A DNA stretch of 33,406 nt from Marmoricola sp. (lineage in GTDB: Bacteria; Actinomycetota; Actinomycetes; Propionibacteriales; Nocardioidaceae). The DNA is taken from NCBI GenBank assembly GCA_025965195.1, contig JAOPXK010000040.1, forward strand, positions 1-33,406, read 5' to 3'. This document shows positions 1-33,406 of the stretch, piece after piece. A program made the position numbers and the translations under genes. A model generated the notes under the pieces. That model was given only the letters and a program-made list of their open reading frames with translations. It made no database searches and was not told the DNA's origin. Position 1 is the first letter of the stretch. Every line of letters starts with the position of its first letter.

Positions 1-1
1 G

Positions 2-898
2 ATGCTCGAGTCCTGCATGCGGCCGGATCTGGTCGTCGAGATCACCCTGCAACCCGTGCGTCGCTATGGCGTTGACGCCGCCATCTTCTACTCCGACATC
101 GTGCTGCCACTCAAGGCCATCGGGGTCGACCTCGACATCGTTCCCGGGGTCGGTCCGGTCGTCGCCTCGCCGGTGCGCACGCTTGCCGATGTCGAGGCGA
201 TCCCGGACCTGACGCCCGACGACGTCCCCTTCACCACCCAAGCCGTCTCCGACCTCGTCGGTGAGCTCGGCGCGACGCCACTGATCGGCTTTGCCGGAGC
301 ACCGTTCACCGTTGCGTCCTACCTCGTTGAGGGCGGGCCATCGAAGGAACACGCCAAGACCAAGGCGATGATGTTCGGCGCTCCCGACGTCTGGGATGCG
401 CTGATGCGGAAGATCGCGGGCATCTCCGCGGCCTACCTCGAGGTGCAGGTCGAGGCCGGCGCCTCCGCGGTCCAGCTGTTCGACTCCTGGGCCGGTGCGC
501 TCACCCGTACGGACTATGAAGCCCTGGTGATGCCCTACTCGGCCTCCGTCCTCGCGCGCGCCGGTGCCCTCGGTGTGCCGAGGATCCACTTCGGTGTCGG
601 CACTGGCGAGATCCTCGACCTGATGGGTGCAGCCGGCGCCGATGTCGTCGGCGTGGACTGGCGGGTCCCCCTGGCCGAGGGCGTACGCCGTGCCGGTGGC
701 CGGGTCGTCCAGGGCAACCTCGACCCGACGCTGGTCTTCGCGCCCACCGAGGTGATGTTCGACCGCGCGCGCGACGTGCTCGATGCCGGCCGGGCTGCGC
801 CGGGCCACATCTTCAACCTCGGCCACGGCGTCATTCCGTCGACCGACCCGGACCAGCTGGCCCGGCTCACCGACTTCGTGCACTCCTACCAACCCTGA
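2..898 (+). CDS. hemE: Uroporphyrinogen III decarboxylase, 5'-truncated by the window edge
   Basis: Decarboxylates the four acetate side chains of uroporphyrinogen III to give coproporphyrinogen III, in the cytoplasm, early in heme synthesis. The 298 visible residues carry the family core: the segments [51 protein letters not shown], the QLFDSWAG active-site region and the C-terminal [16 protein letters not shown]. Full-length HemE is about 340-360 residues, so some 50 N-terminal residues, including the expected RQAGR motif, lie upstream. The first ATG here is internal. hemG and hemQ follow on the same strand, interrupted by one opposite-strand gene, so this is a heme locus. Together with HemQ it suggests the coproporphyrin-dependent route. 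Identification is secure. Confidence 0.95.
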
Positions 899-901
899 TC
901 C

Positions 902-955
902 GCCGGACGTCATACCGCCTGGCGGTTCCGGCGACCGGTGCGTATGACGTCCGGC
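902..955. terminator. Inverted repeat between convergent hemE and lipoprotein gene
   Basis: A perfect 14-bp stem (902-915 GCCGGACGTCATAC, pairing with 942-955) encloses a 26-nt loop. It lies 3 bp after the hemE stop and 3 bp before the stop of the opposite-strand lipoprotein gene. The position suits a bidirectional terminator. There is no U-tract, which is common in actinobacterial terminators. Confidence 0.65.
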
Positions 956-958
956 AGG

Positions 959-1882
959 TCACGCCTCGGCGGGTGGCGTCTGCGGAAGCGCCCGCCGGCG
1001 ACGGAGCACCAGCCCGACCGGGACGCCGATCAGGCCGATCAGCACCGCGAACGGCAGTACCGCCCCGACCGCGGTGAGCACGGCGACCGCACTGTCTTTG
1101 AAGGCCGTCCAGCCGGTGTCGAGACCGCCGACGAATCCGTGCTTCTTCTCCTTGTGCACCACGGCTTTCGGGTGGGCCGACAAGTAGACGGTGATCGTCG
1201 AGAGCGTCGTCTGGTCGGCGAGGTACTTCTGCTGTGACTCCAGGGAGTCGAGATCGGCCTGACGGCTGCTGAGCTGGTCCTCGATCGCGATGATCTGGTT
1301 GAGGTTCTTTGCCTGGGCGAGCAGCGCCTCGATCCGGGCAAGGCTCAGCTTCTGGGCCCGGACCCGGACGCTGTTGTCGATGACCTGGGTGGTCACGTCC
1401 TCCGACGTACGGCTCTGGTCGGTGAGCTTGCCCAGCTTGGCGATCTCCGTCATCGCCGTACCGAAGCTGGCGCTCGGCACCCGCAGCACCAGCCTTTCGT
1501 CGACGGTCCTGCCCTTTGAGTCCGCGGACGACTCGTCGCTGGCGATGGTGCCGTTCCACCCGTCGAGGAGCCTCTGCAGGTTGAAGCGCGTCTTCTCCAC
1601 ATCCTTTGCCTGCAACGAGATCTGGCCCTTCGAGATCACGGCGCGCGTCTCGACGGCGGTCGTGCGCAGGGCAGACCCCGACTTCATCGAAGGCCGCACG
1701 GGGGCCGCACGGCCGTTGAGAGCAGACGCGGCAGGGTCGGCTGCAGAGGAGTCGGAGGAGCCGGACGACCCGCCCGCCGACGCAGCGTTGCTCGAACTGG
1801 ACGCGGTCGAGTTGGCGCCCGCTCCGCAGGCTGCGACGAGCAGAAGTACGGGTACGGCGGCTACCAGTCGGATGGTCTTCAT
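959..1882 (-). CDS. DUF4349-type membrane lipoprotein
   Basis: Predicted 307-residue exported lipoprotein of unknown function. The N-terminus MKTIRLVAAVPVLLLVAACG is a lipoprotein signal peptide with a VAAC lipobox (lipidated Cys19). A low-complexity Ser/Ala/Gly linker follows to about residue 60. The central region resembles DUF4349: RAVISKGQISLQAKDVEKT, then VDERLVLRVPSASF, then a heptad-rich helix around AQKLSLARIEALLAQAKN that looks like a coiled coil. Near the C-terminus one membrane segment (VLTAVGAVLPFAVLIGLIGV) is followed by RRRR, giving anchors at both ends. The ATG at 1882 is chosen because it begins the signal peptide; the reading frame stays open much further upstream but only antisense to hemG. 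It is divergent from hemG and convergent with hemE. The DUF assignment is from memory of the family pattern. Confidence 0.8.
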   Translation of the reverse strand: MKTIRLVAAVPVLLLVAACGAGANSTASSSSNAASAGGSSGSSDSSAADPAASALNGRAAPVRPSMKSGSALRTTAVETRAVISKGQISLQAKDVEKTRFNLQRLLDGWNGTIASDESSADSKGRTVDERLVLRVPSASFGTAMTEIAKLGKLTDQSRTSEDVTTQVIDNSVRVRAQKLSLARIEALLAQAKNLNQIIAIEDQLSSRQADLDSLESQQKYLADQTTLSTITVYLSAHPKAVVHKEKKHGFVGGLDTGWTAFKDSAVAVLTAVGAVLPFAVLIGLIGVPVGLVLRRRRALPQTPPAEA

Positions 1883-1889
1883 GTGACCT

Positions 1890-3419
1890 GTGACGCAGCC
1901 CGGGCGTGATCGGATCCCGCGCCGTTTGTCGCCGACCGGAACCGGTGTCAATCTGTTACCTGTGCCAGCACCCGAGCGAGTTTCTGGGCCACTGCATCTC
2001 GTGGTCATCGGCGGCGGCATAGCCGGACTCGCGGCAGCCGCGCGGATTCGCGAGCTGCGGCCCGACAGCGAGATCACGGTCCTCGAGGGATCGGCCGAGA
2101 TCGGCGGCAAGCTCCGGCTCGATGAGGTTGCCGGGGTGATGGTCGATGTCGGTGCCGAGGCGATGCTCAACCGGCGACCGGAAGCAGTCGTGCTGGCCTG
2201 CACCTCCGGCCTCTCCGAGGACATCGTGCATCCGGCCACCACGTCCGCGAACCTCTGGACCCGCGGCCACCTGGTCCCGATGCCGCGCACGCTGATGGGG
2301 GTCCCGGTCGATCTGCGCGCCCTCGGAGAGGACGGCGTGATCTCCAGGCCCGGCCTGGCGCGTGCCGCCCTCGACGCGGTGTTGCCGGCGACCGATCTCG
2401 AAGGCCGCGACACCAGCATCGGTGCGCTCGTCGAGGAGCGGTTCGGTCGCGAGGTGGTCGACCGGCTGGTCGAACCGCTGCTGGGTGGGGTGTACGCCGG
2501 CCATGCCCGTGAGATCTCCGCCCGGGCCGCCGTACCCCAGGTGGTGGCCCTGCTCGACCGTGACCGCTCAATGGCCAGGGCCGCGGCCGCGGCGATCACC
2601 GCCACGTCCGACGTTCCCGTGTTCGCGGGCATCGCCGGGGGCATCGGCCGGTTGCCAGGCGCGGTTGCGGCCGCATCGGGAGCGCGGATCGAGACCGACG
2701 CCACCGTTCGCGACATCGCCCATCGGCCGGGCGGGGGCTGGAACCTCGTGATCGGCTCGACCAGGGACCCGCGCATCCTGCAGTGCGACGGCGTGGTCGT
2801 CGCAACGCCGGCGCGCGCGGCGGCCCGGCTGCTCAGCGACATCACACCGGCAGCGGCTCTCGAGCTCGCCCGGATCGAGTACGCGTCGATGGCCATCGTG
2901 ACGATGGCTTTTCCGGCCCGAGACTTCCCGGGCATCCCGGGTTCGGGTTTCCTCGTGCCCCCCGTCGACAAGCGGACGATCAAGGCCTCGACGTTCTCCT
3001 TCGCCAAGTGGGACTGGGTCCGGGCCGCCGGAGGCGATCTCGCGATCGTGCGCTGCTCGATCGGCCGGCATCGTGAGGAGCACGTGCTTCAGGTGCCCGA
3101 CGATCGGCTCGTCGAGGTCGCCGTGAACGAGCTCGCCGAGGCGATCGGCCTCTCCGTGCGACCGGTCGACAGTCACGTCCAGCGTTGGGGAGGTGCGCTG
3201 CCGCAGTACGCCGTCGGCCACCTCGACCGGATTGCGTCCATCCGCGCCGACGTTGCCCGGGTCGCCGGAATCGCGGTCTGCGGTGCGGCGTACGACGGAC
3301 TCGGGATTCCGGCGTGCATCGCGTCTGCCCACCTCGCCGTCGACAAGCTCCTGTCCGACCTCGATGACACTGATGACACTGACCACACCGGGCGCGCCGA
3401 CAACCCCGACCAGGGCTGA
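1890..3419 (+). CDS. hemG: Coproporphyrinogen III / protoporphyrinogen oxidase (HemY type)
   Basis: FAD-dependent oxidase of late heme synthesis. In actinobacteria with HemQ this enzyme class oxidises coproporphyrinogen III to coproporphyrin III. The Rossmann dinucleotide motif VVIGGGIAGLAAAARIRE starts at about residue 38. It is followed by the ExxxxxGGK segment LEGSAEIGGKL, the substrate-domain signature FGREVVDRLVEPLLGGVYAG, and the C-terminal FAD-contact GAAYDGLGIPACIASA. The GTG at 1890 gives 509 residues with a long extension before the FAD motif. A GTG at 1962 would give a more usual N-terminus, and no strong ribosome site decides between them. The tail is Asp/Thr rich (DDTDDTDHTG). 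It starts 7 bp from the divergent lipoprotein gene if 1890 is right. hemQ follows 70 bp later. Confidence 0.92.
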   Translation: MTQPGRDRIPRRLSPTGTGVNLLPVPAPERVSGPLHLVVIGGGIAGLAAAARIRELRPDSEITVLEGSAEIGGKLRLDEVAGVMVDVGAEAMLNRRPEAVVLACTSGLSEDIVHPATTSANLWTRGHLVPMPRTLMGVPVDLRALGEDGVISRPGLARAALDAVLPATDLEGRDTSIGALVEERFGREVVDRLVEPLLGGVYAGHAREISARAAVPQVVALLDRDRSMARAAAAAITATSDVPVFAGIAGGIGRLPGAVAAASGARIETDATVRDIAHRPGGGWNLVIGSTRDPRILQCDGVVVATPARAAARLLSDITPAAALELARIEYASMAIVTMAFPARDFPGIPGSGFLVPPVDKRTIKASTFSFAKWDWVRAAGGDLAIVRCSIGRHREEHVLQVPDDRLVEVAVNELAEAIGLSVRPVDSHVQRWGGALPQYAVGHLDRIASIRADVARVAGIAVCGAAYDGLGIPACIASAHLAVDKLLSDLDDTDDTDHTGRADNPDQG

Positions 3420-3489
3420 CGTCGACGTGTTTACGGCGTGAAGTTGAGCCGGGTCGGCGAGACCGCACCGTCCTTGAGACAATGAGGTC

Positions 3490-4176
3490 ATGAAGAAGGC
3501 GCGCGAGCTCAACGACACGATCCGCTACACGATGTGGTCGGTGTTCTCCCTGCGGGACCAGCTGGGTGCGGCGGACCGGACGGCGGAGGTTGCCGAGTTC
3601 GACGAGCTGATCGACAAGCTCGACGCGGAGGACATCACCGTCCGCGGTGTGTACGACGTCTCCGGCCTCCGGGCCGATGCCGACGTGATGATCTGGTGGC
3701 ACGCGTCCACGGCCGAGGAGCTCCAGGACGCCTACAACCGCTTCCGGCGTACGACGTTCGGCCGGCGACTGGACGCGGTGTGGTCACAGCTGGCGTTGCA
3801 CCGGCCCGCGGAGTTCAACAAGAGCCACATCCCGTCGTTCCTCGCCGACGAGGACGCGGGCGCGTACGTCTGCGTCTACCCGTTCGTCCGCTCCTACGAG
3901 TGGTACCTCCTCGAGGACGCGGAGCGCCGCTCGCTCCTCGCCGAGCACGGCAAGATGGCCCGCGACTATCCCGACGTACGCGCCAACACGGTGGCATCGT
4001 TCGCACTTGGTGACTACGAGTGGATGCTGGCCTTCGAGGCCGACGAGCTGCACCGGATCGTCGACCTGATGCGTCACCTGCGCGGGTCCGAGACCCGTCG
4101 CCACGTGCGCGAAGAGGTGCCGTTCTACACCGGCCGCAAGCGCAGCCCGCAGGAGCTTCTCACCACGCTCCCGTAA
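3490..4176 (+). CDS. hemQ: Coproheme decarboxylase HemQ (ChdC), chlorite-dismutase family
   Basis: Last step of the coproporphyrin-dependent pathway: oxidative decarboxylation of Fe-coproporphyrin III to heme b. The protein is 228 residues, the usual length for actinobacterial ChdC. Tyr130 (in VYPFVRSYEWYLL) matches the radical-forming Tyr, His153 (in LAEHGKMARDYP) matches the proximal heme ligand 23 residues later, and His113 (NKSHIPSF) lies 17 residues before the Tyr. As I recall, Corynebacterium diphtheriae ChdC has the same spacing (His118, Tyr135, His158). The conserved block FALGDYEWMLAFEADELHRI follows. The ATG is preceded by GAGG at short spacing. It sits downstream of hemE and hemG, which supports the pathway assignment. 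Confidence 0.95.
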   Translation: MKKARELNDTIRYTMWSVFSLRDQLGAADRTAEVAEFDELIDKLDAEDITVRGVYDVSGLRADADVMIWWHASTAEELQDAYNRFRRTTFGRRLDAVWSQLALHRPAEFNKSHIPSFLADEDAGAYVCVYPFVRSYEWYLLEDAERRSLLAEHGKMARDYPDVRANTVASFALGDYEWMLAFEADELHRIVDLMRHLRGSETRRHVREEVPFYTGRKRSPQELLTTLP

Positions 4177-4217
4177 CCGATGCTCGACCCGATCCGCGGT
4201 GGGCTGGCCACCGGTCA

Positions 4218-4652
4218 TCACTCGCTGCTGGCGGGCTCCCCGGCCGGCTCGAGGGTCAGGCTGATCGAGTTGATGCAGTAACGCTGCCCGGTGGGAGTGC
4301 CGTAGCCGTCGTCGAAGACGTGCCCGAGGTGTGAGCCACAGTTGGCGCAGCGCACCTCGACCCGCTTCATCCCGAACTGGGTGTCCTCGATGTACTCCAC
4401 GGTGTCGGTCACCGGCTGGTAGAACGACGGCCAGCCGCAGCCGGAGTGGAACTTCGTGTCGGACTCGAACAGCTTGGCCTGGCAGGCCTTGCAGCGATAG
4501 ATGCCGGTCGTCTCGGTGTCGGTGTACTCGCCCTTGAATGCGCGTTCGGTGCCCGCCTTGCGGAGTACGGCGTACTCCTCCTTGCTCAGCTCCGCGCGCC
4601 ACTCTGCGTCGGTCTTCTCCACGGGGTAGTTCATGTCCTCAACGGTACTCAC
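4218..4652 (-). CDS. msrB: Peptide-methionine (R)-S-oxide reductase MsrB
   Basis: Reduces methionine-R-sulfoxide in oxidised proteins, a cytosolic repair enzyme. It has 144 residues. The zinc site is complete (C54xxC57 in YRCKACQAKL and C102xxC105 in VRCANCGSHLG). The catalytic Cys126 is in the family signature GQRYCINS, and the SGCGWPSF and GHVFDDG motifs are present. The GTG at 4652 is the longest start. The ATG at 4634 (MNYPVEKTDAEW) is an equally plausible start and matches the usual MsrB N-terminus. It is convergent with hemQ and divergent from the desaturase operon. Confidence 0.95.
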   Translation of the reverse strand: MSTVEDMNYPVEKTDAEWRAELSKEEYAVLRKAGTERAFKGEYTDTETTGIYRCKACQAKLFESDTKFHSGCGWPSFYQPVTDTVEYIEDTQFGMKRVEVRCANCGSHLGHVFDDGYGTPTGQRYCINSISLTLEPAGEPASSE

Positions 4653-4739
4653 CGACCGCAGCGGATCAGCCGGGAAGTTGCAACCGATCCCTTACGGGCG
4701 CATGGATCTGCCGAAACCGGGAAGGGTCATCGTGACTCG

Positions 4740-4765
4740 TTTCAGTGAACACGTGTGTACTGAAA
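4740..4765. promoter_or_regulatory. 26-bp near-perfect palindromic operator upstream of the desaturase operon
   Basis: Outer arms TTTCAGT (4740-4746) and ACTGAAA (4759-4765) flank a central 8-bp palindrome ACACGTGT (4749-4756). Only the dinucleotides joining arms and core (4747-4748 and 4757-4758) break symmetry. The site lies 25 bp before the ATG at 4791, whose ribosome site is AGGAGG (4781-4786). Size and symmetry suit a dimeric repressor such as the TetR-type regulators that control lipid desaturases. The regulator itself is not in this window, so the family is inference. Confidence 0.65.
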
Positions 4766-4790
4766 TGAAACAAGGCGATCAGGAGGACCG

Positions 4791-5870
4791 ATGGCAGTGC
4801 TCGAGCACCTGACCTGGGAAGGCGCGCGCAAGGTTGGAGCGCGCCTGACCACCCCGCTGCTTCCCGACGACTACTTGAGGCTGATCAACCCGCTCTGGAC
4901 GACTCGCGAGCTGCGCGGATCCATCGAAGAGGTGATCCCGGAAACCGAGGACGCCGCGACGGTGGTGATCCGGCCCGGCTGGGGCTGGTCCTACGAGCAC
5001 CACCCGGGCCAGTACATCGGGATCGGCATCCAGGTGAAGGGCAAGTTCCACTGGCGGTCGTACTCCGTGAGCTCGCCGCCGGCCCGCACGGGTAGGTCGA
5101 TCGCGATCACGGTGCGCGCGATGCCAGAAGGGTTCCTCTCCGAGCACCTCGTCAGCGGCGTCGCGCCGGGCACGATCGTCCGACTCGCGCTTCCGGCGGG
5201 GGACTTCGTGCTGCCCAACCCACCTCCCGCGAAAGTGCTCTTCCTCGTTGGTGGCAGCGGCATCACCCCGGTGATGGCCATGCTGCGCACTCTCGACCGA
5301 CGGGGGACCATGCCCGACGCGGTGCTGGCCTACTCCTCGCCCACCAAGGAGCGGATGATCTTCCGGTCCGAGCTGCTGGCCTTCAGCGACCGCCATCCGA
5401 GGCTGACGTTGCACGAACGCCATACCGACCTCGACGGCGTGATGGCGCTCGACGAGCTCGACACCCTCTGTCCGGACTGGCGGGAGCGGGAGACCTGGGC
5501 GTGCGGTCCCGGTCCGATGCTCGACGCGGCCGAGGAGTTCTGGGAGCGAGCCGGTCTCGAGAAGCAACTGCACCTCGAACGCTTCTCCCTCAATTTCCAG
5601 GGAGACGGCGGCGAAGGCGGCACGATCACCTTCCTGAACTCCGGCAAGGTCGCGGAGGTCGACGGCGCGACGACCGTTCTGGAGGCGGGCGAGAACGCCG
5701 GGGTCGGGATGCCCTACGGCTGTCGTGCCGGCATCTGCCACACCTGCACGCTGACCCTCGTCTCGGGCAAGGTCCGTGACCTGCGCAACGGCGACGAGTT
5801 CAGCGACCCCAACGAGAACGTGCAGACCTGCATCACAGTCCCTGTCGGGGACTGCGTCCTCAACATCTGA
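4791..5870 (+). CDS. Flavin/2Fe-2S oxidoreductase, electron donor of the acyl desaturase (Rv3230c-like)
   Basis: A 359-residue three-domain electron carrier: an FAD domain (RSYSVSSPP is the RxYS flavin motif, about residues 89-97), an NAD(P) domain (LVGGSGITPVMAML and the CGPGPMLD motif), and a C-terminal plant-type ferredoxin with Cys311, Cys316, Cys319 (YGCRAGICHTC) and Cys347 (VQTC) for the 2Fe-2S cluster. The order matches Rv3230c of Mycobacterium tuberculosis, which passes electrons from NADPH to the desaturase DesA3. The desaturase gene follows 38 bp downstream. It has a strong AGGAGG ribosome site and a palindromic operator just upstream. Function is inferred from family and adjacency. 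Confidence 0.92.
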   Translation: MAVLEHLTWEGARKVGARLTTPLLPDDYLRLINPLWTTRELRGSIEEVIPETEDAATVVIRPGWGWSYEHHPGQYIGIGIQVKGKFHWRSYSVSSPPARTGRSIAITVRAMPEGFLSEHLVSGVAPGTIVRLALPAGDFVLPNPPPAKVLFLVGGSGITPVMAMLRTLDRRGTMPDAVLAYSSPTKERMIFRSELLAFSDRHPRLTLHERHTDLDGVMALDELDTLCPDWRERETWACGPGPMLDAAEEFWERAGLEKQLHLERFSLNFQGDGGEGGTITFLNSGKVAEVDGATTVLEAGENAGVGMPYGCRAGICHTCTLTLVSGKVRDLRNGDEFSDPNENVQTCITVPVGDCVLNI

Positions 5871-5908
5871 CCGCTCGAACGCACACGTCCAACGAGAAGG
5901 AGACCGGC

Positions 5909-7099
5909 ATGGCCATCGCAGACGTGAAGGACTACACCCACCTCACCAACGAGGAGGTCGAGGAGCTCGGCCGCGAGCTCGACGCCATCCGCGCCGAGAT
6001 CGAGGACTCGCGTGGTGACGACGACGCGGCGTACATCTACCGGATGATCAGGATCCAGCGCCGGCTCGCCGTCGCCGGCCGGGCGACGTTGTTCGCGAGC
6101 TCGTTCCCCCCGGCCTGGGTCGTCGGTACGGCGATGCTCGGGGTGGCCAAGATCCTGGAAAACATGGAGATCGGCCACAACACGATGCACGGACAGTGGG
6201 ACTGGATGAACGATCCCGAGGTGCACTCCAGCACCTGGGAGTGGGACACCGCCCAGCCGGCCGAGCAGTGGAAGCACTCCCACAACTACATCCACCACCA
6301 GTTCACCAACGTGCTGGGCTACGACAACGACATCGGGTACGGCATCCTGCGAATGGCCCGCGAGCAGAAGTGGCATCCGGTCAATCTCGGGCAGCCGGTC
6401 TACAACGCCCTGCTGGCCACGCTGTTCCAGTGGGGAGTCGCGCTTCATGATCTGGACCTTGAGGCCATTCGCAAGCGCGAGAAGGACCCGAAGGTGATGA
6501 AGAAGCAGCTGCGCCAGATCGGCCGCAAGATCCGCCGCCAGATCGGCAAGGACTATCTGCTCTTCCCGTTGCTCACCGGGCCGCAGCTCGTCTCGACCCT
6601 CACGGCCAACGCCACCGCGAACCTGATGCGCAACCTGTGGTCCTACATGATCATCTTCTGTGGTCACTTCCCGGACGGTGCGATGCACTTCACCGAGGAG
6701 GAGATCGAGGACGAGACGCGAGCAGAGTGGTACCTGCGTCAGATGCTCGGCTCGGCCAACTTCGAGGGCGGGCCGTTGCTGCACGTGATGAGTGGCAATC
6801 TCGGCTACCAGATCGAGCATCACCTGTTCCCGGACCTGCCCAGCAACCGGTACTCCGAGATCGCGGTCAAGGTGCGCGCCCTGTGCGCGAAGTACGACCT
6901 GCCGTACACCACCGGTCCGCTGCACAAGCAGTACGGCCAGGCGCTTCGGACGATCACCAAGCTGGCGCTGCCCAACACGTGGACGTCGAGCGACGGGCCC
7001 GAGCCGCCCGCGCCGATCGACCGTGGCCGCCGCGGCGACGACAGCCGGCCGATCCGCCGGCTCGAGACCGGCAACTTCACCGCTCACGCGACGGCCTGA
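5909..7099 (+). CDS. Membrane acyl-CoA/fatty acid desaturase (DesA3-like)
   Basis: A 396-residue di-iron desaturase that would introduce a cis double bond into a saturated acyl chain, probably stearoyl-CoA at delta-9 as for DesA3. The three histidine boxes are intact: H90NTMH94, H123SHNYIHH130, and YQIEH304H305LFPDLP. Hydrophobic stretches lie around residues 60-82, 166-186 and 212-252. The ribosome site is AGAAGGAGA just before the ATG. It is preceded by its reductase and overlaps the next ORF by one base (TGATG). The tail after residue 360 is Arg/Pro/Gly rich and probably cytoplasmic. The exact substrate and position cannot be read from sequence. Confidence 0.93.
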   Translation: MAIADVKDYTHLTNEEVEELGRELDAIRAEIEDSRGDDDAAYIYRMIRIQRRLAVAGRATLFASSFPPAWVVGTAMLGVAKILENMEIGHNTMHGQWDWMNDPEVHSSTWEWDTAQPAEQWKHSHNYIHHQFTNVLGYDNDIGYGILRMAREQKWHPVNLGQPVYNALLATLFQWGVALHDLDLEAIRKREKDPKVMKKQLRQIGRKIRRQIGKDYLLFPLLTGPQLVSTLTANATANLMRNLWSYMIIFCGHFPDGAMHFTEEEIEDETRAEWYLRQMLGSANFEGGPLLHVMSGNLGYQIEHHLFPDLPSNRYSEIAVKVRALCAKYDLPYTTGPLHKQYGQALRTITKLALPNTWTSSDGPEPPAPIDRGRRGDDSRPIRRLETGNFTAHATA

Positions 7100-7536
7100 T
7101 GTCCGACGTACGCGCGGCCGCTCTGCTCGCCGAGCTGCCCCGTGACCCCGAGCTGGGGGTCGCGGTGCCGTTCGCGTGCACCCAGGACGACGGCTCGGCT
7201 TCGGTCTCGTCGCTGATCAGGAAGCGGGTCACCCAGTGCGCGCTCAGTCGCATCTGCGGCGTGTGTGGGCAGAGCCTCGGGGCGCCGGTGGCGTTCATCG
7301 GCAGCCGGGTCGAGTTCGACCGGCTGGCGTTCCACTTCCCACCGGTGCACCCCGACTGCGGGCGCGCGATCCTCGCCGAGTGCGCGGATCTGAAGGTCGG
7401 CGTGCTCGGCCAGCCGTCCCTGCCGGAGCAATGGGTGCTCGCCACGACCTCGGGGTTCGAGCACGAGCGTCCGAGCAGCCGGGAGGGTGACAATCGCCCG
7501 ACGTTCCGGCCCAACTCACTGATCTCGCTAGATTGA
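7099..7536 (+). CDS. Conserved hypothetical protein with paired Cys motifs
   Basis: I do not recognise a function. The 145-residue protein has CGVCG near residue 55 and HPDC near residue 86, an arrangement that could bind one metal ion, such as zinc. The region between them contains VAFIGSRVEFDRLAFHFPPV. There is no signal peptide or membrane segment. The ATG at 7099 overlaps the desaturase stop (TGATG), so translation is probably coupled, and the longer open frame upstream is only a shadow of the desaturase. Coupling hints at a role with the desaturase or at a general redox/metal role, but this is inference. Confidence 0.75.
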   Translation: MSDVRAAALLAELPRDPELGVAVPFACTQDDGSASVSSLIRKRVTQCALSRICGVCGQSLGAPVAFIGSRVEFDRLAFHFPPVHPDCGRAILAECADLKVGVLGQPSLPEQWVLATTSGFEHERPSSREGDNRPTFRPNSLISLD

Positions 7537-7540
7537 ACCC

Positions 7541-8602
7541 ATGGCGACTCCCGCGACCGAGATCGATGCCGGCGGGCGCGCTGTCCGCGTCTCCAGCCCT
7601 GACCGGGTCATCTACCCGGCGACCGACCAGACCGCCGAGGTCACCAAGCTGCAGGTCGTCGAGTACTACGTCGCGGTTGCCGACGGGATCATGCGGGCGC
7701 TCGGGAACCGGCCAACCGCACTCGAGCGCTGGCCGAAGGGCGTCCACGAGGGCATCAAGCTCTCCACCGGTCGTGGTGACAAGAGCGACGCGTTCTATCA
7801 GAAGCGGGTGCCGATGGGCGCTCCGCCGTACGTCGAATCGGCGCGGGTCACGTTCCCGAGCGGACGCGAGGCCGACGAGGTCTGCACGACCGAGCTCGCC
7901 ACCGTCGCGTGGTGCGCACAGATGGGCACCCTGACGTTCCATCCCTGGCCGGTACGACGCACCGATCTGGATCGTCCCGACGAGCTCCGGATCGACCTCG
8001 ACCCGCAGCCGGGCACCGACATCACCGATGCCGTCCGCGTTGCTGCGATCGCCAAGGAGCTGCTGGAGGAGCTCGGCCTGGTCGGCTACCCGAAGACGTC
8101 CGGCAACCGCGGCATCCACATCTATGTCCGCACCGAGCCGAAGTGGGACTTCGTCGACGTACGCCATGCGGCCATCGGGTTCGGCCGCGAGCTGGAGAAG
8201 CGCGACGACGGTGTCACCACCAAGTGGTGGAAGGAAGAGCGGGGGAGTCGGATCTTCGTCGACTTCAACCAGAACTCGCGCGACCGCACGATCGCGTCGG
8301 CGTACTCCCTGCGGCCGCTGCCCGGTGCGCCGGTCTCGACGCCGCTCAGCTGGGACGAGCTTGCTGACGTGACCGACCCCAAGGTGTTCAACCTCTTCAC
8401 GGTTCCCGAGCTGCTCGCGGACCGGCCCGATGCGATGGCCACGATCGACGACCGGCCGTGTTCGCTGGAACCTCTGCTCAGGCTCTACGAGGAGTCCGAG
8501 GAGGGCGAAATGCCTTACCCACCTGACTATCCGAAGATGCCGGGCGAGCCGCCGCGCGTCCAGCCCAGTCGAAAGAACCCTGCCAACTGGGATGCGGAGT
8601 GA
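7541..8602 (+). CDS. Stand-alone LigD-type primase-polymerase (PolDom / PrimPolC-like)
   Basis: An archaeo-eukaryotic primase-superfamily polymerase of 353 residues, expected to fill gaps and add ribonucleotides in base-excision repair or end joining. The metal site is complete: D152LD154 in RIDLDPQPG and D241 in RIFVDFNQN. The nucleotide-binding motif SGNRGIHIYV (187-196) holds the catalytic His193. It lacks the ligase and phosphoesterase domains of LigD, like the mycobacterial stand-alone proteins that pair with LigC. A LigC-like ligase lies nearby at 10570-11658 on the opposite strand. The start is 4 bp after the previous stop, with no clear ribosome site. The C-terminal 30 residues are Pro-rich. 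Confidence 0.92.
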   Translation: MATPATEIDAGGRAVRVSSPDRVIYPATDQTAEVTKLQVVEYYVAVADGIMRALGNRPTALERWPKGVHEGIKLSTGRGDKSDAFYQKRVPMGAPPYVESARVTFPSGREADEVCTTELATVAWCAQMGTLTFHPWPVRRTDLDRPDELRIDLDPQPGTDITDAVRVAAIAKELLEELGLVGYPKTSGNRGIHIYVRTEPKWDFVDVRHAAIGFGRELEKRDDGVTTKWWKEERGSRIFVDFNQNSRDRTIASAYSLRPLPGAPVSTPLSWDELADVTDPKVFNLFTVPELLADRPDAMATIDDRPCSLEPLLRLYEESEEGEMPYPPDYPKMPGEPPRVQPSRKNPANWDAE

Positions 8603-9114
8603 AACCTGAGGAGCCGACCCACGGTGGCTCCACCGCGGCCGAGTACTTCACCGACTACCTCGACTTCTTCCGCAGTTCGGTCGTCGAATCGGTGACCGCG
8701 CTCCCGGAAGCCGAGCACCGGACGACGCGGCTGCCGAGCGGCTGGACCCCCATTGAGCTGCTGTCGCACCTGCTGCACATGGAAGAACGCTGGTTCGTCT
8801 GGGGATTCCTGGGGGAGCAGGTCGAGCAACCGTGGGGCGACTGGCAGGACGGAGAGCCCGGCACACACTGGAGTGTCGACGATCACACGACCCTGCCGGA
8901 CCTGGTCGACCGGCTGCAGGCTGTCGGCGAGCGGACTCGGGCGATCCTGCGCGAGACGGCGCTGTCGACGCGGGGTCAGGTGGGCGAGCGCTTTGAAGGA
9001 GATCCGCCTGACCTGCAATGGATCTGCTTCCACGTGCTGCAGGAGTACGCCCGTCACGCCGGCCATCTCGACATCGCGGCCGAGCTGGCAACACCGACCG
9101 AGGAGAGCCGATGA
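8599..9114 (+). CDS. DinB-fold (DUF664-like) protein
   Basis: A 171-residue four-helix-bundle protein of the DinB/mycothiol-transferase superfamily. Candidate metal ligands are His57 or His60 (LLSHLLHMEERWFVWGF) and the pair His153, His156 (ARHAGHLDIAAEL). The HAGHLDI motif is typical of the DUF664 branch. Members often use mycothiol or bacillithiol as cosubstrate, but this substrate is unknown. The GTG start overlaps the stop of the polymerase gene (GTGA), and the stop overlaps the next ATG (ATGA), so three genes are translationally coupled. DinB proteins are often damage-inducible, which would fit the repair polymerase upstream, but that is inference. Confidence 0.85.
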   Translation: MKPEEPTHGGSTAAEYFTDYLDFFRSSVVESVTALPEAEHRTTRLPSGWTPIELLSHLLHMEERWFVWGFLGEQVEQPWGDWQDGEPGTHWSVDDHTTLPDLVDRLQAVGERTRAILRETALSTRGQVGERFEGDPPDLQWICFHVLQEYARHAGHLDIAAELATPTEESR

Positions 9115-10016
9115 CCAGCACGATGCCGGAGCTCGAAGGCGTCACCCATCGGTACGTCGACGCCGAAGGCCTCACGGTGCACGTCGCGGTCGCGAAGCCG
9201 GCCGATCCCGCGGACGACGTACATCCTCCCGTCGCGCTGGTGCACGGCTGGCCGCAGCACTGGTGGTGCTGGCACCACGTGATGCTTCCGCTCGCACAGG
9301 ACCGGACGGTCGTGGCCGTCGACCTGCGCGGACACGGCTGGACCGATGCGCCAGCCTCGGGCTACGACAAGATGACGCTTGCCGATGACCTCTACGCGAC
9401 GATCATCGCCCTCGGACTCGGCAAGGTCGATCTCGTCGGTCATGACTGGGGCGGCTGGACGTCGCTGCTGCTCGCCCAGCACCATCCGGAGGTCGTGAAT
9501 CGGGTTGTGTCATTGGCGATTCCGGCTCCGTGGTCCGGCGTGCCTCTTCGGAACGTGCCGCCGTTCGTCTACATGCCGCTTGCCGCCGGGCCGTGGGGTC
9601 CCTGGCTGCATCGGAGCGGTGGGCAGGCGCTGATCCGGGCGATCTACCGGATGGGCACCTCGCGCAAGGGACGGCTGTCCGCGGCGGAGCTGGAGATCTA
9701 CCTCGAGCGCTATCGCCAGCCTGATCGCGCCCGCGCAGGAGCGCTGTTCTACCGGACGTTCCTGACTCAGGAGGTGCGCCCACTGCTCCGCGGGACCTAC
9801 AGCCCAGGAGCTCCGAAGCAGCCGATCCTGATGCTGGCAGGCACGAGGGACCCGGTGTCCACGCCGGCGTACGTGAAGTCCGCGATCGAGCCCGGCTCGG
9901 ACATCACCTTTGCGGTGGTCAAGGGTTCCGGACACTTCATCCCGGAAGAGCAACCCGACGTCGTGCTCGAGCACGTGCGCCGGTTCCTGAGCGAGGCGAG
10001 CCCGGTCCGCGACTGA
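9111..10016 (+). CDS. Alpha/beta hydrolase, epoxide-hydrolase-like
   Basis: A 301-residue alpha/beta-hydrolase-fold enzyme. The HGWPQ motif (46-50) is the HGxP oxyanion element of epoxide hydrolases, and the nucleophile elbow GHDWGG puts Asp112 where serine hydrolases have Ser. This favours epoxide hydrolase or dehalogenase chemistry. The acid lies in AGTRDPVS and the catalytic His in GSGHFIPEEQPD. A cap region is present between about residues 145 and 220. The ATG at 9111 overlaps the previous stop (ATGA); the open frame beginning at 9018 is an artefact. It converges with the next gene: stops meet directly in TGATCA. The substrate is unknown. Confidence 0.9.
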   Translation: MTSTMPELEGVTHRYVDAEGLTVHVAVAKPADPADDVHPPVALVHGWPQHWWCWHHVMLPLAQDRTVVAVDLRGHGWTDAPASGYDKMTLADDLYATIIALGLGKVDLVGHDWGGWTSLLLAQHHPEVVNRVVSLAIPAPWSGVPLRNVPPFVYMPLAAGPWGPWLHRSGGQALIRAIYRMGTSRKGRLSAAELEIYLERYRQPDRARAGALFYRTFLTQEVRPLLRGTYSPGAPKQPILMLAGTRDPVSTPAYVKSAIEPGSDITFAVVKGSGHFIPEEQPDVVLEHVRRFLSEASPVRD

Positions 10017-10550
10017 TCAGAGGCCGGTGATGCCTTCGCCCTCACCGGACTGCTCGTCGAAGTTCTCCTGCTCGAGAAGGTGCAGCACGGGCACGCCGAG
10101 CTTGCGGCGAGCGCGTGACGTCCAGTCGAGGTGAAAGAACTCCGAGACCACGTGCGGGCGGGTCAGGATGATCGCCTCGGCAGCGCTGACCTCTGCGACC
10201 TTGGCGCGCAACGCGTCGATCGGATCGATGCTGACGGTGTCGCCGACCGCAGTGGCGCCGGCGTCCTGCATTCGCTGGATGGTTGCCTTCAGCTCACCGC
10301 GGGACGTCGCCAGGATCTCGTTCTGGATGTCCTGGACGTCGGTGCCCATCACCATCGACGGCGACGCGAGCATCTCCCCGGTGGCAAGCGAACCCATCGC
10401 GGACTCGATCCGCACCGCGGCGTCCTCCACGGGAAGGATCACGTGATAGCGCACGGGATCCTCGATCGACTCGTGCAAACCACGGACCTGCTCGATATCT
10501 TGAACGGAGAGTGCCTGCTCGATCAGCAGGACCACGTCATAGCTGCTCAT
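10017..10550 (-). CDS. Hypothetical protein, universal-stress-like alpha/beta fold
   Basis: A 177-residue cytosolic protein I cannot assign firmly. It starts with a beta strand (YDVVLLIEQAL), has RYHVILPVED, and ends with the strand-helix-strand pattern AEAIILTRPHVVSEFFHLDW then RRKLGVPVLHLLEQ. That resembles the C-terminal half of universal stress (Usp) domains, though the classical ATP-binding GxxGxxxxGS motif is absent. The ATG at 10550 is preceded by GAGGTGG, a good ribosome site; a GTG two codons earlier is also possible. Its gene lies 19 bp downstream of the ligase stop on the same strand. The tail is acidic and Glu/Gly rich. Confidence 0.75.
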   Translation of the reverse strand: MSSYDVVLLIEQALSVQDIEQVRGLHESIEDPVRYHVILPVEDAAVRIESAMGSLATGEMLASPSMVMGTDVQDIQNEILATSRGELKATIQRMQDAGATAVGDTVSIDPIDALRAKVAEVSAAEAIILTRPHVVSEFFHLDWTSRARRKLGVPVLHLLEQENFDEQSGEGEGITGL

Positions 10551-10569
10551 CGCCACCTCGTCGGGTAAT

Positions 10570-11658
10570 TCAGTTGATGCCCAACACTCTAGTCAGGTCG
10601 TAGCTGACCGGCTCCTCGAGCTGGTCATAACCGCACGACTCGGGGTCACGGTCGAAGCGCCAGCGCTTGAACTGGGCGGTGTGCCGGAACCGACGCCCCT
10701 CCATGTGGTCGTAGCCGACTTCGAGGACCCGCTCCGGCCGGACCGGCGTGAAGGACAGGTCCTTGCCGGCGCTCCAGCGACTCTGGGTGCCGGGCACCCG
10801 GTCAGGGTTGGCGATCGCCCACTCCTCCCACTCGCCCCACGGGTGGTCCTTGATGTCGCACTCCAGCGGCTTGAGCTCATCGATCAGCTCGGCGCGACGG
10901 GCGGCGGTGAAGCTGGCGGAGACGCCGATGTGCTGGAGCTTTCCGTCGGCGTACAGACCGAGGAGCAACGAGCCCAGCAAGGGATTCTCGGGCGTCGACG
11001 TCTTGTGCAGGCGATAGCCCGCCAGCACGACGTCCGCGGTCCGCTCGTGCTTGATCTTGAGCATCGTCCGTGCGTTCTGCTGGTAGGACGCGTTCAGCGG
11101 CTTGGCCACCACCCCGTCCAGCCCGGCCCCTTCGAACTGCTCGAACCAGGCCTGAGCCTCAGCCGGGTCGGTCGTCGTCCGGGTGAGGTACGTCGGACCG
11201 GCCAGTCCACTCAGCGCATCCTCGAGCCGGGTTCGTCGCTCCCCGAAGGCCGTGTCCAGCAGGGAGTCATCGCCCAGCGCGAGCAGGTCGAAGGCGACGA
11301 ATCCGGCCGGCGTCGTCTCTGCCAGCATCTTGACCCGGGAAGCAGCGGGATGGATCCGCTCCTGCAGCATCTCGAACTCCAGGCGGTCGCTGCTCGCCAC
11401 GAACAGCTCGCCGTCGAGCACGCATCGCGCGGGCAGCTGGGCCTTCAACGCCTCCACGACCTCGGGAAAGTAGCGGGTCAGTGGCTTGGTGTTGCGTGAG
11501 GTCAGCTCGACCTCGTCGCCGTCCTTGAACACCACGCAGCGGAAACCGTCCCACTTGGGTTCGAACGACAACCCGCCCTCGAACTTCGCCTGATCGGGGA
11601 TTCCCTTCACGGACTTCGCGAGCATCGGCTGGACGGGCGGCATCACGGGCAGGTCCAT
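10570..11658 (-). CDS. ligC: ATP-dependent DNA ligase, LigC type
   Basis: A 362-residue ATP-dependent ligase that seals nicks in repair. Motif I is EPKWDGFR with adenylated Lys35. CVLDGEL (motif III region), AGLDGVVAKPL (motif IV) and MLKIKHERTADVV (motif V) follow, then an OB-fold. Length and domain order match mycobacterial LigC (about 360 residues) rather than the larger LigB or LigD. The ATG at 11658 is chosen; an ATG at 11670 adds four residues, and anything longer overlaps the spacer. A stand-alone primase-polymerase lies 2 kb away in convergent orientation, so both partners of a LigC/PrimPolC system are present but not in one operon. The DUF559 gene upstream is 59 bp away on the same strand. 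Confidence 0.93.
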   Translation of the reverse strand: MDLPVMPPVQPMLAKSVKGIPDQAKFEGGLSFEPKWDGFRCVVFKDGDEVELTSRNTKPLTRYFPEVVEALKAQLPARCVLDGELFVASSDRLEFEMLQERIHPAASRVKMLAETTPAGFVAFDLLALGDDSLLDTAFGERRTRLEDALSGLAGPTYLTRTTTDPAEAQAWFEQFEGAGLDGVVAKPLNASYQQNARTMLKIKHERTADVVLAGYRLHKTSTPENPLLGSLLLGLYADGKLQHIGVSASFTAARRAELIDELKPLECDIKDHPWGEWEEWAIANPDRVPGTQSRWSAGKDLSFTPVRPERVLEVGYDHMEGRRFRHTAQFKRWRFDRDPESCGYDQLEEPVSYDLTRVLGIN

Positions 11659-11717
11659 GTCCCAAACCATAGGCGCGTCGGAGGCGGACGGACCCAAGTA
11701 GCGCCAGGACGCGCCAG

Positions 11718-12596
11718 TCAAGCGGCTGGCAGATCGAGGTACTGAACTTTGGTACGTCGGTCTACGGCTGCGATCAGAACCGACCGGACTGAGTCCTGAT
11801 CGTGCATCACGTCCTCCCACGCGAACCTGAGGACCATCCAGCCGTCGACCACCATCCGGTTGTACCGTCGGGCGTCCCGGCGTAGCGCCGCACGGCTGCC
11901 GTGCCATTCAAAGGAGTCCGCCTCGAGGATGATGCGAAGGTCTTCGTCGACCAGATCCGGCCGGGTGTTCGTGCCGGGGAGGACGACCTGTGGCCGGACG
12001 TTCAGCCCGAGCACGTCGATCGCGATGGCTCGCAACACCGACTCGAACGGGTTGGCGGCTTCAGCGCGAGCGTGTGCCGCGACGTTCCGGATCCTCGGAC
12101 TGCCTGGTCCTCTGGCCGAGGTGGCGATGCGCTGGAGCGTGCCGGCTGGCACCCCGTGCCGTAGCGCCGAGTCCGCGATCGCCAACGCCTCATCGAACGG
12201 AAGGCTGCGGAGGCACTGCTCGAGTGTCACTTCTTGTCCGGTCCGACTCACGTGAATGTCGTCGGAGTGCAGGTCGGACCTGTGCAACTCGACCCCACGG
12301 CGCCGTGAAGGGTCGATCTTCCGGTTCTTGGCCACCGTGACGTGCGGCCGGTCCGGGAGACTCTTCACCTCCCAACCCCATGCGAGGGCAGCGCTCGCGT
12401 GGCTCAGGATTCCGGTCAGCGCGTGCGCCGCCCGAAGGGCTTCATCGGCCTGGGCGAGCGCATAGCGCCCCCGGGCATCACGAAGAATGTCGCCCGCTGC
12501 GAGCGCGCGATCGACCTCACTGCGAGATGTCAGCCTGACGAGCGTCCGCCGACTGGACACACCGCCGAGCTGAGCAAGGCACTCCAGCACGGACAC
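11718..12596 (-). CDS. DUF559 protein with N-terminal winged-helix (AbiEi-like) domain
   Basis: About 292 residues with an N-terminal helix-turn-helix region (LECLAQLGGVSSRRTLVRL then RALAAGDILRDARGRYAL) like the AbiEi antitoxin-type domains found in this actinobacterial family. The C-terminal DUF559 / very-short-patch-repair-like nuclease domain has the pattern RPDLVDEDLRIILEADSFEW, where Asp, Glu and Asp could be catalytic, then RDARRYNRMVVDGWMVLRFAWEDV. Family proteins are common in actinobacteria and of unknown role. The GTG at 12596 fits the usual family start; GTG at 12590 or 12665 are alternatives, and longer starts are unlikely. It lies upstream of the ligase gene on the same strand, possibly one transcript. 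Confidence 0.8.
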   Translation of the reverse strand: MSVLECLAQLGGVSSRRTLVRLTSRSEVDRALAAGDILRDARGRYALAQADEALRAAHALTGILSHASAALAWGWEVKSLPDRPHVTVAKNRKIDPSRRRGVELHRSDLHSDDIHVSRTGQEVTLEQCLRSLPFDEALAIADSALRHGVPAGTLQRIATSARGPGSPRIRNVAAHARAEAANPFESVLRAIAIDVLGLNVRPQVVLPGTNTRPDLVDEDLRIILEADSFEWHGSRAALRRDARRYNRMVVDGWMVLRFAWEDVMHDQDSVRSVLIAAVDRRTKVQYLDLPAA

Positions 12597-12758
12597 CCGA
12601 TCAGCATCGTCGATCTGTCGGCGTCCTTGTCCGTGCAATCCACAGGCGTACCCGGACGTACTCACTGACGCCGCAACGATCCACCCTCCGCTGGCCGAAT
12701 TGCGGAGTCGACGAGTTGGGTACGTCCCGCTCCGAGAGTGGGCAATAGGGTGAGCGCC

Positions 12759-13601
12759 ATGATCACGGACCTGCTGCGGGTGCCCCAGGGGACGGTCGAC
12801 CTGGCGAGCATCGACCCGCACGGCAAGCCGGGCTTCGTCGGCAACAAGGCCGACGGCGCGAAGGCGCTGCCGGCGATGGCCGAAGAGCTGACCACCCTCC
12901 AGGAGCAGCTCTTCGCGGCTGGCTACACAGCGGACAACCGGCGGATACTGCTCGTGTTGCAGGGCATGGACACCTCCGGCAAGGGCGGCGTACTCAAGCA
13001 CACGGTCGGGTTGTTCGACCCCAGCGGCACCCAGCTCAAGTCGTTCAAGCAGCCGACCAGGGAAGAGTTGGACCACGACTTCCTCTGGCGGGTCGACAAG
13101 GCCGTCCCCGAGCCCGGCAAGGTCGGCATCTTCGACCGGTCGCACTACGAGGACGTGCTGGTCGTGAAGGTGCACGACCTGGCGATGCCCGACGAGATCG
13201 AGCGGCGCTACGGCGCGATCAACACGTGGGAGAAGACGCTGTCCGACGAGGGCACCACCATCATCAAGTGCATGCTGCACATCTCACCCGAGGTGCAGAA
13301 GGAGCGTCTGCTCGCCCGACTCGACGACCCGACCAAGCAGTGGAAGTTCAAGCCGGCCGACATCGACGAGCGAGGGCTCTGGTCGGCCTACCAGCAGGCC
13401 TACGAGATCGCCCTGGAGCGCTGCAACACCGATGCGGCGCCGTGGTTCGTGGTCCCGAGCGACCGCAAGTGGTACCGCAACTGGGCGATCGGCTCGCTCC
13501 TCCTCGAAGCCTTGCGTGGCATGGACCTGTCCTGGCCGAAGCCGGACTACGACGTGGAAGAACAGAAGAAGCGGCTTGAGAACGAGGTCCCGAGATCGTG
13601 A
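12759..13601 (+). CDS. ppk2: Polyphosphate kinase 2 family protein (PPK2)
   Basis: A 280-residue P-loop kinase that transfers phosphate between polyphosphate and nucleotides in the cytosol. Walker A is GMDTSGKGG (69-77, Lys75), Walker B is VGIFDRSHYEDVL (Asp126, Arg127), and the lid and C-terminal signature SDRKWYRNWAIGSLLLEAL are intact. Whether it prefers AMP, ADP or both cannot be read safely. The ATG at 12759 follows AGGGTGAG at suitable spacing; upstream GTGs at 12750 and 12738 are in frame but less likely. It heads a three-gene overlapping operon with a HipA-like kinase and DUF3037, and is divergent from the DUF559 gene. Confidence 0.92.
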   Translation: MITDLLRVPQGTVDLASIDPHGKPGFVGNKADGAKALPAMAEELTTLQEQLFAAGYTADNRRILLVLQGMDTSGKGGVLKHTVGLFDPSGTQLKSFKQPTREELDHDFLWRVDKAVPEPGKVGIFDRSHYEDVLVVKVHDLAMPDEIERRYGAINTWEKTLSDEGTTIIKCMLHISPEVQKERLLARLDDPTKQWKFKPADIDERGLWSAYQQAYEIALERCNTDAAPWFVVPSDRKWYRNWAIGSLLLEALRGMDLSWPKPDYDVEEQKKRLENEVPRS

Positions 13602-14377
13602 TCTCGACCGTCTCCGCCACCCGGTACGTCGCGCCGCTGCGCGAAGGTGGCTCGCTACCCGGCATCGTCGAGGCCGACGACCTGGGCACCTATGTCTGCA
13701 AGTTCCGCGGTGCCGGACAGGGGCTGAAGGTGCTGGTCGCCGAGGTGATCGTCGCGGAGCTCGGGCGCAGGCTCGACATCAACGTGCCCGAGCTGGTGGC
13801 GATCCAGCTCGCTCCGGAGATCGGCAAGTACGAAGCCGACGAGGAGGTCCAGGACCTGCTGACTGCCAGCGTCGGGCTCAACCTCGGTGTCGACTTCCTG
13901 CCCGGGTCGTTCGGCTTCGACTCGGGCTGCGACCCGGACCCCGAGCTCGCGGCCCGGATCCTCTGGCTCGACGCGTTCACCGCGAACGTCGACAGATCGT
14001 GGCGCAACCCGAACCTGCTCGTCTGGCGCCACGTCCTCTATGCGATCGACCATGGCGCCGCGCTGTACTTCCACCACGGCTGGAGTGGCGGCATCATCCT
14101 GCCCAGCGGGCCCGAGCGCTTCGCGCAGCAGCCGTACGACGCAACCGAGCATGTCCTTCGGGCGTTCAGCGACGGAGTTCCGGCCCAGGACGCGGTCCTT
14201 GCGCCGATGGTCGACCGGGAGCTCCTCGAGGACGTGCTCGCCCAGGTCCCTGACGAGTGGCTCGAGCCGGCGCCGGGGGCCGAGGACGCGGCCGCGATCC
14301 GGAATGCCTACGTGGAATACCTGCTCGCCCGCGCGAACGGCGCCCGTAGCTGGCTGCCCGTCGAGGACGTCGCATGA
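13598..14377 (+). CDS. HipA-like kinase-fold protein (HipA_2 type)
   Basis: A 259-residue protein with a compact HipA-like kinase domain and no separate HipB partner. The catalytic-loop-like segment is WLDAFTANVDRSWRNPNLL (Asp125, Asn130, Asp132, Asn137), and the metal-binding motif is AIDHGAAL (Asp151). The N-terminal YVCKFRG holds a Lys that may contact ATP. The GTG start at 13598 overlaps the PPK2 stop (GTGA), and its stop overlaps the next start (ATGA). The HipA_2 plus DUF3037 pair is a known recurring neighbourhood without a described function. Whether it is an active kinase, and on what, is unknown; it need not be a toxin. Confidence 0.85.
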   Translation: MISTVSATRYVAPLREGGSLPGIVEADDLGTYVCKFRGAGQGLKVLVAEVIVAELGRRLDINVPELVAIQLAPEIGKYEADEEVQDLLTASVGLNLGVDFLPGSFGFDSGCDPDPELAARILWLDAFTANVDRSWRNPNLLVWRHVLYAIDHGAALYFHHGWSGGIILPSGPERFAQQPYDATEHVLRAFSDGVPAQDAVLAPMVDRELLEDVLAQVPDEWLEPAPGAEDAAAIRNAYVEYLLARANGARSWLPVEDVA

Positions 14378-14817
14378 ACGGATTCCAGTACATCGCCCTC
14401 CGCTGTGTCCCGCGGGTCGAGCGAGAGGAGTTCATCAACGTCGGCGTCGTTCTCTACTGCCAGGAGGAGAAGTTCCTCCGGTCGGCGAGCCAGGTCGATC
14501 CGGCGCGGCTCAAGGCGCTCGATCCGAACGTGGACGTCGACGCCGTGCTGTCGGCGCTCAACGCGATCGAAGCCGTCTGCCGGGGGGACGAACATGCCGG
14601 CCTCGGCCTCGGCATCCGGATGACGTCGACCGGTGGTCGCGAGCTGGCGGACACCTTGAGCACCAGGTTCGGCTTCATCAAGGCAGCCCGCAGCACCGTC
14701 GTACAACCCGGACCGGTGCATGGCGGCCTCACCGATGATCCCGAGACAGAGTTGGCGAAACTGCTCGCCAAGCTGGTCGGTCAGACCGGGACGAGCTCGA
14801 CGGCTCCGACGGCGTAG
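14374..14817 (+). CDS. DUF3037 family protein
   Basis: A 147-residue cytosolic protein. The opening MNGFQYIALRCVPRVEREEF followed by INVGVVLYC is the DUF3037 signature: a short strand, an Arg, then a NVGVVL strand. No catalytic motif is visible. The start overlaps the HipA-like gene (ATGA), and the 3' end overlaps the convergent cbiX gene by 37 bp (14781-14817), so the two transcripts are partly antisense. It pairs with HipA_2-type kinases in many bacteria; a regulatory or substrate role for the kinase is inference. Confidence 0.85.
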   Translation: MNGFQYIALRCVPRVEREEFINVGVVLYCQEEKFLRSASQVDPARLKALDPNVDVDAVLSALNAIEAVCRGDEHAGLGLGIRMTSTGGRELADTLSTRFGFIKAARSTVVQPGPVHGGLTDDPETELAKLLAKLVGQTGTSSTAPTA

Positions 14818-15524
14818 CGCGCCAGGATCGTGCGGGCCAGCTCCGGGTCGGCACCCAGCGGCTCGGAGACGGCCACTGCGCCGGCTTCGACCGCGAGCTC
14901 CGCGGCCCGGTCGGGCAGGAACCCGGGGGCCAGGAACATCGAGGCGACGGCGACATGGCGGCGACCCTCGGCGCGAAAGGCGCGAACGGCCTCACCCGTG
15001 GCCGGAGGAGCGGACGACGCGAATGCGGCCACCACGGGGAGCTTGTGCTTGGCACCCCACACCCGCGCGAGACGAGCCACGGCCTGGTTGGCCAGCGGGT
15101 CGGTCGAGCCGGCTGCAGCGAGCACGAGGGCGTCCAGCTCGCGGACCCGAGCGGTGCGGAGCGCATCGCGGAGCCGGGTGTCGAGCACCTCGAGGAAGCT
15201 GACCTCGAGGCCAAGGATCTTGGTGGCCCGGATCTGCACGTCGTGGTGGCGGGCGGCCGCTTCAGCGAGCGCGGACGGTACGTCGACCCGAGCGTGGTAG
15301 GCCTCGCTGAGCAGGAGGGGCACGACGACGATCTCGTCGTAGCCTGCCCGGACGAGCTTGTCGACGACCTTGCCGAAGTTCGGGCGCGACAGCTCCAGGA
15401 ACGCGGTCTCCACTCGGAGGTCAGGGCGCATCCGGCGTACCTCGGCGACCAGTTCCTCGATGGTGGCCGAGGAACGAGGATCGCGACTGCCGTGGGCAAG
15501 GGCGATGAGGGCTGGGGCGGTCAT
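14781..15524 (-). CDS. Sirohydrochlorin chelatase (CbiX/SirB type)
   Basis: A 247-residue chelatase that inserts iron into sirohydrochlorin to make siroheme. It has two related chelatase halves: ALIALAHGSRDPRS with active-site His11 in the first, and VVPLLLSEAYHARVDVP with a second metal-site His; LVLAAAGSTDPLANQ begins the second half. The gene is last in the minus-strand sulfate-reduction operon and would supply siroheme to SirA encoded at its head. It overlaps DUF3037 tail to tail. A cobalt chelatase role is possible in the family, but the operon favours iron and siroheme. Confidence 0.9.
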   Translation of the reverse strand: MTAPALIALAHGSRDPRSSATIEELVAEVRRMRPDLRVETAFLELSRPNFGKVVDKLVRAGYDEIVVVPLLLSEAYHARVDVPSALAEAAARHHDVQIRATKILGLEVSFLEVLDTRLRDALRTARVRELDALVLAAAGSTDPLANQAVARLARVWGAKHKLPVVAAFASSAPPATGEAVRAFRAEGRRHVAVASMFLAPGFLPDRAAELAVEAGAVAVSEPLGADPELARTILARYAVGAVELVPV

Positions 15525-15587
15525 CTGGACCGGCCTCCCTTCCTGCTCGTGCTGCCGACATCTTTGTCGATCGCTGGTGGGTGTTGC

Positions 15588-15613
15588 GTTGATGGTGCAG
15601 GTTGATGGTGCAG
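15588..15613. repeat. Tandem 13-bp repeat between cysH and cbiX
   Basis: GTTGATGGTGCAG occurs twice head to tail with no mismatch (15588-15600 and 15601-15613), followed by a partial third copy GTTGGTGC. It lies in the 111-bp gap between the cysH stop and the cbiX start. It may come from replication slippage or mark a regulatory or processing site. Confidence 0.8.
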
Positions 15614-15635
15614 TTGGTGCTCTGGCTGAGTGCGG

Positions 15636-16382
15636 CTACTGGTGAATCCCGCACTCCGTCTTGTTGGTGCCTGCCCAGCGGCCACTGCGCGGGTCCTCAC
15701 CTGGCGCAACGCGCTGGGTGCAGGGCCAGCAACCGATGGACGGGTAGCCGTCGTACTGCAGCGGATTGACGAGAATGCCGTTTTCGAGGATGTACGTGTC
15801 GACGTCCTCGTCGCTCCACCGAGCGAGGGGCGAGACCTTGACCTTGCCCTTCTTCTCGTCCCATCCAACGACCGGCGCAATGACCCGGTTATGGGTTTCT
15901 GCCCGGCGAAGTCCGGTGGCCCATGCGTCGTACCCGGCGAGCGAGTCGGCGAGCGGCTTCACCTTGCGCAGCGCGCAGCACAGATCGGGGTCACGGGCGT
16001 AGAGATCCTTGCCGTACTCCGCGTCCTGCTCGGCGACGGTCTGGACAGGCGTGATGCTGATCAGATTGACCGGCAACGTCGCCTGTACGGCGTCACGGGT
16101 GCCGATCGTCTCGGCGAAGTGGTAGCCGGTGTCGAGGAAGACCACGTCCAGCCCGGGTGCGACCGTGGAAGCCAGGTGCGAGAGCACGGAGTCGGCCATC
16201 GAGGACGTCACGCAGAAGCGGGCACCGAAGGTGGCCACCGCCCATTCGATGATGTCGGTTGCCGGCGCGAGCTCGAGCTCGGCTCCGACGTGCGACACGA
16301 TCGCCTTGAGCTCCTCGGTGCTACGGCCTTCTGTTGCCGAGCCCCGACGGTTGCGTGCGGCAATGGTTGTTGACGCGGTCAT
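15636..16382 (-). CDS. cysH: Assimilatory adenylylsulfate (APS) reductase
   Basis: Reduces adenylylsulfate to sulfite in the cytoplasm. The 248-residue protein has the PP-loop-like segment VTSSMADSVLSHLA and the four-Cys 4Fe-4S set Cys135-Cys136 (LCCALRKVKPL) and Cys218/Cys221 (IGCWPCTQRV). This set marks APS rather than PAPS reductases. The catalytic Cys244 is in the C-terminal ECGIHQ. The RPxRRAET-like motif is GLRRAETHNR. The ATG at 16382 overlaps the upstream zinc-ribbon ORF (ATGA), and longer frames upstream are shadows. It lies in an operon with sirA and cbiX. As an APS reductase, it would need ATP sulfurylase but not APS kinase. Confidence 0.95.
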   Translation of the reverse strand: MTASTTIAARNRRGSATEGRSTEELKAIVSHVGAELELAPATDIIEWAVATFGARFCVTSSMADSVLSHLASTVAPGLDVVFLDTGYHFAETIGTRDAVQATLPVNLISITPVQTVAEQDAEYGKDLYARDPDLCCALRKVKPLADSLAGYDAWATGLRRAETHNRVIAPVVGWDEKKGKVKVSPLARWSDEDVDTYILENGILVNPLQYDGYPSIGCWPCTQRVAPGEDPRSGRWAGTNKTECGIHQ

Positions 16383-16582
16383 CGGTTCACCTCCGTCGAC
16401 TCGGCTGTGGCGGGACGCCGCAGCTGCCCGAGCATGGACAGTCGGAACGCTCGCAGGCACGACCGGCATTCCCACTCGCCGTGCTTGGCCACAACCGAAC
16501 CGTCGTCGGCATCGCTCTCGTGCGGCCACAGGTTCTCGTCGCCGCAGTACGGGCAGTGGAAGGGCACGGCGCGCTCGCTCAT
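16379..16582 (-). CDS. Small Cys-rich protein of the sulfate-reduction operon
   Basis: A 67-residue protein with two CxxC pairs (HCPYCGDENLWPHES and WECRSCLRAF), most simply a zinc ribbon. It overlaps sirA upstream (its ATG at 16582 shares 4 bp with the sirA stop) and cysH downstream (ATGA), so all three are translationally coupled. Small proteins of this kind recur between sirA and cysH in other actinobacteria, as far as I recall, but no function is established. An electron carrier, metal donor or assembly factor for the siroheme-Fe-S enzymes is possible. Confidence 0.85.
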   Translation of the reverse strand: MSERAVPFHCPYCGDENLWPHESDADDGSVVAKHGEWECRSCLRAFRLSMLGQLRRPATAESTEVNR

Positions 16583-18324
16583 CGGGCAGTCGCCAGGTCC
16601 CGGTCGTCGAGCGTGTCGAGGCGCTCGCCGCGAAGGTGCTCCTCGTCGGCGCGGGCGACCCAGTTGGCGAAGGACTCGCCCTCGGTACGGTCGGCCAGGA
16701 ATGCCGTGACCACGTTGGAGATGTAGTCGTCGAGCTCGGCGCTGGTGACCTTGTGGGCGCGCAGCTTGCGGCCGAAGTTCGCGTTGAGGCCAAGCGCACC
16801 ACCGAGGTGGACCTGGAAGCCCTCGACCTGGTTGCCGTCGTTGTCCAGCACGAGCTGACCCTTGAGGCCGATGTCGGCGACCTGGGTGCGGGCGCAGGCG
16901 TTCGGGCAGCCGTTCACGTTCACGCTGATCGGGGTGTCCAGGGTCGGGAAGCGCTTCTCGAGCTCGCTGATCAGGTCCTTGGCGCGCTGCTTGGTGTCGA
17001 CAATCGCGAGCTTGCAGAACTCGATGCCGGTGCAGGCCATCGTGTTGCGGCGCCAGTTCGACGGCGTCGCGGTCAGCCCGACCTTCTCGAGGTCCTCGAG
17101 GAAGGCGTCGGTGTCCTTGCCGTCAACGCCGAGCACGACCAGCTTCTGGTACGCCGTCAGCCGGGCACCTGACGCGCCGTACTTCTCCACGAGGTCGCCG
17201 AGGCCGCTGAGGATCTTCCCGCTGACGCGGCCGACGATTGGAGCGGCGCCGATGAAGAACTTGCCGTCCTTCTGCTCGTGCACGCCGATGTGGTCGCCCT
17301 GGCGCTCCGGAGTGGTCGGCGAGGGGTTGTTGACCAGCTCGCGCTTGAGGTACTCCGATTCGAGAACTTCCCTGAACTTCTCAATGCCCCAGTCGGCGAC
17401 GAGGAACTTCAACCGGGCACGCGAGCGCAGCCGGCGGTAGCCGTAGTCGCGGAAGATCGAGGCGACGCCTTCCCAGGCGTCGGCGACCTCGTCCATCGGG
17501 ATCCAGACGCCGAGCTTCTGGGCGAGCATCGGGTTGGTCGACAGGCCGCCGCCGACCCAGAGATCGAAGCCGGGGCCGTGTTCGGGGTGCACGGTGCCGA
17601 CGAACGAGACGTCGTTGACCTCCGGAGCAACGTCTTGGCTCGGGTGGCCGGTGAGCGCGGTCTTGAACTTGCGCGGCAGGTTGGAGAACTCCGGGTTGCC
17701 GATGTAGCGGCGCTTGATCTCCAGGAGGGCCTCGGTGCCGTCGATGATCTCGTCCTTGGCAACGCCGGCAACGGGGGAGCCGAGGAACGGGCGCGGGGAG
17801 TCACCGCAGGCTTCGAGGGTGGTCAGCCCGACCGCGTCGAGGCGCTCCCAGATCGCCGGGACATCCTCGATCTGGATCCAGTGGAACTGGATGTTGTTGC
17901 GGTCGGTGATGTCCGCGGTGTCGCGGGCGTACGCCGTGGAGACCTCGCCGAGGGCACGAAGTGCGTCAGCGCCGAGGAGGGCGCCGTCTGACCGGACGCG
18001 CATCATGAAGAACTTGTCGTCGAGCTCTTCCTCTTCGAGCATCGCGGTCTTGCCACCGTCGAACCCGGGGGCGCGCTGCGTGTAGAGCCCCATCCAGCGG
18101 AACCGGCCACGCAGGTCGGCCGGGTCGATCGAGTCGAAGCCGCGCTTGGAGTAGATGTTGTGGATCCGGGCCTGCACGTTGAGCGGGTTGTCGTCCTTCT
18201 TGGACTGCTCGTTCTTGTTCAACGGCTCCTTGTAGCCGAGGGCCCACTGGCCCTCTCCGCGCTTGGGGCGGGGGCGACCCGAACGGCCGGCAGCGCCAGA
18301 GGGAGGTGTGGCGACGGTTGTCAT
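16579..18324 (-). CDS. sirA: Ferredoxin-dependent sulfite reductase
   Basis: Six-electron reduction of sulfite to sulfide using siroheme and a 4Fe-4S cluster, with ferredoxin as donor. It has 581 residues. Cluster ligands are Cys431, Cys437 (MACTGIEFCKL) and Cys473, Cys477 (NGCPNACART). Tyr81 (GLYTQRAPG) and Cys173 (LEACGDSPR) are 92 residues apart, exactly the spacing of the covalently linked Tyr69-Cys161 pair I recall in M. tuberculosis SirA, so the crosslink is probably conserved. Nitrite reduction is a side activity of the family. The gene is first in the operon sirA-zinc-ribbon-cysH-cbiX and is preceded by a leader peptide that likely controls it. The N-terminal 20 residues are Gly/Arg/Pro rich and may be disordered. 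Confidence 0.95.
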   Translation of the reverse strand: MTTVATPPSGAAGRSGRPRPKRGEGQWALGYKEPLNKNEQSKKDDNPLNVQARIHNIYSKRGFDSIDPADLRGRFRWMGLYTQRAPGFDGGKTAMLEEEELDDKFFMMRVRSDGALLGADALRALGEVSTAYARDTADITDRNNIQFHWIQIEDVPAIWERLDAVGLTTLEACGDSPRPFLGSPVAGVAKDEIIDGTEALLEIKRRYIGNPEFSNLPRKFKTALTGHPSQDVAPEVNDVSFVGTVHPEHGPGFDLWVGGGLSTNPMLAQKLGVWIPMDEVADAWEGVASIFRDYGYRRLRSRARLKFLVADWGIEKFREVLESEYLKRELVNNPSPTTPERQGDHIGVHEQKDGKFFIGAAPIVGRVSGKILSGLGDLVEKYGASGARLTAYQKLVVLGVDGKDTDAFLEDLEKVGLTATPSNWRRNTMACTGIEFCKLAIVDTKQRAKDLISELEKRFPTLDTPISVNVNGCPNACARTQVADIGLKGQLVLDNDGNQVEGFQVHLGGALGLNANFGRKLRAHKVTSAELDDYISNVVTAFLADRTEGESFANWVARADEEHLRGERLDTLDDRDLATAR

Positions 18325-18440
18325 CAGTGTGCGTCCTGTACGTCGTTGGTAGGCCGCAGTCGGTGCTGGTCACGGTCGACGTCCCCATTGACAATGTCGA
18401 CGCCGTGACCGCGCGCCCGGCTGTGGCGGGTGGCCTGAAC

Positions 18441-18539
18441 TCAGGCGGGGCGGCCGGGGCGACACATCATGCTGCGGGTGCGACCAAGGTCCACGTGGCG
18501 ACGAGCCACGAGCCAGGTCGAGGTAGCAGCAGAGATCAT
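18441..18539 (-). CDS. Putative attenuator leader peptide of the sulfate-reduction operon
   Basis: A 32-residue ORF reading toward sirA, 116 bp upstream of its ATG. It contains LVARRHVDLGRTRSMMCR. The RRHVDL...R...S..CR pattern resembles the short putative leader peptides annotated upstream of sulfur-metabolism genes in Streptomyces and relatives. In mycobacteria, short Cys-containing ORFs before such operons act as cysteine-responsive attenuators. This one has a single Cys near its end (Cys26), then a Pro/Arg tail. No ribosome site is visible and the ATG could be used leaderless. It is not expected to make a working protein. Confidence 0.75.
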   Translation of the reverse strand: MISAATSTWLVARRHVDLGRTRSMMCRPGRPA

Positions 18540-18582
18540 GTGACCAGTCTCAGGTTTCGGACACTGGTTCCACAAACTTCTA

Positions 18583-18597
18583 TCTCATGTCGTGAGA
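18583..18597. promoter_or_regulatory. TCTCA-N5-TGAGA inverted repeat upstream of the leader peptide
   Basis: TCTCA (18583-18587) and TGAGA (18593-18597) are perfect inverted arms separated by 5 bp. The heptamer TATCTCA is present here (18581-18587) and again at 18608-18614 in direct orientation, 27 bp apart. They lie 44-75 bp upstream of the leader peptide start, where a regulator of the operon would bind. The factor is unknown. Confidence 0.45.
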
Positions 18598-18684
18598 CAA
18601 GCGTCCATATCTCAAGATTTCAGACCGCGGTCAGGCGGGAGGGCTGCCGATTTTGTTGGCTGCGTCACATTAAGCCGCACCGGG

Positions 18685-19086
18685 TCACATCGCGCCGAAG
18701 GCCTCGCGGGCAGCTGTGAGCGCTATGGAGGCTTCGCGTTCGCCGCCGGATTCACGCAGGACGGGCCCGATCAGCTGGGCCACGAGAGGGGCGAGGGCGC
18801 CACGTCCGACCGGGTCGCGGCTCAGGATCACGCCGCCGACGACGTGCTGGTGCTGGACCGGTTCAGTGAGCGTCAGGTTGTGCTCCGCGCCGAGCCAGAT
18901 CGACGGCCGCACCGGGGTCTTGAGGAAGCCACCGGGTCGTCCGGGATCCCGGCGTGTCCCGGGAATGCGGGCGAGAAGCTCCACCAGTCCGTCGATGCCG
19001 ACCATGCTCAGCGCCGACTCGAGGACAGGGATCACCTGCGCTGCGTCCAGCGGGTCGACGTACCCGTCGGGGAGGGGCTGGCTCAC
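18685..19086 (-). CDS. Hypothetical protein coupled to a YbjQ-repeat protein
   Basis: A 133-residue protein that I do not recognise. The sequence opens MSQPLPDGYVDPLDAAQVIP and has IPGTRRDPGRPGGFLKTP, then PSIWLGAEHNLTLTEPVQHQ followed by VVGGVILSRDPV. No signal peptide or membrane segment is seen. The GTG start at 19086 overlaps the stop of the YbjQ-type gene (GTGA), so the two are translationally coupled and probably work together. The stop lies about 145 bp from the sulfur-operon leader, which is on the same strand. Confidence 0.75.
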   Translation of the reverse strand: MSQPLPDGYVDPLDAAQVIPVLESALSMVGIDGLVELLARIPGTRRDPGRPGGFLKTPVRPSIWLGAEHNLTLTEPVQHQHVVGGVILSRDPVGRGALAPLVAQLIGPVLRESGGEREASIALTAAREAFGAM

Positions 19087-19868
19087 GAGAGCGGCAGGAC
19101 CATCTGTGGCGTGATCGGCGTGCCCTCACCGGTCTTGCGGACGGCGGTGCCGGAGGTGAAGAACTCCAGCGTGTGGGCACCCCACATCCACTCACTGGCG
19201 TTCCACTCGACCCCGGTGATCCCATCGGCCTGGACCCGCTCGGCCTCGGCCTGCATCCGGGCGAGTGCGGTCTCGCGGGCGTCGTAGTAGCCCTGCGTCC
19301 ACTGCGGCATCTCGACGTTCTGGCCCATCTGGCGCAGCGTCTGCATCAGCCCCTGAGCTGCGACGTGCCAGACGCAGACCCCCATCACGAACTCGACCGG
19401 GATGTGGCCGGTCTGCAGCAGCGTGAAGAAGTCCTGGACGTTGAGGTGACTGCTGAACGGCTGCCCGTCCGGGCGGCGGTAGGCACCCGGATTGGTCTTC
19501 GAGACGACCGCGGTGCCGACCGCGATGAACTCGATGTGGTCCGCGCTGATCCCGTGCTGGCGGAAGGTCAACCGGGTGCCGACGATGCCGTCGGCACCGA
19601 CCTGCGCGGCCTCGGCGAGCATCCGGCCCATCGCGTTCATCCGGGCGGTGTACATCGCCTGGCTGAGCACCTGCAGCTCGACCGACTGACGGAGGTTCTG
19701 CTGCTGCCAGCCTATGTGGAAGACCGAGCTGCCCATCACGAATTCCAGCGGCCGGAACCCGGCTGCGTCGAGCAGCGCGAACTCCGCGACGGAGAGGTCG
19801 GAGGTCCAGACCTTCCCGGACTCGGCAAGGCGCGCAGAAGCAATGGCATCAGGCTGGAGCTCGGTCAT
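19083..19868 (-). CDS. Two-domain YbjQ-like (heavy-metal-binding family) protein
   Basis: A 261-residue protein with two copies of the YbjQ/UPF0145 pattern. The first copy (about residues 20-120) has EFALLDAAGFRPLEFVMGSS, ARMNAMGRMLAEAAQVGADG and IVGTRLTFRQH. The second (about 140-255) has VQDFFTLLQTGHIPVEFVMG, ARETALARMQAEAERVQADG and ITGVEW. Single-domain family members form pentamers; no reaction is known, and the metal-binding label comes from weak annotation. The duplicated form lacks obvious Cys metal sites. It is upstream of and coupled to the 133-residue ORF, and divergent from glyA. Confidence 0.85.
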   Translation of the reverse strand: MTELQPDAIASARLAESGKVWTSDLSVAEFALLDAAGFRPLEFVMGSSVFHIGWQQQNLRQSVELQVLSQAMYTARMNAMGRMLAEAAQVGADGIVGTRLTFRQHGISADHIEFIAVGTAVVSKTNPGAYRRPDGQPFSSHLNVQDFFTLLQTGHIPVEFVMGVCVWHVAAQGLMQTLRQMGQNVEMPQWTQGYYDARETALARMQAEAERVQADGITGVEWNASEWMWGAHTLEFFTSGTAVRKTGEGTPITPQMVLPLS

Positions 19869-19887
19869 GTGTGGTTCTCCCGCGAAG

Positions 19888-19909
19888 CTGGATGTGTCCT
19901 GGATGTGTC
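19888..19909. repeat. Tandem 11-bp repeat in the glyA upstream region
   Basis: CTGGATGTGTC is repeated head to tail without mismatch (19888-19898 and 19899-19909), followed by the weaker copy TGGGTGTCC. It lies in the 102-bp divergent spacer between the YbjQ-type gene and glyA, so it could be an operator for either. Confidence 0.75.
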
Positions 19910-19970
19910 TGGGTGTCCGTTCTCACGAACCCTACGACCACAGATGCAGGGCTTTCATTAGGCTGGGCTC

Positions 19971-21425
19971 ATGACCGACGCTCAGTCCGCACATCTGGCC
20001 GCCACTGCATCCACCGCCTACCAGTCCGCGCTTGAGGTGATTGCTGCTGTCGAGCCTCGGATTGCCGAGGCGACGCGCAAGGAACTGGCTGACCAGCGTT
20101 CGTCGCTGAAGCTGATTGCCTCGGAGAACTACGCCTCGCCCGCGACGCTGTTGACGATGGGTACGTGGCTCAGTGACAAGTACGCCGAGGGCACGGTCGG
20201 GCACCGCTTCTATGCGGCCTGTCAGAACGTCGACACCGTCGAGTCGCTCGCTGCCGAGCACGCGCGTGAGCTGTTCGGGGCGCCGTACGCCTATGTACAG
20301 CCGCACTCCGGGATCGATGCGAACCTCGTCGCGTTCTGGTCGATTCTGGCGCACCGTGTCGAGATGCCGGCGTTGGAGAAGTACGGCGTGAAGGGGGTCA
20401 ACGACCTCTCCGAGGCCGACTGGGAGTCGCTGCGTGCAGAGTTCGGTGGGCAGCGGCTGCTCGGGATGGCTCTGGATGCCGGTGGTCACCTGACCCACGG
20501 TTTCCGGCCGAACATCAGCGGCAAGATGTTCCACCAGCAGCAGTACGGCACCGACCCGGTGACCGGGCTGCTCGACTACGACGTCGTTGCTGCAAAGGCC
20601 CGTGAGTTCAAGCCGCTGGTGCTGGTTGCCGGCTACTCCGCCTACCCGCGCCGGGTGAACTTCGCGAAGATGCGTGAGATCGCTGACGAGGTCGGCGCCA
20701 CCTTGATGGTCGACATGGCGCACTTCGCCGGTCTGGTTGCGGGAAAGGTGTTCACCGGGGATGAGAACCCGGTCCCGTTCGCGCACATCACCACGACCAC
20801 GACCCACAAGTCGTTGCGCGGCCCGCGCGGTGGCATGGTGCTGGCCCAGGAAGAGTTCGCCGCCGACGTCGACCGTGGCTGCCCGATGGTCCTTGGTGGC
20901 CCGCTCTCCCACGTGATGGCGGCCAAGGCGGTTGCGCTGGCCGAGGCCCGCCAGCCGTCGTTCCAGACCTATGCCCAGAACATCGCCGACAACGCGAAGT
21001 CCCTCGCAGAGGGCTTCCTGACCCGCGACGCCACCCTCGTGACCGGCGGCACCGACAACCACATCGTGCTGCTCGACGTCGCCTCCTACGGCCTGACCGG
21101 GCGGCAGGCCGAGTCCGCGCTGCTCGACGCCGGCGTGGTCACCAACCGCAACTCGGTGCCCAACGACCCCAACGGCGCCTGGTACACCACCGGCGTCCGC
21201 CTCGGCACCCCCGCGCTCACCACCCGCGGCTTCGGCCACGACGAGTTCGACAAGGTCGCCGAGATGATCGTCGACGTACTCTCCAACACCACACCAGGCA
21301 CCAACAAGGCCGGCGCACCCTCCAAGGCGACGTACAACCTCGCCGACGGAGTCGCCGAAAAGGTCAAGTCCCAATCCGCCGAAATGCTCGACAAGCACCC
21401 GCTCTACCCCGGCCTCGAACTCTGA
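19971..21425 (+). CDS. glyA: Serine hydroxymethyltransferase, long form
   Basis: PLP enzyme converting serine and tetrahydrofolate to glycine and methylene-tetrahydrofolate. The Schiff-base Lys280 is in [15 protein letters not shown], and [20 protein letters not shown] and VDMAHFAGL are intact. At 484 residues it is about 65 longer than the E. coli enzyme. The main insertion is near residues 130-160 ([20 protein letters not shown] and following), just before the GGHLTHG cofactor motif, and the usual HSGSQAN is HSGIDAN. Other bacteria have such long forms, so it is probably functional. A tandem repeat precedes it and a composite palindrome follows its stop. Confidence 0.94.
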
Positions 21426-21436
21426 GCCGATCGGAC

Positions 21437-21524
21437 AATTCACTGGGTACCTAGTGAATCGCCCGCTTCCCGTGCGAAGTAACGAGCGGGAAGCGTTGAA
21501 TTCGCTAGGTACCTAGTGAATTCG
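21437..21524. repeat. Composite palindromic element between convergent glyA and aidB
   Basis: Two near-perfect palindromes centred on GGTACC flank a hairpin. Palindrome 1 (21438-21459) has arms ATTCACT and AGTGAAT. Palindrome 2 (21498-21523) reads GAATTC, then CTAGGTACCTAG, then GAATTC with one unpaired base on each side of the core. The hairpin stem CGCTTCCCG (21464-21472) pairs with CGGGAAGCG (21487-21495). The 14-mer GGTACCTAGTGAAT is present in both palindromes. The element overlaps the last codons and stop of the aidB-like gene. A bidirectional terminator is likely; a mobile palindromic repeat or a protein-binding site is possible. Confidence 0.8.
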
Positions 21525-23162
21525 CGGGGTGGCACGTTGGACGATCGACTGTAAGTCGGAGCCGGGCGGCAAGGTGCCGAGGGTGCCGTTGTAGGAGCCG
21601 CCCAAGCGGGTCGCGCAGAAGGCGTCGGCGATGGCCGGGGGAGCGAAGCGCACCAGCAGGGAGGCCTGCAGGCACGCAGCCATCTGGCCGGCGAGGCGTC
21701 GGGCGGACTGCTCGAGCGTGGTGGTGTCGGCCAGCATCGCGAGCACGGACTCGATGGCCGCGTCCAGGTGCGGGTCCTCTCCGCGGGCGAGGCCGACCTC
21801 GATGATCCAGGCCTCGAGCGCCTCAGGTTCCTTGCTGATCGCGCGGAGTACGTCGAGGGCGTTGACGTTGCCCGAGCCCTCCCAGATCGAGTTCAGCGGC
21901 GACTCCCGGAAGAGCAGCGGCATCCCGGACTCCTCGACGTACCCGTTGCCACCAAGGCACTCCAGGGCTTCCGCGACCATCATCGGAGTCCGCTTGCAGA
22001 CCCAGAACTTCGACAGCGGCAAGGCCATCCGGCGCAGCGCAGCCTCGTGCGGATCATTGAGGTTGTCGACGGCGGAGGCCAACCGGATCGCGAGCGCCGT
22101 AGCGGCCTCCGACTCCACGGCGAGGTCGGCAATCACGTTCTGCATAAGGGGTTTGTCCACGAGCAGGCCGCCGAAGGCCGAGCGGTGGGCGACGTGCCAG
22201 GACGCCTCGGCAAGCGCGTGTCGCATCAGTGAGGCCGAGCCGAGCACGCAGTCCAGACGAGTAGCGGCCACCATCTCGATGATCGTGCGTACGCCGCGAC
22301 CCTCGTCGCCGAGCCGTTGCGCCCAGGTGCCGTTGAACTCGAGCTCGGATGAGGCGTTCGACCGGTTGCCCAGCTTGTCCTTCAGTCGTACGACGTCGAG
22401 CCGGTTGCGCTCTCCAGAGGGCAGCACCCGAGGCACCAGGAAGCAGGTGACGCCACCTTCGGCCTGGGCGAGTACCAGGAAGACGTCGTTCATCGGGGCG
22501 GAGGTGAACCACTTGTGGCCCTGCAGCGTGTACTCGCCTTCGACCGACGTCGGCGTGGCCGCGGTGATGTTGGCGCGCACGTCGGAGCCGCCCTGCTTCT
22601 CGGTCATCCCCATGCCTGCCAGGGCGCCCTGCTTGGACGCGACCGGCCGGAGTCCGAAGTCGTAGGTCCGTGAGGCGAGCTTCGGCAGCCACTCCTTGGC
22701 GATCGCCTCGTCGACGCGCAGCGCCGGGATGGAGGCATAGGTCATCGAGATCGGGCAGCCGTGACCGGGCTCGGTCTGTGACCAGGCGAAGAACCCGGCG
22801 GCTCGGCGTACGTGTGCATGAGGGGAGTCGGACTTCCACGGTGCGGCCGCGAGCCCGTGCCCGATCCCGCGTTCCATCAGCCAGTGCCAGGAAGGGTGAA
22901 ACCTGACCTCGTCGATCTGGTTGCCGTAACGGTCGAACCGCTCGAGCTCGGGATGGAACTCGTTGGCCAGCATGCCGTGCTCGCGCGCCTCCGCGCTGCC
23001 TGCCTCCGCACCGAGGTCGACGAGGTCCTCGACGACCTCTGCCGACGCGTGCCGCGTGATGGCTTCGACCAGCGCAGCATCGGAGGTGACCGTGTTGTGC
23101 CCGGCCAGCAACGGGGCCTGGTTGAGGGCTCGCCCTTGGGCTACGAGGTTGTCGATCGGCAT
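21513..23162 (-). CDS. aidB: AidB-like acyl-CoA dehydrogenase
   Basis: A flavoprotein of 549 residues, close to E. coli AidB (about 541), which has isovaleryl-CoA dehydrogenase activity and is tied to the alkylation-damage response. Family segments visible are the FAD/substrate region GMGMTEKQGGSDVRAN, the HKWFTSAPMNDVFLVLAQ strand, RTIIEMVAATRLDCVLGSAS, and LECLGGNGYVEESGMPLLFR followed by SIWEGSGNVNALDVLR. The C-terminal 100 residues form the extra AidB domain. The ATG at 23162 is 17 bp from the divergent BrkB gene. Whether it protects DNA or degrades branched acyl-CoA cannot be told from sequence. Confidence 0.9.
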   Translation of the reverse strand: MPIDNLVAQGRALNQAPLLAGHNTVTSDAALVEAITRHASAEVVEDLVDLGAEAGSAEAREHGMLANEFHPELERFDRYGNQIDEVRFHPSWHWLMERGIGHGLAAAPWKSDSPHAHVRRAAGFFAWSQTEPGHGCPISMTYASIPALRVDEAIAKEWLPKLASRTYDFGLRPVASKQGALAGMGMTEKQGGSDVRANITAATPTSVEGEYTLQGHKWFTSAPMNDVFLVLAQAEGGVTCFLVPRVLPSGERNRLDVVRLKDKLGNRSNASSELEFNGTWAQRLGDEGRGVRTIIEMVAATRLDCVLGSASLMRHALAEASWHVAHRSAFGGLLVDKPLMQNVIADLAVESEAATALAIRLASAVDNLNDPHEAALRRMALPLSKFWVCKRTPMMVAEALECLGGNGYVEESGMPLLFRESPLNSIWEGSGNVNALDVLRAISKEPEALEAWIIEVGLARGEDPHLDAAIESVLAMLADTTTLEQSARRLAGQMAACLQASLLVRFAPPAIADAFCATRLGGSYNGTLGTLPPGSDLQSIVQRATPRIH

Positions 23163-23179
23163 GGCCTTACGGTAGTTCC

Positions 23180-24277
23180 ATGGCAGTCGAAAGCACCCGG
23201 GCGCCCGCCCGTCCGCTCTCGCTGCGCAGGTTCATCGACGCGTTGTGGCGGCTGATCGTGTCGACGGTCGGCACCTGCATGCGCAACCGGGTCACCGGGC
23301 TCGCTGCCGAGGCCGCGTTCTTCGCGGTGCTCTCGTTGCCGCCGCTGATCTTCGCGCTTGCCGGCTCGATCGGATATGTGTTCACCCAGTTCAGCGACAC
23401 TCAGATCAACGACGTCCGCCACACCGTCCTCGACCTGGCCGGCCGTGCCCTGACACCCGACACCGTCGACTCGATCATCCGGCCGACGCTCAACGAGGTG
23501 CTCCGCGGTGGCCGGTACGACGTCATCTCGATCGGCTTCATCCTGGCGCTCTGGTCCGGCTCGCGAGCCCTGAACGTCTTCGTCGACACGATCACGATCA
23601 TGTACGGGCTCGGCGGTCACCGCGGCATCATCCGGACGCGCGCGCTGTCCTTCCTGCTCTACGTGCTGGCCATGCTCACCGGCGTCGTCACGATCCCGCT
23701 GGTGGTGGCCGGCCCCACCCTTGTCCGCAAGGCACTTCCGGCCAGGCTCGACTTCCTCAACGAGCTCTACTGGCCGATCGTCGTGGTGCTCTGCATCTGC
23801 TTCCTCGCCACGCTCTACCACGTGTCCGTGCCGGTCCGGACGGCCTGGCGCTACAACCTCCCGGGCGCGATGTTCACCTTGTTCTGCTGGGTGTTCGGCT
23901 CGGCTCTGCTGCGTGTGGTCCTGGTCGGTACGGCGGGGAAGTCCACCTCGATCTACGGGCCGCTGGCCGCCCCCATCGCCGTACTGCTCTGGATGTACAT
24001 CCTCGCCATCGCCATCCTCATCGGCGCCGCACTGAACGCAGCGTTCGACCAGCTCTGGCCGCAGAAGGAGACGTCGCGCGCTCGCCTGGAGCTGTTGAGA
24101 CGGCTGAACCTCGACAGTGTGCTGCCCTGGCGCACCGCCCACGACCCGAATGCCGACGCTGACTCTGACTCGGAATCCGGCTCCGGTGCCGCCGCTGATG
24201 CCGGCTCTGGTGCCGACTCTGGTGCCGACTCTGGGCCGGCCGGTGTGGAGGGTCCGCGTATCGAGAACGCGGATTAA
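23180..24277 (+). CDS. YihY/BrkB-family integral membrane protein
   Basis: A 365-residue inner-membrane protein with about six hydrophobic segments: LAAEAAFFAVLSLPPLIFAL, YDVISIGFILALWSG, LLYVLAMLTGVVTIPLVVAG, WPIVVVLCICFLATLYHV, FTLFCWVFGSALLRVVLVG and LAAPIAVLLWMYILAIAIL. This is the YihY/BrkB pattern, often mislabelled ribonuclease BN. Function is unsettled; transport or envelope roles are suggested. The last 60 residues are an acidic tail of Asp/Ser/Gly/Ala repeats partly encoded by a tandem 12-bp repeat (GGTGCCGACTCT at 24209-24220 and 24221-24232). It is divergent from aidB with a 17-bp spacer. Confidence 0.9.
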   Translation: MAVESTRAPARPLSLRRFIDALWRLIVSTVGTCMRNRVTGLAAEAAFFAVLSLPPLIFALAGSIGYVFTQFSDTQINDVRHTVLDLAGRALTPDTVDSIIRPTLNEVLRGGRYDVISIGFILALWSGSRALNVFVDTITIMYGLGGHRGIIRTRALSFLLYVLAMLTGVVTIPLVVAGPTLVRKALPARLDFLNELYWPIVVVLCICFLATLYHVSVPVRTAWRYNLPGAMFTLFCWVFGSALLRVVLVGTAGKSTSIYGPLAAPIAVLLWMYILAIAILIGAALNAAFDQLWPQKETSRARLELLRRLNLDSVLPWRTAHDPNADADSDSESGSGAAADAGSGADSGADSGPAGVEGPRIENAD

Positions 24278-24338
24278 TCAGTGGCGAAAACATCAGCGCG
24301 TCGTACATTTATTGCGTGAAGCGGAGCGAGGTCCACCG

Positions 24339-24608
24339 GTGACCGCACTGAGAGTGTCGGGCAGGCCTGACCCCTGGGTGGGTTGCGTGGTTGGCATCGA
24401 CACCGGCGTAGCCACTGTCCTGACGGACCGTGGCGAGTTGAGGGCCAGCTATGGCGGGGCGATGTTGTGCGCCATTGCTCGTGACCGTTCGGTGCTGCCC
24501 AGCCGCGGCGACTGGGTCGTCCTGCGACAGTGGACCGATGACCGCGTGACGATCGAAGCCCGGCTCGAGTCCCGTCTCGCCGACGTCATCCAACTGCATC
24601 GTCGCTGA
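24339..24608 (+). CDS. Orphan OB-fold protein resembling the RsgA N-terminal domain
   Basis: An 89-residue protein whose core (GCVVGIDTGVATVLTDRGEL, then LPSRGDWVVLRQWTDDRVTI) looks like the N-terminal OB-fold of the ribosome-associated GTPase RsgA, including the LPxxGDWV strand. The GTPase domain that should follow is missing. The GTG at 24339 is chosen because GAGG (24328-24331) lies 7 bp upstream; the longer open frame from 24117 overlaps the BrkB gene. The sequence ends at Arg-Arg after an IQLHRR tail. It may be a remnant of rsgA or a small RNA-binding protein. Recognition is by motif only. Confidence 0.6.
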   Translation: MTALRVSGRPDPWVGCVVGIDTGVATVLTDRGELRASYGGAMLCAIARDRSVLPSRGDWVVLRQWTDDRVTIEARLESRLADVIQLHRR

Positions 24609-24660
24609 GAGGTCGCTGAGACAACCGGGGCGATCCACGAGCGCCGACCCCGTGCGTGAC

Positions 24661-25023
24661 ATGCTTTGCGGCGTGGGAAATGTGACGCTGCCGACGCCCG
24701 TCTTCGTCGCTGGAGGGGCGCTCTGTGTACTCGCGGGCTACCTGATCGGCTCAGTCGTCGCCCCTGACACTCCCGAGCGGACCACTGCCGTCGTGTTCAG
24801 CTACGACTCGGAGACCGCGGAGCTCTGCCTGACGGGAGACGCCATCAAGGACCAGGAGGGTGCCGCCTCCAACGGCAAGCTGTGTGGCGACTGGCGCCGT
24901 ACGCCGGGGGCGTTGACTCCGACGAAGGGCGACAAGTTCAGGTTCGTCTCGGTCAGCACCAGCGGCACCTCACACGGCAAGGCCGAACACCAGGTCCTGA
25001 TCTACGGCGACATCGTCAAGTGA
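24661..25023 (+). CDS. Membrane-anchored small protein, unknown function
   Basis: About 120 residues with an N-terminal hydrophobic segment (FVAGGALCVLAGYLIGSVVA) and an outward-facing polar domain. Two Cys (AELCLTG and GKLCGDW) are placed to form a disulfide. No family is recognised. The ATG at 24661 is used; GTGs at 24652 and 24682 are alternatives and the ribosome site is weak. It lies between the OB-fold ORF and a potassium channel gene on the same strand, with 36 bp to the latter. Confidence 0.65.
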   Translation: MLCGVGNVTLPTPVFVAGGALCVLAGYLIGSVVAPDTPERTTAVVFSYDSETAELCLTGDAIKDQEGAASNGKLCGDWRRTPGALTPTKGDKFRFVSVSTSGTSHGKAEHQVLIYGDIVK

Positions 25024-25059
25024 TCGCCCTCTCGCCGGCCGTGAGCATCGGCACGACTC

Positions 25060-26157
25060 GTGGGTGACACGGTCGACGCGAAGTCGGTCCCCGGCCACGT
25101 CCAGCTGCCCGTGATCGCCCGCTCCCCATGGTGGGAGCTCTCGCGCCGCCTGCTGCTCGTGCTCGGCATCCTCGTGGTCACGATCGTGATCGTGTTCGTC
25201 GACCGCCACGGCTACCGCGACAACACCGACCCGGACGGGAAGGTCGGGTTCATCGACTCGATCTACTACACAACCGTGACGCTGAGCACCACCGGCTACG
25301 GCGACATCGCGCCGTACGCCGCACACTCACGGCTGATCAACGCCTTCGTCATCACGCCGTTGCGCATCGCCTTCCTGGTGCTGCTGATCGGCACCACGCT
25401 CGAAGTGCTCGCCTCGCAGGGGCGCGAGAGGATCCGGGTCACCCGGTGGAGGAACAAGATGGACAAGCACGTCGTCGTGATCGGCTACGGCACCAAGGGA
25501 CGTAGCGCGGTCGGCACCCTGGTCAGCAACGGTGTGAGTCGGGACTCGATCGTCGTCGTGGATCCGAACGCGGGCGCGCTCAGCGATGCCCACACCGACG
25601 GCCTCGCCGTGGTGACCGGAGATGCCACCCGTCGTGAGGTGCTCCGTCGGGCCGGTGTCGAGAAGGCCAAGCAGGTCATCATCACCACCGCCCGCGACGA
25701 CACCAGCGTGCTGGCGACGCTGACGGTGCGCCAGCTCAACCCGACGGCGTACATCGTCGCCGCAGTGCGCGAGCAGGACAACGTCTCGCTGGTGCGGCAG
25801 AGTGGCGCGGACTCGGTGATCACCTCTTCCGACGCGGTTGGCCGGCTTCTCGGGCTGTCGTCGATGTCGCCGACGCTCGGCCAGGTGATGGAGGACCTGC
25901 TGACGTACGGCGACGGCCTCGAGGTCGCCGAGCGGGACCTGCTGGTCAACGAAGTCGGCAAGGCGCCGCAGTCGTTGCCCGACCAGGTGATCGCGGTCGT
26001 GCGCGATGAGAAGGTCTACCGGTACTTCGACCCCACCGTGACCCAGCTGGCTCGAGGCGATCGCCTTGTCGTCGTACGACCTGCGCGGGAGCTGCCCTGG
26101 GCACCTCGGCCCGGAACGCACGACGAAGCCCCTGCTGATGAGGATGACAACGCCTGA
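25060..26157 (+). CDS. Two-TM potassium channel with RCK/TrkA-N domain
   Basis: A 365-residue K+ channel subunit. TM1 is about residues 29-48 (SRRLLLVLGILVVTIVIVFV), the pore holds the selectivity filter TTGYGD (77-82), and TM2 is about 92-113. The RCK/TrkA-N Rossmann fold follows with VVVIGYGTKGRS (G142, G144, G147) and the acidic residue of IVVVDPN, which binds NAD or a nucleotide. A TrkA-C-like end (VTQLARGDRLVVVRP) and an acidic tail complete it. It resembles MthK/Kch-type channels gated by ligand. The GTG at 25060 is the likely start. Downstream is a perfect hairpin at 26231-26254. Confidence 0.92.
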   Translation: MGDTVDAKSVPGHVQLPVIARSPWWELSRRLLLVLGILVVTIVIVFVDRHGYRDNTDPDGKVGFIDSIYYTTVTLSTTGYGDIAPYAAHSRLINAFVITPLRIAFLVLLIGTTLEVLASQGRERIRVTRWRNKMDKHVVVIGYGTKGRSAVGTLVSNGVSRDSIVVVDPNAGALSDAHTDGLAVVTGDATRREVLRRAGVEKAKQVIITTARDDTSVLATLTVRQLNPTAYIVAAVREQDNVSLVRQSGADSVITSSDAVGRLLGLSSMSPTLGQVMEDLLTYGDGLEVAERDLLVNEVGKAPQSLPDQVIAVVRDEKVYRYFDPTVTQLARGDRLVVVRPARELPWAPRPGTHDEAPADEDDNA

Positions 26158-26180
26158 CCCTCAGCTGACGGAGGTCAGTA

Positions 26181-26390
26181 CTACGGGAGCGAGTTGATCG
26201 ACCGGACCTCGCGAGCCAGGAAGGTCTCTCGGACGGGGCCCGAAGGCCCCGTCCGTTCGACCTCCGCGTGCCAGTGGCCACCCAGCTGTTGCCACTTGAT
26301 CAGGTCGGCTTCGATCCACTCGTTGTCCGTACGGACTCTCACTCGTGGTCGGTCTGTGTCGCGATAGGCCACGTGGACATCTGGCGGCAC
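26181..26390 (-). CDS. Small hypothetical protein (69 residues)
   Basis: A small basic protein: VRVRTDNEWIEADLIKWQQL and HWHAEVERTGPSGPV suggest a compact beta-barrel similar to SH3- or Tudor-like folds common in uncharacterised actinobacterial proteins. The GTG at 26390 is chosen because GGAGGG (complement of 26397-26402) sits 5 bp upstream; the open frame extends to a GTG at 26447 without such a site. It converges with the potassium channel. No family function is known to me. Confidence 0.6.
   Translation of the reverse strand: MPPDVHVAYRDTDRPRVRVRTDNEWIEADLIKWQQLGGHWHAEVERTGPSGPVRETFLAREVRSINSLP
26231..26254. terminator. Perfect 10-bp hairpin inside the 69-residue ORF
   Basis: GGACGGGGCC (26231-26240) pairs exactly with GGCCCCGTCC (26245-26254) around a CGAA tetraloop. 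It lies 73 bp after the stop of the potassium channel and within the coding sequence of the opposite-strand ORF. It would be very stable in RNA. There is no U-tract, so it is a candidate for a G/C terminator for the channel transcript, not a proven one. Confidence 0.45.
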
Positions 26391-26656
26391 TACAGCCCTC
26401 CCGCTGTAACCACCGTGGTCCACTGCGTCCTCAACCTGATCTTGCACCGGATCTCCCTCTCTTCATCCCTCTGCGTCAATGGTCGTGCAGCGGGCGCCCT
26501 GGCGTAATCGGGCAATCCGTCACCGTTGCGTAGTTCCTTCGGGGGAGCGCACCGACGCTGATCGGTCAGATCCTGCTGAACTTGCCCCGCGCGCCACGAA
26601 GTGGGTGTATGGCGCGGGCGACCTCGGAGATACTTGGGGCCGAAACGGAGGTCCCT

Positions 26657-26950
26657 ATGAGCGTCGAGATCGACGTAGTGGTCGACGAAAGCCTGAACGA
26701 CCTGCTCGAGCCCCACCAGATCGGTCAGCTCTGCGTTCGCACGATCCCCGAGGGCCTGTGGACCTCCGCAACGATCCGCCCGGGTCTCTCCGACACCCAG
26801 GCCCAGACGTTCGTCCAGTGGGCCGCTGCTGAGATGGAGCAGTACCTGAAGTCCGGCGATCCCGCGGCCTGCGGCTGGTCTCCGCTGTCCGAGGCCCTCA
26901 ACGGGCCGGGCATGTGGTTCCTGAACTGCGGCGAGGCCGAGCCCACCTGA
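26657..26950 (+). CDS. Hypothetical protein (97 residues)
   Basis: Starts at an ATG with GGAGG 5 bp upstream, a convincing start. The protein opens MSVEIDVVVDESLNDLLEPH, continues QIGQLCVRTIPEGLW and ends with AACGWSPLSEALNGPGMWFL. It is acidic with two Cys and no membrane segment. No family is recognised. The 266-bp divergent region upstream has no clear promoter that I can defend. Downstream begins one copy of the duplicated 38-bp segment. Confidence 0.7.
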   Translation: MSVEIDVVVDESLNDLLEPHQIGQLCVRTIPEGLWTSATIRPGLSDTQAQTFVQWAAAEMEQYLKSGDPAACGWSPLSEALNGPGMWFLNCGEAEPT

Positions 26951-26986
26951 GCAGGGTGGGCAGGCACCAAATCAGGGCGATGACTA
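26949..26986. repeat. Diverged 38-bp direct repeat, copy 1
   Basis: This segment begins TGAGCAGGGTGGGC and ends CAGGGCGATGACTAC. It matches copy 2 at 27945-27981, which begins TGAGTAGGGCGGGC and ends CAGGCGATGACTGC, with the shared core CACCAA-TCAGG-CGATGACT, about six mismatches and one indel. The copies are about 1 kb apart and both sit just after a plus-strand stop codon. Confidence 0.6.
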
Positions 26987-27048
26987 CACGCTGATGACCG
27001 CGTCGGCCGGGCCCGCCTGGCGACGGGCTCGGTCGGAAGTGGCGGTCG

Positions 27049-27651
27049 TCAGGCCATCTCAGGGACGTGCAGGTGCGCGTAGGCGAGTTCGAACTCGTGT
27101 ACGTCGGCGATCTTCCCGCCGGCTTCACTGGCGGTCCGGCTGCGCATCTCGTCGGCCGACGAACGGCTCGCCTCCATCGCAGCGCGGGTCTCCCAGACCG
27201 TGGTGGCGCAGCCCACGCCGCCCGCCCGGTTCACCAGCAGGCTGGCGCTGCAGAACCCAGGAGTCTGCTCGAGATCGGGAACGATCCCGGCGCGAAACGT
27301 CTCCGTCATTGCGTCGAGGTCGCCCTCCAACCAGCTCACTCGGCAGCACTCGCCGTGATTGGTGCGGTGCATGACCGCGATCTCCCAGTCGTCCACTTGC
27401 ATGGAGCCGCCGAGGATTTCCCGCCCGCGATCGCGGATGGGGCGAAGTTGCTCATCGCTGGCGCTCATGGCTTCCTCGTTCTCCCATGAACTGGTGGCGA
27501 TGCACAGCCCGGTCTCGCGATCGACCAGCATCGAGACGCCGCGACAGCCCTCGATCGTGTCGAGCAAGGGACCGGCCTCGTCCTTGACGAACGCAATGCC
27601 GTCGTCGATGTTGCTGGGCCTCCCGTTGAACGTGGTGGAACGTGCGTGCAT
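27049..27651 (-). CDS. Two-domain ABM-like (dimeric alpha-beta barrel) protein
   Basis: A 200-residue protein with two copies of an antibiotic-biosynthesis-monooxygenase-like ferredoxin fold. Copy 1 has the pattern GCRGVSMLVDRETGLCIATS then SWENEEAMSAS; copy 2 has GFCSASLLVNRAGGVGCATT then VWETRAAMEAS. Family members act as monooxygenases, heme oxygenases or pure binding folds; no catalytic residue can be named here. The ATG at 27651 has GAGGAG 7 bp upstream. It is divergent from the metalloprotease-like gene, with a 382-bp spacer between them. A covalent two-domain unit would mimic the usual homodimer. Confidence 0.75.
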   Translation of the reverse strand: MHARSTTFNGRPSNIDDGIAFVKDEAGPLLDTIEGCRGVSMLVDRETGLCIATSSWENEEAMSASDEQLRPIRDRGREILGGSMQVDDWEIAVMHRTNHGECCRVSWLEGDLDAMTETFRAGIVPDLEQTPGFCSASLLVNRAGGVGCATTVWETRAAMEASRSSADEMRSRTASEAGGKIADVHEFELAYAHLHVPEMA

Positions 27652-27773
27652 GGCCCACTCCTCTCTAGGTGTGGCAGCACCCGATCCGGCACCGCCGGTT
27701 GATCCCTGCTTACTCCCCTGAGCGCGAGGATGCTAGAGCTCGCGCTGCGCGAACCGGGAGGTTCTTACCCGTT

Positions 27774-27947
27774 GTGCCAAGGCGGTCAACGATCAGGGTG
27801 AACGCGGAGCCGGAAGGCATCCACAAGACCATCACGACCAAGGTCAACCCCGAGCTGCCGAACGGCCAGCAGCTCACTGCCCTGAACAGCTCCTCGCACT
27901 CCGCCGCTCCCCAACTGGATGGCGCACGCGGGCGAGGGCGAGCATGA
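27774..27947 (+). CDS. Possible small ORF (57 residues), doubtful
   Basis: The frame from a GTG at 27774 to 27947 has coding-like GC-rich third positions over IHKTITTKVNPELPNGQQLT, and GGGAGG lies 12 bp upstream. The protein has a basic end (GARGRGRA) and no recognised family. It lies inside the 382-bp spacer before the metalloprotease-like gene. It may equally be a chance frame or leader. Confidence 0.25.
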   Translation: MPRRSTIRVNAEPEGIHKTITTKVNPELPNGQQLTALNSSSHSAAPQLDGARGRGRA

Positions 27948-27981
27948 GTAGGGCGGGCCGACACCAATTCAGGCGATGACT
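27945..27981. repeat. Diverged 38-bp direct repeat, copy 2
   Basis: Second copy of the segment at 26949-26986. The shared core includes CACCAA, TCAGG and CGATGACT. It ends about 50 bp before the start of the metalloprotease-like gene, so it could be part of its control region. Confidence 0.6.
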
Positions 27982-28033
27982 GCGGAGGCTGCCACGACTA
28001 GCGTCGCGGATGAGTCCTCGAGGTGATTTCGCC

Positions 28034-30838
28034 ATGGGTTTCACGATCTCCGACCGACCTGGCGCCCGTTGGCCGAACCGACAGGTGCCGTTCGAGATCA
28101 ACAACAGCGTGTTCCCGCCCGGTAGTGCGGCGCAGGCGGCCATCAACCAGGCCGTCAACGCCTGGAACGCGACGGCGGTGGTGACCATCGTCCCGCGCCG
28201 GCCCGGGGACGACGCCTTCATCCTGTTCGGACCCAACGTCGGCGCCTGCAACTCCGGCGTCGGGTTCAACGGCGGGACCCGGACGATCTCGTGCGCGCTC
28301 GTCACGGACCCCGTGGCTGCCGCGGCCACGGCGACCGAGGTCGCCCTCATCCCGCAGACCGACGACGTTCTCACCGCTGCGCTCCTGGACACCACCGGAA
28401 CGTTCATGGTCGCGTGGATGGACGAGGAAGGCTTCTGGCGGCTCCCCACAGCGGTGCCCGGTGTCAGCGGCGTGGCCAACGGGCGGGTCACGATGGCGAA
28501 GCAGACCGACGACGTCCTGGTCGCGACGTTCGTGACCGCCGACGGCGTCTTCGCCGTCGCGCGGGTCGTCCAGACCGGGGCGTGGGAGCCGCCGGTGCGG
28601 GTCGGTGCCCGGGTGGATCCACCCGGCGCCTGGGTCACGCTGGCGAAGCAGACCGACGACATCCTGGTCGGGGCATTCATCGACGGAGGGGGATTCCTCT
28701 CCATCGCGTTCGCGGAGGGGGACGGACCCTTCAACGCCCCCTTCCGGGTGGGCGACCCCATCGGCCGGCCCGGTACGCCGGTAGCGCTGGCCAAGCAGAC
28801 CGACGACATCCTGGTCGCCCTTTTCCTGAACTCCGACGGGATACTCTCCGTGGCTCACGTGGTCGGCACTGGCGACTGGAACCCGCCCGTGCCGATGGGC
28901 GGGGTGACCGGACCGCCCGGTGCCCCGGTCACCTTGGCCAAGCAGACCGACGACATCCTGGTCGCCCTGTTCGTCGACGCAGTTGGCGTGCTCTCGGTCG
29001 CCCACGTGGTCGGGACCGACCCGTGGACCCCGCCGGTGAACATCGGTGGCGAGCATGGGCCAGCGGGAGCGAACGTCTCGTTGATCAAGCAGACCGACGA
29101 CATCCTCACCGCGACCTTCCTCGACACCGCAGGCGCCATGTGCGTGGCGCACGTCGTGGAGACCGAGCCCTGGAACAAGCCGGTGAAGATCGGTGGTCAG
29201 CAGGGCACCCCCGGCGCCCCGATCTCGTTGGCGAAGCAGACCGACGACGTGCTCACCGCGACCTTCGTCGACAGCACCGGCATCCTCTCGGTCGCGCACG
29301 TCGATGGGACCCGTCCCTGGAACGCGCCCGTGCAGCTGGGCGGCCGACCGTTTCCCGCGGGCGCCCGCGTGCACCTGGCCAAACTGCACGATGTCCTGGT
29401 GGCAGCGGGTGTCGACAACACCGGACGATTCGTGGCCGGGTCGGTCAAGGGAACCGGTGCCTGGGCGCCACCCGGACCGATCCGGTCCGGGACGTTCAGC
29501 GCGCGGAGCATCGTGCACGAGATCGGGCACGCGCTGGGGCTCTTCCACGAACACCAGCGACCCGATCGGGAGAGCTTCGTGAGGTTCAACGGCGGCGCCG
29601 TCGCGTTCAATGCCAAGGACTTCCAGATCATCACCGACGGCATCCCACTCAATCCCTACGACTGCACGTCGATCATGCACTATGGACCGACGGCCTTTGC
29701 GCGGCCAGGGGCGGGCAACACGCTCACCCCGCTCGGGCCGGCCTGTGCCGGGATTGGCACCGCCAACACCCCCAGCCCGGGCGACGTGGCCGCGGTCGAC
29801 TCCCTCTACCGCGGGCAGGTCGCCCTCCCCGGCACCCCCGTCGCCTTGAACCAGCAGTTCGGCACCACCGACTGCCTCTACGTGGACCTCAACGGGATCC
29901 TCAGCGTCGCCTGGGTCGTCGAAGCCGGCGTCTGGAATCCCGGCATCGTGATCGGCGGACCCCCTGCACCGGCGCGGGCCCACGTGGCGGAGTCCCGGCA
30001 GTCGGCGATGACCGTCACCGGCGCCTACACCGACACCAACGGAGTGCTCCAGATCGCGCACAAGGTCAACAACGGGCCGTGGAAGCTGCCGTTCCCGGTA
30101 GGTGGGCCGGGCGGTCAGCCCGGTGGGGGAGTCTGTCTGGAGAAGCAGAACGATGACGTCTTCACCGCTACCTTCGTGGACCGCGACGGATTCTTCTCGG
30201 TCGCGCACGTCGTGGACGACGGGCAGTGGAACGCACCCTTCCGGGTGGGCGACCCCGGCGGCCAGCCCGGTGCCGTCGTCGCTGCCTGCCGGCAGACCGA
30301 CGAGGTCTTCACAGCGGTGTCCACCGACCGTGAGGGGTTCTTCTCGGTCGCGCACGTGGTCGGCAACGGAGAGTGGAAACCGCCATTCCGGGTCGGCGTA
30401 CCTGGTGGCTTCCCCGGTGGCGGGATCGCGATGACCAAGCAGAACGACATCACCATGACCGCGGCCTTCATCGACCGTGACGGCTTCTTCTGCGTGGCTC
30501 ACGTCGACGGCACCGACCTCTGGAATCCACCAGTGCGTGTAGGCGAGCACGTCGGTGCGCCGGGAGGGCACGTCGCGCTCGCCAAGCAAACCGACAACAT
30601 CCTCACTGCCGCGTTCCTCGATGGCGACGGCTTCATGCGGGTGGCACACGTGGTGAACAACGAGCCGTGGAACCCGCCGGTGCGGATCGGCGGGCAACCC
30701 GCCACGCCCGGTGGCGGCATCTCGCTGGTGAAGCAGACCGACCGCCTGCTGACGGCCGCGTTCTTCGATCCTCAGGGGATGCTGTTCGTCGCTCACGTGA
30801 CCGACACCGACCCGTGGGTCGCGCCGCACCCGATTTGA
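28034..30838 (+). CDS. Astacin-like zinc metalloprotease with a propeller inserted in its catalytic domain and a second propeller at the C-terminus
   Basis: A 934-residue protein. Residues 12-92 look like the N-terminal half of an astacin/matrixin peptidase: RWPNRQVPFEIN, an amphipathic helix with NQAVNAWN, and GGTRTISC. About 390 residues of eight repeats then follow. The zinc helix HEIGHALGLFHEHQRPDR comes next (His495, Glu496, His499, His505), then the Met-turn SIMHY (Met548, Tyr550), then seven more repeats from about 603 to the end. Each repeat is about 49 residues, with consensus near KQTDDxLxATFxD-GxLSVAHVV-W-PPxxIGG, suggesting propeller blades like those of some lectins. No signal peptide or membrane segment is seen, although the family is usually secreted. 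The ATG at 28034 has AGGTGA 7 bp upstream; an ATG at 28010 adds eight residues. Peptidase activity and glycan binding are inferences. A hairpin at 30901-30932 follows. Confidence 0.85.
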   Translation: MGFTISDRPGARWPNRQVPFEINNSVFPPGSAAQAAINQAVNAWNATAVVTIVPRRPGDDAFILFGPNVGACNSGVGFNGGTRTISCALVTDPVAAAATATEVALIPQTDDVLTAALLDTTGTFMVAWMDEEGFWRLPTAVPGVSGVANGRVTMAKQTDDVLVATFVTADGVFAVARVVQTGAWEPPVRVGARVDPPGAWVTLAKQTDDILVGAFIDGGGFLSIAFAEGDGPFNAPFRVGDPIGRPGTPVALAKQTDDILVALFLNSDGILSVAHVVGTGDWNPPVPMGGVTGPPGAPVTLAKQTDDILVALFVDAVGVLSVAHVVGTDPWTPPVNIGGEHGPAGANVSLIKQTDDILTATFLDTAGAMCVAHVVETEPWNKPVKIGGQQGTPGAPISLAKQTDDVLTATFVDSTGILSVAHVDGTRPWNAPVQLGGRPFPAGARVHLAKLHDVLVAAGVDNTGRFVAGSVKGTGAWAPPGPIRSGTFSARSIVHEIGHALGLFHEHQRPDRESFVRFNGGAVAFNAKDFQIITDGIPLNPYDCTSIMHYGPTAFARPGAGNTLTPLGPACAGIGTANTPSPGDVAAVDSLYRGQVALPGTPVALNQQFGTTDCLYVDLNGILSVAWVVEAGVWNPGIVIGGPPAPARAHVAESRQSAMTVTGAYTDTNGVLQIAHKVNNGPWKLPFPVGGPGGQPGGGVCLEKQNDDVFTATFVDRDGFFSVAHVVDDGQWNAPFRVGDPGGQPGAVVAACRQTDEVFTAVSTDREGFFSVAHVVGNGEWKPPFRVGVPGGFPGGGIAMTKQNDITMTAAFIDRDGFFCVAHVDGTDLWNPPVRVGEHVGAPGGHVALAKQTDNILTAAFLDGDGFMRVAHVVNNEPWNPPVRIGGQPATPGGGISLVKQTDRLLTAAFFDPQGMLFVAHVTDTDPWVAPHPI
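28340..29485 (+). repeat. First block of 147-bp coding repeats (about eight)
   Basis: The sequence AAGCAGACCGACGA recurs at 28499, 28646, 28793, 28940, 29087 and 29234, each exactly 147 bp (49 codons) after the last. A more diverged unit lies at each end of the block, giving about eight units. They encode the repeats lying between the two halves of the peptidase. The constant length suggests duplication of a whole blade under selection. Confidence 0.85.
29840..30838 (+). repeat. Second block of 147-bp coding repeats (about seven)
   Basis: The equivalent anchor codons (AAG or CGG, then CAG) fall at 30143, 30290, 30437, 30584 and 30731, again exactly 147 bp apart, with two more diverged units before them. 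The second block is rich in RDGFFSVAHVV-type units, distinct from the ILSVAHVVGT units of block 1, so the two blocks have diversified separately. Confidence 0.85.
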
Positions 30839-30900
30839 CCGCGGCGTACGGGTGAGACCGACCGCAGACAAGAGATTTCGATGTCGCACGTACATGGCAC

Positions 30901-30932
30901 GAGGCCGGTCTCAGTTTCCTGAAACCGGCCTC
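30901..30932. terminator. Hairpin between the metalloprotease-like gene and the tRNA cluster
   Basis: GAGGCCGGT (30901-30909) pairs perfectly with ACCGGCCTC (30924-30932), with an inner CAG/CTG pairing in the loop. It lies between two convergent units, 62 bp after the metalloprotease-like stop and 15 bp beyond the end of tRNA-Val, so it can serve both. No U-tract is present. Confidence 0.6.
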
Positions 30933-30947
30933 TGACCTGTACTTATC

Positions 30948-31022
30948 TGGTGGGCGATACTGGGTTTGAACCAGTGACCTCTTCCGTGTCAGGGAAGCGC
31001 GCTACCACTGCGCCAATCGCCC
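30948..31022 (-). tRNA. tRNA-Val(GAC)
   Basis: Full cloverleaf. Acceptor GGGCGAT pairs with ATCGCCC. The anticodon stem CTTCC/GGAAG encloses the loop CTGACAC with anticodon GAC. The T-arm contains GGTTCAAACCC-type bases. The 3' CCA is encoded (30948-30950). It is last in the cluster Gly-Cys-Val on this strand. Confidence 0.96.
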
Positions 31023-31064
31023 GTGCTGCACAAGATCCCATAGTGCAGGGATCCCGAGCAATCG

Positions 31065-31135
31065 AGGTGGAGACGGGATTTGAACCCGTGTAGACGGATT
31101 TGCAGTCCGTTGCCTCGCCTCTCGGCCACTCCACC
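31065..31135 (-). tRNA. tRNA-Cys(GCA)
   Basis: Full cloverleaf. Acceptor GGTGGAG pairs with CTCCACC. The anticodon stem ACGGA/TCCGT encloses the loop CTGCAAA with anticodon GCA. The CCA is not encoded. It lies between tRNA-Gly and tRNA-Val, the usual actinobacterial order Gly-Cys-Val. Confidence 0.96.
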
Positions 31136-31157
31136 GTGGAGGCTAAAACATTCTCCG

Positions 31158-31230
31158 AGCGGACAACGAGACTCGAACTCGCGACCTCAACCTTGGCAAG
31201 GTTGCGCTCTACCAACTGAGCTATGTCCGC
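31158..31230 (-). tRNA. tRNA-Gly(GCC)
   Basis: Full cloverleaf. Acceptor GCGGACA pairs with TGTCCGC. The anticodon stem CAACC/GGTTG encloses the loop TTGCCAA with anticodon GCC. The D-arm AGCTCAGTTGGTAGAGC is standard. No CCA is encoded. It is first in the cluster and has a clear promoter upstream. Confidence 0.97.
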
Positions 31231-31262
31231 ATGCACCGGCGTTAACCGGCGGTGCGAAGAGA

Positions 31263-31291
31263 ACCATATCGGATGCCTACCTATCCTCCAA
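31263..31291 (-). promoter_or_regulatory. Promoter of the tRNA Gly-Cys-Val cluster
   Basis: Reading the minus strand, TTGGAG (complement of 31286-31291) is followed after exactly 17 bp by TATGGT (complement of 31263-31268). Predicted transcription start is near 31256, about 26 nt before tRNA-Gly. This fits a primary-sigma promoter. A GCACC/GGTGC hairpin (31233-31255) lies in the tRNA leader. Confidence 0.55.
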
Positions 31292-31343
31292 TTTGGGGCC
31301 GAATCGGCGCGTCGCACACTCCGAAACCTGTTGCTGTACGTAC

Positions 31344-31349
31344 TAATCT
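31344..31349 (+). promoter_or_regulatory. Possible -10 element giving a leaderless pabC transcript
   Basis: TAATCT ends 6 bp before the ATG of pabC, so a start at the usual distance would fall on the ATG itself. There is no ribosome site before the ATG. No good -35 is seen. Leaderless mRNAs are common in actinobacteria, but this is inferred from spacing only. Confidence 0.35.
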
Positions 31350-31355
31350 CAGTGC

Positions 31356-32177
31356 ATGCGCAGCTGGATCAACGGTCAACTCCTTGCCGACCCGAACGCT
31401 CCCGCGCTCGCGGTCAGCGACCACGGTGTCACGGTCGGGGACGGTGTCTTCGAGTCCGTCAAGATCGTCGACGGCCAGCCGTTCGCGCTGACGCGCCACC
31501 TTGCCCGACTCGGTACGTCGGCCCGTGGGCTCGGCCTCCCGGAGCCGGATGACGCGACCCTGCGAGGCGCCGTGGACGCCGTACTCACCGGTCAGGACCT
31601 GCCTCTCGGCCGCCTCCGGATCACCTTGACCGGGGGACCGGCGCCGCTGGGGTCGGGTCGCGGTGATGCCGTGCCGACGCTGATCGTGGTCGCTGCTCCG
31701 ATGGGCGCCTGGGATCCGACGACGTCGGTGGTCACGGTTCCCTGGCCCCGCAACGAGCGTGGCGCCCTGGCCGGCATGAAGACCACGTCGTACGCCGAGA
31801 ACGTCATTGCTCTGGCCTACGCCGAGGAGCGCGGTGCGACCGAGGCGATCTTCGCGAACACCGTCGGCAACCTCTGTGAGGGCACCGGCTCCAACGTCTT
31901 CTACGTCGTCGACGGCGAGCTACGCACCCCGACCCTTGCGGCCGGCTGCCTGGCCGGCATCAGCCGTGCCCTCGTGCTCGAGTGGTACGGCGCCAAGGAG
32001 ATCGATGAGCCGGTCGAGGTCCTCGAACGCGCCGAGGAGATCTTCCTCGCCTCGACCACCCGCGACATCCAGGGCGTGCACAGCTGTGATGGGCGGGCGC
32101 TCGATGCACCGGGGCCGGTGACGCGCGACGCGATGCAGACCTGGGCGAACAGTGAACGCGAGAACCTCGACCCTTAG
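31356..32177 (+). CDS. pabC: Aminodeoxychorismate lyase / class IV aminotransferase
   Basis: A 273-residue PLP enzyme of the branched-chain aminotransferase fold (class IV), most similar in length and start to 4-amino-4-deoxychorismate lyase, which makes p-aminobenzoate for folate. Lys142 (AGMKTTSYAENVIAL) is the PLP lysine. The conserved EATFxNxxGxxxEGTGSNVF region appears as EAIFANTVGNLCEGTGSNVF. HLARLGTSARGLGL and the VFESVKIVDGQPF segment match the family. A D-amino-acid or branched-chain aminotransferase cannot be excluded by sequence reading. It follows the divergent tRNA cluster and is convergent with the ssgA-like gene (stops 3 bp apart). Confidence 0.88.
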   Translation: MRSWINGQLLADPNAPALAVSDHGVTVGDGVFESVKIVDGQPFALTRHLARLGTSARGLGLPEPDDATLRGAVDAVLTGQDLPLGRLRITLTGGPAPLGSGRGDAVPTLIVVAAPMGAWDPTTSVVTVPWPRNERGALAGMKTTSYAENVIALAYAEERGATEAIFANTVGNLCEGTGSNVFYVVDGELRTPTLAAGCLAGISRALVLEWYGAKEIDEPVEVLERAEEIFLASTTRDIQGVHSCDGRALDAPGPVTRDAMQTWANSERENLDP

Positions 32178-32180
32178 CCG

Positions 32181-32609
32181 TCAGGCGCTGAAGAACCCGC
32201 TCAGCTCCGCGTCCAGGTCGACGTGGTTGCCCTCGGTACCTTCGGGCACCGAGACGAGCATCGCGTTGACGAACTGGCTGACGTCGCGCGAGCTCGCCTG
32301 GACGAACACATCGCCGTCCGGGGAGTTGAGCTCGAAGATGACCACTGCCGAGCCGTCGGAGCCAAGGCACGGCCAGACGTGCACATCGCCCTCACCCGTC
32401 GGCTCGTAGATGCCGTTGAGCAGCAGGTCGCGGCCGAATGTCCATCGCACCGGCACAGTGCCGGTCTTGAAGATCATCGTCAGGGCGTACGGATCGGCCG
32501 GGTCGTAGGTCAGGTCCGAGTCCATTGCGCTCGGTTCCCCCTCCGGCTCACCGAGCTCCAGACGTACGTGCGCGGTCACCAGCTGACCGACGTCAGGCGA
32601 TTTGTTCAC
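32181..32609 (-). CDS. SsgA-like (SALP) sporulation/cell-division regulator family protein
   Basis: A 142-residue protein of the SsgA/SsgB family. The diagnostic stretch runs YDPADPYALTMIFKTG, VRWTFGRDLLLNGI, PTGEGDVHVWPC and ELNSPDGDVFVQASSRDV, then the end VPEGTEGNHVDLDAELSGFF. In Streptomyces, SsgB and SsgA localise FtsZ rings in sporulation. Members also occur in non-sporulating actinobacteria such as Nocardioides. The GTG at 32609 is chosen, with AGAGG about 8 bp upstream; the longer frame to 32669 lacks a site. Its role here is unknown, since most of the division machinery lies outside the window. Confidence 0.88.
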   Translation of the reverse strand: MNKSPDVGQLVTAHVRLELGEPEGEPSAMDSDLTYDPADPYALTMIFKTGTVPVRWTFGRDLLLNGIYEPTGEGDVHVWPCLGSDGSAVVIFELNSPDGDVFVQASSRDVSQFVNAMLVSVPEGTEGNHVDLDAELSGFFSA

Positions 32610-32893
32610 TGCCTTGCCTCTCACCAATCCGAGACCCCCTGCATCCGGCAACGAGGCGGCCGGATGCAACCCAGAAAGTTTGATGGAATCGGCCCGGTTC
32701 GGCAGGACGATCGGCGTTTGTGCCCCAATTCAGGGCCCACCGGTCTACTTTCGCCACGCTGCTGGTCTAGTCCCAGCGCCAGGAGGTCGGATCCAGGCGA
32801 GGCCCTAGGTGGCAAAAATTCGCGATCGTCGCCGGGCCGGCCTGAATGTGAGTTCACTCGACACCTGCGCTACTGTTTCCCGCGCATCATCCC

Positions 32894-32965
32894 GGGCGAT
32901 TGGCGCAGTGGTAGCGCGCTTCGTTCACACCGAAGAGGTCACTGGTTCGAACCCAGTATCGCCCA
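32894..32965 (+). tRNA. tRNA-Val(CAC)
   Basis: Full cloverleaf. Acceptor GGGCGAT pairs with ATCGCCC. The anticodon stem CTTCG/CGAAG encloses the loop TTCACAC with anticodon CAC. The T-loop is GGTTCGAACCC. After the discriminator comes CCG, so CCA is not encoded. It differs from tRNA-Val(GAC) at 30948-31022 mainly in the anticodon arm. The strong terminator at 32975-33024 follows. An apparent ORF covering it (from 32809) is a shadow. Confidence 0.97.
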
Positions 32966-32974
32966 CCGATAGTA

Positions 32975-33024
32975 AAACAGCCCCTGACCTGCAGTTATGC
33001 AGGATTCGGGGGCTGTTTCGTTTT
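32975..33024 (+). terminator. Rho-independent terminator of tRNA-Val(CAC)
   Basis: AAACAGCCCC (32975-32984) pairs exactly with GGGGCTGTTT (33009-33018). Inside it, CCTGCA (32988-32993) pairs with TGCAGG (32998-33003). A T-run, CGTTTT, follows. It starts 10 bp after the tRNA. This is the clearest intrinsic terminator in the window. Confidence 0.9.
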
Positions 33025-33125
33025 GGGGTTGCATCCGATATGCATCCAATGCTCAGCCGTCGCCACGGTCACCGCGCAGGTCGTCACTGCGGCTTAGCCG
33101 GCGCTGACCGGGCACAATCGACGTC

Positions 33126-33406
33126 ATGTCCTCGGATGTCGTCGCGACCTGGGTCGCCGCCGTAGCAACGCTGGCCAGCGCCGTCGCCGCCACGATGGCT
33201 TGGAGGGCCGCAGCATCGTCTGCGAATGCCAGCGGCGAGCTGACCGCCCTCGAGGCGGCACGGCGTCATGACGAGTTGACGCCTCAGTTCACCGCGAGGA
33301 TTGAGCCCTTGAACCCTGGCGACACCGCGCACTATCAGTTGACTCTCGGACTCGATGGACCTGTAGCGCTCAAAGAGCTCCAGGAGATGACCGTCAAGGT
33401 TCGAGA
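33126..33406 (+). CDS. Hypothetical protein with N-terminal hydrophobic helix, cut by the window end
   Basis: The ATG at 33126 opens a frame to the last base with no stop, about 93 residues. It starts MSSDVVATWVAAVATLASAV then AATMAWRAA, one hydrophobic segment that may be a membrane anchor, followed by a polar helix SANASGELTALEAARRHDEL. The start resembles a common small actinobacterial class with a single N-terminal helix, but I cannot name a function. It begins about 100 bp after the tRNA terminator. No ribosome site stands out. Confidence 0.6.
   Translation, partial: MSSDVVATWVAAVATLASAVAATMAWRAAASSANASGELTALEAARRHDELTPQFTARIEPLNPGDTAHYQLTLGLDGPVALKELQEMTVKVR

Follow-up and report, generated by a model that had tools for sequence, protein, structure and literature searches.

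The question raised by this locus is whether a single protease domain can be interrupted by a set of propeller repeats immediately ahead of its zinc-binding helix. The locus lies in a stretch of 33,406 nucleotides from Marmoricola sp., referred to here as the window, and the gene concerned (28034-30838, forward strand) encodes what is, judged by its profile matches, a LegP-like bacterial protease of the astacin family (M12A). According to the original prediction, residues 12-92 form the first half of an astacin domain, eight propeller-like repeats move the zinc helix about 400 residues downstream, and an intact Met-turn and seven C-terminal repeats follow.

The gene is contained in a single open frame at 28010-30838 on the forward strand, which encodes 942 amino acids when counted from its first ATG and is free of internal stops. 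The ATG at 28034 is a better, and the likely, start, because a Shine-Dalgarno-like GAGGTG (28020-28025, forward strand, by reading) is located 8 nt in front of it; it is also the start chosen earlier. The GC contents of the three codon positions (0.60/0.56/0.86 in the N-terminal part, 0.62/0.53/0.89 in the catalytic part and 0.68/0.51/0.88 in the whole frame) follow the pattern of coding DNA and resemble those of most of nine further frames examined alongside. The slices covering the insert and the C-terminal region were cut with an offset of one base and have this periodicity displaced by one position. The gene is mirrored by an open frame of 965 codons on the opposite strand (27998-30895, reverse strand), and a strong third-position GC bias can give such a frame. 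No obvious signal peptide was found by reading, as had been predicted, and no export route is visible from the sequence. However, this does not set the protein apart, since the 11 LegP-like relatives described below also have no obvious signal peptide by the same reading; signal-like N-termini were read in astacin-like loci that are further removed, L027 and L031 among them.

Two separate parts of the protein were found to match the astacin domain. PF01400 gave two matches in one frame, namely model positions 1-72 at 28067-28294 (24.6 bits) and 79-187 at 29501-29812 (75.7 bits), and the whole protein scored 94.8 bits over these two stretches (cut-off 22.5 bits). MAFFT was unable to split short astacins across the insert and the halves were therefore scored apart. 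When searched alone, the N-terminal part (28034-28297) matched positions 53-133 of the NCBIfam LegP model with an E-value of 1e-8 (35 bits), and the C-terminal part (29489-29818) matched positions 140-243 with an E-value of 1.5e-24 (86.9 bits), so that only 6 LegP positions (134-139) are absent between them. The same was seen with our own HMM built from 11 uninterrupted relatives (L004, L005, L006, L008, L009, L010, L037, L039, L040, L042 and L048): the N-terminal match covers nodes 9-81 and the C-terminal match nodes 90-191, with only 8 nodes (82-89) absent. The N-terminal part scored 37.1 bits against this HMM, the best of 500 shuffles reaching 2.7 bits, and on its own it matches solved BMP1 chains by sequence (E-value 1.2e-4). 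The halves therefore correspond to successive stretches of a single model, and residues 95-499 stand in the place of about eight positions. On this basis we place the N-terminal half at 28034-28291, ending in TIS and followed by a Cys, the insert of about 405 residues at 28292-29506 (the N-terminal match ends at residue 94 and the C-terminal match starts at residue 500), and the C-terminal half at 29507-29821, all on the forward strand. The catalytic domain is thus not the contiguous one of about 200 residues that is typical of M12A. In all 11 uninterrupted relatives, 11 residues reading like TISLGAGCTRGNAIHE lie between the strand end and HE at this site. By comparison with astacin, the insert would come after the final strand of the N-terminal sheet and before the zinc helix.

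All residues expected to be needed for catalysis are present. HEIGHALGLFHE at residue 503 conforms to the HEXXHXXGXXH motif with the family-specific Glu of M12A (HEIGHALGLFH at 29516-29548, forward strand, with the Glu following it), and SIMHY, which provides the Met of the Met-turn and the Tyr zinc ligand, is located at 29669-29683 on the forward strand; the meaning of both motifs follows PMC9848320. The zinc ligands, the catalytic Glu and SIMHY are all intact.

Both repeat arrays, which are of the BP39L lectin type, were delineated by eye. The insert contains eight repeats (I1-I8, 28325-29488, forward strand) of about 49 residues (range 44-50), and seven repeats of 43-49 residues (C1-C7, 29828-30835, forward strand) follow the catalytic domain. 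The insert matches the BP39L lectin of PDB 6gxr with an E-value of 1.3e-22, and the whole protein does so with an E-value of 1.3e-28, the best stretch being located in the C-terminal array. Against NF052348 (beta propeller lectin domain, cut-off 200 bits) the insert scored 216.9 bits, the C-terminal array 182.5 bits and the whole protein 386.9 bits, and against NF052349 (BP39L family lectin, cut-off 400 bits) the whole protein reached 411.6 bits, the insert alone 194.6 bits and the C-terminal array alone 174.3 bits. Both arrays are putative sugar binders by similarity, which does not by itself show binding. Altogether, the profiles support the split-domain reading, and each part of the original prediction, from the first astacin half through the displaced zinc helix and the Met-turn to the numbers of repeats, agrees with what we found.

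A second interrupted astacin was encountered in genome G935, which belongs to another family of the same order. When 391 genomes of the order were scanned with PF01400, this genome gave a match to model positions 2-70 only, near a contig end. The corresponding protein (L045) has an astacin N-terminal part ending in GGKQRIGC, followed by propeller repeats, and its frame is open to the contig end. It matches LegP positions 50-133 (41.1 bits), so that its match and that of the window protein stop at one and the same model position. The remainder gives a BP39L match of 61.8 bits. The N-terminal regions of the two proteins are 38% identical. In each of these proteins one Cys stands at the breakpoint (TISC in the window protein and RIGC in L045) and another upstream of it (ACNS and ECFS). 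It should be noted that the contig ends before the zinc helix, so that L045 is known from its N-terminal half and repeats only, and that a search of G935 did not find another piece of the gene. The same interruption at the same point in a second family makes this look like a real new protease layout and not an error. The two cases may represent one evolutionary event.

According to PMC9848320, FXGDI is a motif common to the prosegments of animal astacins, where it acts as an aspartate switch. An [FV]EGDI motif is found in frame upstream of the domain in 11 of the 11 uninterrupted LegP-like relatives. In L004 it precedes an in-frame stop near base 1260 that parts it from the catalytic domain, and in L039 and L040 the open frame ahead of it has only GTG codons and no ATG, and their starts are therefore assumed. 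No motif of this type is present in either of the two interrupted proteins, and neither has the prosegment with its switch that animal M12A members carry. Ahead of the N-terminal half of the window protein there is thus neither a prosegment nor an obvious signal peptide. Both interrupted proteins start 12 residues ahead of a conserved Trp, after a Shine-Dalgarno-like site (GGAGG in L045), and this Trp corresponds to residue 10 of mature 1ast_A in the alignment table. Both genes therefore start near the mature N-terminus.

What can be read directly from the sequences is how the parts are ordered, where exactly the domain is broken, that the catalytic residues are intact, that the FXGDI-type motif is missing and that a second family has the same breakpoint. 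The reading that we favour, and consider somewhat better than evenly probable, is that of an active-type LegP-like astacin with an inserted eight-repeat propeller of the BP39L type and a second, seven-repeat propeller behind the catalytic domain. As judged by the profiles, the two halves would fold together into one catalytic domain. The two ends of known propellers lie close together, and the inserted propeller would project from the strand-helix loop beside the cleft. It may be anchored there by a Cys pair like C64-C84 of astacin, which is one of the two disulfides of that enzyme (PMC9848320). Both propellers could bind glycans and may keep substrates that are glycosylated or part of the cell wall in position at the active site, by analogy with the fibronectin modules of MMP-2/9.

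Alternatively, the insert might mainly be a gate that has taken over latency from the lost prosegment and covers the cleft until a glycan or a partner binds. This is suggested by the absence of the FXGDI-type motif from both interrupted proteins, when it is present in all 11 uninterrupted relatives, and by the position of the insert, which joins the strand-helix loop beside the zinc helix. However, there are only two cases, possibly derived from one event, and the same facts fit an always-on enzyme. We therefore regard the gate as possible but unlikely. A similarly speculative extension is that of a mobile, prosegment-free astacin in which the propeller took over latency and the cleft opens only on glycan binding, as a convergent bacterial counterpart of the gelatinases in another metzincin family; we give this only about one chance in a handful.

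Somewhat less probable still is a decaying or non-catalytic chimera, in which a propeller duplication landed in a protease and the product merely binds. Both astacin halves have, according to the profile scores, diverged from their uninterrupted relatives: they score 37 and 88 bits against our HMM, well under the 104-146 and 171-211 bits of the 11 relatives (leave-one-out), and the C-terminal half is without the HNFDQHI stretch. Reduced or lost activity of the window protease is therefore possible. Furthermore, the repeats of the insert and the C-terminal array share 24-65% pairwise identity with a weak trend towards the same order (permutation p-value of 0.026). Yet every catalytic residue is kept, the 942-codon frame has no stops and shows the GC pattern of coding DNA, and a second family has the same breakpoint. 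We do not claim that the insert arose by duplication of a whole propeller, because an order shifted by one repeat scores the same as the in-register order (shifts 0 and -1 score alike).

A very unlikely explanation is that misassembly or contamination has joined unrelated repeats. The genome is a draft of 200 contigs and the gene is repetitive, but both junctions are in frame, the repeat copies are no more than about 60-77% similar to the reference copies at the DNA level, and the independent case of L045, with the same breakpoint in another family, argues against misassembly. In addition, the contig is anchored in the genus. A cluster of tRNA-Val, tRNA-Cys and tRNA-Gly genes (30948-31230, reverse strand) lies directly downstream, about 110 bp from the end of the astacin gene, and its order beside an aminotransferase gene is kept in all 18 other genus genomes in which that gene was matched (19 of 21, the window's own included). 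By this synteny, the contig is one of the genus. Equally improbable is the view that residues 9-94 are an unrelated domain in front of a truncated peptidase, since this part, which is the weaker of the two halves (37 bits), matches LegP (E-value 1e-8) and BMP1 (E-value 1.2e-4) and far exceeds the best of the 500 shuffles (2.7 bits).

The outer flank of the tRNA cluster varies within the genus: of the 153 pairs that can be formed among loci L053-L070, only 2 are similar (blastn over 150 bp) in the first kilobase outside tRNA-Val, and none of six window proteins sought beyond tRNA-Val in the genus genomes was found there. Such variability is typical of an insertion hotspot. On the L045 contig there are genes for a MobL relaxase and a coupling protein of the TraG/VirD4 type, together with an integrase match slightly short of its cut-off; from these gene contents, L045 probably lies on a conjugative element. 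The interrupted astacin gene is probably carried along by mobile DNA. A separate observation concerns contig C43 of G935, which bears genes for a MobL relaxase and a coupling protein of the TraG type. This contig encodes a protein of 1863 residues (L074:3666-9257, reverse strand) with MDACFDGDFDGDAVAVV, the DFDGD of which we take to be the RNA polymerase motif. The protein gave ordered weak matches, below the Pfam cut-offs, to Rpb2 domain 6 (987-1012) and Rpb1 domain 2 (1375-1442); it had no match in PHROG, and its best PDB match was a chain named tape tail measure protein (E-value 6.6e-4). It is possibly a fused, very divergent RNA polymerase of the multisubunit type on a conjugative element.

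To judge how rare the layout is, PF01400 was used to scan overlapping samples of 391 genomes of the order, 394 of the class, 396 of the phylum and 24 of another class, and matches were obtained in 53, 30, 11 and 3 genomes, respectively. Among the fetched loci, to which this count refers, L045 was the one further interrupted case and all others were uninterrupted by reading; the count leaves out those rows of the order scan that have no locus and whose model ranges are confined to the surroundings of the zinc helix. Scans of 148, 396 and 197 genomes with the whole protein or the profile of the N-terminal part revealed no further case, the protein-query scan of 396 genomes being weaker than the PF01400 scans as it scored only 2 candidates per genome. 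L048, which the N-half profile picked up, is a normal astacin with no interruption, and L017, L019 and L030, which do not have the strict zinc motif, read HQIGH for the expected HEIGH, i.e. they have no catalytic Glu, and are uninterrupted. A scan with the whole protein for exact 8-residue patterns gave one locus, L007 (tblastn E-value 6e-6 over 29 residues), which was deemed a chance match and set aside because the FNAKDFQI stretch reads as part of an unrelated oxidoreductase-like protein. No relative was found on viral contigs and no tblastn match in phages. Among plasmids, 12 records match (by query range, 9 to the astacin C-terminal half and 3 to the propeller), none of which covers 80% of the query. 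In the titles, abstract starts and passages of the literature searched, no astacin interrupted by a propeller was described, and the words 'propeller' and 'insertion' are absent from the text available of the astacin review PMC9848320. The propeller-split astacin therefore appears to be real and rare, as originally proposed, and not a common known architecture; its function would follow from the similarities described here.

Of the systems already known, the LegP-like astacins (NF045530; PF01400) resemble the window protein, with the catalytic domain recognisable in both halves, HExxHxxGxxHE and SIMHY, and L004, L005, L006, L008 and L037 also have a C-terminal repeat array. They differ in that the window protein has an interrupted domain and no prosegment motif, and its score of 111.6 bits is far under the 300-bit cut-off of the LegP equivalog NF045530. 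In L004, L005, L008 and L037, which are uninterrupted and from the same phylum, the C-terminal arrays are of several unlike kinds, which suggests that the tail domain of LegP-like astacins is swapped often. Crayfish astacin, BMP1 and meprin (M12A) share the fold family, the C64-C84-like Cys pair and the family-specific Glu, but they have an uninterrupted domain, a signal peptide and a prosegment. The seven-bladed BP39L/PLL lectins (NF052349, NF052348; PDB 6gxr) have the repeat type common to the insert and the C-terminal region; PLL3 binds fucose and O-methylated glycans (PMC6943638). Here, however, two arrays of 8 and 7 repeats occur in one protease with putative sugar binding, and the eight repeats of the insert do not match the seven blades of the PLL-type lectins.

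The closest functional parallel, by analogy, would be the gelatinases MMP-2/9, which combine an insert in the catalytic domain with a terminal propeller. Their insert lies just before the zinc helix. According to PMC10418771, PMC10910010 and PMC8238946, it consists of three fibronectin type II modules that hold gelatin and collagen, and the propeller is of the four-bladed hemopexin type. Thus, a metzincin catalytic domain, a substrate-binding insert and a C-terminal propeller would be common to both, whereas the gelatinases belong to another metzincin family and are secreted zymogens with a prosegment. The window protein itself was rejected as a matrixin (PF00413, 20.2 bits, under the 24-bit cut-off), and its Pfam matches are limited to Astacin, Matrixin and Reprolysin_4, with no fibronectin type II module among them. 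Should both halves contribute to a single active site, a large ring-shaped domain would be nested in the strand-helix loop before the metzincin zinc helix, and this position could be tested as a general docking point for substrate-binding domains. Since neither interrupted protein has the prosegment motif, a link between latency and the insert can be tested as well. Astacins, BP39L-type lectin repeats and gelatinase-type inserts are all known already; what is new, on the present sequence evidence, is a propeller inside an astacin catalytic domain. If this holds true, another family has reused the insert site of the gelatinases, with a binding module unrelated to theirs.
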